From positions 62,001-126,000 of the forward strand of contig ML991788.1 of assembly GCA_010094025.1 (NCBI GenBank): 64,000 nucleotides of DNA, given 5' to 3'. Shown here piece by piece: positions 1-64,000 of the stretch; the stretch's first letter is position 1; each line of letters begins with the position of its first letter. The DNA comes from Viridothelium virens. Taxonomy: Eukaryota; Ascomycota; Dothideomycetes; Trypetheliales; Trypetheliaceae. The position numbers were made by a program, and so were the translations under genes. A model generated the notes under the pieces. It made no database searches and was not told where the DNA came from. It saw only the letters and a list, made by a program, of their open reading frames with translations.

Positions 1-342
1 GACAGTGACGGTTCGAACCGTTGAGCATCGGTCATCGCCGTTCCCATCAATCAGACCTGCAATGACTTGGTCCAAAGTGTCTACGATTTCGGAAAGCAAC
101 TCATCACCAATCGAGAATTCCTTGTTGCACGCTTGTATCCTTTATCTATCGGAGACAACATCATCAAGAAAAAAGCGAACGAAGTCCGTCCAAAGAACAG
201 GCCAGAAATCGAAGTACCTTTTGTCGGCAGTAACACTGAAATGATCGCAGGGATGCAGATACTCCGTTCAATCCATACCTCTGTTAGGGGAGGAGCGAGG
301 GTGGTGCACGGACCATCCTCCGAGAGGGTCTTCACCTCCTAG
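1..342 (+). pseudogene. Upf1-like SF1 helicase fragment, copy A
   Basis: Frame 1 reads AVPINQTCNDLVQSVYDFGK, which matches the copy-B sequence AVPVNQTCDELVQSIHEM near position 1020 and looks like motif Ia of Upf1/DNA2-type SF1 helicases (usual form: APSN..vDnL). A stop codon lies in this frame at 22-24, upstream of the motif. Translation then runs open to about 342 (VGSNTEMIAGMQILRSIH and beyond). The element may extend left of the window. No Walker A is visible in this copy. I read it as a broken relic of a helicase-like gene, related to the fragment 0.7 kb downstream. What the intact gene did cannot be told. Confidence 0.45.
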
Positions 343-845
343 ATAGCGACTATCATAGACTTCACGATATCATGGATCAATGAATTACACCTGAACCTTG
401 TTTTCACGCTAGAGTCGCCAGCAGATACCTCTAACATAAGCAAGGAGCAAATAGGGACAGGCAGTCACCATCAACAAATCAATGGATGCGGTTGAGATTC
501 TCGTGCTAGCCTACTGGCCTTGCATCAATACCGATACGTAGATCAACCCTCGATTTATCCACGTTCTGCAATCTCAAGCCCGGGTCTCCGAATTACTTTG
601 TCTCATGGACTTCACATTCTGTTGTGGTCCCGTTGACGTGTTGCGAGCTGGCACTGCACCATCTCTTCACTGGATCGAAGATCTTTCTATATCAACGTAC
701 GCCCGAAGCAGACATTCCGCGGATCAGGCCTGTCTGACTACTCTGGCCGAAGCAAGGGGCATTTAAAGGGAAGAGGGAGTGTGCTGGAGCAAAAAGAGGG
801 GACATCAAAAAGGTCACCAGTCACCTTAACGGTCAGTAAAACGCA
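343..845. other. non-coding stretch between the two helicase fragments
   Basis: No credible reading frame or RNA gene seen. The end of this stretch has an acceptor-like site (AACGCAG at about 840-846) directly before the copy-B frame, so it may hold a former intron. Confidence 0.3.
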
Positions 846-1678
846 GTGTTTAAAGACCCCGTTTTCGTCGCGGACGGCTTCATTTTCGTCAAGGGTGGAC
901 CGGGAACTGGCAAGACTGAGATCAACAAGGTCATCGCAGTCTTGCTTGTCATGCAACGCCCTGACATTCGGGACGCCGACAGTGAGGAGCCAAACCGATA
1001 CCAGACCGTCATGGCTGTCCCGGTCAATCAGACTTGCGATGAGTTGGTTCAATCCATACATGAAATGGCATGCCGACACATTAAGAACTGAGAAGTCCTG
1101 GTATTGCAATTGGTGCTGGCATCGTATTACTCCTCGGCATAGCAGAACACAGACTTTGGAGATGAAGGTTAGAGAGTGGGAAAAGGTCCCATCCAACGCA
1201 GGAATAGCTTAGCTAATCTACTCAACATTATAATTTATTCCATCCAATCGGAATATTTCACAAAAGAACATCACAGATGCACATGATAAAAGCTCTGGCA
1301 AATTCATTTCTATCCCGGCAAAGGACCGTCCACTCTTACATTGGATACGGTGAAGCTCTTGGCCAAGCTGTTTTCGCCGACCATGAGGCAGTGACAGAAG
1401 ACACGCTTCAGAAGGACCGGAATGCACGTCGCGATGTTTAGAAGGGCGAAGTCAACAATGCACGGCAAGCAACCAAGTCCGCAACCTCAATGGAGAAGTT
1501 CCGAGCTATGACAGTCGGTCAGTTCCAAGCTTATGAGAAGAAGACCAAACGCCTCACGGATCTCATGGAGAAGATACAAGTTGACAACGACGAGTTGCAA
1601 AAACGTTGGTCCGCCACCGGCAGCAAGAAGTGCCCCAATCCGAGCCGTCACGATGCACAATACCTCTACACCGGCTAA
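846..1678 (+). pseudogene. Upf1-like SF1 helicase fragment, copy B, with Walker A
   Basis: The frame at 846-1091 has FVKGGPGTGKTEINKVIAVL, a Walker A (GxxxxGKT) followed after an Asp/Glu-rich loop by AVPVNQTCDELVQSIHEM, the motif Ia counterpart. This order is that of superfamily 1 Upf1/DNA2/NAM7 helicases. There is no ATG at the start of the frame (it opens after an acceptor-like CAG), so an upstream exon is missing. The frame stops at 1089. A short in-frame stretch at about 1275-1340 and an ORF at 1490-1678 (QAYEKKTKRLTDLMEKIQVD, helical and charged) may be later pieces. Motifs II-VI are absent before the next gene model, so the ATPase cannot be functional as it stands. The K/E-rich model at 1788-2588 could be its C-terminal tail. 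Confidence 0.45.
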
Positions 1679-1787
1679 CACGTGGGACACGACTTTTGCG
1701 GATGGTACCTCTTTAAACTCTTGGGACGTCTGTGTTCATGAATAAATTGATGATTGAAACTCTGACAATGAATATTATGCGTCATGA

Positions 1788-2588
1788 ATGGCTAATGCCG
1801 TGGACGTAATCGCTGAAACGCAAAAAACGGAAGAAGCGCGAGCGGCCTTAAAATATGTGATTATACAGGAAGATCCAGAGGTCTGTGTGGTTTCACAGAG
1901 AGCAAAGGGTGCAAAAGGCCAGGCTCGGCAGCCACCCGAGGATGATAAGGTCGTACCAGAGTCTTCTGCTGGAAACGCAGGTTCGGAACCACCGCTGATC
2001 CAGTTGAATCTGTCAGGAGGGTCCATCCGGGGCGCCAACGTTGCGGGTAGGTAACTCGTGCGTAGCTAGGCCCTACGTAGGAGGACATTTTCTCTTAACT
2101 TCAAGTTATAGACACACACTGATGTACCAACACATGCTTTGATGTACAAATTTTGGAACGTTTCCCCAAAATCGACTTCAAAACAGTTGATTCCAAGGTA
2201 ACCCCAAAGTATGTACTGATGATTATTGTGTAGTGCCATCTGAAGCCATCGACCGCGCGCATAAGCGGGTGGGGAAGGTAAGCCATAAAAAATACAAAGT
2301 TGGTACGTTAAGCTAACGTTTGTTTTTAGAAGAAAGCAAAAGCCGAGAAGGTAAGACTTATAAACTGCAATAAAATCAATTATTGCAATCACAGTCAGTA
2401 ACACGTACTCTTGATAGGCCGAAAAGAAATTGAAGAAGGTAAGATTTATGACTACGACGAAATCCATCGTCACGATTGTAATGACGTACCACTACACTCG
2501 TTTGGGATCGCATCTACGTACTGGTGTTTCAACGTCTGATGCGGAATCCGCTCTGAAGAAGCAGGCGGAAGCTCGCGTTGCCCTCTAG
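1788..2588 (+). CDS. unrecognised protein with Lys/Ala/Glu tail spread over microexons
   Basis: Model: 1788-2046, 2234-2277, 2330-2350, 2418-2438, 2565-2588. Exon 1 encodes MANAVDVIAETQKTEEARAA and beyond; the donor GTAGGT at 2047 leaves one base that joins in phase with exon 2 (V-PSEAIDRAHKRVGK). Two exons of exactly 21 nt follow (KKAKAEK, AEKKLKK), each flanked by GTAAG donors and TAG acceptors; intron 2278-2329 has a CTAAC branch point 13 nt before its acceptor. The last exon reads AEARVAL then TAG. Total 122 residues. All phases close, which argues against chance. The first intron (187 nt) is long for this window and may hide another exon. No domain is recognised; the tail is a basic helix, as found at termini of nucleic-acid-binding proteins. 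It may be the 3' end of the helicase relic upstream rather than an independent gene. Confidence 0.4.
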
Positions 2589-3199
2589 AAAGATTGCACC
2601 TACGCCAGGAGCCCCCTCGTAAATGCAGACGTACCGCGGGAAACCCTACAGAAAAATCTGCTGTATATTTGGAAGTATGGGGACCTAGAGAAGAGCCTAG
2701 CATCAAAGACCGATCCAATTGATCTCCCACACGACCACTCATATAAATATCCGGCGCTGGACCCTCGCGGCCATACGATATGACGCTATCGCATTATAGA
2801 GTATCGGGACGCACAGATGCGTGAGAGAAGACCATCGCCTTCCTGTGCGCAGTCCTTGCCGAAGTTTTACGTTTCTCCCTTCATGGGAGCACCTGGGACA
2901 GTCTATTTGAGACACTCCCGTCCCCTCCTCTACTTTGTGTATGGGTTTCCTACTAACACTCTGCTATTCTATAGCTGCGCCGCATGTGCCACACAAAATG
3001 TCCACGTCAGTCATTCGGAACACTGCATGAACCACCAATGCATATAAGAGCATGCTTTGGTTTGCTCCCGAAAGCAAATCAGACTCTTCGTTTCCCGACA
3101 AAAACTTCGCCTTCTGCATCTCGGACAAACGGCGTTGCCCGCATGCCTCACAACTGCACCTGCTACCAATCTGGGGTCTTCCAAAAACTTACATCAAAT
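2589..3199. other. intergenic, nothing recognised
   Basis: Short overlapping ORFs only, none with coding character that I trust. It holds the promoter of the small gene at 3200. Confidence 0.3.
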
Positions 3200-3834
3200 A
3201 TGGCCAATGCTCTTGTATTTGCTACATATGACATCAAACCAGAGGTGAGTAAAGAAATTTCCTCTCTTCACACAAGAGTCTTGTACATGGACTCATACGA
3301 TTAACATAGGAATGGGGCGACTTTGCACAAGCGGCTGCGATCAAAGGTACTGACATTAAACCATACATCCTAGTTTACTCCTGCTTCCCCCAGGATACAA
3401 CATCGAGAACGAATGATATAGCTGCAGTTGTCAAATCTGAACTCAAATCCGCTACTTATCAAGAGTTGCGGACTTTGTTCCGCAAGATAGTAGGTTCGGA
3501 GGAGAGCCTAACTCCCGCTCTCTTCTTGATCCTCGACGAGGAATCAGCCAGAGACCGAGAGGTATTAATCGTCGATCGAGAAGCCGTATGGGTCAATGAG
3601 GCGGATGGGACACGTATGGAATGCGATCCAGAGTCGATTGGAGAAGAGAATGCAGACCAATATAAACAAAAAGTGATTTGGAGGAGGTGGCGCGTTTCCT
3701 TTGAGAAGGCAGAGTTCTACTGGATAGTATTGAGTCGGCAGGGTCCTTTTAATTTGGAAAGCGATGATTACTTCCAGAAATGCCTGCAAGATATCGAGAT
3801 CGGGCCATTTGAGGACAGCGCTGCACCTCCGTAG
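3200..3834 (+). CDS. hypothetical 189-residue protein, DUF6924-like in part
   Basis: Two exons, 3200-3244 and 3310-3834, with a GTGAGT donor and a TAG acceptor preceded by ATTAAC; the junction is in phase 0 (..DIKPE-EWGDFAQ..). The protein starts MANALVFATYD and has a C-terminal core with LFLILDEESARDREVLIVDR followed by MECDPESIG. From memory, that core resembles the small fungal/bacterial DUF6924 family (hydrophobic strand, DEE, then V-DR). No signal peptide or membrane segment. Function unknown. A similar strand-DEE-DR signature occurs in the gene at 43930. The family assignment is tentative, the gene model is fairly good. Confidence 0.5.
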
Positions 3835-3876
3835 AGACTTGCTTCGTCACTAGTCTATGAGCTTTCAACACTCGTT

Positions 3877-4257
3877 TCAGTCGAACAGAGAAGCGAAACC
3901 CGTCAGATCGACGTCTAATCCTTGCTGTGCATCGCTGTGATCCTTAACCTTCTCCAAGGCTTTCAAACGTCGGATCTCGCACACTTCAATTGTTTTAACT
4001 CTGCGCTGATTTATCTTTGGCTCAAGTACGCCTACAGGTAGGATTATCTTATCGCTTGGATGAACAGCCTCCACGAACTTGGCTACATCATCTTTGGTTT
4101 CCAAAACCACTACCAAAATCGGAAATGGTTCGTTTGCGATGGATCGAAACAACTCGGTTCGAGGCGTTTCAGCGGAGCAGCTTTCTAGCGCTGAGAAGCC
4201 GGGAGCGTAGGATTTTAGATGATCAGTGTTTTCAAGCCTTTGTGTTACCGAATACAT
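3877..4257 (-). CDS. hypothetical protein, 5' end unsure
   Basis: The reading frame is open from about 4302 to the stop at 3877, but the first ATG is at 4257 (MYSVTQRLENTDHLK...), giving 126 residues. Upstream, a GTGAGT donor and a TCTAG acceptor near 4276-4330 would add a few residues (CIPTYT), but the exon before it has no start codon and soon meets a stop, so the 5' end is either missing or decayed. The C-terminal part is charged (VCEIRRLKALEKVKDHSD). No domain recognised. It is convergent with the 3200-3834 gene, with 42 bp between the stops. Confidence 0.3.
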   Translation of the reverse strand: MYSVTQRLENTDHLKSYAPGFSALESCSAETPRTELFRSIANEPFPILVVVLETKDDVAKFVEAVHPSDKIILPVGVLEPKINQRRVKTIEVCEIRRLKALEKVKDHSDAQQGLDVDLTGFASLFD

Positions 4258-6527
4258 TGTATATGTTGGTATACTAGACGCCTTTTTTTGTACAATCTTC
4301 AAGTTTCTCGATAATGTAGTGACTCACCAAACATAAACCTGCTTCGAGCTGGCTTTTTAGTGATGTTCCTGATGGTCAGAAAACACTTGTTGCAATAATT
4401 GTCGGACTGCAGCGGCAACTACGTCAGGACGAAAAGCTCTGTTATTCTAGATAGCTCACGGCAGCTCGGGGCGTGCTCAAGCTATGGCCGGTACATGGAT
4501 CCTACCGGCTAGTGGTCGACAGCGGATAGCGACTCCTTCATCAGATCCATCTCGGACCTTATCCACTTCACCTCCAAGGACAAATGTATACGCCTTCGAA
4601 AAAACAAAGACATAGTTGGAAGAACGACTATCATATTGCGCAAACGCAACAATTGTCTCGAGACCAAGATTGGTAAACTGTATAAATTAATCCAGAACTA
4701 TGGAAATGAGATCTTGCAAAAGCTAGCGCTTGCTGAAACGATTCTTGATGACCAGGACAATAACGGCGATATAGAAAACGGTAAAAAAGACGGTGGAGTT
4801 TAGCTCCGACCTAAAGATAAAATGGATATTGGAGTGAAGCCTGACAGTTACCACAACGACGAGCAGGAAGAGAGCTCTTTAGAGTGAGCAGTGTAAAGCG
4901 ACAGCCAGAGTTAGGATTGGGAAGAACAGTCGTAATACCGTAAATCAGGGTTTCTCTAAGGGGAGAGAGGCCTGGCGTAGTAGTTTCTTTGGATTCTGGA
5001 GAATTTGGAAGTTTCTTGAGGTTCATCCCTGTGGCAGGAGCTAAGTAAGCATAAAGTTTTCTTACATGAAGAGTTATAGCAGGGGTCGACGGATAGCTGC
5101 TACTTCCTTAGGGTATGGTTGCTCTTGTGCTGGGTCTGCATCTCTTTTTCGAAGCTTTTGAGGATATCGTACCTAGGCTGTGGCCGGTTGGCCCGTGCGC
5201 AGTCCAGGTACTTTCCCCTTAGCTTCTAGCTTCTTTTTAGCTCTAGCCTACCAAGAATCTATTCACCTTCTTTTGGGCTAGGACCTACGTGCTTTCGCTT
5301 CACTGTGTAGCTACCTAGTAGCCAGGATACCATCGTCATTCCACCATGCTTCCATCTTGTCAGCTTGATTGTCCGCCTGTGAGCATTACAGACAATATTC
5401 TAGCTGCAACTATTCAATCACAATACCTGCGATATTCTGTATCGTGTTACCAAACCGCTTGCCGTAGAAATAATGGATTCTACAGATTAGGAATTCTGAT
5501 AGCAACCAAGTAGAAGCAAGAACACCAAATGTAATGTTTAAGACATCTGTCAGAGAACGAAAAATGGTAGTAGAAGAGGATACGGAAAGTATGACGGTTA
5601 TGAGAGTTTGGATAGGAATCTCATCAATCATCTTGAGAATTCCTGGGATGCGTAGAAGACCCGCGCAGCATGTACGAAAGTCTGGAGCATGCGTGGCCAC
5701 GGTAGTCTTAGACAGAGAGAAGAGCATCAGATAAAAAGTCATAGGGAGGATCCTAAGATGTGGCCGTGTCTCCGATGTACGAGAGCAGTAGCCTTCTTAG
5801 CAGGGCCCTAGTGTTCAGACTCACCAGCTCTTGACGGAAATCTATGGGCCACTGGGTGGCGGAGATTTGGGCAGTGACGCTTCGAGTCTGTGTAGAGTGA
5901 GAGTGGGATTACTCTACCCCGTGAGCTACGTGGCTCTCTTTTCAGTGTGTCCCGCTGTCTTTTTTCGGATTCTTCTTCTTTCAATCCCTTATGGAACCCT
6001 CAAGCGCTGTGCAAGTAGAAATGTCAGCAAAGTTGATGTGAGGCTACGCCCTGGCTGCCCAAAAATTTGATGCGCCCTAGTAAATTTTGGCTGTAGGCTC
6101 CCGTAATGATCTGCGTGCAGTGGAAGTAGGAATGCAGCCAACCGGGGTTAGAGATAGGTCTATCGGTGACGGCGAAGACTGGCCCATTAAGCAGAGCTGT
6201 TATCAATTGATGAAAGCGAATTCGAGGCACATCAGATCACTTCCTCTAATTGCATGAAGTGATGGAAATTGAATTGTTGAATACGTGCATCAGGAAAAAG
6301 CAGGAGGTGAGTGGGATGAGTGTGGTGTTTCTCATCCCAGCACCTTCACATGCCCAGGCCAACGACAAGATCTTCGCATGTGATTCGGCGCTAGCGACGG
6401 CCAACACGACAGCCATCTACTCGATATCTTCCCGTGACAAATCCGCCTCCTCTCGTGTCCCGGACTTGTTACTCCCAAGGTGCATCTCAGGAAGCGAAAC
6501 ACTGCCGTTCGGAATTGAGAAACAAAG
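4258..6527. other. degenerate accessory sequence with a weak membrane-like ORF
   Basis: No intact gene is supported. On the minus strand around 5150-5350 a frame reads WWNDDGILATR, then ARAKKKLEAKGK, interrupted by several TAG/TGA codons; this looks like decayed coding sequence, perhaps an old DNA transposon, but I cannot name a family. A 110-codon minus ORF with an ATG at 5742 (ending at 5410) has two hydrophobic stretches (LITVILSVSSS, LNITFGVLASTWLLSEFL) and may be a membrane-protein fragment. The last few hundred bases are the promoter and leader of the Opi1 gene. Confidence 0.3.
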
Positions 6528-8264
6528 ATGGAAGTCGAACGCGAGAAACCGCCCTCTTACTCTAGCCATGATCCGAACACCCTCAATTTGCCATCCGTAC
6601 CACAAGCACCTCCCCCAAACTCAGATGTTTCCGTCTTGGACTTCAGAAACGCACACTCGTCCAGTCAAGACAATGCGAACATTCCGATATTGAACGCTTC
6701 TTACCACCCAGATGCGTTCAAGGGACCTCTTGCACTCGAGCAACATTATTCTCCAAGCATCTCTTCACGCACAACGACCATGCACCAACATCCGGCTTCG
6801 GAAGCCATGAGTCCGAGAAGCATCATGAGCTTGGATGAGGCGCCTGGTAGAGCGTCTAGCGTTTCAATGGACGATCCTGATGTCCGGATGGCTGCAGAAG
6901 CCCTTTCAGGTCTAGGGAATCCAGGTAGGCTGATGTCTTAAAGACCTGATGGCCCCTATGAAATTTGCTAATTCGTCGCAGATCTCATGAGATCGCCTTC
7001 ATCGCAGCACAGTCGAGGATCTTTACATACGGCTTCATCTCCATCTAATACACAGCAAGCCGAAGAAGAACCTCTCCTCACATTGCTTGCCGACACACAT
7101 CCATGGCTGGGAACGACGATTAACGGATCACTCACTGCCTATACAACGACCAAATCCTATTCCCCCCGGTTCATTAGGCATGGAGCAGAATTTGTTGAAC
7201 GAAACATCGGATCACCTCTTTCAAATACTGTTGGAAGCGTTGGACGTCGTACAGGTGTAGAAGGGGGTCTCCGACGCTATCTGGGAGGTCGCCAAGCTGG
7301 CGAGCCCGATGCCGACGAAGCGAGCTCGAACAACGCTAGCAAGCGTAGAAAGATCATGAGCCACTCGGGAGAGATAGACATTGAACAGGGTTTGCCGTCC
7401 TCAACGGCATACAGAGACGTTTCTCGCAGAGACTCGCAATCAACTACGGGAGAGCCGCTCCCTGCCTATGATGACAACAGAGCACCGCAATATGATGAAC
7501 GGATGGCAGTCACGTCTCTTCCTCCCAGTCAGCAATCCCAACGGAACCATGGGTGGCGAACACAAATGTTTATATCTACATCTGGACTTGGTGCCGCTCT
7601 CAGTGAGAAGTCACTCAACAGTCTGCGGTATTGTCTCACAATGCTACGGGGTGCAACAGAACATGTTGGTACTCTGATGCAGGCTCTACGGAAGGTGCTT
7701 GAGGACTACGAACAATCCAATTCTGGTGACACTGCTCCAAGTCCAAACGAAAAGATGGCTCTTACGGAGCAACGAGATGCGAAGGACGCAGAAGCTCAAC
7801 GAATAGCAGACAGAATCAAATCAATCAGCGATGACATTTGGAAGACGCTTAAGACAGTCGTGTCCAACATTTCCCGATACACGGGCGGCGCTCTTCCCGA
7901 TAACGCAGGGCGTCTAGTCCGGAGTCAGCTCATGTCTGTTCCACAGCGCTGGCGCATTGCAACGCAGTCTACCGCTCATTCTCCCGAAACCAGGAGTGAG
8001 ACAAGCCGAGGTGGAAACCGGATGCTGGCGTTTGCCAAAGAAGGGATTGACATGATGGAGCAGGTCAGCACCATTCTCACCAACGTCGTTATCAACGCAG
8101 AAAAGTGGCTCGATAGCTTTGGCCGAAAGAAAAGCAGCGAGTCAGATGCGCACGTGGAATTGTCGGTGAACAACCAAGCGGCCATGGATACCAAAGATAG
8201 TGGGAGGCTTTCTACTCCATCTATCGAACAGATTCTCGACCAAGAGAAGAGTACGGGGGGCTGA
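6528..8264 (+). CDS. opi1: Opi1-family transcriptional repressor
   Basis: Two exons, 6528-6924 and 6982-8264, joined in phase (NP-D-LMRSP), 559 residues. The conserved Opi1 block spans about residues 160-235 (EEEPLLTLLADTHPWLGTTI, YSPRFIRHGAEFVERNIGSP, GVEGGLRRYLG), followed by a basic KRRK at 253-256 that could serve nuclear import. A second conserved helical part lies in the C-terminal half (MLRGATEHVGTLMQALRKVL; IADRIKSISDDIWKTLKTVV; GIDMMEQVSTILTNVVINAE). In budding yeast, Opi1 represses inositol/phospholipid synthesis genes and is held at the ER by phosphatidic acid. A similar lipid-sensing role is inferred for this homologue. The N-terminal 130 residues are Ser/Pro-rich and probably disordered. 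Confidence 0.92.
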
Positions 8265-9661
8265 AACTTGCCGGGTATCTTCACTCGACCTCAATTGAGT
8301 GTACTACTACAATGCGTCATCTTGCTTTGGCTTTCCAGACCTTATGCAGCAGTGTTAAGACCAGCCCCAGGGAATGATTTTGGGGTAGCCTACCGAGCCA
8401 GGACTCGGGAATAGGGAAGATCCAATCTCCGAACCCATCGCAGAAAGTGGGGTGGCAGGCACGGCAGGGTGGTAGGGCAAGTAGAGCTTTTTGCTTACCC
8501 ACTGCATTTACGGAGTACGTGGCACGACACATGAAAGCAGCTTCGCTGTAAGAGCGGGAGTGCTATTAGAATTTATGACTCCGCATGCGGGTATTTATTG
8601 ATGACAAAGTGTTTTTTCTCCTTCTCTTCCTTAAATATTTATTGCGTTATCATTGGCTAGCTTGGGCTGGTAAAAGTCATTAGATCCGGCCCGGAGGACT
8701 GTGTAGGAATACTAGAGTTTGGAACAGCTAGGGTGCTCAAAATGGACTGAGACAGGCACTTTGCTACTGGTAGTGAAAAGTTTCTCCAACTGTGTTGCGA
8801 GTCTTGACGGCCTGGCAGAGTGTTTGAGGGCTTGCTGGCGTTGCCTACCATATGAGATGTGCAATATTTCGAATGCCTTGCGCATTCTCATGTGTATCAT
8901 GATGACGATTTGAAAATTTCACAGGAAATTTTTCAAGAGCCTTTCTCAACCGCTGTTCCGAATGGGGAAGGGGCACATCATGAGTCATTAATAATACTAT
9001 GAGGGGTATAGATGGGGTAGCGGCGACCCCTGTTCAACCGCCCGGAGCCTTCCCTTATCGTCCTTAACTATTCGCGTGATGGCTTTGCAGCGGAGACATC
9101 ACCATGCAGAAATCTTTGGGTCAGACGCACCGTTTAGACGTGCTCACTATGACTCTTGGAGCGACTCGCTACAATGGCGGCCTGTTTACGGGCCCACAAG
9201 GCCGTGGCCAGGATCCAGGTCAATTTGGCCGGCAGTGCGATGTCGCCTTGCTGCCTTGCTGCCATCTCGACATCTACCAGCGTCCTCAATTGCTCTGAAC
9301 TGCCGTGACTGGGAACGAAAAGTGCAGACCAGGACCACTGCAAACTTCCATCTGGGCATTGTTCGGAGAAGCCGCAAGGAAAGCCTGACGGTTTGTTGCG
9401 CTTCCGTTTCCAAGTGAACAAAGACGGCGGCTCATGAAGAAACTGCTGCTCACTGGATTCTCTCACCATACATCATTCTCTTTGGTTTTTGATTATACTC
9501 TGCAATTTTCTATTCTCCTCTTCTTCTACCATTCCCTCATTTGCTTTCGTCTTTCTCTGTCCTTCAAGTAAAGGTTCTCTATCTACCGGATCCCAAGGTC
9601 CTTCGCATCCGAGCTTAAACTGCCTGTACTGATAGCGAGCATTCATACCTGGTCTTTGGTT
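8265..9661. other. intergenic; promoter and leader of the PDR transporter
   Basis: No gene seen. It contains a TACGGAGTAC motif at 8509-8518, AT-rich ATTTATTG runs near 8590-8645, and a pyrimidine-rich tract at about 9505-9570 typical of fungal core promoters/leaders upstream of the ATG at 9662. I did not find a clear TCCGYGGA-type drug response element. Confidence 0.4.
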
Positions 9662-12600
9662 ATGAGCAACATCCACATACAAAATCAGCCGGAGCAAGCA
9701 CATGGTTCGTCTCCGAATGAACATGTCTCTTCGGAGAGGACAAGTGCAGGGATTGCTGCGATAGACATGGCCCACCCACAGAGGCCAGGAAATAGAGTAA
9801 ATGGAGAGGATTTCGAAAAGGATACCCAAAATAGTCTCGAGCAATATTCGACCGACGAGACATCCACACAAAGCAGCACCGTGGCAGAAAAAGACTTAGG
9901 CGTGGAGTTCGAAAAGCAGCGCGGTGCTGCACGTACAAGGGGACATGGACTCACACGCACTTCCTCTCAGCCCGGAGTCGATGTGGAGAGGGCAGAACAG
10001 GAATTTGCCGAGCTAAGTAAGGAGATGTCAAAGGTCTCGGAGTGGTCAAGAAAGATCTACAAAAGCGGCAGCAGGCCCAGTCTACTCAAGGCATCCGTCA
10101 GCAACTTTAGCGAAACGGTTGCCAAAACCAACGGTCGCATGGTCACCGACATCGAGAAAGGAGTAGACTCTGATGGAAGCAGTGAGGAGTCGTTCGATTT
10201 GGAAGCGACGTTACGAGGTGGGAAAAGAAGGGAGGAGGAAAGCGGGATCAGATCCAAACGGATTGGTGTGATCTGGGACAACTTGACCGTTAAGGGTATT
10301 GGAGGGGCCAAAAACTACGTCAGGACCTTTCCTGATGCATTCGTCTCATTCTTCAATGTTTTTGGGACGTTGATGCACTGTTTCGGTCTCGGCAGAAAGG
10401 GAAAAGAAATCAGCATCCTTGAAAATTTCCGCGGCGTCGTGAAGCCGGGTGAGATGGTCCTCGTCCTTGGACGGCCTGGAAGCGGCTGTACGAGTTTCCT
10501 AAAGGTCATATCAAATCAACGCTTTGGATACACTGCTGTGGATGGAGAGGTGCTGTATGGTCCCTTTGATAGCGAAACTTTCGCAAAAAGATACAGGGGC
10601 GAGGCCGTATATAATCGAGAAGACGATATCCATCATCACCCCACCTTATCGGTTGGCCAGACATTGAGTTTTGCAATGGACTGTAAGATACCTGGGAAAC
10701 GAGCGGGCGGCATCAGTAAGCGTGATTTCAAGGACGCGGTCATCAACACCCTGCTGAAGATGTTTAATATCGAACACACAAGAAACACCATCGTTGGCGA
10801 TCAATTCCACCGCGGAATCTCCGGAGGGGAGAGGAAACGAGTTAGTATTGCAGAAATGATGATAACGAGTGCTACGGTATGTGCCTGGGACAACACGACC
10901 CGTGGACTAGATGCTTCGACCGCGGTTGACTACGCAAAATCCCTCCGGATTATGACCAATATTTATAAAACTTCGACATTTGTATCCCTTTATCAGGCGT
11001 CTGAGACCATCTACGCTCAGTTTGATAAGGTCATGGTCATCGATAAGGGCCGACAGGTCTTCTTTGGCCCAGCTTCCGAAGCAAGATCATATTTCGAGGG
11101 TCTAGGATTTCTAGAGAAGCCAAGGCAAACAACGCCGGACTATTTGACGGGCTGCACTGACCCCTTCGAGCGCGAATACAAAGATGGCAGAAAAGGCGCC
11201 AGCGCACCACGCAATGCCAAAGAGCTAGAAGCTGCTTTCAACGAGTCCGTCTACGGTAATCGCCTTGAAGAGGAAATGAAAGCGTATAGGCTCGACCTCA
11301 ACGAAGAGCAGCACATCCACGAGGACTTCCAGATTGCAGTCAAAGAGAGCAAGCGCCATGCACCACAACATTCGGTCTACTCTATTCCATTCCACACTCA
11401 AGTCTATGCTCTAATACAACGACAGTTCTTGCTGAAGTGGCAGGACAAGTTCATACTCACTGTAAGCTGGATCACAACGATCACTGTTGCCATTGTGCTT
11501 GGGACAGTATGGTTGAATCTCCCGAGGACAAGCGCTGGCGCTTTTACGAGAGGTGGCGTCCTCTTCATTTCCCTCCTCTTTAATTGCTTCCAAGCCTTTG
11601 GCGAGTTGGGAGCAACGATGCTAGGACGACCAATCATAAATAAGCATCGCGCCTTCACCTTCTATCGACCATCCGCTCTCTGGCTTGCGCAGATTACAGT
11701 AGATCTGATATTTGCTGCAGCGCGGATCCTCGTCTTTAGTATAATTGTCTACTTCATGACCGGACTCGTGCGAGATGCTGGTGCTTTCTTCACATTCTAC
11801 CTCCTTATTATCACTGGGTTTGCCGCAATGACCCTATTTTTCCGAACCGTGGGTTGCATGTGTCCGGACTTTGACTACGCCATCAAATTCGCTTCGGTAA
11901 TGATCACGCTGTTCGTGATAACCTCGGGATATATAATACAATATGAGTCGGAAAAGGTTTGGCTGCGATGGATCTTTTACATCAACCCGCTTGGTCTTGG
12001 GTTCTCATCACTCATGATGAATGAGTTCAAACGCATTGACATGACTTGCGTTGGCGCATCTTTAGTACCTTCTGGATTGCAGCAGTACAACAATATCAAT
12101 TACCAGTCTTGTACCCTGCAAGGTAGCAAACCCGGAAATTCAATTGTCCCTGGACGAGATTACGTTCAAACTGGATTCTCATATGATCCGTCCGACCTCT
12201 GGCGCAACTGGGGCCTTATCATTGTTCTCATTTGCGGCTTCCTCGTCGCCAATGTTACACTAGGAGAATGCATTAAATGGGGCGCTGGTGGCAAGACAGT
12301 GACCTTTTACGCAAAAGAAAATGAGGAACGCCAGGGCTTGAATGGCACTCTTGAGAAGCGGAGAGAGGCACGATTGCACAAGGAGATTGAACAGAGCGAC
12401 TCGGGTCTAAAAGTCGATTCAAGAGCTGTCATAACTTGGGAGGATATATGCTATGATGTTCCTGTCCCCTCTGGACAGGTGCGACTACTGAAAAACATCT
12501 ACGGCTATGTCAAACCGGGTCAGCTTACGGCGCTTATGGGGGCTTCCGGGGCGGGAAAGACCACCCTACTCGATGTGCTAGCATCACGAAAAAACATTGG

Positions 12601-14464
12601 CGTCATTAGCGGTGAGAAACTTGTGGATGGCTCTGTACCAGACACTGCTTTTCAGCGAGGAACCTCCTATGCTGAACAACTCGATGTTCACGAATCTACT
12701 GCCACAGTCCGGGAGGCCCTCAGATTTTCGGCCAACCTTCGCCAACCATATGATGTCCCGCAATCGGAAAAGTACGCCTACGTGGAAGAGGTCATCTCTC
12801 TCCTAGAAATGGAGGACATTGCTGATGCAATTATTGGTAACATAGAGTCTGGTCTCGCTGTAGAGCAACGCAAACGCGTTACCATCGGTGTAGAACTTGC
12901 TGCCAAACCTGAGCTTCTTCTCTTCCTGGATGAACCTACCTCGGGCCTTGACTCCCAGTCAGCATTCAATATCGTGCGTTTCTTGAGAAAGTTAGCCAGC
13001 CGAGGACAGGCTATTTTGTGCACGATCCATCAACCCAACAGTGCGCTGTTTGAGAACTTTGACCGTTTGCTTTTACTCCAACACGGCGGTGAATGTGTCT
13101 ACTTCGGTGACATCGGTAAGGATGCGAGCGTATTGATATCTTACTTTGGCAAACACGGTGCCAAATGCCCTCCAAATGCCAATCCAGCAGAGTGGATGCT
13201 TGATGCCATCGGCGCCGGATCCACCCCAAGAATAGGAGACAGGGACTGGGGCGAGATCTGGCTAGAGAGCGGAGAACTCCAACAAACCAAGCAACTCATC
13301 CGGCAAATTAAAACCGAACGCCTCAGAGAAGTAGGTTCCGCCCCGCAAACCGACCAAAAAGAATACGCCACACCTCTCTGGCACCAAATCAAAGTCGTCA
13401 ACGCTCGCACCCACAAGGCCTTCTGGCGCAGCCCGAACTACGGCTTCACCCGCTTCTTCAACCACGTGGTCGTCGCCCTCCTCACGGGGCTGACCTACCT
13501 GCATCTTGGTGACTCGCGCGCCAGTCTGCAATACCGCGTCTTCGTCATTTTCCAAGCAACCGTGTTGCCAGCGCTCATCCTTGCGCAGGTCGAGCCGAAG
13601 TATGATCTCTCGCGTCTCATCTTCTATCGTGAGTCCGCGGCCAAGGCGTATAAACCGCTTCCGTTCGCGCTCGCGATGGTGCTCGCGGAGATGCCGTATA
13701 GCGTGCTCTGCGCGATTGGATTTTTCCTGCCGTTATACTATCTGCCCGGATTTCAGCAGATGAGTTCGAGGGCAGGGTATCAATTTCTGATGATATTGAT
13801 CACGGAGGTGTTTAGTGTGACGTTGGGACAGATGGTGAGCGCGTTGACGCCGAGTACGTATATTGCGATGTTGATGAATCCGTTCATTATCATGTGAGTT
13901 TCTCCTCCCCAGTCGCCTCTTTCCTGTAGGAAAAGCATTGGCAGGTCGCTAATGAGCGCATGATGACTACAGCAACTTTGCCCTTTTTTGCGGCGTGACT
14001 ATTCCTAAACCCCAGATCCCGGGCTTTTGGCGTGCTTGGCTTTACCAGCTGGACCCTTTTACTCGCCTGGTCGGCGGCATGGTCGTCACAGAACTCCATG
14101 GTCGTCCGGTTGTCTGCCAGCCTCATGAGTTCAATACTTTCCCACCGCCTCCCGGCCAGACTTGTGGCTCCTACATGGAGCCGTATTTTGCAGCTGGTGG
14201 AATTGGGTATATTGCGGACAACAGCAGCACAACCCAATGTAATTTTTGTGCCTACAAAGAAGGCGATCAATTTTATGAGGGACTCGATTTGAGCTTTGCT
14301 CATCGATGGAGAGATCTGGGGATCTTAGCGGTATTTATCGGCAGTAACTTAACTTTCTTGTTTCTAGGGGTAAGTTGGCCTTCCCTCGCCGTACGTCAGT
14401 GCTGCTTAAGCAAGGGATGCTAACGAAGGAGCAGTCGCGATATCTCAACTTCAACCGTCGTTGA
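9662..14464 (+). CDS. PDR-type ABC multidrug transporter (ABCG, full-size)
   Basis: Three exons, 9662-13893, 13973-14369, 14435-14464, give 1552 residues, the usual full size for fungal PDR pumps. The upstream in-frame codon at 9656 is TTG, so ATG 9662 is the start. Order is (NBD-TMD)x2, the reverse topology of this family. NBD1 has the family-typical altered Walker A GRPGSGCT (270-277, Cys for Lys), signature ISGGERKRVS and Walker B WDNTTRGLD. NBD2 has a normal Walker A GASGAGKT (960-967), a degenerate signature VEQRKRVTIGVEL and Walker B LLLFLDEPTSGLD. So one canonical and one degenerate ATP site are predicted, as in Cdr1/Pdr5. Membrane helices follow each NBD; the last extracellular loop is Cys-rich (CNFCAY). 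It likely exports azoles or plant toxins at the plasma membrane (inferred from family). The last exon encodes only SRYLNFNRR. Confidence 0.96.
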
Positions 14465-14971
14465 TCGAGCAGCAAAGAAATCATGTCTGTTCGCATGTAC
14501 GAGTGAAATAAGATTTCGTGGCAAAGGGAGAACTCAATAGAGTCATCATCCTGCGAGGCCAAAGAATGGCTAGAATACTTCTCTGTGAGTCCTTTGTATT
14601 GACTGTAAGTCTGATGCCTAATATTCAATAGACGTCACATGAACAACCGGACTACGCGAAAACTGTAAATCACGCTCCTGCAAAGTGTTGCTGGCCCTTA
14701 ATGGTGATGTACACTTTAGTGCACTCAACGTAACACTTGGCAATGTTTATTGTGATTCACATCATACTGTTATTCTTGACGCGTCCGAGTGCTTATTGTT
14801 GCGCCATTATTTACGATTTGTTTTCCTTTCCTCACTTCTGAAACATTCTTCCCTTGTCTTTGCACTCTTCATGAAGGCCAGTTTCACTCAAGCCTTTGGT
14901 CATTGCCTCTTAAATGGCTTGATTTCCGCCCAAGATCCAACTTTTCGTCAATTTCTCGCAAGTCTGGTGTA
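14465..14971. other. intergenic, nothing recognised
   Basis: 3' region of the transporter and promoter of the next gene. The frame of the next gene is open upstream to about 14789 but I see no reason to place the start there. Confidence 0.4.
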
Positions 14972-16561
14972 ATGACTCAATCTCGCACGAGTGCCATCGG
15001 TGAAGCCCGCGCAACAGTTTATCTACAATCTCGCGTTCCACCTCACCATACTATCATCGAGCCTATCGAGCGCCGCAAAGACGTTCCTGGGTGGACTACA
15101 CTTTATACGGATGTTGAGATCTCCTCAGTTACTGCAGCAACAACCAAGGACATTCTTCCTGATACCAAGCAACCTAGCGAAGGGCCGCCCCCGGCGGTGT
15201 CGCGAACCGAAGACATACTTCCTAATCTACCCCCGGCAATGGTTTATCTTGTAATATTCCTGGTGACTATCGTGCTCAGCACTGCGGCACTACTGTACTT
15301 TGTCAACTTTGGCACCCCCGGTGCATTTCTGCAAGGCGGGTATCGCAAAACCGCCAACGCCTTCCGCCGTTACTGGTTCCGTATCAAAACTTTGTACCGT
15401 GACATCATCTTCAGAGTCCGAAATCACACAGCTAGCGATCGACCCCACTACGTTCGCTTCGAACCGGTAACTGAAGACGATCGCGAGCTAGCTGAACGCG
15501 AGATACGCGACCAAACCCGTCCTCTATCCAACAATACCCATGCCAAGATTGGCCTTGACAAAATTTATGATCAGAGTGATCAAATGAAACAGGACATCTT
15601 GCACGACACCATGCCGCACAGCAGCACATTGGCACCACGACTGAAGCCCGTGTCCTCCCTCTCACGACGTGGTATCTCGCCCGACGAGCCAACTGAAGCA
15701 ACATCATCCGGCTACGAAACCGCCCACGTCTACGCCAGTCCCAGCATGTTCCGCTTCCCGCGCTCCGGCACCGAAACCCAAGATTTCGCCACTCGCACAG
15801 CAGACCCCGCCAACTACCTCACCATCCCCACCGACCACTCCTTTCCTCGCTCCAGCGCGCCAAGCCCAACCTCGTACTCTCCCACGCCCTCCGCCATCGC
15901 CGCCGTCAACGCCGACCCCGGCTCCGCCGCCTCTGCTCTCGCTCCCTCCTTCTACCCTTCTCCCAGCAGCGGCGACTTCCACGCCTCCCAGCAGCAACAC
16001 GCCGTCACCACGTCGCCCACCAGCTCCTCTGACTTGTCGACCGGCAAGCTGCGCGCCAGCATCGATCGTGTGGCACTTGCGAGGCAGACGCCGCTGCCGC
16101 CCAGCCCGCCGGAGGCGTATCGCGCGTTTCCGATGCATCGTCGGCGGCCGACGGAGGAGGAGTGGATTGAGCAGCGGAAGAGGTTTGAGGAGGAGGGCGA
16201 GGAGGGCGTGGTGCCGAGTGTTGAGGGGGTTGGGTCTTCTGGAGATGAGGGAGTAAGCTATCCGGTGGCGAGTAGTGAGGAGGCTGCGTATTGGGATGTT
16301 GAAGCTCTGGGGTCGGCTCGCGTAGGGGGTGGCGAGGGTCGGAATGCGCGTGGTGAAGGGGAGGAGGAAATGTTGATGGGAGAGGGGAGGGATGAGAGGT
16401 TGCCGTCTATGAGTTATCAGCCGGAGATTCATGGGGCGAATGGGGGTGCTGGTGGTGTCTTGGGTGGGGTTGAACGTGCGGTGGATAGGGTGGCGGGAGG
16501 GATGGCGAAGTGGATTGATGGGGGTGCTGAACAGCATGGAGACAAGAATGAGACTAGGTAA
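14972..16561 (+). CDS. single-pass membrane protein of unknown function
   Basis: Single exon, 529 residues from ATG 14972. One strong transmembrane segment at about 90-112 (MVYLVIFLVTIVLSTAALLY) follows a short hydrophilic N-terminus, then a basic stretch (RKTANAFRRYWFRIKTLYRD), which by the positive-inside rule puts the long C-terminal part in the cytosol. That part is Ser/Pro/Ala-rich low complexity (about 290-400), then a conserved-looking patch RQTPLPPSPPEAYRAFPMHR followed by EEEWIEQRKRFEEEGEEG. No enzyme domain. I do not recognise the family. Confidence 0.7.
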   Translation: MTQSRTSAIGEARATVYLQSRVPPHHTIIEPIERRKDVPGWTTLYTDVEISSVTAATTKDILPDTKQPSEGPPPAVSRTEDILPNLPPAMVYLVIFLVTIVLSTAALLYFVNFGTPGAFLQGGYRKTANAFRRYWFRIKTLYRDIIFRVRNHTASDRPHYVRFEPVTEDDRELAEREIRDQTRPLSNNTHAKIGLDKIYDQSDQMKQDILHDTMPHSSTLAPRLKPVSSLSRRGISPDEPTEATSSGYETAHVYASPSMFRFPRSGTETQDFATRTADPANYLTIPTDHSFPRSSAPSPTSYSPTPSAIAAVNADPGSAASALAPSFYPSPSSGDFHASQQQHAVTTSPTSSSDLSTGKLRASIDRVALARQTPLPPSPPEAYRAFPMHRRRPTEEEWIEQRKRFEEEGEEGVVPSVEGVGSSGDEGVSYPVASSEEAAYWDVEALGSARVGGGEGRNARGEGEEEMLMGEGRDERLPSMSYQPEIHGANGGAGGVLGGVERAVDRVAGGMAKWIDGGAEQHGDKNETR

Positions 16562-17329
16562 GGCATAAAGTACCAAAAGATGATGCTGAGGACGGACATG
16601 GGATGGACATTGTGGTGGAACACTGAACCAGGATTGAGGACGATAGCTGTTACTTCATTATGCTGTTCTTTGCCGTGGAGTTCATGCATTCTTCTCGGGT
16701 TGAGGCCCTCTGAGGCGCTATTAATGGGATGGACAAATACGAAGGCGATGACCGATGCGAAATGAATCATAAACGGGTCTAGTTTACACCGTAGAATTGC
16801 AGCATAATAGAAATAGCAGACATTAAATGATCTTCCTAGCGCTGACAGAACTTCGAATCAAATGTCATGAATGCGCAAATGCTGTAGCGAAAATGTAGTG
16901 GCAAATGGACAATAGGTTCCTGCGGAGCGTCCTCACAGTGCAGTTTCGTAATTCCTGTATATGCATTCACGCCCAAAAGAAGAAAGTAAGACGAAACGGT
17001 GATAGCTAGACTTGAAACCTGCAACTCCTCCAAAATTATTAGCAAAAATGGGAAGATAAGCTGAAGGGGATCCAAAATTGATATATGCCATATGTACTAC
17101 TTGACAAAGCATAGAAAGGGTATTCTGTCCACTAAGTATCTAGAGGAGACTCTGAGTTGCAGAGTACATCAAACGCTGATGATTTACTTACAGAGCCTCA
17201 GTCGCGCCCACCAGCCGACAATTTCCGATTCCTGATCCAAAAGAGGAACGTCCTTCATTATTCGGGCGACGAGCCCAAAAGATAGAACTGTAATACACAA
17301 AGCATTGGGTATCCGCAGCATCAGCGCCA
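16562..17329. other. intergenic between convergent genes
   Basis: 3' flanks of the membrane-protein gene and the minus-strand Mmc1-like gene. A 79-codon minus ORF (16836-17075) has hydrophobic character but no support as a gene. Confidence 0.4.
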
Positions 17330-19499
17330 TTACCTCTCCACCTCCTCCAGCCTCTCCCAACAAATGTCTAACCCCTCCCTCGCCCTCCTCTTCTCCCTCC
17401 CTTCCTCACTCTCCTCCCCACCTCCCCTTCCGCCTTCTGCAATCCTCCACGCGATCCTATCCTCCAATCCCTTGATCGCCGTCCTTCCTTCCTCTCTCAC
17501 TCGCCCTTCCCACGCCACCATCGCCTTCTCCCATCGTCCCTGTAGCCTCACCAGCGCAAAGACCAATCCACCGCTAAATATCGCCCCCGCCCAGGTTCCG
17601 CTGAAGAAGCCTGGCGCTGCAGCCTCAAGGGTAGGCCCGAGCGACCAGACGTACGTCAGCGCGCTGAAAGCGGTAGTGAGGGAGAGGGTGCCGAGGGCAT
17701 TGAGGACGTGCGTCTGGGCCTGGGCCTGCAGCGCCGGCGTCGACTCATTCAGAAGCGCGGTGCGCGTCTGGTGGATAGACTGGAGCTGCGGGGACACTGT
17801 CTCAGCCCCATCTACATTCTCCGCAGGAGCCTCGATCTGCGTGGCTGGGTCGTAGACGAGCAGGTCTTCTTCCTGGAGGAGACCGGCTTCGAGCAGGCGG
17901 CCGAGGAGGAGGTACGACTCGTCTTGGGCGAGCGGGAGCCAGTGCTGCATGAGGAGGTTGCTGGCTGTTGCTTGTACGTCGTCGACGCGCAAGAAGAGCT
18001 TGTACCATCGCAGCTTGCGCCATTCTCTGGAGGCGAAGGCGCGTTCGAGCGAGGCTTGTAGTTCGCGGTGGGCGGCCTCGGACCAGGTGGCTAGATGGGT
18101 GCGGAGCTCGGCGCGCTTTTCCTCTGGGAGGACGGACGCGACTAGAGACTGGAGGTATGTGACTTCAGAAAGGTTGAGGCGAGTTCGGGCATCGGTAAGG
18201 AGACTCGCGATAAGTTTTCTCAATGCGGGATGAAGCTTCTCAGGGCTGGAAGTGCCTGGATTCTCGATTGTAGGAGCAGAGCGGATGATCCAACCTTGTA
18301 GGTCCTCCAGATTGCTCCGGAGCCAGCCATGTTCGTATGCTACTGAGTTTGCGATTGACTCCCGGAATTTGGCAAGGGCTTGAACTCCCTCGTTGATATC
18401 AACGATAGCTGGTTCAGAGCGGACTTCTATCTGACCCTGTGGATCTAGCTGCTGAGCAGTAGTCGCACCAGGGACATCAAACGCAACCTTTATCGAGCCT
18501 GTGGTTCCCTCTGGTTTTTCACTAACCGACCCATTCCCATCTGTAGATTGCGCAAATGTTCCGCTATATCTTCCCCAAGCCACAGCATCTTCCAATCCTT
18601 TCCCTACTAGGAGCGCGCTATGGATAGGATAAGTCACGAGACTTATCCTACCAGTTGAAGAGATTGGCGTTTGTAAGCTTGGCACTAGGATAGCTTCCTT
18701 TGCTTCTTGTGCATCCACTGGGATCCCCAGAGCACTCGTTTCGACATTTAGGGTCGAAACGAGTATCTCGATATTGTGCCTCTCCAAAAGCTGCGAAGGA
18801 ACCGGAAGCGTCTCGAGGAGCTGGTCATAAGGCGGGATTTCGGTCTCCTCGCCATATCTAAAGCGACATCAGCACCAGTTCCCTCAATCTTCCCTCCTCA
18901 TCTCGATATTGAAGCCTGTTAAACATCACTAACCTCACAAGTAAATCCCTCTCATCCCTCGGCCCCTTCCCCTCAATCCGCTTTTCCCACTCTTTTTCTA
19001 CCAAGGGATCCGCAAGTAGCAGCCTCACCAGTCTCCGTGCCCTTGCCAAGCCGCCCTCTGCGCCAATCCCCAGCACCGCAATCCGCATTCTTGTGTTCCC
19101 TCGCTCTAGGCCCCTCAGCGCAAGTTGAAGTCGACTGAGGTTCACATAGTTCCCAGCAGTATTCTTCAGCCTCTCCAAGGCGTCGTAAAGCGGCCTGTAA
19201 AAGGAAGGGACATCGATCGGGGCGTTGATCGCGGTGCGGGAGGAGAGGTGGGGATAGTAATCGTTCGAGGTTAGCGACGGGTCGACAGAGGTATAACCAT
19301 TTCCTGGCGGAGAAGCATTGGTGTGTTGGCGTCGTGATTGGCGGTACGTGAGTTGTCTGGGGAGAGCAGCCTTCTGAGGTGCGGGGGCGGTGGGACACGA
19401 GATGCGCCAGAGGGAACAGGAGTGGCAGAAACAGAGATTAAGTGGACGGGACTGTATTCGAAAGGAAGCACGTTGGGGTGGCTGGATGCGGGAAGGCAT
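17330..19499 (-). CDS. mmc1: mitochondrial Mmc1-like protein
   Basis: Two exons on the minus strand, 19499-18934 and 18857-17330, intron with GTTAGT donor and CTGAT branch point; the junction is in phase (LLVR-YGEETEIPPYDQLL). 697 residues. The start is ATG 19499 because the longer frame begins with GTG. The N-terminus (MPSRIQPPQRASFRIQSRPL) is Arg/Ser-rich and lacks acids, a typical mitochondrial presequence. The middle has LLERHNIEILVSTLN and SLVTYPIHSALLVGKGL; near the C-terminus is a paired hydrophobic segment (LGTLSLTTAFSALTYVWSLG; FFSGTWAGAIFSGGLVFALV). From memory this fits the fungal Mmc1 family, described in fission yeast as a divergent dynamin-like protein of the mitochondrial inner membrane that supports cristae. 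I see no GTPase P-loop, which agrees with that description. Gene certain, family name moderately so. Confidence 0.78.
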
Positions 19500-20252
19500 T
19501 GGCAATGGTGGTTGAGAGAGTTTAGTAGTTGAGGTGGAAGGGGTGGGGAGCTTTGAAGCTTCGGAGCTTGTTGACACTGGAGATACGGAGTACACTGATG
19601 TACTTCTCAGTCAAGATCGGAAGGCAAGAATCTGTCAGAACGTTCGAAGTTACCATCAAACTATTTCAATTGTCTGGTGGACATTTTGTCTCCATTTCAC
19701 TTGTCATGGTCGTCGAACGTCTGGCTGATGGCTGATGGCTGGTTACATGGCATGAGGAGTAATTTTGAAAAATACCTAGGCAAGTTGCTCCTAATAGATC
19801 CACAACAGGACAGCAGTAGTTGGCGAACTCTACAGACCTCTTGACAGCATATAGCTAAAGATGGCGCATTTGCAGTAGACTTGATTGTTGTGATCAGCAA
19901 TCCTCATACGCGCGTAAAAATTTCCTGTCCTTCGTTCACCTGCATGTATGGCATAGTCATCCACTCATTCGATAATATACTATCAAACACACCGCCGATA
20001 TGAAATCCCTCCGGAGTAGAGGATAGTCTGCCAAACTCCGTAATTGATGCCCTTTCATTCCATACTTTCCATTGTCACGATACCGATTGAAGGAAACGAT
20101 CACGCGGAAGCCCCATCGATGAACCGAGCTGGTATGAAATGAACCGGGTATATTGTCAAAATCGCTTTTACCGATAATGCCTGGTGTCAACATCGAGGCG
20201 ATTTGTTTTGTGAGCAAGTGTCCCAGAATAGAATTTTGCTCATTTTGTCCTA
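19500..20252. other. intergenic; Mmc1 promoter side and calcineurin 3' side
   Basis: No gene seen. It contains TACGGAGTAC at 19584-19593, about 85 bp upstream of the Mmc1-like start, and the complementary ACTCCGTA at 20035-20042. Confidence 0.4.
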
Positions 20253-22284
20253 TCATGATCTCCTTCCCCGCGAGCCAGAAGACCTGTTCATTCCATTAGG
20301 AAATAGCCAGATAGAAGCGAATTCAGGTAAACTCACATGCTTATCCGACGCGCAACATTTGCCAAACCAGCATCTTGTTCCGCTTCCTTCTCTGCTCGCT
20401 GCAAAGCCTGGGTTCTGTTCTCCTCCGTGCTCCGTCGAATTTCCTCCTTGCCTGGTGGCAGTCTCTCATTCTGCAGATCAACTTTTCGAGCATCCTCAAA
20501 GCTATTAATAGCTTGCTTGATTCCCTCTGCACCAAGCATCAGAGTGCCTGCCGGGAGTCTCCCACCACTTGCAGTCTTCAACTCGGTGACACGTTCGCTC
20601 TCCTCACGTAAGACTTGGAAGACACGACTGAGACGACCAATCGCAAGGATCTTGTTCTTGATTGCGCGACGCTTGAATTCCGTGCTTTCGGGATCCATGG
20701 AAGCGAGAGGAGGCGAGGCGGGGCCGCTGGGAGAGATTGTGCTGGGTGTATCCTCTTCAAGTTCTTCCTTGGAGCAGGTGTTAAGAATTGCGATGAGCAT
20801 GTCAGTGATCTTTTCGCCAACAAAGGGGAGGGACCATGTGAAGACATCCATAAAGTTGGGAAGCCAATAAGGATGAGGCGTGCAGTCTGAATGTTGTTAG
20901 TAAGCGCATGTGCTAGTATTGGAGGCTGAACGACTTACTGAATTGACGAATGTTCATAACGTTGTTCTCGTATTTGAGCACAGCCGCTTTGTTGTTGTAG
21001 ACGTCCAGGTAGTTAGGCGCACTAAAGATGGTCATGACACTAGGGAAGCCTGTTGTCCTCGTCTTTCTGTACATCCTGTAGCCTGCATCCTGAGCTTCGT
21101 GTGCTCTTATGATGGAGAGAAGATTGTTCTTCTCGAGGAAAGCGCACGCAGAAGGATAAGAGAAAAAGAAGGAGCAGCCTCGGACGTGGTTGTGAACGAA
21201 GAACTCGGACGTCTTCTCCTGGCCAAACTCTTCAAGAGGATCAGCCCACAAGATGTCGCACATCAAGCCGTGGGTGGGTGGTTCTCGGAAGCGGTCAATC
21301 TGTGGAAAGTCAGTCGCTTCGAAGACAATTAAGACGTCCTGCATACGGTTTTGAGGTCCTCCAGAGAATGCAGTTCAGGACTCAAACCTCCATGTATACA
21401 CAAGAACTGTTTGTTCATAATTGCTGCCAAGGGTAAAGCGCAGAAGGATTCCATGCATGCTTCGTAGACTCTCTCGGAGTATTTGTGCTTGCATTCGAGC
21501 TTGAAAGTGAAGTAGTCTGTGAGATGGCGGCATTCATGGTTTCCGCGGAGCAGCCACAAGGTATCGGGGTACCATATCTTGAGAGACCAGAGATACAAAA
21601 CGCACTAACAGCCGTAAGCAGGGTGAGGGAACAAGAGAAAACGGCATCGAACCTCAATGCTGAAGTATCCTCGATCTACGTAGTCGCCGAGGAAAAGATA
21701 CCTCGTCTCAGCTGGGTCACCACCAACTTCAAACAACTTCATCAGGTCGAAATATTGCCCATGCACATCTCCGCATACTGTTATGGGTGCATCCATTTCC
21801 AGTAGATTGGGCTCCTGCTTTAGTAGATCCGTCCCCATTTGTATGATCCATAGAGCTTGATCCTCAGTGAGTCTCCCTTCCCGATAAAAATGTTGTTTGA
21901 GAAATTGAAGGTTGGGCTTGGATCTATCGTTGGGCGATAAAAATTGGTCTTCGGTGGGTGGGTGAAAGGCCGGCGCTTGAACATCTGTGACACAAATCTG
22001 ATCAGTACAAGACGACTTGCAAAAGGCGCAATGACTAGACGTAGGACTCGATGCAGCAGTGCCATTCTCCGTCCTCGAGCTGACTGGAACACCATTCATG
22101 CAAGTAGTCTAGATGGACAGGATTCCCAGAACTAACCTTTGCAGACTCTCTCTAATGTGCTCACTTGTGTCCCATCCTCCATCTCGTGAAGCGTGAAGTC
22201 GATCTCTGGGACAGGCTTCTTGTTACTGATAGCCCGGGTGGCATTGTCCAGGTACTTCGAGTCCATTCCAGTATTGCCCTCCAT
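20253..22284 (-). CDS. cnaA: calcineurin A, catalytic subunit (PP2B)
   Basis: Six exons on the minus strand: 22284-22137, 21984-21653, 21604-21347, 21299-20939, 20886-20337, 20283-20253; total 1680 nt, 559 residues, frame closed throughout. Metallophosphatase motifs are all present: GDVHG, GDYVDRG, RGNHE and HGG. Downstream come the calcineurin B-binding helix region ([20 protein letters not shown]), a calmodulin-binding segment ([20 protein letters not shown]) and an autoinhibitory-like part ([19 protein letters not shown]). It is the Ca2+/calmodulin-activated Ser/Thr phosphatase that acts on Crz1-type factors, stress response and virulence in fungi (established). The last exon adds SSGSRGRRS after RISM; reading through that intron instead gives a stop directly after RISM, so two C-termini are possible. 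Confidence 0.96.
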
Positions 22285-23737
22285 TTGGGCTGTGAACAGA
22301 TAGCGACTTAGTCGCCTCGCCTCTTGTTAGATTGGATGAATTGTTCAGTTTGTGTATGCGACTCGTATGGCTCGGCGAATTGTGAAAAAGAGGTAATGGG
22401 TCTCGTGCCGCGAAAACCACGGGCGAGAATAGAGAGGGAGAAACGAGAAAGCTGAGCGAGCTTCAATCCTAGATGCAGCGCGAGGCGCTTCTTGACAATT
22501 CTTAGCAGGTGGAAGAAGGTCTCAAGTCAATCTACGGCCAGACGTGGATAATGGAGTGTTTCGAGAGGGTTGCGAACAGATCTGAGATTGGTGGATGCCT
22601 AAGGTTAGGCGGAGTGGCGCTGAGAGTTGTGGAGATGGGCTGTAGCAAATCAGAGGACGATTTGCTTTTTGGAGTAGGGGGCGAAGAATCCTAATCAGCT
22701 TGCCCCTCGTGTTCGAAGAGGCCTCCAAACGAAGTTGCGATGCAGCAGGGCAATTGAATGGCGTAGGTTTGGATTTGCAATGTCCTAGATAACTTGCGAT
22801 TGGGACAGAATTTTCTCTTACACGCGGCTCAATCTTGTGGCAAGCTGCGAAGGATCGCCCATCGCCCATCCATTCCCCTTTGCACTCAATGTCCCGAAGT
22901 TTCGAGCTGCGGGGCACCTGCAGTCCAGCTCCGCTGTTTGCACGGTGTTTGCACCTAATCCCTAGCTCTTAGGTAGCGTCGCTCCTCGTGCTCGTGCTCG
23001 TGCTCCTTGCTGTGATCATCTGATGCTCCATCATAATAGAAGTCCTCGATGATCTGGCACCGTTACTCAAGATCGTCCGTACGACTACAAGAGTTCGAAT
23101 GCATCGGATTTGAATGCCAGGGCTGCGCCTATGGCTTACAAGTCCCTTTCCGGTCTTCACTAGGGTTCTTCCAAGAGTGTAACTTGTACGAAGCTCGAAT
23201 CCAGTCATTTTCACGAAATTCTCTCCTGTATTCATAAATAACATCCATGTCTTTATGCTTCGCTTGTACTTCATAGACGCTTATCTAAGAGCACCAATAT
23301 TGAGACCTAGAGCAAGGGTGGATAAAGAATCGTTCATCCTATTGCCCCAGAGGGAGGGCTTCTATGCGGTTCGCGGCGACAGATTATGCATCGCCGAGGA
23401 TTGGTAATTAGGAGTTCAAAAGGGTAATGGGACAGAAGATTCTCACTACACAATACCATGGTTATCCCAGAATCTCCTGTGATCAAGGAGGACTCCTAGT
23501 AATGGGAACGCTCTGATTGGGTTCACTGCACAGCCAGAACTACCTGAACTTACCCATTTTCATTCTCCGCTCAACGTCCTCTCAACTGTTGCCAGCATTT
23601 CTGTATCCAACACGTCTCTTGCGCTACAAAACGCTTCTCGTAAATCTTCTCATCCTGTGCCCGTCTTGTCCGTAACTTGCGAGCTCGATGAGTGCGTCTC
23701 GATCTTTCTGTTCCTGCTGTAACATACCTCACTGACA
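22285..23737. other. intergenic with coding-like minus-strand fragments
   Basis: Between divergent calcineurin (minus) and the F-box-like gene (plus). On the minus strand, behind a TTAG acceptor near 23284, a frame reads DVIYEYRREFRENDWIRASY then KLHSWKNPSEDRKG; further on is IIEDFYYDGASDDHSKEHEH ending LRARD-stop near 22966. I could not join these in phase, so they may be remnants. The GTGCTC-type hexamer repeat at about 22985-23005 is what encodes the EHEHEHE run. Otherwise nothing recognised. Confidence 0.3.
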
Positions 23738-25030
23738 ATGTCCAGCATGGAGGATTTGCCACGGGAAGTCCAGCTCATGCTGTTACTTGAACTTGCTCAC
23801 CCAAAAGACCTTCACTCGCTTATCGCAGCATCGCCCTGGTTCCTCCAAATCTTTCTTTCACATAAGCGCTGCATCCTAGCTAGTGTTGTCCGGACATGTA
23901 TCGGAAAGGAGATCATGCCGCATGCTCTCAGGGCCGTTCATGCGCCCTATCGTAAGCGTTGCCTTAATCCCCCCGGCTCCCAAAGCCTATGTACATCAAT
24001 CCAGCTTTGTCGACTTATCCATACTACGGAACCTTTTGTTGCCGATTATTTCCAGTGGGCGTCCCAAAATATGCGTGAGACTGCGAGGGAAAGGGGCTTT
24101 ATAGAACACGATTTTGGTCATGCTAAGAAGCAATCACTCTCGTACACTGAATACAAGCGCATACAATGCGCCTTTTTCAATGTCGAGGAATATCGCAGAC
24201 TGTTCGGGCTTTATATACCTCCCTTCAAGGCGATCAATAACCTTCCTCGAAAGGCGGCTCATATTTTACATTCTGATGAAGAGGCTTCGGAGAATCCTTC
24301 CAGATTGCTAACCCCGGAGACCTGGAAGACTACTCGGACATATTGGGAATTCCTGAATCTAAAAAGCATAGAGACTTACTTATTCTCCCTTACGTATGAT
24401 AATTTCGATGAACTAGACCACACTATGGGCCGGGCTATCAGCGCCGCTGCGATCAAGGACGGCACTGAATTTCTTCCCGAGGAACTCCGCAGCGTTGATT
24501 TCGGACGCATTGGTCTCCGCCACTTCCAGGCAGTTGGATGTGGTCGTTCTTCCTCGGTAGCTCATATGATAAGATTGGGCCTTCGATTTATGGCCAAGTT
24601 TCGGGGAATGAAGAAACGAGAGCAACTGATCGTGATAAATTCGCCTGACTTGATAGACGCAAAGTTCCAGCAATCTATCCACAGTCTGCAACCTCACCTT
24701 GATAAAGACGATGAGATAGACTTGTGCTCATACAAAGATAGCCTGGACGGGCCTAACTACGGCGTACTATGGAACAGAACGCATCCACCAAAGCCTTTCA
24801 ATCTTAATTCTGGCTTTACCATTTGGGACAAACGCCGGCTTATTGAACTAGGCTTCCTTAGTCTCCTAAAATACGGCCCGGAGGTGTACATATATCCTCC
24901 AGGAGGTTGTATGGACTATTCCCTCGAAGAGTCATTGGAAAAAGTGAGGTTGAAAGAGGAAACCCTCGAAACCTTTAGAGTCAAACCCCGGGTTCTAAGT
25001 AAGAAATGGCTCGCGAGTATGGATTATTAG
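23738..25030 (+). CDS. F-box-like protein, unknown target
   Basis: Single exon, 430 residues, start ATG 23738. The N-terminus MEDLPREVQLMLLLELAHPK followed by DLHSLIAASPWFLQIF fits a divergent F-box (LPxEvxxxIl...dLxxLxxvS), a motif that links substrates to SCF ubiquitin ligases through Skp1. The remaining 380 residues show no repeats or known domain; they contain a WEFLNLKSIETYLFSL helix and a C-terminal FLSLLKYGPEVYIYPPGG patch. Such lone F-box-like proteins form large variable families in filamentous ascomycetes. Substrate unknown. Confidence 0.7.
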   Translation: MSSMEDLPREVQLMLLLELAHPKDLHSLIAASPWFLQIFLSHKRCILASVVRTCIGKEIMPHALRAVHAPYRKRCLNPPGSQSLCTSIQLCRLIHTTEPFVADYFQWASQNMRETARERGFIEHDFGHAKKQSLSYTEYKRIQCAFFNVEEYRRLFGLYIPPFKAINNLPRKAAHILHSDEEASENPSRLLTPETWKTTRTYWEFLNLKSIETYLFSLTYDNFDELDHTMGRAISAAAIKDGTEFLPEELRSVDFGRIGLRHFQAVGCGRSSSVAHMIRLGLRFMAKFRGMKKREQLIVINSPDLIDAKFQQSIHSLQPHLDKDDEIDLCSYKDSLDGPNYGVLWNRTHPPKPFNLNSGFTIWDKRRLIELGFLSLLKYGPEVYIYPPGGCMDYSLEESLEKVRLKEETLETFRVKPRVLSKKWLASMDY

Positions 25031-26731
25031 GTTCATCCCCTGCAGTACATGCTTTTCCTAGTCCTTTCAAGAACCAATCGGATCCTATTTGGCACAGAGT
25101 TCATATCACAGCTTCCAACGGTTTGCAATGTCGACGGCAAAGATCTTATCCGATGAAGCGTCATCAAAGGCGAGCCGGAGTAGGCCATGACCTATGAAGC
25201 GGCCAACGTCAAGTAAAGTGCCGCCGTGCTTCAGCATTTCAAGCAATTGAGGGCACACGGGAGATTTGGGATGGTTTGTCCATCATGAGATCCCGTGGTG
25301 ATATCATACTGGGGGGTAGCCTTGTCATCTGATGTCACTGAGGTCTGAGTTATCGCAAGCGCCAGAGCCTCTACATCTCCCTTAGTTTGTATGGCGAGAG
25401 CACGACCATTGGATCAAGTGAACTCGTCGATCTGGCGCTGCCGCCAAAACTATCTGCATCGGCCTCAGTGAATATTGGTCGCAAAATTGGTGAACATGCA
25501 GTTACGACTGCTGTCCCGGTTGCTACTTCACTCCAGACTGCAACATTTTTGTTCTCCGCTGTATCACTTATCAGCACCAGCATGTCTTGGAGAAATGCAT
25601 CTTTCACTCACCGAATAGGAGAAAGATGGTGGCAGGGCGTCATTTTGATTAAAATTTAATCCTCGGTCATCGAAGACTCGTTGACTTTTCGCAAGATTTG
25701 GACGGAGAAGATTTGACAAAGAATGGAGCTTGGTCATATCGTGAGTAGAGAGTTCTTAATGGAGATCCGTAGGTACCAGGTATTCGAGCGTCCACGCATT
25801 GCAGGCTCACGTGACGACCATGGATGAAATATTACATCTCATATATTCTCAAATTTGCCTCTGAAGGTTGATTGACCGCATCACGCTCGGCAATAGTCGC
25901 CGTAGACTCTCTGGTTCTGCAAGTGTCTCATCGCCGTGATAGGCATGTGGAAGCTTCATCATCAAAAGGGTCGTCGTTCGGCCAGATCTGATCTGGAACA
26001 CAGAGCGCATGACAAATAAGGATCCTCGAAAGAACGGATCTAGATCTCGTCCATCGAATTCTTAATCCTAGCGTCTTAATGTTACCCGGTCCAGGAACTA
26101 TTCTGGGATCCTGGGGTTCGCACGACGTCTCCACTGTGGTCTCGGTATAGTTTGATAAGCGACGAGGATCCGGGGTAAATGAGAGTTCTAAATGAGTTCC
26201 ACATGTATCTTTGCTAAATGAAATGGCCCGACGATCAATGTTGAAGGCCTGGGATTTGGATGGCAAATAGTCGGGCACTGAAACAATGAAGGGGTACAGA
26301 TTTGAGTTTTGTGTTCGGGATGTCCCTGTCCTCGGACCCTGGAGAAAGGCAAAATGCCCGGTGCGGCTTTATTTGGTGGCGCGGAGAGTGGCAAAACTCT
26401 ATCAAGCATTTCTGCGCAGGCACGACACCGTGCTTCGCAGATCAATTGGGAATGTACAGTACTGCAGAGGCGAAAGTCACTTGGAAAAAGCAGAAAATAT
26501 TATTTGGGTCAAGTCGTAAATGAATGTATTCCAGATATGCTACATGTACGTCGCTAGCCAGAATCATAAAGAGGGTATATATCTACAATGAAGAAATCGC
26601 TCCCAGATGTTAGAACCAGTCCATGCGCCCGGGAACATGCATCGTGCCTTCAGAAATCAGTGACACTATATCCTTACAACAAGCCGCGTACATTGAACAC
26701 CTATAAGACCCATATATCATATCAAAGTCAT
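25031..26731. other. intergenic; one rhodopsin-like fragment, otherwise nothing
   Basis: Apart from the fragment at 25371-25607, only short overlapping ORFs are present. One of them (26309-26557, plus) contains GGAESGKT, which looks like a P-loop, but nothing around it supports a gene. Confidence 0.35.
25371..25607 (-). pseudogene. C-terminal fragment resembling a fungal rhodopsin-like/Pth11-type membrane protein
   Basis: The frame has no ATG at its start (GTG). It reads DTAENKNVAVWSEVATGTAV then VTACSPILRPIF followed by a Ser-rich tail ending YKLREM. In the fungal integral-membrane rhodopsin-like family the last helix usually reads W..(I/V)E...A(I/V)..(A/S)C.PtLRP, followed by a Ser-rich cytosolic tail, which this fits. 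No upstream helices are found on the minus strand, so this is at best a relic of the last helix and tail. Confidence 0.3.
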
Positions 26732-27877
26732 CTACTGCAACTGCGTGCCCAGACCACGTCTGACCATGCGTGCAATCTTGTTATCGGTGCAATGCGTGCC
26801 AGCAGCCAGTTGTTGGATGACGGCGCAGTTGTTGGTGTTGCACAAGCCCCACTGGTCGCCGAAGCAGACGACTTGACCAGGTGTAGAGCAGGACTGCGAG
26901 CCGCTGGGGCAGGCACCACTGGTGCCGTTGCTAGAGCCAGAGCCGCTAGAAGGCGGAGCTGGAGCTGGAGCCGGAGCTGGCGCAGTGGTGGGTTGAGCAG
27001 CGGGTGTGGAAGCTGCTGCGGGAGTAGAGATCGCTGATGGTGCGCTACCAGTGCCGGAGGGGGCGCCAGTAGGAGCAAAGACACCTGGAGCGCTGGAGGA
27101 GGCGGCAGGAGCAGGGCCGGAGGAGCCAGAGCTTCCCGAGTTGCCGCTGCCGCCAGCCGGTTGCTTAAGAGCAGCAGAGCCGGACGGGCAGTCGGGGGCC
27201 GCAAGAGGGAAATCCGAAGGGCTTGGAGTCGTAACATACTGGCCAGGCTGAGGATACTTGACGTTTGACTCCTCCTTATTGGTGCAGCTCCCAGCGACAT
27301 CTTGAAGGTTGCCGACATACATGTTGGGCAGAGAGCCAAGTTGATCAGAACCGCCCGAAACATCGACGTAGGCACAGTCCATGTAGAATTCGCGATTACC
27401 GATGGTGTTTGACCAAGTCCAGGCCATGGTAGCTTGGCCATTCTTCAGCTCCTTGGGAAGTTCGAACGGGAACGAATTAACACACTCGGTTTGGCCCATG
27501 CTGCCACACTCTGTGGCGGAGTTGAGGTTTCCCTTGGCAATAGCCGGGCAGCCACCTTCGATGGAGTGGATGACATACCAGTTGGCTGGATCCTTGACCT
27601 TCTCAGCGTCAGTCTCGTAGGTGATAGAGACTTGGCAAGAGCCACCGCCGTGAACAGCAGTGTTAACCTGGAAGCTTAGGTTCTGGGTAGAGCCCACAGA
27701 CCAGGCGGCACCTCCAGATGGAGCAAGACTCTGGCCGTGGCAAGGAAAGTTGGCGCCACTGGATTCGAGGGGGTCCTTGACGGCATTGCTCGTGATGGGT
27801 GTGGGGTTTTGCATGATCATGTGGGCTTGCGTGACGACAGCAAAGCCGAGCATGGAAGCGAAGGTGGCAGTCTTCAT
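26732..27877 (-). CDS. AA11 lytic polysaccharide monooxygenase with C-terminal Cys-rich module
   Basis: Single exon, 381 residues. A signal peptide (1-18, ending VVTQA) leaves His19 as the mature N-terminus (HMIMQNPTP), needed for the copper histidine brace. The second brace His is H76 in AVHGGGSCQVS and the axial Tyr is Y165 in NREFYMDCAY, with WYVIHSIEGGCPA between, all typical of AA11. Catalytic domain ends near 220. A Pro/Ala/Ser/Gly linker (about 235-330) leads to a six-Cys module (CPSGSQSCSTPGQVVCFGD, CNTNNC, HC), matching the X278 type often joined to AA11. AA11 enzymes oxidatively cleave chitin (established); here a role in cell-wall turnover or attack on fungal/insect chitin is inferred. 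Secreted. Confidence 0.93.
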   Translation of the reverse strand: MKTATFASMLGFAVVTQAHMIMQNPTPITSNAVKDPLESSGANFPCHGQSLAPSGGAAWSVGSTQNLSFQVNTAVHGGGSCQVSITYETDAEKVKDPANWYVIHSIEGGCPAIAKGNLNSATECGSMGQTECVNSFPFELPKELKNGQATMAWTWSNTIGNREFYMDCAYVDVSGGSDQLGSLPNMYVGNLQDVAGSCTNKEESNVKYPQPGQYVTTPSPSDFPLAAPDCPSGSAALKQPAGGSGNSGSSGSSGPAPAASSSAPGVFAPTGAPSGTGSAPSAISTPAAASTPAAQPTTAPAPAPAPAPPSSGSGSSNGTSGACPSGSQSCSTPGQVVCFGDQWGLCNTNNCAVIQQLAAGTHCTDNKIARMVRRGLGTQLQ

Positions 27878-30570
27878 CGTGGTGGAGATTCCGCTGAAGA
27901 TTCTTAAAGAATGGATGGTGAAACGAGCTATCTCTGCTGAGAGATCGATAGACCGGCTATGCGATGCGAAAGCTTGATGGCTGCTAAGATGACAAACGTA
28001 AGCTTCAAAAACTTGAAGATCTAATTGGAAATAATGGAGTCGTAACGAGGGCTATAAGTTATGATGTGGGATGAGAAAGCCGACGGGGTCAGAATGCGCA
28101 ACACTTTTTAAGGATGTAGTATAGTGAAATAAGAAGATGCAGCAAGTGTTCACGGAATCATAGCCAAAGAATCCTTGTTGGGAGACAAAGATCTTGTACC
28201 AAGGCGCTACCAGACAATGGAACAATAGAAGCAGGTGTTGTGTCACATGGCGTCAATGGAGTGCACGTTCAACAATAAGGAGCGACCCATGAAAATGTTC
28301 AACATACATTGTCGAGCTGCTTGATGCACCGAGGCGAGTTGAAAGCTTTCGTTCTTCGAGATTTCTCAAAGTTCAGCAAATGAGTCAAGCTACGTTTTTC
28401 GAAATGTTTTCAAGGAATGTGATTGCTGCCACAGGCAAGCAAGAAGATGTACAGGACAGAGAACGAAGAGAGTGGAAAAGGTCTAGCCTTGAGAACGCAA
28501 AGAAGGTCGATGCTGCGATGGAGGGAAAAAAAGGCCAAGCCTCGAGGCAAGGAGGTTCTTTATACAACTCCCCAGTGGCGATCAAGGGGAGGTGAATCCA
28601 CCACCAGGGGCAGTAAAGTGATATCTTTCACTAGTATGAAACATCGTAAACCTTGGGGCTCAGCCGGGCAAGGTACCTTTTGAGTGGCCCACGAAGCGTG
28701 CGCGTGTGGAGCGGTACCGCCGAACCCCACAGGCATAGCTTTAACGGTTGTTTAGACTGTTGGAAACAGGCTGCTTTTTGGCCGCTGTTGTTGTGCATCC
28801 CGTAGAGGATGAAGCAATTCGCAGCGGTCATTGGTCAGATTTGTAGCTGGCGCTGTACTCCTGAAATTCCTATAGACTGGGAAGTGGGGAGCGCTTGGGC
28901 AGGGAGGGGAGGCTCCGTCAAGGCAGACGATGGCGCACAAGTCGAGATTGGCCCAGGAGTTCCCTGACACGTTTTTCTCCGGCGGCACCGTGCTGAAGGA
29001 ATCTGGACGGTGAAGCAGCGAAGTGTTTTCCCATCGGGGTCGACCGTCAAGGTTCATGGTGGCCATGGTGGCCATCACCCATGGTGGGCAGCGCGTCCAT
29101 GACATCCCCGTCTGAACCCCGCTACCCCTGAGCTAGCGCAGGAACGCCTATCGATAGGAGAAGATGGTCAGCGACGATCCTGAGGGTGCTGAGGGTGCTG
29201 AGCCAACAACAGGCATAAGCAAGGATGCCGTCGGGGAGAATCTGGCGGAAAGGGCAGAGAAGCGACAAACGTGGGACACAGCCTGCCAATCGCGGCCGAG
29301 GAGTGGGCCTGGCCGCTGCACGGGTGGCGTCGAGGCTTCGCAAGCGAGACTGGCGGGGCTGGCGATTGGCTGAGTGTGTTCGGATAAACATCGGGGCCAG
29401 CCCCGGATCTGGGCCGGCAGGTGCATCTCTGTGGTGTGCTCTCCGTTATCCTGAAACTCGCTGCAGTTTCACTCAAACGCACCGCTCGTCCAGCCTCTCG
29501 ACCTGCTGCATCAGGTAGCGACTGAGCGATTGCAATTGCCGGACGTGAGGACGTGCGAAGCGCCTACTCCACCTTTCGGGTTCCTCCCTTGCATCGCGAG
29601 TCTTGGTCATCTCTTGTAGCATTCTGAGACAGCGAAATTTTCTTTGGCCCCAAAGGCTCTCCCTTCACTCCATTCCTGCAACTGTCGCACTAACAACGTC
29701 AGCCTAGTTAATTGCTAATTGCTTCCTCCCATACTCCGAATACAATCGCCAAAGTCGCATGCACCCGTTGCCGATGATGTCTCATGGCCGCGGCTCGCCA
29801 TAGCTGGGAGAGTACTCACATTAATATTCACACCCTCTTTTGTGCTCTTTGTTGCATGAGTGAATGCGCCATTTGCCAGCATCTGCGAGCTCGATCCTCC
29901 GTGTTCCAAAACTTCGAAGATCTCGACGGCTGTTTGTTTGCATTTGGCTTGGCTGCCACATGATGAATCTTTGTCTTTGCAATGGACTCGCGTGATTACT
30001 TCAGCTCGGCGCTTGGAAGTCTTCACTCGGATCAGTCACTTCGGCAGCCACCTGTGTCCTGTGACATATCTTCGCGTGCGGGTTTGGCAGCTTTACCCGC
30101 CCTGGAAACCCTTATTAGCGCTGGCGACGATGGTGGAGACTTGACGAAGAATTCATAAAGTCGCTGCCAGTGCTTGACGCAGTCCTCATCCAAGAACCTC
30201 CGGTGATACACGTTGCCTACTAACTGAATGACGCCCCCGTGCCCAAGCTCCTTTCCGGATTCGGGGCCAAGTGTTAAACGGACGGCCCTCGAGCACGGAG
30301 CAGGTGCGTGAATATTGCCACCTCCCACCTCTACAGCTACTTTCTTTCGGGAACGAGCCATTCCGACATGAGCCTCGTTCATCTGGTGAGCAAAGGCTAA
30401 AACAAGGCCACTGGCGTTGGGAATGAGGTCGAACATTTTTTGCAACAATTTTAATACCTCGAAAACGCGGCCGAACCCATGAGGTAGGTAATTAGATGAG
30501 GGTGATTATGGTAGGGCCTTCTCAAGTGACTCCAGGCTTCCCCTTCAACCTTGTAGACACAGATTTAGGA
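27878..30570. other. 2.7-kb intergenic stretch, no supported gene
   Basis: It contains the AA11 promoter, a GC-richer patch at about 28900-29450 with only shadow ORFs, and a short repeat of GGTGCTGAG near 29183-29205. A 138-codon minus frame (30032-30448) has no recognisable domain. No tRNA or rRNA seen. Confidence 0.3.
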
Positions 30571-32448
30571 CTACTCGAGCTCGTACAGTGGGTGTGGACC
30601 GGGTTCTGGCTTCCGGACGTGGCTGGGTAGTTCAGTAGCTCGATGGTCGGCGTGAAGCTCTGCGCATACGAATTCGCGACCGTCCATCTCTGGCCTCGGT
30701 TCTTCCAGTTCGTATCGCATTCGTCTACCCATTCCCGGTTTTTGCTCTTCCAACTCATATCGTAAATGCCCATCCATCTCAAGTCTCTCCTCTTCCAACT
30801 CATAGCGCAGTTGTTCCTCCATTTCGGCTTTCTGCCAGGAGACTGTCTGCTCTGTTTCTTGTTCTGTCTCTTTACTTTGATGCTTGTTCCACTTTCGCGT
30901 CTTTCGTCTTATCAAAAACCAAGTTCCAACAATGAAAAGCAGAACTATCACTGCTCCGACCACGATCCCAGCAATGTATCCAGGCCTGAGTGTGCCCTGT
31001 TTCTCATCATTTCCGTCATACGCTAGTGGCTCTGTAGCGTTGGTGCCTGCACCTGTCAATGGCTCTAATGGGACGAGCTTTTGCGGTGCATCTGTATCGA
31101 ACGTTCGCTGATTCAACGAAAAGCTTGATCTCTCATAATCCACGATCAGATACGCATCCTGCAGGAAAGTGCGGCCAAGGGTGAACTGCGACTCATTGGT
31201 GGCTCGACGTATTGGAAAATAGTGGGACTCATTCTTCACTCCGGGATACTCCGCAGTTGCCAGCAAATCGAAACTCGAATAGGGAAGCTGTATAGTGATC
31301 GTCGGACCTTCGTTGACAATCATAGCCAGTTCGAAATCAATGGTTGCATTGTGGGATAGCAGTTGCCGATGCAACGTGTCGTTGACAAGATACAGCTCCG
31401 TTAGCGGATCGTACTCAATACCAAAAGCCTCTTCGAACATCTCACAAGCAGCTAACGGGAGCCAAATATGCGAGGCAATGCCATCAACAAAGGAGTAGAA
31501 TCCATCGTGATACTCATGGTCTGGCTCTCCGGCAGTTTGGATCTGGATCGACTGTACACCCACCATTAGGTCGCGGTCAGTGACTTGGCTCATATTGAAA
31601 GAGACGTTGCTTGGTTGGAACAGCGATGCATCGTATCCTCCGAGCGTCAAACTACCTAGGACTCCTGACAGACCTAGAACGGTTGAGTAGTCTGTAAGGG
31701 GGAACTCTTGGAAAGACACTGACGATTCTTGGCCCCTGCCGTGTACCCATATGAAAGGCTCGGGATAGCATTTGACTTTTGAAGTTGACTCAGATAGCTT
31801 GATTGTGGGTCATCAAAGCTCGCGCTCTCACTGCTCGAAAAGTTGACGGGCCGAGGAGACAGACCAAACACGCCTACATCGCCGATTTTGTTAGTCCAGG
31901 AATCAGATCAGTACAAATTATCAGCTGAATACGGTTTTGAGACCCACCCAGAAAGAAATCTGGTGCTGCAATTCCTGCGATCACCGACTGGTTTATCGAG
32001 GGTCCGCCACTTCCCGGCCAGTCCAGCCCAACAGTGTCGAACCCATATTGGCCGGTGACATCGATGCCAAGATTGTTTTCATATGGGATACTGTACACAT
32101 TATTCTGCCTCCATGTCATGGATTTCGACTGGTTGAATAAATATCCTCGGTCATTTGGACAAGTGGTTGTGAGATCATTGCATCCACTTTCATCCACCAC
32201 CCAGGTTTCCGAGCTCGTCGTACCGACCAGCAGTTTCACGACTTGCTCTGGTTCGCCCACCCGGAACGCGAATGTCGACCAAGGTCCATCATTGCCATCA
32301 CTAGGGTCCATAATTCATTAGAGGGACCTGTGCAACCTCGTGGTGATTTTGTTGGGGAGACATACAAGTCTTCGCTTGGAGATACTGCAAGCGGGCTCGA
32401 CACCTGCGCTCTGCGAACTTGCTGGATATTTGACTTAGTATTCGACAT
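30571..32448 (-). CDS. membrane-anchored pepsin-like (A1) protein, probably inactive
   Basis: Four exons: 32448-32366, 32300-31948, 31873-31724, 31673-30571; 562 residues, phases close. The fold is pepsin-like (VGEPEQVV, VFGLSPRP, GSLTLGGYD, FTLGRTFLQDAYLIVDYE). The first active-site motif, normally DTGS, is GTTS (LLVGTTSSETWVV, Gly54 for Asp). The second keeps Asp but reads DGIAS instead of D(S/T)GTS. So no normal catalytic pair. A transmembrane helix lies at about 427-450 (GIVVGAVIVLLFIVGTWFLI), then a 112-residue cytosolic tail with three RYELEE units about 20 residues apart and a terminal YELE. This suggests a surface receptor or sensor rather than a protease (inference). The 5' end is uncertain: the family normally has a signal peptide, which I could not find upstream of ATG 32448. 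Confidence 0.78.
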
Positions 32449-33650
32449 TCGGCATACCTCCTCTCCTCACAATTAAATGAGATATGTATCCAGACGGCGA
32501 CTGGTATATCAATACCCAGCTGTTTGGGCTTTATTGAGGCACTGTCTGTTCATTTCCCCATTATGCAGAATTTCTTCACGCCATGTACCTCTGCGGCGCA
32601 TTTAGATATCACCAAATCCGAGAACCAATCACTCTCTACCAGCTTCTGGAAATGGGGACAGAACGAAACGCGTCTATCCAATGCTGTCACACGCTTTTCC
32701 TCGGTCCCACCAATCTCATGATGGCGATTTGCACACAGCCTGCTCGTGCACATAGGAACAGCTCTCAGCTTGATGGGTCGGTCGCCAAAAATGATTCAGT
32801 AGGGCGGTTATTCGGAGAGTTCCTATTCGATGAAGCTGAGAGCGATGCATTTGACAGGTTAGATTGCGGGTACCGGGCGGTACCGGGCGCTTCGGTACGG
32901 TTCGTGAGATATTGACAGTAGCACAACCAAGGAGATCTGCGTGCACTTCTTTCCAGCAGTCCAATTGGTTCACTTTATTTCATCAGACTTAGTTCTTTCC
33001 CAGCACCTTTATTCTTCAAACTTTTCCAATTCTCTGCAAATCTCCAATTCTCGCTTCTCCCAGTATTTCTCTCACGTCTTCAGAGTTAACTTGAGGGCCA
33101 CACTGATGAAGAGCGGCTGTATGGAGTATCATTAAGCGCAAAGCCAATTAAATCTTGCTAGTCCCGCTAATGTGCGTGATAGCGGCTATCACTAAATTTG
33201 GCTTAGCTTCTTGTCTTGGCAAAGCGTCTATCATCTCAGCCGCGGCGCAGCAAGAACTTTGGTACCCGGAAGCCCGCGTACAGTACTATACTGGCCGTCA
33301 CGACAAATTTGTAGCTGGCTCACGGTTTCATCTGTCGCCGATACACAGGCGCCAACGGTGCCCTTACCATGCTCAGACCTCTACCATGCACTGCCTGGCA
33401 AACTGTAAGGGCTATGTCCCAAGGCGCCCAATCGGGTTTTTTGACTGCGCCGTAATTGTGCATTCGGATGTGCACCTTCCTCTGGCCATACCTGGGGTCT
33501 AATGCTTGTACCTTTCCATTAACTTTGAAGCCTTGCAGTGTTATGAACAACCCATTTGCTCTTCATATTTTTCTCTGCAGCATTTTCCACACTTCCTCCC
33601 GCTTTCGGGTGGGACGGCTTCGTATTTCTTTCTCTCTCTTGTTTTACAGC
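32449..33650. other. intergenic between divergent surface-protein genes
   Basis: Shared upstream region of the pepsin-like gene (minus) and the repeat-bearing secreted protein (plus). A tandem GGTACCGGGC pair lies near 32868-32890. A missing signal-peptide exon of the minus gene may be hidden here. CT-rich tract at about 33555-33650 just before the plus gene. Confidence 0.35.
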
Positions 33651-36047
33651 ATGCGCTGGTTTAAGACGCTCTTCTATATCTCCTTTCCGTTGGTGTTTGG
33701 TTCGAATCAAAGTATTTTCAAGACATAGCTGCCATTGGGTCGTTGAAGCTGATCTTTGTCAGCCCAGGTTACTTACCCAAGCATCAGCTGGGATTCCGAG
33801 CCTAGCTTTGTTTCGAGCTACAGCAGTTCTATCGCGACTACCACCTCGACATGCGGCGGATGCAGCATTAGCGTGGACGCTGATGGATATATGTGGTCGA
33901 ACATGCAAAATTTAACCTGGGTAGAAAAAGAGGTGTACCTTGTGGTTGATCCTGACACCAACGAGACCTCAACTTCCAGCATACGAACAAATGTAGACCC
34001 GGCTGAGCCCGATGGGATGCCGTCTACCGTTCAGAAGGAATTGTATGCATCCCTTTCGGATCCCGACTGCATAAGTCCAACCCGGACTCTCTACGTGTCT
34101 CAATCACCAGTTGACATACTTTGCAAAACGTCACACGTGCGCAATTATCAGTTGGGGACACAGTCAGTTGTGACTTTTAATCCTACTGTGACAATGTATG
34201 TAATATAGGGCTTAGAGGCAAACTTGGGTCAGCTAAGCCTTTCCAATAGTTATTCACCCACAACGTACCTCGGGGTCTTCCAGTGGACCAAATTTGAAGA
34301 GAGCTTGGTCACAGTCTCGGGGACAGAGATATGTACCCAACGAGCAGAGATCTTGAGCCATACCGGATTAACGGTGTTTCCAATGCTGCCTGGTCAGTCG
34401 GATTGGCTTGTAAATGGGGGCAACTGGAGTGCGATGAGCATAGGGAGCTTACCAACGGAAGCGTACACGATAGTGCCTGGGTGGCAGACTTGCCATGGCT
34501 TCGGAAATGGTGTCCCAGTCACAAACGCCGTAGCCAAAAAGATCACGAAGACTTATCTGAGTACGAAAAGGCCGTCAAGTATGACAAATGCGTATACCAC
34601 GTCCTCCACACTCTCTTCAAATGCGAGTCCTGCAAGTGGGCCAACTTCGCAGGCTCGGTCGACGTCAACAGCTTTGCCCTCTCTTGCATCAGTTTCACAG
34701 GTTCGAAGTCAATTACCGCCGGGAACTACTCCAGGAATGCCAGCAGATTCTGCAGGAGTATCTCCCGGGATGGTTTCCGGCTCTGAAGTGTCTATTCTGC
34801 ATTCGGCGGCTCCCTTGCTAAGTGAACCATCGACAGAATCCTTCAGCAGTCCAGATGGGATTGATGTTAGCCCTGCGATATCACCAGCAACCCAGCTGCC
34901 AGAATCTTCGATTACTGCTCCGCAGACAAATCCCGAAGTCATCGGTGGTAGTGCGTCATACTCTTCATCTGCTCAGACTGTCAGATCGACACCATCTTCG
35001 ATTGCATCTAATGGAATTTACCAAGCCTCTTCCACGAACGGTGGTGAGCTAGGGTCAACGGTCGCAGTAGGCGTTACAGGCAACGTACCGCTACCTAGTA
35101 TGGGCGGATCATCGCCCACCACGAGTCCTACTATGGACACTGAAAGCGAAAATCCCACTCTTGCCAATGGCCGCCATCCCTCAATTCCTGGTTCCGCCCC
35201 ACCCGGGTCATCTTCCTTCAAGCAAGCCAGCCAAAGCTATATTGTAGTCGAATCCAGCACTTACTACGACAACTCTGATGGTAACTACATCCTCGGCACA
35301 CAAACGTATACTCCAGGCTCACACGCCATCACCATTTCTGGTCAACCGATCTCCATTCCTACTCACAAGCCGCAGCCAAAAACCCCCTCCACTCGCAACT
35401 TCGTCGTCTACGACAGGCACACCTTCCTCGCCAACTCCGCCCAAAACTACGTCTTCGGCATACAAACGTACACCCCCGGCGACCCTGCCATCACCGCAAC
35501 CCTCACCTACCCCAACTCCGCCCTCCCCAACCAACCTCCGCAGACGCTCACCGAGACCATCTCCTTTCCCGCACTCTTCTCCCCAAGCACCGACCCATCA
35601 TCCGCATGGGCACCCTGGCACAAGGGCGCCGTCAACGCCGTCATGACCTGGCAACACCACACCTACACCTTCTACGGCGACGGCAACAGAAACGAGAACG
35701 TGCTGTCTGGGCACACGCTGGTGACCGGGGGGCCGCCTCTGACGATCAACGGCCAGACGATCTGGCTGGACGAGACCGGCGGGCTGAACGCGCAGTACAG
35801 TCCGAGTGATTCCGGGGCGTTGCCGACGCCGACAGGCGCGGAGGGCGTGAGTAGTGTGCCGATTGGAGGGATGGGCGGGGCCCCGACGAATGGGACGGAG
35901 TCAGAAACAGGAACGGCGGTGGGCGCGGCGGGAGCAGCGACGACTTCGGCTTCTCGGGCGAGCAGAAGGTTAGGAAAGATCTGGTGGAGGTGTTGGGCGG
36001 GTGGCTTATGCAGCTTGGGTCTGGTAATTTGCTATCTCGTGGTATAG
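33651..36047 (+). CDS. secreted/GPI-like surface protein with three C-terminal repeats
   Basis: Three exons, 33651-33711, 33763-34195, 34250-36047; 763 residues, all junctions in phase. Exon 1 encodes a signal peptide (MRWFKTLFYISFPLVFGSNQ). The N-terminal domain (about 21-220) has Cys pairs (CGGC) and N-glycosylation sites. A Ser/Thr/Pro-rich stalk (about 230-440) follows. Then come three related units of about 45 residues: YIVVESSTYYDNSDGNYILG, FVVYDRHTFLANSAQNYVFG and VMTWQHHTYTFYGDGNRNEN, each followed by a TYTPG/TLVTGG..I turn. A hydrophobic C-terminus (WAGGLCSLGLVICYLVV) after a small-residue-rich part suits a GPI anchor. Likely cell-wall exposed. Family not named. Confidence 0.75.
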
Positions 36048-37879
36048 AAAGCGAAGCTCACGCTACAGTAATGATATGTATATAACAGCTATTAACTCTG
36101 TATTCCTTTCTTCTCACCCTTTAGAACCTCTTTGACGAAAGGCACGAGAGGAATCCAGAACACATTTTGGTCGGAGCTGGCCCTGGGTAAGAGGCTTCCT
36201 ACAGTCCACTTGTGATAGACTAAATATGGTACTCTTTTTTTAAAGCCTAGGCCATTGCTTATGAGCAATATCTACCTTGACAATGAAGGATAACCAGTAA
36301 GTAGCACGTGAGAAATGATAAGAAGTGCTAACATACCCTACTACTGAGAACAAATGAGACTTGGCTCTTGATCGGCGAAAGTCATACTTCAACAAAGAAG
36401 TATGCGAGTAGGGAGAAGGCCAGTTACAGAGCCGTAGCAAATGTGACGTCAAATCAGTGGATGAAATTGTGAAAACATGAACATAATGAGGGGGAAAAAC
36501 AAAAGAGAAAAAAGAATGCCTCCACCAGGACACAAAATAGGAACCTCCTGATTTTATTGAGGTAATGGGAGTACCAGACAATTATATGAACTTGAACATG
36601 GTTAAGATCTCTGGGTGGCCGTTCAAGTACTCTTAATATCAGACGCGCTAGCCCTTGTTGGAAATTAGTCTCTATCATATATCATACTCATGGGAAACTC
36701 TTGCAGTTGCGCCGTGGAGGAAGAAGAACTTGAGTAAATTTCTCTGCTCTGATTATATCCATTCACTCCACTCCGTATTACCGCCCTATAGGCTGGTATG
36801 CATGAAGTATGGAAGAATAGAATTCATGGATCAAGATATATTACCAACATAGATCCGAAATAAAGCAGTAGAACCCTGTGATTTCGAGATTTTTGATACC
36901 TTCAAAATGGACTACTCCTATCAAGCTCAGGGATGTTTGAGAGATCGCATTTACAGATTCCTTTCTCCGCATTTGTTGCACGCGAGTTAGGTGAGTGGCT
37001 ATGCAAAGAACGGCAAGCAAAAATGTAGTCTCTATCCCGTATTATTAGTAACATGTCTCCACGTATCAACGTTTCGCAAGGATTAGTTATTCGATGATCC
37101 AATGCGTCGGATACTCTTTGAGCTTTCCAACTATCTTCATTTTTCATAAGGTGTTGGAGTAGCCCATTGCCGACCTGAGGTTTTATGAAAGCTCAAGGGG
37201 AGCAAACGCAACTCCAGAATGTTTTCCAAGATGGTATATACTCGCGCTCTGAAGCATGCGGAGACAAGAAAAGATATGATAAAGCTGCCTTGAGTGGAGA
37301 CTGAGTAGTGGGTCTTGCTCAATAAATTTGTCATCTTATCCAATTCTAGACTGTGCGTGGTTGGAGTCATATCACGTTACAGTCTCTGGAACTTCCAATC
37401 CCAATTCATCTTTCTCTATGTAGTAGACGACAAATCCTCAGGTCCATTACTGGTCACCATCTTATAGTACAAAGAACCAAGAGGCGAACAAGACTTGCAA
37501 GTCTCCAAGAAAGCTTGTTTGCGCGGGTCAGCAAAATCAGGTCCCATTGAGCTGGGAGGACAGTCGCAAAACTTGAGCTAAGTCATATGAAATACCAGCG
37601 ATGAATTTCCAGGTCGACCCGAAATCCGAGAATTGGTCTATGCCCAGGGCGCAATTGCGGCTTTGCGATCAACGTACGGAGTACGGAGTACGGAGTATAT
37701 GGAATTGAGAGCGTCACGAGCGTCAGGGCTTCAGTGCCTCGCTTAAAGTGCGCTAGTAGAAATAACCCACGATGGTAAATTCCGTCCGCCGCACAACCGC
37801 ATGCACCTTTGCCTTCACTCATCAAGAAGTCTTTCATCCAGCAAGCGACCCCCAGGCCACAACTTGAAAGGTCGCCAAC
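36048..37879. other. intergenic, uL4 promoter at the right end
   Basis: No gene seen in 1.8 kb. Apart from the TACGGAG array at 37675-37695 and one ACTCCGTA at 36770-36777, I recognise nothing. Confidence 0.4.
37675..37695 (+). repeat. three tandem TACGGAG units
   Basis: Three perfect 7-bp units at 37675, 37682 and 37689, followed by TAT, about 185 bp upstream of the uL4 start codon. Single copies of TACGGAGTAC or its complement occur elsewhere in the window (8509, 19584, 20035, 36770). Confidence 0.7.
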
Positions 37880-39181
37880 ATGACTACAAGGCCAACAGTC
37901 ACCATCATCTCTGCTGATGGGTCGGCGAGCGATGCCACCCACCCACTGCCGACTGTCTTCAAGTCCCCAATTCGTCCAGATGTTGTGCAGTATGCGCTCC
38001 ATTAAATTAGAAACGCCAAGCCATTGCTGATAAAAACCCAGAACTATTCATACCGGTATGGCCAGAAATCGTAGGCAGCCATATGCCGTGAGCGAAAAGG
38101 CGGGCCATCAAACTTCTGCCGAGTCTTGGGGCACTGGTATGTGAAGGTTCAGCTCATTGGGTGCACAATATAGCATCTTTGAGCAGGTGGATAGCTGACA
38201 AACTGCTACAGGTCGCGCTGTCGCCCGTATCCCACGTGTTTCCGGTGGTGGTACTCATCGCGCTGGTCAAGCTGCCTTCGGTAACCAGTGTCGCTCTGGA
38301 CGCATGTTCGCCCCCACCAAAGTCTGGAGGAAGTGGCACCAAAAGCTCAATCTTAATCAGAAGTGGGTATTTCGAGAATCTCTTTCCACTTCTATCAAGC
38401 CGCTAATTCGCTTTGAAGGCGCTTTGCTACTGCTTCAGCCCTCGCTGCATCCTCCAACGCTGCTCTTCTCATGGCCCGCGGACACCATATCTCAACCGTT
38501 CCTGAAGTTCCTCTTGTCATCTCATCCACTGCCTTTTCCAACGGCGCTATCCAGAAGACGTCCGCTGCTGTATCGCTTCTAAAGAGCATTGGTGCCGGTC
38601 CAGATGTGGAGAAGGTCAAGAAGTCCCGTAAACTTCGTGCAGGGAAAGGCAAATTGAGAGGTCGTCGTCACCGCCAACGTCGTGGTCCTCTTGTGGTCTA
38701 CAATCCGGATGAAGATGGTAAAGAGCTTGTTCTTGCGTTCCGCAACATCCCAGGTGTCGAGACTTGCTCAGTGTATGCACTGAATCTCCTACAACTCGCA
38801 CCCGGTGGCCACCTGGGGCGTTTCATTGTCTGGACCTCTTCGGCATTTGCAGCACTTGACAAAATCTATGGGTCCACGACCGAACCATCAGAACTGAAGA
38901 AGGACTTCTTGCTCCCATCGAACATTATCAGGCAGCCTGATATCGCCAAGTTGATCAACTCGTCTGAGATTCAGAATGTGCTACGCCCGGTCAAGGGTGG
39001 TGCAGTGACAAAGAGGCCCTGGACGCAAAAGAAGAATCCCTTGAACAACAAGCAGATCTTGCTGCGCCTTAATCCTTACGCTAAAGCATACAGTGAGCAA
39101 AAGCTAGGTCAACAGAAGCTGAACACAGAGAAACCAGAAAGGGTGGCGGGCGACGCTTTGGACCTTCTACATGAGAATTGA
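37880..39181 (+). CDS. rpl4: large-subunit ribosomal protein uL4 (RPL4)
   Basis: Four exons, 37880-37989, 38042-38136, 38212-38362, 38419-39181; 1119 nt, 372 residues. The protein is plainly uL4: [87 protein letters not shown], then [20 protein letters not shown] and [17 protein letters not shown]. It lines the peptide exit tunnel of the cytosolic 60S subunit. Introns are crowded into the 5' half, common for fungal ribosomal genes, each with a CTRAY branch point close to the acceptor. Confidence 0.97.
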
Positions 39182-39428
39182 GGAATCTTGATTCGCTGCT
39201 CTAGTTCCTTATTCTATAGGTATCCTTATGAGGGTGGGCTAGGGCTCTAGCTAGGTAACCGGCGAATGGAAATATGATACTTTACGGTGTCCACTGAGAC
39301 TTGCATGCTATCGCCATTCCCTATTTCTCTTCCCTGCAGTCAAGATAAACTCCCCATTCAAGCATAATGAGCAAAGCTGATTACAGCTGCTCCATTTGCC
39401 AGCAAGTTCGGAACCAGGCATGAAGGTC

Positions 39429-40580
39429 TCATCTGAATAATCTCCTGCCGCCCATCCTTGCAGCAGTATTTTCCCTGCCATCCAAGCTCAAGCCTTGCAA
39501 TCCAGCACCACCTCCCTCACGGTCCTTCTTGTAACGCCGTAACGCTTCTCTGAAATGATCTGGAGTCAGGGGCCCACGATCCATCTCCTGTACAGGCTCT
39601 ATCCAAGTTTTGCGCTTATCGCCTTCGGAGTCACCGTTTGTCAAAGTGCCCGACGAGTCAGGGACCGTGGTCATGGAGTCGTTGATGCTTGCCCCAATCG
39701 CCGCTACACCATCAGGCTGAGCATGCTCACTGACAGTCTTTCCATTTGTCACCTCACTGCTTTCATTTTCCCTTCCTAGCTCTCCCCTCCGCCTTTCCCA
39801 GTACGGATTCGGCTCCTCAGTTGGTAGTTTCTCGCTTGCTGCAATCCATTCCGCCTGCACATCTCTCGCCCGTTCAATCAGTTCACAGATAAACACCTTC
39901 GTAAAGCTGTTGATGGTCGTAACCACACTCGCCGGCACACTCTGACTGAGCGTCTGATTCGTGATCCTCCGCACCGTCTCCTTCTTCAGCCGCACCCGTC
40001 TCACAGCCTCATACCTCGACGTCTGGTCGGGCGAGAAAGAGCTCAACAGCATATCCATGTGCTCCCTCTCCTGCGCCTGGGCAGCAGAGTCCAACCCTCC
40101 CACCGCCAACAACTGCGCGCCCATCCCATCCTCCTCAGCCTCCTCCTCGCCCCACGCCTCCTCATCCCCCGCTTTCCCACCCGCGCTCCCAGCAGCTAAG
40201 CTCGCCGTCCCACCACCTCTCCCCGCCCTTACGCTCTCGATTCCATCATCCCCCCCCTTCTCTCCAGCCCCTCCCTTCCTCCCCCGCCCCCGCGCTTTCT
40301 TCCTCCCTCCCATCTGCGACCCCTCCAGCACGCTGCTGCTCTCCATGCTTGGGCTCCGCGAGTACCGCACGTCGTTGCTGTAGGCGTCGGCGCCTTCGGG
40401 TGGGAAGGACGTTTGGCGGAGAGGGTGTTGCGTCGAGATAGTGGAGGCGGTGCTGGGTTTGCGGCGTTTGGCGTTGGGCGCGTTGGCTGTGGTGGGCACG
40501 GTGAGGGAAGGCCGCTTTTGTGGGAGTGAGATGTTGGTTGGGTAGGGAGGCGAGCCGGAGGGGCCTGGCGGGGAGGCCAT
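39429..40580 (-). CDS. taf11: TFIID subunit TAF11 (TAFII28 histone fold)
   Basis: Single exon, 383 residues from ATG 40580 (the longer frame starts with GTG). The TAFII28 domain covers about residues 175-250: MDMLLSSFSPDQTSRYEAVR then RITNQTLSQSVPASVVTTIN and FTKVFICELIERARDVQAEW. This histone fold pairs with TAF13 inside TFIID, for RNA polymerase II initiation in the nucleus. The N-terminal 165 residues are low complexity, with an Arg/Lys/Gly patch and an acidic EEEAEED run. The C-terminus has the usual conserved PLTPDHFREALRRYKKDREG. It is convergent with uL4, stops 248 bp apart. Confidence 0.94.
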   Translation of the reverse strand: MASPPGPSGSPPYPTNISLPQKRPSLTVPTTANAPNAKRRKPSTASTISTQHPLRQTSFPPEGADAYSNDVRYSRSPSMESSSVLEGSQMGGRKKARGRGRKGGAGEKGGDDGIESVRAGRGGGTASLAAGSAGGKAGDEEAWGEEEAEEDGMGAQLLAVGGLDSAAQAQEREHMDMLLSSFSPDQTSRYEAVRRVRLKKETVRRITNQTLSQSVPASVVTTINSFTKVFICELIERARDVQAEWIAASEKLPTEEPNPYWERRRGELGRENESSEVTNGKTVSEHAQPDGVAAIGASINDSMTTVPDSSGTLTNGDSEGDKRKTWIEPVQEMDRGPLTPDHFREALRRYKKDREGGGAGLQGLSLDGRENTAARMGGRRLFR

Positions 40581-42218
40581 GATGGTGGTGTGGGGACGTT
40601 GTGAAGGCACGGAATTTGGAGTTCAGGTGTCGAGAGTGAGGAGGTTTTTGGGTTGAGTATTCTTAGAAATGGTAGAGAAAATTGATATTAGTCGCCAACT
40701 TGCGCGATCAACGGACCGAGGAGTATTCCTTGCTAAGGTAATGAGCGTCCAAGGTCTCTCTGTGTTCTTGCTGTAGTATTGCATTTGGTGTGATGCAAGT
40801 ATGATCGCTCTCAGGGCAGCGCTGACTAAGCGGCCTTTGGCCTCACCCCAATCTGGAACTCCCATTAAGTGAACTTCCGATATCCACGCCTTGCATCACG
40901 GGTTGTCAAATCATCTACTAGGATGATCCCGGGGATGACCTTGCCGGATCAAATTTCACGTATTAATTGCCATGGTCTCGTCAAACCCTCTTTTCTGCGT
41001 CACATAATACCGGTTGTAAGGCTGAACCATCTGTTGACGCGACAATGGTGAGTGTATACTAGTAGATAGACATCTACCTGGTGACAATTTGACCTCTTTG
41101 GTGAAGAGATATTGTCGGAGATGGCATTTGGGTTTCGCTAAGCAAGCATGAGTAGACCATTGTTGGCGCAGGCAGAGGTGAATTACACGGGTGTCTTACT
41201 ACAGTTTCCTATCGTTTCTACTCACATCAAAGCTCGTTCAAATTTGGCCATTTCCCCTCTTCCATTGGAGCTTTTTATCATTAAAGCTACGATCATGTCG
41301 AACGTACGGAGGTAACCTTTATCGCGTTCATTTCGCTTCGTTGACTCTACGACTTCTTACTTTTTCGTCAAATGTATTACCAGCCGATGATCTACAGGCA
41401 CTTGCATGATTCGGAGGCGGAATCGAGAGTCCTGTCGGGGCTCACATGACGCTAATAAAGCCTGGACAGAAAAGAGCCTACCCGACAATGCATTTGCGAC
41501 AAGAAGCAAATTTCGACTAGGTCGGGCGTACCTGATCATCAAAGGCTCCGCAAGACTGGGACGTGTGGTACGAACCCCGAGAATCCTCCGTACTACACCC
41601 ACGTTGCACATTAGGATTCGTCCTGGGAAAAGACTTGCTATTGGGAGATTCTCTTCATGACCCATCTTCGTAGCTGGCCTGACGCGGCAATCCGGTCGAA
41701 CGATATCGTGGCATTCACCTTTCGGAAAGAGGATTGCATGAGATTCCGTACCTGTGCCGTTGGCTCCACATAACTTCTGGCTGATGATTTGTGGGGTGCC
41801 CCGGGTCGGTAGCGCCTGGGAGGGTCGCCCCGCAAAAGCGCGTTACCGAACCCAATCATCATCGTTACACGGACTAGCGCTCTAAATAAAACTAACCAAT
41901 GGCGAACGAGCTGTTGACGCCAAGACTTTTCTCCACGGAAGCATTCCTAGCCTGTCGTTATTCGTGGATGCAATCGCTTCCAAACATTCATTTCAGGATC
42001 TCGGAATTCGTGCCGGTGAGTATGAGTCGGAGCAAATAGAATTGAGCTGCATCCCGCTGTTCTCTTGCATTTCTCCATGTTTCCCTTTGTCCTGCCTGCC
42101 AAGCTCTCGTCCTAGGACCGAAATACTTCTTCCTTCTGTACCAGTCCTCTTTCTTTTTTATTCTATTCTATGTATAATGTACACATAGCATGAGACACGG
42201 AGCTGCGCTGAAGCCACC
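40581..42218. other. intergenic, nothing recognised
   Basis: Promoter of TAF11 on the left and of the next gene on the right; pyrimidine-rich leader at about 42050-42170 before ATG 42219. No gene or RNA seen in 1.6 kb. Confidence 0.4.
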
Positions 42219-43376
42219 ATGCATGGCAATCTTATCAGGATAATGGCCGTTTTGGCCGTCGTTGCACAGGTGGACCTGGCGTTCACCTCTGCCATGACGA
42301 TAGTCCAAAGATCACTGTTGACCACAGTCTCAGTCTCGACGGAGCAGACTGAGGCTACATACTTCTGGCCTTTGGTTGGACTAAACGCAGATGCCAACGT
42401 CCCTTCGGGATTGAATGTTACTATCTCCACTAGTACTGGATCTTTCCCAAGCGTTTATGGACTGTTCGTCGGAGATCCTCCTTTGGGTTCGACCGCCAGT
42501 GAGGAGAAGCCGGTCTCTTCCTCGACTTCAAAGCACCCACGGGTTACCGCCGTATCAAACGTCCTCCAGCAGAACAATGGAGAGATAAGCGCAATTAATA
42601 TCGTCAATGATGGAACTCCGCAAGTCTTTCTCGGTCCTAATGCAAATTATTCGGACACGAATTCTTCGATCTCTGTGCCGACGACGCCTTTCGGTATCAA
42701 CCTTGGTCAAGCAGGAGTCTGGAATGGCTCACTCACATTGTCGGGATCCTTTGACGTGAACCGCATCGCATCTACAAGCTGGATGCCGCTTCGCACATCT
42801 GGTGATGAAGGTTATTTTAATGGAAACGGGTCGAGGAATGCGTCGGGAACCGTTCAGTGGATGGGCTCATCGACTGACGCAGAGTTCGCACTGGACTTCA
42901 ACTCTGAGGCGATGGTATTTCCAGCCTCGGCAAATGCCTCCGGTGGGGTGGGGAGCTCTCCCTGTGGTAATGATATGACAATCACGATCAACGGTGGTGA
43001 TGCGACCATCATCATACCGGGCAATATAACAAGCTCGCCGGATCGATGCTATACTCGCATCAGCAGTGACCCTGATTCCCAAACGATGGTTCTTGGACAA
43101 CCCTTTCTTCAAGCTGCCTATGCATACTTCGACCAAGACGGCTCAATTTGGGTAACACAAGCGAATCAGTACGACCTACCAGTCAACCCTCAGCCGTTTG
43201 ACCCAAACGCGGCTCTTGCTCCCCCATCTCCACCAGAATCCTGGAAGCTCGCGCATCCGGATTGGCATAATTATTTAACGACGGCATCGGGCATCAGCCA
43301 ATACATCGCGTGCTTAGCCGGCTTCGGAATCCTGATGTTCGTCTTCGTGGCATTATGCAATGGCATCTTGCTTTAG
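42219..43376 (+). CDS. secreted, membrane-anchored protein with a pepsin-like C-lobe only
   Basis: Single exon, 385 residues, good start context (GCCACCATGC). A signal peptide lies at about 1-24. The part from about 170 to 325 follows the C-terminal lobe of A1-type proteins: GVWNGSLTLSGSFDVNRI, then TITINGGDATIIIPGN and TMVLGQPFLQAAYAYFDQDG (the family form is ..LGRTFLQdAYl..D). The N-terminal lobe and both catalytic Asp motifs are missing. Several N-glycosylation sites (NVTIS, NYSD, NGSL, NITS) and a C-terminal hydrophobic helix (YIACLAGFGILMFVFVALC) indicate a cell-surface protein. A relative of the 30571-32448 protein seems likely, at least by fold. Not a protease. Confidence 0.65.
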   Translation: MHGNLIRIMAVLAVVAQVDLAFTSAMTIVQRSLLTTVSVSTEQTEATYFWPLVGLNADANVPSGLNVTISTSTGSFPSVYGLFVGDPPLGSTASEEKPVSSSTSKHPRVTAVSNVLQQNNGEISAINIVNDGTPQVFLGPNANYSDTNSSISVPTTPFGINLGQAGVWNGSLTLSGSFDVNRIASTSWMPLRTSGDEGYFNGNGSRNASGTVQWMGSSTDAEFALDFNSEAMVFPASANASGGVGSSPCGNDMTITINGGDATIIIPGNITSSPDRCYTRISSDPDSQTMVLGQPFLQAAYAYFDQDGSIWVTQANQYDLPVNPQPFDPNAALAPPSPPESWKLAHPDWHNYLTTASGISQYIACLAGFGILMFVFVALCNGILL

Positions 43377-43929
43377 CCGAGCGCGCTTTGGGCCCTTCAA
43401 GACTATGGAATATCCCTGTGGTCTGTCGACTAACGTTTCTTTGTCTGCAATTGCATAGCGTGGAGTTTTGGTAGCACTTCAAGCCACCGAGCCAGCATCT
43501 ACATTCATGTACATAGAGAAAATATCTCTAATATATGGCAGATCTTCAAATGACTGTCTATCTATCAGGTATAGTGTATGCCTGAGACTCTCCATAGTCT
43601 ATGTCACGTGTGAGCGCGACCAAGACGTGACGCTTGCATGACAGAACGCGAGTCAGAACTACCCCACTCTCACCTCCACATCGTGCCGATCGTTAGGCAA
43701 CACTTCCCCTAATGCCGCGATCCGCGTCGATTTTCTGTAGAATGGGGTTGTGTACGGGCTTGAGAAGAGTTGCAGCCTGGATTCTGCTCGTGGATGTGGC
43801 AAGTCCTATCTCTAGACAACCAAGGCCACCATGCTATATAAGAAGGACCTGGTGGCTCAGTAGATCTCTGCTCCCATACACGTTCTATCTTTTTCTCTAC
43901 CAAACTTTCGATTGCGATACCAATTCATC
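43377..43929. other. intergenic
   Basis: 3' flank of the pepsin-like gene and promoter of the next gene. TATATAAG at about 43834-43841 is a plausible TATA box, some 90 bp upstream of ATG 43930. Confidence 0.45.
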
Positions 43930-44827
43930 ATGGTTCGCATAATTGACCCTGAGCAGTTTGAACCTCCTGTTTATGATGCCTACCTCGTTTGTGAGGTTTC
44001 CCAATCCACCCTAGGCAAGGTCCAAGAGGATTGGCGCTTGGGAGCAATCGATCGTCCCAACGATCCACGCTATCACCCACCTCACAACCGCCTCAACATC
44101 ATTGATCGTAAAGACTTGTACGGTCTATCTCCTCAAGCCATTCGCACGCGTCTGGAAGAGGAGGCTGAGGAAGGCGAAGAAGACGATGATGAAGGCGGAG
44201 TAAAGCCGTTCATAATCATTGATGAAGAGACTGATAAGACAAGGAGCGTTTGGTACATTGATCGTTGGTTGGATGAGGAGGAACTGGAGGATGCAAAGAG
44301 AGACGGAGACGAGAAGGTGCTATGGAGGCTAAGGAGTGCTACGTGGGAGTAAGGACCACCTTGACAGGGAATAGGCAAATATCATTGTTATTACGGCTAT
44401 TGACAGGTTGGATAGACTTCCACTCTCAATCGTCAACTACGAGATCGCAAACATGGACATTCAGGAAGACTTGGAAAATTCCAGTCCAGGCGTTTTCGAA
44501 GGCGAAGACCACCTTTACGACCAGCATGCGCCTCAGCAGCCTCAGATCATCCAGGGAGAAGACTACTTCAGGAGGGAAGAACCAGATGCTGCCACTGTTA
44601 TTGCCGAGTCGGGCGAATGGGAAGAGACAAGGAATCCAGATGACATGAATGTTGTCCCGAAGCCTAAGAGAATGGTTAGGCTCAAGGCCGACCTCGCAAG
44701 GGAGCATGGCTTACAATACCACTGGGACTGGGCGTACGATGACGACGAGCAGGAAGATGATGTTCCGAAGGGCGGATGTAAGTTCAAGGCTAAGTGGGAT
44801 ATGACACTTAGGCCCACTGTATGGTAG
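43930..44827 (+). CDS. acidic protein of unknown function
   Basis: Two exons, 43930-44348 and 44407-44827, intron with GTAAGG donor; in phase (SATW-E-LDRLPLS), 279 residues. The protein is strongly acidic in two blocks (LEEEAEEGEEDDDEGG and WAYDDDEQEDD). Between them lies FIIIDEETDKTRSVWYIDRW, a strand-DEE-strand-DR pattern like the one in the 3200-3834 protein. The C-terminus ends MTLRPTVW. No signal peptide, no membrane segment. A TATA-like box lies about 90 bp upstream. Role unknown; it could be a distant DUF6924-type protein, but I would not assign that. Confidence 0.6.
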
Positions 44828-44837
44828 AGAAACGGCA

Positions 44838-45686
44838 TCATTTTATGCCCTTTTCTAAGGGTTCCCATGCTGTGGCCCCGTACCAAGCGATGTCTGCAGA
44901 GCTAAAACTATTATCGTCTAATTTGTCACGGACTTGGCTCCAGTAAACGTCACTCTCCATGATGACTACCCTATCTATTCCAGAGATAGGTCCGATAACC
45001 TTAATGTCCTTTTGCGAGCCGGAGAGGATATCTCGGCAGTGCCATTTCATGGTCATGTTGGTGAGGTTGTTCTTTCCAGTCAGTTCCATCAGTTGGTCAT
45101 TGCTTGCTGCGTACACGATTCTTCCAATATGTGCCCAATAAATTGTTGAGGTGCACATGGCGCAGGGTTCCCAGGTCGAATAAAGCGTACATGTCCAGAG
45201 ATATTCCTGTGTGAATTGCGCTGCTGCTGAACGTGCAAGTGTTGACTCCGCATGGTTCACATGGTCTACGTTTCCTTGCATGAGAAGGACTGTTGAATTA
45301 TCGGGGCCCATTAGACAGGCTCCAAAGGGCGGCTTGCCGTTCTGAACGGCACGACCTTGGACTTTGAGGCACTCTCGAATGCCGGCCTGTACCTCTTCTT
45401 TGCTGGGAGAGTTCGGACGAACAGGAAATAGGTGATCCATTGTAGGTCTCGCATCGTTGTCAACGACGGGTGTACTGCAGTTATGATCGACGTTGCTTTC
45501 AGAACTTGGACGATCTGCGGCAAAGTTGAGCTCAAGAGCTGGGCCAGAATTTGCATTCGGGTCTTGACGTGACCTAGACTTGACTCCTGCTTTATCTTTA
45601 GCATTCCATTCTTGCAGTTCTTCAGGGAAGACAGCCGCGGGCTGGCCCGACCAGTCCAGAGCGTTGATATATTGAGGCGCCGCCAT
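44838..45686 (-). CDS. CMP/dCMP-type (nucleoside or tRNA-adenosine-like) deaminase
   Basis: Single exon; from ATG 45686 it has 282 residues. Zinc site: HAE in VNHAESTLARS (H145, E147) and PCxxC in STWEPCAMCTSTIYW (C175, C178), with PPFGACLMGP before it, the cytidine-deaminase fold. These enzymes hydrolytically deaminate a base or nucleoside; the MCTSTIYWAHIGRIVYAAS surroundings are like guanine/nucleoside deaminases of fungi. Homologues I know start near MDHLFPV, so ATG 45440 (200 residues) is an equally good start, leaving an upstream 82-residue extension of no known domain (NALDWSGQPAAVFPEELQEW). The 3' end lies 10 bp from the convergent 43930-44827 gene. Confidence 0.87.
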   Translation of the reverse strand: MAAPQYINALDWSGQPAAVFPEELQEWNAKDKAGVKSRSRQDPNANSGPALELNFAADRPSSESNVDHNCSTPVVDNDARPTMDHLFPVRPNSPSKEEVQAGIRECLKVQGRAVQNGKPPFGACLMGPDNSTVLLMQGNVDHVNHAESTLARSAAAQFTQEYLWTCTLYSTWEPCAMCTSTIYWAHIGRIVYAASNDQLMELTGKNNLTNMTMKWHCRDILSGSQKDIKVIGPISGIDRVVIMESDVYWSQVRDKLDDNSFSSADIAWYGATAWEPLEKGIK

Positions 45687-45801
45687 ATGGAGAGGTAGTG
45701 ACAGGTGGTATGGTAGGGTGAATGGCCAGGGGTCCGAGCTTCTAAATTCTCCCATCACCGTTCTAAAGCAAGACCTAAGATCATTCAACTTCACCTCACA
45801 C

Positions 45802-46553
45802 ATGATGGCATCAAATCTATGTGCAATACGACCACTGGCCAGACTAAAGCCCCTCATTCGGCATCAGCGATGCATAAAGCTGCGTCAACGTGCGTATGCC
45901 ACACAACAGACAATCCCAAACCAAGGACAACCACCGCCGCCTCCCCAAGCAGCAACACTTGAGAAGGCCCATCACTCAATGCGTCGCATCACACTAAAAC
46001 CTCCTCCACCTGCCATGTACAACAAATGTCCTTCTCCTGTCGAGACCTTTGAAGCCTCTCAAATCGCGGCCCTCGACCCCATTGGCTCCCGCACCAAACT
46101 CTTCTCCCGCTCCAACCCCGACGCCGTCAAAGTCGGCGACATACTTCTCGTGCGCACCCGCTCAGGCGACCCCTTTGCAGGTGTTTGTATCAATATAAGA
46201 AGACAAGGTGTTGACACCGCAATTCTACTTCGGGGACAGTTGACAAGAGTAGGCGTGGAGATGTGGTATAAGATCTACAGCCCAAATGTAGAGGGGATAG
46301 AAGTAGTGCAAAGGAGAGCGAAGCGGGCGAGAAGGGCGAGGTTGTATTATATGAGGTATGGCTGCAGAGAGCTCGTGTCAGAGTTGTGCACACTGGCTAA
46401 CCGAGCGCTAGGAAACCCAAGCATGATATTGGTAGCGTGGAGAATATCGTACGGCAGTATCAAAGGCAGAAGGCGGCGCTTGGATCATCCGATGTCAAGG
46501 GAAGGGATGCCAACGCACATAAGAAGAAAAATAACAAGCGCGGGAGGAATTGA
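45802..46553 (+). CDS. img1: mitochondrial ribosomal protein bL19m
   Basis: Two exons, 45802-46355 and 46412-46553; 231 residues. N-terminal presequence rich in Arg (MASNLCAIRPLARLKPLIRH). The L19 domain includes KVGDILLVRTRSGDPFAGVC, INIRRQGVDTAILLRGQLTR and VEGIEVVQRRAKRARRARLY, with YYMRKPKHDIGSVENIVRQY across the intron. The tail is basic (HKKKNNKRGRN). It is a component of the mitochondrial large subunit, related to yeast Img1. It shares a 115-bp bidirectional promoter with the deaminase gene if that gene starts at 45686. Confidence 0.9.
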
Positions 46554-47944
46554 AACCTCGATACCGAGTCATTCTCTCGAATTTCGTTCGCGCGATTTGT
46601 ACGATACTCCAAGATACCATCAATGTATGGGCTCAATTTTCTGTCGTCGAGAATACCGCTACTCGTGTCGTCCACTCGATGCAAGCCCTCAGACATGTGT
46701 GCGTAGTGGCGAAGGTGCTCCGTAAATTCTCGCCTTCAAAGGGACTTCTAGTACGAGAGCCCACGGTACTTGGGGGGACAGACACCTTGCGGCCGTCGAA
46801 CGCGAACATATAGCTGGCATCTGAGTTACGGCCTGCGAGCCATACCGCGAAGTTGTTCGCTCAATGCGGCCGAATGCTAAGATATACTTTGTCACAGAGA
46901 CGCCGAACTCCAGTCCGTTCATCATTCGGAATCCCATGTAATCAGAGTGGTATATTCCAATCATAGAGCCAATCTCAGTGCGAATCGAAGTGAGCCTCGA
47001 AATTTGCAGAATAAATCGACCTAGCTTCGTGCGTCAGAGGCTGCATTGTGAGGACGGCCAATTGTCTGGCAGCTCAGAACCTGACCGGAACGCTCCTTGG
47101 TCGTATGAAAGAGAGATGGCATCCGCGGACAGCTTTTATGCATCTTCCTAATTATTCATTCTGTCATTTTCCTATACATGTAGTATATGAAGCGCGTTGT
47201 GTACATGCAGATTCCAATTATAGGCCTGAGTCTTGATAACTAGGCTCTCCTTTTGGAGTGAATGTTTCGCCGCTACTACAAAGCAGTACACCAACATCAA
47301 AGTTCATATCTAGGGACTGGAGGTGTGTAATTGTGGACATACACCAGGACACAAATTGGCGTACTAGCCCGCATCCTTGCTGACAGCCTCCCTCCTCCAC
47401 CCTCCTTCGGGAGGGGTCTTTCTCACAAAGACTGCTTAAAGCTTCAAGCAGGGCAGGTGGCATTGCTTGTACTTGATCATAACTTTACTAACTGGTTGAT
47501 GAGTGGTATGGTATTTAAAACCTCCATAAAGACTTTGAGGCACTTGATCGTAACTGCACGCCCCTCTCATCTCTACCTGGGTAGGTAGCAAAGCTGGAGC
47601 AAGTGTAGTTTAGCCTAGACTCTAAAATGAAGACTGCGAGTTACACTATATGATTGGTTCGCTTCATAGCCCAGCCACAGGCGTAATCAGCGCTTCTCAA
47701 CACTGACCAGCACTCATAGAAAAGCAGGGCGCAGCGGGCAGCGCTGCTCCGAGCGTTCTTCATTCTACTTCAGAGTCTGAGTCGCTTCAAGCTTGGCACG
47801 CTTGGCTGAGACATCTCGCCCTTCCCTTGAATGATTTAATCCCAACCACCAAGACAGTGAAATCTCGCATCCGTTCACAACTGCATACTTCCTGTCTCAT
47901 CATTCATACATGCTCGGTCGCCAGATTGTGCATTCCTTTGGAAT
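46554..47944. other. intergenic, no supported gene
   Basis: A 91-codon minus ORF at 46689-46964 (GIYHSDYMGFRMMNGLEFGV) looks slightly coding-like but has no recognised domain. CTACCTGGGTAGGTAG lies at 47573-47588. The last 150 bp are the promoter of the G-alpha-like gene. Confidence 0.3.
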
Positions 47945-49951
47945 ATGGCCGACCCTTTAACAGTTTTTGGCGCCGCGGCCTCATTCATGGGAATTATCGA
48001 CGTTCTTAGTAAATCTATTCTGATTGCTCACAATCTGCGGAGCCAGTGGAAGGACGCCGATCTGATATTCCTTAACCTTGCTACGCAGCTCGTCGCTCTT
48101 AAGGCCGCCTTAACCAAGATTAAAGAATGTACTGAAAAGGGTCTAGTTGAACCACACCATCAATTGATCATGGATTTGGATAGTTCGTGGACTTGCTGTA
48201 ACATTATTGTCGGAAAAATTGACAATTTTCTCTCTGAATTACAACAGAAGTCGAACAGTATACTGGACGTATCTACTAAGGCGAGACTTTTACTTGGGAT
48301 CAGAAGTATGGATGATTTACAAAGGATGCTAGAACGCCAACTAAACGCCCTGAACTTACTTCTGAATGCGTGTAGTTTGTGAGTATTTATAAATAAATTT
48401 CCTCGTCAAAAGCTAATCAGCATAGCGACATGGCATTGGAACAGAAAATCTTTCTCGAGAAATCCAGTACGCGCAAGATGTTAAAAAAAGTATCCAACGA
48501 CTCTGCGTCACTTGTTGTCCACCGCGATAAAGACTCACTCTTCAGCCGCTGTACCGATTCTTGGTCAAAACTTTCTATGAAGTTTACGTTCGACAGCGAG
48601 CTTTTCGGCTCCAAGGTATACGAACAATTTCTCCGGGGCTCTCTCAAGACTGCGCTTCGAGACCAACAATCCGACAATGAATCTGTTGGCCGTCAGAGTG
48701 CTTTGCGAGAGAATGGAGCTATCGAGAAACAAATCGCGCTTGACAAAAAGAAACAACGAGATGTTAGCATTCACATTTTTAGTGCGTGATCTTGGTATCG
48801 AGCGGACTGGAGTGGCAAAGCTTACTTTACAACAATAGGTCTCCACGAGAGCGACATCTCTGTATTTATTAGAAACCTGCAGCTCTTAAAGGGCGGTATC
48901 TCTTCAAGCGAGAGAAGACATTACCGATACGTCATCTTTGTCAACTTACTCAAGGCCTTTAAAGCGGCTTTGGACCTCATGATGGAGAAGGAGATGGAAT
49001 TTGAGAATGAGTTAAACCCCGTAGGCAAGTTCCTATATCTCCGTTTTCAAAACTGCTAATGAAACATGGAATACAGGTCTATGCTGATTATATCGCTCGT
49101 AACTTCGATATCCAATCTGCGAACCCTCTACCTGAAGGTTCTTGTCAAATGTTCGAGAGTTTATGGGCCGACAAGTGGTTTCGATGTGCCATATTCGACT
49201 GGCAAGAATATGCCCTACGTGATTGCCTTATTCAGTACATCATATGCCCGCATGCCCCGCTTCCTCAGTGTTCTCACTCTAACGATATGCAGCTGTTTCA
49301 CCAATGTTGATCGCTTTCTTGCCCCAGACTACCTTCCTACCGATGAAGACATTTTGCGTACAAGCTCATTACCAACTGGCGTAACTGACACTGTTGTGGA
49401 AATGAAAAATCAGTCATTCCACTTTATCAATGCAAGAGGACAACACTCGGAACGCAAGAAATGGATACACGTCCTTGGTAATACACAGTTCACACTCTTC
49501 TTAGTGGCGCTCAGTAGTTTCGACGAGCCGCATCTCAAAGACTCGGGTAAAGTAAGCGTGTTAGGTGGAAGGGGCTCTACAATATGAAAACTGACTATTT
49601 CAGAGTCGTTTGAATGAGGGACTCGTGCTTTTCGAGTCCATTGTCAAATCTACATACTTTGCCAGATCCGTGCCTATCATTCTCTTCACTGGCGTCGACG
49701 AGTTTCGTGAAAAGATTCTTTCCGGAAAGAGTCCAATCAATAAATACTTCCCGGACTATACGGCTTCATCAAATGACATTGACGCAGGCAAATATTTCTT
49801 CGCCAGAAAGTTTCAAAGCGTTCTCAGGGAATACTCAGATTTATATGTCCTTTATGGAAATGTCACGGATATGGGTGTTTTCAATGAAATACAAGCGTCA
49901 GTGGCGCAAAGCTTTCTCCAACAATCCATGAGGGATTGCGGAATAGTGTAG
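47945..49951 (+). CDS. STAND N-terminal domain fused to a degenerate G-alpha (pseudo-G-protein)
   Basis: Six exons: 47945-48378, 48426-48781, 48839-49020, 49077-49234, 49293-49551, 49604-49951; 1737 nt, 578 residues, every junction in phase. Residues 1-140 (MADPLTVFGAAASFMGIIDV...) match the helical N-terminal domain of fungal STAND/NLR proteins. From about 250 it follows heterotrimeric G-alpha without large gaps: KKKQRDVSIHIF, LKGGISSSERRHYRYVIF, VDRFLAPDYLPTDEDILR, GQHSERKKWIH, NKYFPDYTASSNDID, and the ending MRDCGIV. All nucleotide motifs are changed: G1 GAGESGKS is SLHESDIS (264-271), switch I lacks the catalytic Arg (LRTSSLPTG), G3 DVGGQ is NARGQ (423-427), G4 NKxD is GVD, G5 TCAT is GNVT. 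GTP binding is not expected. No N-myristoylation start. Open frame across six exons argues for function. Confidence 0.85.
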
Positions 49952-50621
49952 AAAGAGTCTAGGAACAGCATGATACTGAATAAGTATGCTATCCTATTCT
50001 ATCCCGAACGCGGTCCGTCTCTTCCTAGTATGTGGTATCCCTTGCGCTGGCGTCAGGGTTCGGAAACACACCTAGTTGAGTATGGAATAGACTATCCCAT
50101 ATCTTGGATATTTTGGATTGAATTGGATAGCATAATTATGCGCATGATATCTATATTTGGCTAATTATGCTTGATACCTGCGAAACTAAGGCCAATACTG
50201 GCCTAATTAGGTTTGATCTACAGCTTTCTTGTCACGGGACCTATGAAGAGGAGAGGCGAGGGACCTCAGCAGGGATAAAAAGGGCGTAAATTAGACTCAT
50301 ATCAACCAACATCTGACCTATGCAGCAAGTATTAAGCCTAACTAGCCAGATCCAGATCTTATGCAGATAATTATGCTATACAATCCACATCCAGCTTTAT
50401 GTATTCATTATTTCATGCAGCTATGTTTCCGATCCCTGCGGAGAATATCTTCGACTACAAGACCCTCTGCGAAAATCGACTCATCAAAGATACTTGTGAA
50501 TTCCTCATAGGCTCAAACATGCGCCACAAATATAACAGCAGATATCAACACGAAATTCTGAGATATCACTTTTCATATACTTCAGCATTGGTTGTACTGA
50601 AAAACTTCAAAAAGGCCCGCT
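49952..50621 (+). promoter_or_regulatory. NLR promoter region with three TAATTATGC copies
   Basis: The gap between the pseudo-G-alpha and NLR genes. TAATTATGC occurs at 50133-50141 (inside the perfect palindrome GCATAATTATGC, 50130-50141), 50162-50170 and 50368-50376. A GGATAAAAAGG box sits at about 50272-50282. Such spacing suggests a transcription-factor site, but this is inference. A 109-codon ORF overlapping the NLR start is a shadow. Confidence 0.4.
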
Positions 50622-53600
50622 ATGGCTGTTGCGGAGAAATCGCGACGACTGCTTCGTCGGCTTTTCAAAGGCCAAGCTCCGCCAGACGAAGATTTCTCTT
50701 CCAGACAGCATCCGCCAAATCAGGCTAACTCTCCTGTTGCTGGAATGGATGGGAAATCGTTGGCAGCGTTGGGCCAGCCACCGGGTAATGAAGAATCTAT
50801 AAATAATGCCGATTCTAGTCTGTGGGGTGAAGTCTACAGCGACTTCATCAAACCGTCAACGTTATCCGAAGTACGGTCCGTTGCCAAACGTCTGCGGGAC
50901 GAGACTAGAAATTCATCGCTCTCAAGTGGAATGGAGGCGGACATGGAGATGCATGTTTCCCCAGAGCTGCGTGTCTGCATACAGGTGTTAAACACTTCAG
51001 AGAAGCGGCTTTCAGCTCTTGAGAGAGGTCCGAACGGATCGGTGGTACGGAGACTCTGGCATGCCTACGATGAAATAGTGAGATGGACGCAAAAGTTCAT
51101 GACCATCGGAAATATCCTGGCGCAAGTGGATCCTATCCATATCGGACTGCCCTGGGCTGGAATCAGGGCCATTCTGGTTGTATCTGCACACAACCAGAGA
51201 ATACAAGTTGAAGTACTTGAAGGGGTTGCTCAGCTATCCAAGCTCATTTGTAGGTATCAAGCGTTCGAACGTGTTTATTTGCATGACGAATCTACATTAC
51301 AAGAGCCGCTCAAATTCCGACTCAGAGCCGCTTTGAAAGAACTTTATTCGGCCGTGTTCATGTGCCTCGTGGAAGTTAGTCTGTATCTTGAGCGCTCTCT
51401 CGGAAAGAAGATCCTCGATAGCATCAGTTTCTCGGACCATTTCGAACGGCACCTGAATGACATAAAGCACAAGGAAGCAGAAGTCTTGAGGTATGAGGCT
51501 ATGAGCATCAAGGATTCTTCGTATCAACAGTATGTTCAAGTCCGGCAAATACTTAGTACTTACGAAGACCATCTCGAGAGTGAAAAGCGTGTGAAGATAT
51601 GCGACTGGCTCTCGAAGATCGATTATTACTCTCATCATCGTGAAATGAAAAGCAGAGTACTTAAAGAGACGGGAAACTGGTTCCTGGATAGAAGGGAATT
51701 TAAACAGTGGGCTGAAGACAGCAATTCATCGTTACTATGGCTCCGTGGTAACGCGGGAACCGGAAAGACCTGTCTTATGTCCTGTACCATTGAGGCAAAC
51801 CTGGAAGAGCAAGGATTGGACAGCAAAGAATGTTTGGCTTATTTCTATTGTTCAAGAACGACGAGCGACGTCAGACAGCAGGAGCCAAGATCGATTCTCT
51901 TGTCTATCGTCCGACAAATTGCAGCAACACTTCCTGGTCTCCCAATAAAGCCCCCAGTTGTATCAATATATGAAAGAGAAACGGCAAAGGGGAGTCTTGA
52001 AGCAAATCTGTCCATGGAAGAGATAGTGTCTCTTTTGACCGAACTCATTCAGGACCATTATGAGCATGTCACGCTAATGATTGACGCTCTAGATGAATGC
52101 AAAGTTAGCGATCGTTCGCTTCTCCTCGAAACGCTATCTAAACTCACATATAACCATAAGACAGTCGTGAAGACCCTTGTTTCAAGCCGGAACGATCCAG
52201 ACATTGAAAGCCATTTCTCTAAGATTCCGAATCTTTCTATTACCGCAACCGACAACGAAAGGGATATCATGAAGTATGTGCAACAAAATATAGATCAACG
52301 CCTTCTCAATGGCAAGGCCAGAAGGAAAATCAAGGATAAAGCTGCGGAGAATTTGATCAGTAAGGCTTCAGGGGTCTTTCGCTGGGTGACTCTCCAAATT
52401 GATGCCTTATGCGATCCGGAGAGGGTATTTACCGAAGCCGATCTCGAGGCGTTGCTGGAAAGTCTCCCGGCGAACCTTGAAGAATCATATGCTCGAATGA
52501 TAACCGATCTGGATCGATTGTATCCTCTACCAACTCGCAACACCATAAAAAATGCACTCAAGCTGCTCATATGTGCTGAGTGTCCAATGGACGTTGATGA
52601 TATGGTTGGCGCGTTGCAGTTATTGTCTGACTATAGACAAGAAGACTTGAATAAGGCCAAGATCTTGCAAATGGGTAGAGGACTGATCATTATGGAAGTC
52701 GAACGTGGTTGCTTCGCCTTTGCACATTTGTCTGTTCGAGAATATTTGGAAAAACAGGATGAATTCAATGAGAAACATGCACATGTTGCTGCAGCCGAAG
52801 CTTGCCTAAAGGCTTACCTCGATCCCAACTTCAGACGTTCTTTCCTCTGGTACGCCCTCACACACCTAGGCAGACATTGTCTGAAATCACAAGAGCTAAG
52901 GCAGACGGATCCGAAACTACGAAACTTGATGGAAAAGTTTCTTCTTGGTACTGAGTCCAACAGGGCTTTTGAGCGATGGAACCAAGATTGTTTTCAGACT
53001 GATGTCGAAACAGCTCCAGGGACTTGTGATGAGCGGAGGAGGTCCCAATCTCAGCCTGCACAGCCGTTATTCATGGCGTGCGTATATGGTTTTGGTGATT
53101 TCGCCGAGAAGATACTTGCGGAGAGTGGTAGTGCTCTTTACGCCGAGAGTTTCTATGGCGATAGACCGCTCGAAGTCGCTGCACGTTACGGGCATTACAA
53201 GACCATGGTGCTATTGTACACCACTGCTGTATCGAATCAAAAATCATCGATCCGGGAAGATAGGTGGTTATCAGCAGCGGCACAAAGTAGTGTCGTTGAG
53301 GTTTGGAAATTTGCACGGGACCATATCCTACAGGCCCCTATTGCAGAAGTGCTTGCTGTAGCAGCCCGGAACCCTCGATACTCTGAAGAGATGGTAGCGT
53401 CTCTGTTGAGAGATGGGGGAAAGTTGGATGAAGAGACCCTCAGCCGATTTCTTGTATCTTGCGCTTCCTTCGAAACGCTTGACGTCGTTATGCCGCACGT
53501 GGCGTTGAATCAATTTACTGATTCTCTAATACTAGCGGCGGCTCGGAATCCCTTCATCAACCCTGAACTAACAGAGATAATCATTTCAAAGTGCAAAGCT

Positions 53601-56374
53601 CCACGTATATCCAATGCATGTATCATCGGCGCAGTGCTTCTGACAGACGAAAAAACAACCTCAAAAGAAGCCGTCCTTCGGCTTCTATTGAAGCAGCCCG
53701 AACGTTGTGAGATATCTGAGGAAATGATATATCTCATTGCTCTTCTGGGCAGGACGAGAACGGCCGAGTGTCTAGAGATACTATTACCATATTGCAGGCT
53801 CGACCGTATCACTGAGGACATTCTTGCTGCTGCGGCTAAGAACATAACCGTTGGCCCGGCCATCCTGGAGCTTCTTCTTAATCAAGCACTTGAGCACGAA
53901 TATAGCCAGCAAGTCCTCCAAAGTGCGATGCTTAATCGCTGGGAGGCAATTGACTCGTTCAACATTTTGACTGCGAGTCCGGAGTGCCCGCATTTGCAAG
54001 AAGAGAGTCTCTACATTATGACGGAAACTTGGTCCGGAGAGGAAAACTTACTCGTAACGGTCATGGCAAAATTTGCATCTGTATGTGTTACAGAAGCTTA
54101 CCTCAGAGCTTGTGCTGCCAATAGGAATGCCTCGGAGGTGAAACAAGTGCTTGCATTGCCAAGAGCGTTCCCTATCTCCAAAGAAGTGGTGTGCGCATCA
54201 CTTACCAATTTCAGTGCGGCGAGCGATGTTTTAAGGCTGCTTCTTCAAATCAAAGAAGGATTCGAGCTCCCAGCTACCGAAGACATATTGTTGCAGGCAC
54301 TATCTGGTGAGGTTCCTGATGATTTGCGACTCGTCCGTATCCTCGCCAAAGAGTGGGGGTCTCTCCCAGTTACGGAAAAGGTCTTAATGGCTGCCGTGAA
54401 GCATGGTCGGAATGGAATAAGGACCGTCGAGCTTCTCCTTAAGCACTCTAAGGGATCTCACAGCGTATTTACTCAGAATGTGCTTCATGCCGCCGTGGAA
54501 GGGGACAACGCTGAATTCGTGGAGTACTTCCAGCAAAACCGAAGCCATTTCACCGTCAGCGAGGAGCTTCTGAAGGACGCGATCAGGCCCTATACCACCA
54601 ACAACGCAATACTGAGGATCTTGTTATCGCAAAAAGACAGATGCCTGATATCGAAACCTTTACTAGACACGGCCATGAGTATTCAAGAGCAGAATCCAAC
54701 TGCTCTCGAACTTCTCCTCGAGCATTCGGATACCGCAACATTTGAAACGACGGTAACCGCTTCTAAAGTAGGATCTCTCGATCCAGGAGGAAACTCTGTA
54801 GTGGAAGGTGCTGAAGATATCAGTTCCCAGGCGCTTGTGGTCGCGGCATCAACAGACTCAGAGCCTTCGCAATTCTCGACTGAGCTTAGCACTTCGAAGC
54901 TTGATCAAATGTTGTCCAAGTATCATGGTCCCACAGTAGACAGTGAGAAGCTTGTGGAAGTGGCTGCCGAGCGAAGGGACGGAAAATTCGTTGTACAGTA
55001 TATACTCTCACTCTTCCCAGAAACGACTGTCTCGCAATGTGCTTTGCAAACAGCAGCAAGCAACCAAGAGGCCCCGACCTCATTACTTGGACTCCTGCTG
55101 AAGAACTATAGTGGTTCGATCGATTCTCAATTATTGAAAACGGCTGCCGAGAATGAATACCGGGGTACTCAAATGGTCGAACGTCTACTCGCTCGATATC
55201 CTGAAGAACTCAATATTGACCCAGACGTTGTTGCAGCTGGTCTGAAGAATTTTTACTGCGGTCAATCACTTTTTGAGCTATTTTTGAGAAGAGATCCGCA
55301 ACTCCGTGTCACCTCAGACCTTATTGATGCTGCATCCAAGAACGAGGTCCTTGGCAAAGTCTTGCTTCAAAGGCTTCTGGAACGAGCTCTTATTTTGCGG
55401 TCCAATGAACCGGCAGAGCTTGCTCTTACGAAGATAGGAGATGCTGTCAATGGCCTTCGGGATGCTCTGTTCATGGCTGCATGTTACGGACAAGGTCTTA
55501 TCCTCGATTTCTTGACGTTGCATGAGGCGCCCCTTACTGAAGTCTCTGGTGAACTTGGTACTGCATTGAATGTGGCCGTGTATGCTGGCCAAGAGAGTCT
55601 CGTGAAAATGCTTTTGGAGAAAGGAAGCGATCCTGAGTCAAGTAGCAAGCTTTATGGGACGGCGCTGGAAACAGCTTGTCAGCAGGGCAAAATCGAAATT
55701 ATACGACTTCTGGTCCACTATGGTGCAAATATTGACAGGCCAGGCGAAATGGGTAGGACTGTTCTACACGTGATGGCAAGGCAGGGTGAGGATAAAGTGG
55801 TGAACATCCTTACGTCACTTGGAGCTTCGATCACAAATGTGGACAGACAAGGACTGGCCGCAGTGCACCATGCGGCCATCTGCTTGGAATATTCAGATTG
55901 TATCAATCCACTTATTCAGGCCGGTGCTGTTATTGACCAGCAAGATTCGTATCAATGGACCGCTTTGCATTGGGCAGCAAGGGCTGGCGAGGCCGATACA
56001 GTGACGCAGCTTCTTCAAGCTGGAGCTGATAAGAAAAAGACTGATAAGTCCGGCAGAACACCATTGCATGTTGCAATACAGTGTGGCAATGTCTACCTGA
56101 GACCGAAATTATATTTCGAAGGTGCCTCTAATCTACCAGTCAAGCCTGCCGAGAACGAGCACCCCGGCCGCATGTGTGATGCATGCTCGATGGTAAGCCT
56201 CAGAGAAAAGAAGCCTTCTTAAAACCCTTCTGAATTCACGTTTCGCAGGATCTCCATGGGCCAAGGCACGAATGTATTGATTGTGTTGACTATGATCTTT
56301 GTTTTCGGTGCATATACGATGCTGAACGGATTCACGATCTAGGTCACAGCTTCAAAGAATCTGATTCAGAATAG
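50622..56374 (+). CDS. NACHT NLR with degenerate repeats, ankyrins and ZZ zinc finger
   Basis: Two exons, 50622-56192 and 56249-56374; 1898 residues. N-terminal helical domain (about 60-310), with GLPWAGIRAILVVSAHNQRI, as in fungal NLRs (DUF7708-like, from memory). NACHT at about 360-700: Walker A GNAGTGKT (376-383), Walker B LMIDALDEC (485-493), sensor VKTLVSSRND, and the helical end FAHLSVREYLE. Residues about 805-1600 form a long array of degenerate units of the type LL-x-AA-x-N...LLL, divergent ankyrin-like. Canonical ankyrins run from about 1640 to 1830. The second exon completes a ZZ finger: C1852-x2-C1855, C1866-x2-C1869, C1875-x2-C1878, H1886-x3-H1890. Such proteins act in non-self recognition and programmed cell death in fungi (family knowledge). 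No effector domain such as a HeLo or lipase is visible at the N-terminus. Confidence 0.94.
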
Positions 56375-59300
56375 CCAGCTGTGTCTCTGTCCCTCTACGA
56401 ATGTTTAATATGTCGACCGAGAACTTCTTTGAATATCGAGGAACGCGAGCTGGACAACTTCCACTCGGCTCTCTCCACACCTTCAAGCCTCCGTTTCTTC
56501 TTACAGCAGGAGGAGTCGGAACGATAGAAGAGTATATCGTAGACATAGGATACTCACGATCTCTGGATAACGACTAGGGGGAACTCATATCGTAGGATTA
56601 TCTGGATGTAAATAGCAGCTCCCTTGGAGAAAGTTGAAAATATCGGCCGCAACTCTTGTCTTTGAACCCTCCGGGAGATCACGAAATAGCATCGCCGAAG
56701 GTGACTGATTATTCACATAAGCACAGATGCCCATTTTCTCAGATCAGCACATGCTGATAAGCAAGTCATGAAGTGTGCACCTTAGTAGCAGGACGCTCCA
56801 AGATTAGATGTACGACGTGCCAGACCTCTATCCTTCGCCCCATTTCTATGCTTTTGCCAGAATATCGGACTACTCGACTTACTCAAGCAGTCTGGAGGGA
56901 TCCAAATTCTCTGATGCTGTAACGAAAACCAGACACGAAACAGGCTGCGTACGGCTTCAGCCAAAATGTTTATTGTAACGTACTGAGATTGGATGTTGAC
57001 TCAATCTGTCAGAGCCATGCTGGATCTCAAATACTCAGGATGCTGTCAAAACTAGCACTGTCCTACTGTGGACATGTTGAGTTGTCGAGGCATGACCATC
57101 CAATACCCTCCATAAACCAAATCCAGCGGCACTACCTCCCTCCACAGCATCGTTCTCGTGCTCATTGCCCGATTCTCCCCAAGCTTGAGCCTGGCTCCGA
57201 CCCTTCTGCATTTCTGGAGTCTCGTTTCCATATCGGATATCCATACCAGCACCAGTGGCTAAAGCAACACGACCACACGAAGCCACCACCGAGGCAGACG
57301 ACGAGAACAACGATAAAGACGATGGCGTTGATACTCATTGTATTTCGAACGTCTTGAAAAGCGTGAAGTAAGTTTCCGTTGGTGTGACGAAAAATTGTAT
57401 GCGATATTCGATCATGTCACTTTGATCGCTTGACGACGTTTTCCTTTACAAAGGTTTTGTGGCACCAGATCGGCAGTACCTTTGAAATCACTTTTGTAAC
57501 CGCTTCTTTGTTTCTCAGAACTGTTTCAGGTGGCTTGATAGCACTAGAAAACCTGTTTATTCTATTAAGCTAAACGATGAATGCATTCCCAAATTTCATA
57601 TCCCTCTGAATGCTTCATGTATATCGTATGCGACATACTCTCAGCTCTATCCTTGCTCAAGGTTTCCACTCTGAAAGGACAGGAGAAATATGATAGATGT
57701 GGCTATAGGAAAGCGTTTGAGGGATTGGTAAAGGGGTCTCCTTCGCTGATGGCATTATAGCTTGGTACAATTCAGAGCTTTATGCAAAATGGGAACGAGA
57801 GCTGTTGTGAATCCAGGCAGATACGCCTTTGCAAACACCAAAGCTCTGCGTCCCCGTCAGCATCGGCCGGCTCATCGCCTCTGCCATCCCTTCTCCTGAT
57901 GGGCTGTTCCGCACCGACCACGGAACAACAGAGAGTGGACTGGATTGAAGGTATTTACGCGCAGAATGCTATGTCATAAAGCTGAAGTATGCTGTACTGT
58001 GTTGTATCTTCTGCAGCGTTCAAATCAGCGCTATCAAATCGCCCACGTCTTGTTGAGGGAAAATTGCTCGTAGGGTTCGCTTTCGTACAAAAAGGTCCGT
58101 GCGCAACGGTACGCGCACTTGAGAACAGGAGCGGGGCACGTGAGGGGAAGCCCTGCTAGTAACCTTGGAAGGTATGGTATCTACCTCCTAGTACTCTAGT
58201 ACCTGCCCTGCAGGTGGGTAATGTCCGGCCGTTCCTGGATTGAGGCCGAGGCCCTTCTGCAAGAAAAATCACCAATACTTTGATTTAGGCAAGCACCCAC
58301 GGCACCCAAGTCTAATCCCATATGCACCTGGAATTCTTCCGTATCTCTATATGAATGATATTATATGTTCTGCTCATTCACGCTCTTGGCCTTGGCTACT
58401 CCCCCTTGACCAGTACTCTACTATCGCGCTGTCGCCTTCGCGCCTCGGTACGAGCAATGTTTGTCATGTCGTAGCAAGACCTCACCACCTACGATGCCAC
58501 CTTCGAGCTCTCTTCACCTTCTAAGCTCTCGATCAGAATGGGTTACTTTGGGCTTCCAGATCTCACCATGATATTGGGAAGTCAATCTCAGCCTTGTAGC
58601 TACTGTATGCAAGCGCTAAGCAGTTCAGCGACGGTGACTGTCGGTCCCGTGGCAGCGCGTCGTCTTCGTCTCCGCGTGCAGAGACGAGAACCTGGCTAAC
58701 AAGGCTCAGCGCGGGTAATACCACTCATGGCTATCTACCCAGGTAGGTAGTCCGTACTTGACGAAGACGACTAGATGGACGGAATGATTTATTCCACCTC
58801 ACGTGGGTCATGCGACCCTGTTCATGCAAGGCCGGAGAGCGATAGCGGTATGCGGGGCCCCAGCCTTTACCCAGGTCTATCTACCATCTCGACGGGGTTG
58901 TCCCGGTCTTTCCGAAGCTAACCTGGAACTGTACAAACATGCGCTTTTCATTGTCGTCTCCTTTTGGCTTGTTGTCGCTATGGGCAAATGCCGGCGAGTT
59001 TTAGCTTCACTTTGTCAGAAGGTTATTTCATCGACCTGCCTCCGATACTCCCTGCTCTACTAGTGGAGGTCATAAGGACGAGGGGAAAATCGAAAAATTG
59101 AACACCACCCCTGCAAGCTTTTGCTCTCTAGGCATCTATTCATAGCTTGTGATCACGCTGGAAACGGTACTTGTGCTTGTGCTTTCGCTGCTCAAGCTCT
59201 CTGATACACTTTATCCATTAGCTATTGGAGGAAATTCCTACCCCTTTGGCTACGCGTGGCCCCCCTCAATCTAGAGGACGGGCATTTTAACAGATTAGAT

Positions 59301-59430
59301 GGAGATTCTGACAAGACAGGCCAGACACTACGCGGCTTAAAGACCTACAAAATGCGAGCCTCTCGTCGATATGTCTAAAACGCTCCCAAGCGTGTTTGTC
59401 CCATCCTTCCCCTACCAAACGTGATCAGAC
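56375..59430. other. 3-kb intergenic stretch; one small membrane ORF noted separately
   Basis: Apart from the small ORF at 57162-57338 I see no gene. The palindrome-like CTACCCAGGTAGGTAG lies at 58735-58750. The right end is the promoter of the arabinofuranosidase; I found no GGCTAAA-type XlnR site there. Confidence 0.3.
57162..57338 (-). CDS. possible 58-residue Trp/Cys-rich single-pass membrane peptide
   Basis: ATG at 57338, stop at 57162. It begins MSINAIVFIVVLVVCLGGGF, a clear hydrophobic helix, followed by a Cys/Trp/His cluster (WSCCFSHWCWYGYPIW) and a short polar tail (KRDSRNAEGSEPGSS). Small proteins with an N-terminal helix and a polar tail are common in filamentous ascomycetes. Without an intron or flanking evidence this could be chance. 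Confidence 0.3.
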   Translation of the reverse strand: MSINAIVFIVVLVVCLGGGFVWSCCFSHWCWYGYPIWKRDSRNAEGSEPGSSLGRIGQ

Positions 59431-60945
59431 ATGTTTTCACGACCGAGCCTCGAACGCGCCTACGTGTTCGCTCTAGGCCTTGTCGTCACGAGCTCCCTCG
59501 TCGCTGCCGGGCCCTGTGATATCTATGCCTCCGGCGGCACACCCTGCGTCGCCGCGCACAGCACCACACGCGCCTTGTATAGCGCCTTCAGCGGCTCACT
59601 CTACCAAGTGAAACGCGGCTCCGACAATACCACGGCCAACATCGCGCCACTGTCCGCCGGCGGTGTCGCCAATGCTGCCGCCCAAGACTCCTTCTGCGCC
59701 AGCACGACCTGCCTCATTACCATCATTTACGACCAGTCCGGCCGCGGTAACCATCTCACCCAGGCTCCGCCTGGCGGCTTTAGGGGCCCGGAATCTAATG
59801 GCTACGACAACCTGGCCAGCGCAACTGGCGCACCGGTTACGCTGAACGGTCAGAAAGCGTACGGCGTCTTCGTTTCGCCCGGCACTGGCTACCGCCACGA
59901 CGCCGCCAGCGGTACAGCTACAGGCGATGCTGCCCAGGGTATGTACGCAGTCTTCGATGGGACCCATTACAACGATCAATGCTGCTTCGACTACGGCAAC
60001 GCCGAGACCAGCAACACCGATACGGGCAGCGGCCACATGGAGGCTATCTACTTTGGCACCTGCACTATCTGGGGCTTCGGCTCCGGCAACGGCCCTTGGA
60101 TCATGGCTGATCTCGAGAACAACTTGTTCTCTGGCCAGAAAACTAAGTTGAACTCTGCCGACCCAACCATCTCCGACCGCTTCCTCACTACCGTCGTCAA
60201 GGGGGAGCCAAATCAGTGGGCAATCCGCGGCGGAAATGCTGCGTCCGGTTCGCTATCGACGTACTATAGCGGCGTGCGCCCAAGTGGCTACAACCCAATG
60301 CACAAAGAAGGCGCCATCCTTCTCGGCATCGGCGGCGACAACAGCAACGGCGCGCAGGGCACCTTCTACGAGGGCGTGATGACCTCCGGCTATCCGTCCG
60401 ATGCCACGGAAGCCTCGGTTCAGGCCAATATCGTAGCCGCCAAATACGCCACTACCTCGTTAACCAGCGGCACAGCACTCAGCGTCGGTTCTTCAATCTC
60501 GCTGCAGGCCACTACTCCTGGCTACACAACACGCTACATCGCGCACACCGGCTCTACCGTCAATACCCAAATCGTCTCGTCGTCCAGCAGCACCACTCTC
60601 AAACAGCAAGCCAGCTGGACGGTTCACACCGGCCTGGGCAACAGCGCCTGCTTCTCCTTCGAGTCTAGGGACACCCCCGGAAGCTACATACGGCACAACA
60701 ACTTTGTGCTCCTGCTCAACTCCAACGATGGCAGCAAGCAATTCGCCGAAGACGCCACCTTCTGCCCTGAGACCGGCCTTGACGGCCAGGGAAGCTCGAT
60801 TCGAGCTTGGGGCTATCCCACCCGCTACTTCCGTCACTACAACAACGTGACCTACATCGCGAGCAATGGCGGCGTTCAATTCTTCGACGCCGCCTCCTTA
60901 TTCAACGATGACGCGAGTTTCAAGGTCAATACCGGCTTCGCTTGA
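59431..60945 (+). CDS. abfB: GH54 alpha-L-arabinofuranosidase B with CBM42
   Basis: Single exon, 504 residues. Signal peptide about 1-26 (ALGLVVTSSLVAA), mature start near GPCDIYASGGTPCVAAH. The GH54 domain (to about 340) is nearly canonical: ITIIYDQSGRGNHLTQAPPG, the vicinal disulfide pair in DQCCFDYGNAET, nucleophile Glu229 in WIMADLENNLFSG and acid/base Asp303 in LGIGGDNSNGAQG, by alignment in mind with the Aspergillus kawachii AbfB (Glu221/Asp297). CBM42 (about 345-504) binds arabinofuranose side chains (RYIAHTGSTVNTQ, SFESRDTPGSYIRH, YPTRYFRHYNNVTYIASNGG). It releases arabinose from arabinan and arabinoxylan outside the cell. GC-rich third positions compared with its neighbours. Confidence 0.97.
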   Translation: MFSRPSLERAYVFALGLVVTSSLVAAGPCDIYASGGTPCVAAHSTTRALYSAFSGSLYQVKRGSDNTTANIAPLSAGGVANAAAQDSFCASTTCLITIIYDQSGRGNHLTQAPPGGFRGPESNGYDNLASATGAPVTLNGQKAYGVFVSPGTGYRHDAASGTATGDAAQGMYAVFDGTHYNDQCCFDYGNAETSNTDTGSGHMEAIYFGTCTIWGFGSGNGPWIMADLENNLFSGQKTKLNSADPTISDRFLTTVVKGEPNQWAIRGGNAASGSLSTYYSGVRPSGYNPMHKEGAILLGIGGDNSNGAQGTFYEGVMTSGYPSDATEASVQANIVAAKYATTSLTSGTALSVGSSISLQATTPGYTTRYIAHTGSTVNTQIVSSSSSTTLKQQASWTVHTGLGNSACFSFESRDTPGSYIRHNNFVLLLNSNDGSKQFAEDATFCPETGLDGQGSSIRAWGYPTRYFRHYNNVTYIASNGGVQFFDAASLFNDDASFKVNTGFA

Positions 60946-62010
60946 GTCCTGTACATATTTCCTGGGCAAGAAATAAGCGTCGAAGTTTGACATAGACCGC
61001 CTCAACATCTGTATATACCTCTTACAATACTTAAATCTTGAAAGATAATATAAAAATACCGAATACAAGAATCAACAGACCTCATCTACCCGTCTATACT
61101 GTACTGTGGCTCCTCGAGATTAGTGCAAGAAGAATGAAACCCTTAACAAATCTCGAACTAGTAAAATATTTCACGGCAAAACAGACAGGCATGCCGCGTG
61201 CATACCGCGTAGGTAGGATGGCGGAGATGACCCCGGTTTGGGATGAGGTTCTCCAGAGCCGATTTAAATATCTACAAGCTCGCCACGCTTGAAAACCGTT
61301 CTCTATAGCTAAATAGTAGTTCAATTGGGGTTTCTTTTGATCTTTCAACATTGTTTGTCTGACGTGCTTAGCGGCACTAGCAGGACTTCCGCGATGACTA
61401 TCACTGGAAACGCTGGATATATTCTGCGTACCTACCCACATTCGGAAACCTACTTACTCTTCAAGATTTGTTGATAGCTGGAAAGCGCTCAATATGGTTC
61501 AGCAGAAACCTCTCACTTTGCGTCAGGCTGTGTGAACTCTCAATTCTTACTAAGAGTGTTGATCACCTCGGTATTTGTGTGATCAATGGAGATTCTTTTA
61601 CATGCAGCAGCGATGTACGCAAGTCACACACAACGGGCTGGACCCCTCGCACACCAGAGCAACACTTATCAGCGTACCGTATATATAGGAAAACAACGCG
61701 TTTCATGCTGTTGAACCTCCCAGGTATACTTGGGCAATGCTGACAATCCACTGGTTAGCTCCAGTCAGTCATGGAAGATTCGGTTCAGGGCAACTTACAA
61801 AGACAGAGAAAACTTTCCACGCCCTTATTGGGTGGGGGGAACGTCTCCAAATCCTCAAGAATCCCAAAAGCATCCGGCAGATCGCAAAAACATCTTCGAC
61901 GCGAACATAGGTCCACGACCCTAGCTTCAACGCCGGCTAGACGTCGCCATACCCACAAACATACTCGAAAAACTCTAACCACCAGCGACCACACCTTGAG
62001 CACAGCAACA
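60946..62010. other. intergenic, nothing recognised
   Basis: 3' flank of the arabinofuranosidase and upstream region of the next gene, whose frame is open from 61771 though a start at 62011 is more likely. No RNA gene seen. Confidence 0.4.
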
Positions 62011-62625
62011 ATGAGCCGCCCCACTAAATCAGACGACCAAAGTCCCATCCCAATGCAACCCATCACCCTTCCACCTCCCCAACCTCACGCCTCGTCCTCC
62101 AAACCACCACACGAAGCAGACACATCATCAACCTCCGACACCTCAACCCACCACGCCGTCCTCAACGCCCCCTCCTCAGCCTCCCTCCCCCTTGGCTCCC
62201 ACCCGCCAGGCAACTCCTCCACCGCCGTGAATCTCTCCTATGACTCGCTCAACGAAAACCCCGTCACCACGACCACTGCCGAGCAGAGCCCCGCACGTAG
62301 CGACCATGACGTCGCGAGCTTCAGCACGCGCCACTCGCCCCGCCAGGTCCAGGTGCACCACCGCAGACAGGGGCCTCATGAGCGAGTGGAGGCGCCCGGG
62401 GTGGGAGAGAGGAGGAGCAGGAGCAGGGAAGAGCGCAAGAGGGGGGAGCAGCGCGGGGCTGAGCGGCGAAGGTCGGAGGGTCAGAGGTCGGAGGTCGAGG
62501 CGTCGGAGGTGACGCCTGTGAGGACGCGGTCGCAGGGGACGATCATTCGGAGTCCACCGCCGACGGGGCAGAAGTCGTTGAAGGTGAGGATTCTGAAGTT
62601 TTTGTTGTGTTGTGGGAGGTTGTAA
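62011..62625 (+). CDS. low-complexity protein with C-terminal di-cysteine tail
   Basis: From ATG 62011 it has 204 residues; an in-frame upstream ATG at 61771 would add 80. The first half is Ser/Pro/His/Thr-rich (SPIPMQPITLPPPQPHASSS), the second half is very Arg/Glu-rich (ERRSRSREERKRGEQRGAER). The last residues are SLKVRILKFLLCCGRL, a basic-hydrophobic end with two Cys that could be palmitoylated and anchor the protein to a membrane (inference). No known domain; purine-rich DNA on the plus strand may exaggerate the open frame. Confidence 0.4.
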   Translation: MSRPTKSDDQSPIPMQPITLPPPQPHASSSKPPHEADTSSTSDTSTHHAVLNAPSSASLPLGSHPPGNSSTAVNLSYDSLNENPVTTTTAEQSPARSDHDVASFSTRHSPRQVQVHHRRQGPHERVEAPGVGERRSRSREERKRGEQRGAERRRSEGQRSEVEASEVTPVRTRSQGTIIRSPPPTGQKSLKVRILKFLLCCGRL

Positions 62626-63021
62626 GGCTCTGTTGGATGTTGTGAAGGTCTATCTGGACAACTTCAAAATCTTCCTTTATGGTTAAAGGGTATTCCGTCA
62701 CGACTTTTGTTTGTGCGAAGTCGGAGGGGAATACGTGCATGTTGCAAAATGTGGGAGTACTTTGTTACTATGCCACGCGGAATTGAGTAGGAATGATGTT
62801 AATAGTAGTCCATACCTACGATACAGACTACCTTGAACTCGTCATACATACGACGAATTTGAGTTGTGCAAAATGGGGGTGAGACTGACGTTGGATAAGT
62901 TGCCGTCTAGAAGCAGGAATTCAGCGCCATCGCCACGCTCTTGGTCGAGGTTTCAGTCGTGAATCAGGTTGTCCTGAGCATTATTGGGAAGCTTCCACCG
63001 TCGCGGGCTGGAGGTACAACC
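62626..63021. other. short intergenic stretch between convergent genes
   Basis: Nothing recognised. Confidence 0.4.
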
Positions 63022-64000
63022 TTAAGGAGCCTTGAAAGGCGCTAACATTCCGGCCTGGAAGATGATGCTGTCGATAGCGCGGAGGACAATGGAGTATTGT
63101 TTGCTGTCTATTGAATCGAAGTTACAGAAGAGATGAATATCGAGATCGAGAGCCACTGATAATTCCATTGGAACCTTGAGAGTCGCGGACTGTTTATCCA
63201 GCAGCTAGATTCCATTAGCGAAGATTTTCTCCTTGATGATCCGAATTAAATCATACAACCGATCCAATTGAGCCAGAAGCCTGAGCCGTATAGAACGACT
63301 GTACAATCCCAGGCACTGTATTCGAGGAAATGAAGTTGCATATATAGCCCCATGTCCCTGCAAATTGAGGGAGAAGATCGATGATTCGGGCGAGTGCTGC
63401 TTCCCCTCGAGGACTACGTAGCAAGCGAAACACATAGCCAGACCACCAATTCACATCCGGACCGTAGTGGGAGCAATCAAAGAAGACAGCTCCGATCATC
63501 TCGTCGAGCAACCATCTATGTGGCATAGGGCCTCTCTGTACAGCTACTAGAGCTTCTTTAAGGACTAGACCGCCAAAATCGTGACACACAAATATGAATT
63601 TCTTAGGTGTTGCTATACCGGCCCGTCTGTACAAGTCCAAGCTGTCCAAAAGCTTCGCTGCTGTGTTACAGAGACTTGTATTTGGGTCGGATAAGACCTC
63701 TGAGGGCTTGTATCCGAACAGGAAGACCCTTACTGAGAGATCTCTTGGTAGAGAGTCGCGAAGCCAAAGATGGTCACCATCGCTCCAAGTAACGAAAGGT
63801 GCACCCCCCAAGCCGTGGATTGCAATAACGTTTACTTGGTGGTGATGGTCTCCTGACAGGTGGAACAGTCCCGTGATCTCGTCGTGCCTGGCTGCTTCTA
63901 TAGCCAGTTCCTCAACAGCGCCAGTTGGTCTCGGTCCAGTTCTAGAGACCGAGTGATTTGTAGTCGAGTTGGGGCTACTATAATGAGGTGTAGGTGTGGG
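63022..64000 (-). CDS. SesB-like alpha/beta hydrolase, 5' end beyond window, catalytic residues replaced
   Basis: Visible exons 64000-63257 and 63204-63022, 52-nt intron with CTAAT branch point, in phase (SIGSV-LLDKQSA); 308 residues seen, start lies right of the window. Order: Arg/Thr-rich lead, oxyanion part VIAIHGLGGAPFVTW, then WLRDSLPRDLSVRVFLFGYK, nucleophile elbow FIFVCHDFGGLVLKEALVAV, and the end VALDLDIHLFCNFDS. This is the lipase-like domain (SesB type) that often heads fungal NLRs. The usual elbow is CHSLGG; here Ser is Asp (codon GAT, 63580-63578). The usual ..ADH..CKF His is shifted (LDIHLFC) and SFYE reads SFYT. So a serine esterase mechanism is not expected. The protein stops after the domain (FKAP), with no NACHT part. 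A stand-alone NLR-partner pseudo-hydrolase is the likeliest reading. Confidence 0.8.

Follow-up and report, generated by a model that had tools for sequence, protein, structure and literature searches.

A G-alpha homologue with a degenerate nucleotide pocket behind a putative HeLo-like module in Viridothelium virens

Introduction

GaoC of Aspergillus flavus and A. oryzae has been described as an extra G-alpha protein, made of the G-alpha domain only, in which the P-loop and the Gln of G3 are altered and which is predicted to be inactive (PMC5869405). In plants, XLG proteins have an N-terminal extension and a G-alpha-like C-terminal half, and bind G-beta-gamma independently of nucleotide (PMC8584482). 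The pseudokinase MLKL carries a 4-helix executioner domain related to the HeLo and HeLo-like domains (PMC12881547, PMC10197012). Work on fungal NLRs names the PF17111 domain HeLo-like N (PMC9815663), and the HeLo-like and SesA annotations overlap (PMC4986451).

Here, we analyzed a gene for a 578-aa protein in which a putative HeLo-like module precedes a G-alpha part with a damaged nucleotide pocket. It lies in a stretch of 64,000 nucleotides from Viridothelium virens (assembly GCA_010094025.1, contig ML991788.1, positions 62,001 to 126,000 of the forward strand), hereafter the window. Going by the portions of the cited reports that we drew on, GaoC resembles this protein as an extra fungal G-alpha with an altered P-loop and predicted inactivity, and appears to be the nearest published fungal case that we found; it differs in having the G-alpha domain only and other substitutions, and its role is a prediction. 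The plant XLG proteins, in the same portions, share the layout of an extension before a G-alpha-like C-terminal half, but their N-terminal domain is Cys-rich, and the G-beta-gamma binding that was demonstrated in XLG is an expectation here. With MLKL and the HET-S/HeLo-like proteins, as these sources present them, the likeness lies in an output domain of the HeLo/4-helix-bundle superfamily, which in MLKL is joined to a pseudoenzyme; these proteins have a pseudokinase or an amyloid motif in place of a pseudo-G-alpha, and membrane activity of the 578-aa protein is predicted at most. A HeLo-like/G-alpha fusion was not found in the titles and beginnings of abstracts among the matches listed, nor did a query for PF00503 together with PF17111 return a paper, both searches covering literature other than subscription papers and preprints. 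A term search inside fungal NLR papers gave no 'g-alpha' in the portions of text covered and, where it was checked, no Greek-letter form.

Results

Gene model and shared introns

The gene occupies 47945-49951 of the window on the plus strand and, with the standard code, its six exons join into one frame of 578 aa with no inner stops, in agreement with the sequence-only reading that preceded this work. The five introns, of 47-58 bases, all have GT-AG ends, and a CTRAY branch motif was found in four of them, intron 2 being the one without it. Exon 1 (47945-48378) encodes the N-terminal domain (residues 1-145), assigned below to the HeLo-like/PF17111 superfamily, and is followed by a phase-2 intron (48379-48425) that has a same-place, phase-2 counterpart in the paralogues on contigs C33 and C62. 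Exon 2 (48426-48781) encodes the conserved linker FTFDSELFGSKVY (residues 198-210) and, after it, the G-alpha part's alpha-N helix and first strand. Intron 2 (48782-48838, phase 1) stands directly before the P-loop and holds, in another frame, a P-loop-like peptide, GIERTGVAK, which we took as non-coding. Exon 3 (48839-49020) carries the degenerate P-loop SLHESDIS and the start of the helical domain, which continues in exon 4 (49077-49234); the degenerate switch I (SSLPTG) and G3 (NARGQHSERKKWIH) fall in exon 5 (49293-49551), and the degenerate G4 (TGVD) and G5 (GNVT), the tail RDCGIV and the stop codon in exon 6 (49604-49951). Between them lie introns 3 (49021-49076, phase 0), 4 (49235-49292, phase 2) and 5 (49552-49603, phase 0). 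A donor-like GCAAGT at 49025-49030, within intron 3, is near the place of a GC donor in the paralogue C46, and its use here would break the frame.

The places and phases (1, 0, 2, 0) of introns 2-5 recur in two genes of the same genome, the canonical G-alpha C7 and the paralogue C46, whose models were fitted by reading frames in this analysis, C46 requiring a GC donor for its intron 3. This fourfold match supports the six-exon model, including intron 2, which is critical because of its position immediately ahead of the P-loop and the P-loop-like peptide noted above. Since introns are shared with C7, C46, C33 and C62, we read the gene as a G-alpha gene body preceded by a module, and not as a retrocopy. 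A recent duplicate found no support either, as a DNA search of the genome returned the gene itself only. An alternative exon with an intact GxGESGKS, which the sequence-only reading had named as an observation that would overturn it, did not appear: no Walker A pattern GxxxxGK[ST] is present in the six unspliced frames of 47400-50600, and GIERTGVAK sits in the intron common to C46 and C7.

The C-terminal part is a G-alpha homologue

Residues 240-564 matched the Pfam G-alpha family (PF00503) with an E value of 6.1e-62 and 210.1 bits against a cut-off of 48.8, and the blocks APDYLPTDEDILR, SERKKWIH, NKYFPDY and the tail RDCGIV were all found, bearing out the proposal that the C-terminal ~330 residues are G-alpha. 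SERKKWIH, which in G-alpha lies within switch II and contacts G-beta, is retained at 8/8 positions, and the alpha-N helix can be aligned with that of C7. C7 was the closest canonical protein compared (141/346 residues identical, 41%). The whole-domain profile match and the four introns shared with C7 place this part within the G-alpha family by descent, and support its identification as a G-alpha homologue.

The start of C7 is uncertain, reading either MAPGVMMCFG or MMCFG, and the protein fits class II because neither has the MGxxxS site (class criterion as given in the part of PMC13059215 that we used). A Cys at position -4 is described there as a feature of class I. With its CGIV end (49940-49951), the 578-aa protein has a class I-like tail, and its body is closest to a class II-like G-alpha; C7 ends in NALIL.

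The N-terminal domain is a remote relative of PF17111

Pfam gave no PF17111 match, and no other relevant family, in the N-terminal domain of the 578-aa protein itself, so that its identification as a Pfam-level STAND domain was set aside. PF17111 was matched by six of 12 aligned N-domains (best E 1.7e-5) and by five of eight whole relatives, all five below the 27.2-bit cut-off. As the domain had no Pfam match of its own, we compared a profile of the 12 N-domains with seven PF17111 proteins encoded in this genome, all of them with a Pfam match. This gave 97.3% with E 1.8e-11 over 139 columns, whereas the best of 60 column shuffles reached 1.1% and the reversed profile 3.5%. The domain thus falls short of the curated Pfam cut-off and is joined to the family by an end-to-end profile comparison, which supports, remotely, that residues 1-145 belong to the PF17111/SesA (HeLo-like) superfamily. 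Of the earlier view that the first 140 residues are the domain used by fungal NLRs, the superfamily kinship holds, through the relatives and the profile, and a direct Pfam assignment does not. A search for a solved structure yielded 16 weak matches with E values of 0.0055 at best, which we did not consider meaningful.

When 19-mers from the first 220 starting positions were compared, the most hydrophobic one started at 3-10 in all 13 members examined, in line with the hydrophobic helix expected at the extreme N-terminus of this superfamily; its mean of 1.3-2.0 is weak as a transmembrane score. In the same genome, a 512-residue frame on contig C3 has both a PF17111 match (609061-609312, just below cut-off) and a NACHT match (609862-610335), and the superfamily therefore sits on an NLR-type protein in this organism. 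The 578-aa protein itself showed no NACHT or NB-ARC domain in Pfam and does not qualify as an NLR/STAND protein. ORFs on contigs C61, C30, C39, C45 and C13 (L035-L039) likewise start with a similar N-module and show no G-alpha part among the matches listed; the one on C39 reads by eye as ankyrin repeats, and those on C45 and C13 matched weakly (E 0.04-0.05).

None of the nucleotide motifs is intact

The P-loop of the 578-aa protein reads SLHESDIS against GAGESGKS, with the Lys, whose loss had been noted before, replaced by Ile, and the preceding Gly by Asp. Switch I is RTSSLPTGV against RARLKTTGI, in which Ser has taken the place of Arg and Pro that of the first Thr, and G3 is NARGQ against DVGGQ, where Asp became Asn and the Gln is retained. 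In G4, TGVD stands for NKID, with Asn and Lys replaced and Asp retained, and in G5, GNVT for TNAT, with Ala replaced. The protein therefore lacks the features expected of a working heterotrimeric G-alpha, namely the P-loop GxGESGKS, the switch I Arg/Thr with DxxGQ, and (N/T)KxD with TCA (G4 and G5 forms as given in the portion of PMC8584482 consulted). Of 26 motif residues chosen in C7, 10 are identical, including Glu, Ser and Ser of G1, Gly-Gln of G3 and Asp of G4.

We then defined near-invariant columns as those conserved in at least 8/9 canonical sequences, which gave 98 columns, 23 in the pocket and 75 elsewhere. The 578-aa protein retains 9/23 pocket columns and 36/74 of the other columns covered, rates that do not differ (p 0.48). 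With no significant excess of loss in the pocket over the remaining canonical-invariant columns, the G-alpha part looks relaxed throughout. Since canonical rows score high on columns picked from themselves, the count was repeated by leaving one out, and the nine canonical rows kept 20/20 (an incomplete class III-like row), 22/23, 23/23 or 23/24 pocket columns. C7 kept 23/23 in the pocket and 63/93 elsewhere, indicating that a working G-alpha may drift widely in other places and yet keep its pocket, which the 578-aa protein has lost. It is not the most degenerate of its family, as the relatives' pocket counts run from 6/23 (P0003) to 17/23 (P0016), and P0001 keeps 1/8 of those covered. The sequence-only reading, in which all five motifs were lost, thus holds as to damage in every motif and overstates it for the G3 Gln, the G4 Asp and the other residues still identical to C7. 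Taken as a whole, the substitutions make a pseudo-GTPase reading well supported; the G-alpha-like domain probably no longer switches with GTP, and we infer that it does not bind GTP.

The fusion recurs in other ascomycetes

A protein-database search with residues 1-225, admitting proteins of 0.55-1.75 times the query length only, gave 11 matches, all 11 with a G-alpha domain, and a third protein search brought no further member. The N-module and the order of the parts are the same as in the 578-aa protein in P0001 (Bathelium mastoideum), P0017 (Clohesyomyces aquaticus), P0003 (Dactylonectria macrodidyma), P0013 (Aspergillus carlsbadensis), P0002, P0004-P0006, P0018 and P0019, so that the fusion is found in Dothideomycetes (Bathelium, Clohesyomyces), Sordariomycetes (Dactylonectria) and an Aspergillus. 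The remaining carriers are, we assume, Sordariomycetes as well. Their source names are alpha-2 subunit, G-protein alpha subunit-domain-containing protein, or hypothetical.

The closest relative, P0001, is 65% identical over residues 1-225, pairs with the 578-aa protein in the N-module tree (100/98) and has a dead P-loop too (GLDDWERF), in keeping with the earlier opinion that this is not simple decay. It shares the N-module and the start of the G-alpha part; its 379-aa model stops at the place of intron 4, and the C-terminal half is unseen. A Walker A P-loop, lost in the 578-aa protein, is present in P0004-P0006, P0018 and P0019. The P-loop Lys is missing in 4/16 rows of the N-module tree, the 578-aa protein included; P0003 and P0013, which have lost it, keep SERKKWIH at 3/8 and 1/8 positions, respectively. 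A single loss of this Lys was set aside, since the best tree needs at least two changes, with the one-clade alternative borderline (p-AU 0.055). The catalytic Gln of G3 is kept by the 578-aa protein, for all that its P-loop is lost, and absent from 14/14 other G-alpha-like relatives with G3 covered, fusions among them (P0013 is poorly aligned there). Extended G-alpha-like ascomycete proteins thus exist, as had been stated beforehand, but not with the normal motifs attributed to them.

Among 14 proteins, P0010, P0020, C130 and C46 being left out, similarity was higher in the N-module than in the G-alpha part for 87/91 pairs. Identities for N-module and G-alpha part were 94% vs 70% for P0004-P0006, 65% vs 36% (151 columns) for the 578-aa protein and P0001, and 58% vs 28% for C33 and C62, and canonical G-alpha pairs in the same alignment were 35-74% alike. 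When left out, the 578-aa protein retained 30/32 N-module positions invariant in the nine others, and other members 29-30 of 30-35. In the G-alpha tree, it joins canonical C7 together with P0001, nearer than the other fusions (95/90 with all rows; 89/88 without P0003 and P0013, dropped for their long branches), and a single clade of all fusions is not rejected (p-AU 0.21 for 14 rows and 0.13 for 10). A separate fusion, recombination or slower change may each lie behind this position.

The same genome has a second group of N-module and G-alpha-like proteins on C33, C130 and C62 (L013, L014 and L015, respectively), with a single-exon G-alpha part, a kept Walker A P-loop, and changes at the G3 Gln and G4 Asn-Lys. 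The G-alpha-like paralogue on C46 (L009, 1614-3095), in which no N-module was found, has the P-loop GCGGSGKA, G3 ELGGS and four introns matching those of the 578-aa gene. Matches of the initial search on C39, C71 and C50 looked by eye like Arf/Sar-type ORFs and were dropped.

An NLR-type ORF lies downstream

Less than 0.7 kb downstream of the gene, on the same strand, starts an ORF of 1873 residues (50607-56222; stop to stop 50601-56222) with NPHP3_N/NACHT and ankyrin repeats, a DUF7708 match above and a NACHT_N match below cut-off. The 30.7 Mb genome has at least 64 NACHT matches, some not certain NLRs; assuming about 10,000 genes, an NLR this close would be expected for roughly 1/100 genes, and the proximity was noticed after the fact. 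The two proteins have no Pfam domain in common. Among the listed NACHT matches, only the C46 contig of the contigs C33, C62, C130 and C46 has one, ~14 kb away from the relative.

Discussion

The reading that we favour, by a modest margin over doubt, is that of an intact gene whose pseudo-G-alpha works, independently of nucleotide, as a fixed binding domain that controls a HeLo-like output module. A class II-like fungal G-alpha gene body, with its introns, would carry a helical module of the PF17111/SesA superfamily at its N-terminus, and the G-alpha-like domain would have become a fixed binder in place of a GTP switch. Contacts of nucleotide-free G-alpha are probably kept, for example those that the alpha-N helix and SERKKWIH would make with G-beta-gamma. 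Binding of a partner to this domain may control the N-terminal module, whose output would be membrane targeting or assembly. A conserved helical output domain beside a fast-changing, nucleotide-dead partner domain suggests a sensor or regulator, and since P0003 and P0013 lost SERKKWIH, a kept G-beta contact would not be a general rule of the family.

The same features could come from a gene that is beginning to decay, with a functionless G-alpha half and selection on the N-terminal module only, or on nothing. The rapid change of the G-alpha part across the whole family, the like loss of pocket and other columns, and the Bathelium model that ends midway through this part all agree with it, and very recent loss or decay is possible, as 125/500 simulated neutral copies were still free of stops at 0.02 substitutions per site; at 0.1, this number fell to 2/500. 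Against decay stand 578 codons without an inner stop or frame break, a dead P-loop in a second genus, and a G-alpha part still 41% identical to a canonical protein, and we regard it as unlikely. The neighbouring NLR-type ORF brings in a decoy or guarded bait, where the pseudo-G-alpha would mimic the G-protein target of an invader and be guarded by the adjacent NLR. The short distance on the same strand, in a genome with the NACHT count given above, and the sensor-like divergence beside a conserved N-module are what such a pair would show, but it is a single instance, which the relatives' loci do not repeat, and no common domain links the two proteins, which makes this account improbable. An unusual nucleotide binder, locked or very slow, could be read from the surviving G3 Gln, G4 Asp and P-loop Ser; with the P-loop Lys and its preceding Gly, the DxxG Asp, the first switch I Thr and the NKxD Asn-Lys all replaced, we give this very little credence.

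A bolder version of the fixed-binder reading, which we consider doubtful, is a HeLo-superfamily executioner restrained by a pseudo-G-alpha that senses the state of G-beta-gamma or a receptor without nucleotide, a G-protein counterpart of MLKL in which the loss of GTP binding was repeated in more than one lineage. If true, it would let G-protein signalling lead to membrane permeabilisation in fungi. Pseudokinases are familiar; far less so is a pseudo-G-alpha that comes with half-degenerate relatives. The series from P-loop-keeping to dead fusions makes it testable whether a G-alpha fold is kept for binding alone. If the N-module acts like HeLo-like domains, the family would link regulated cell death in fungi with the biology of heterotrimeric G proteins.
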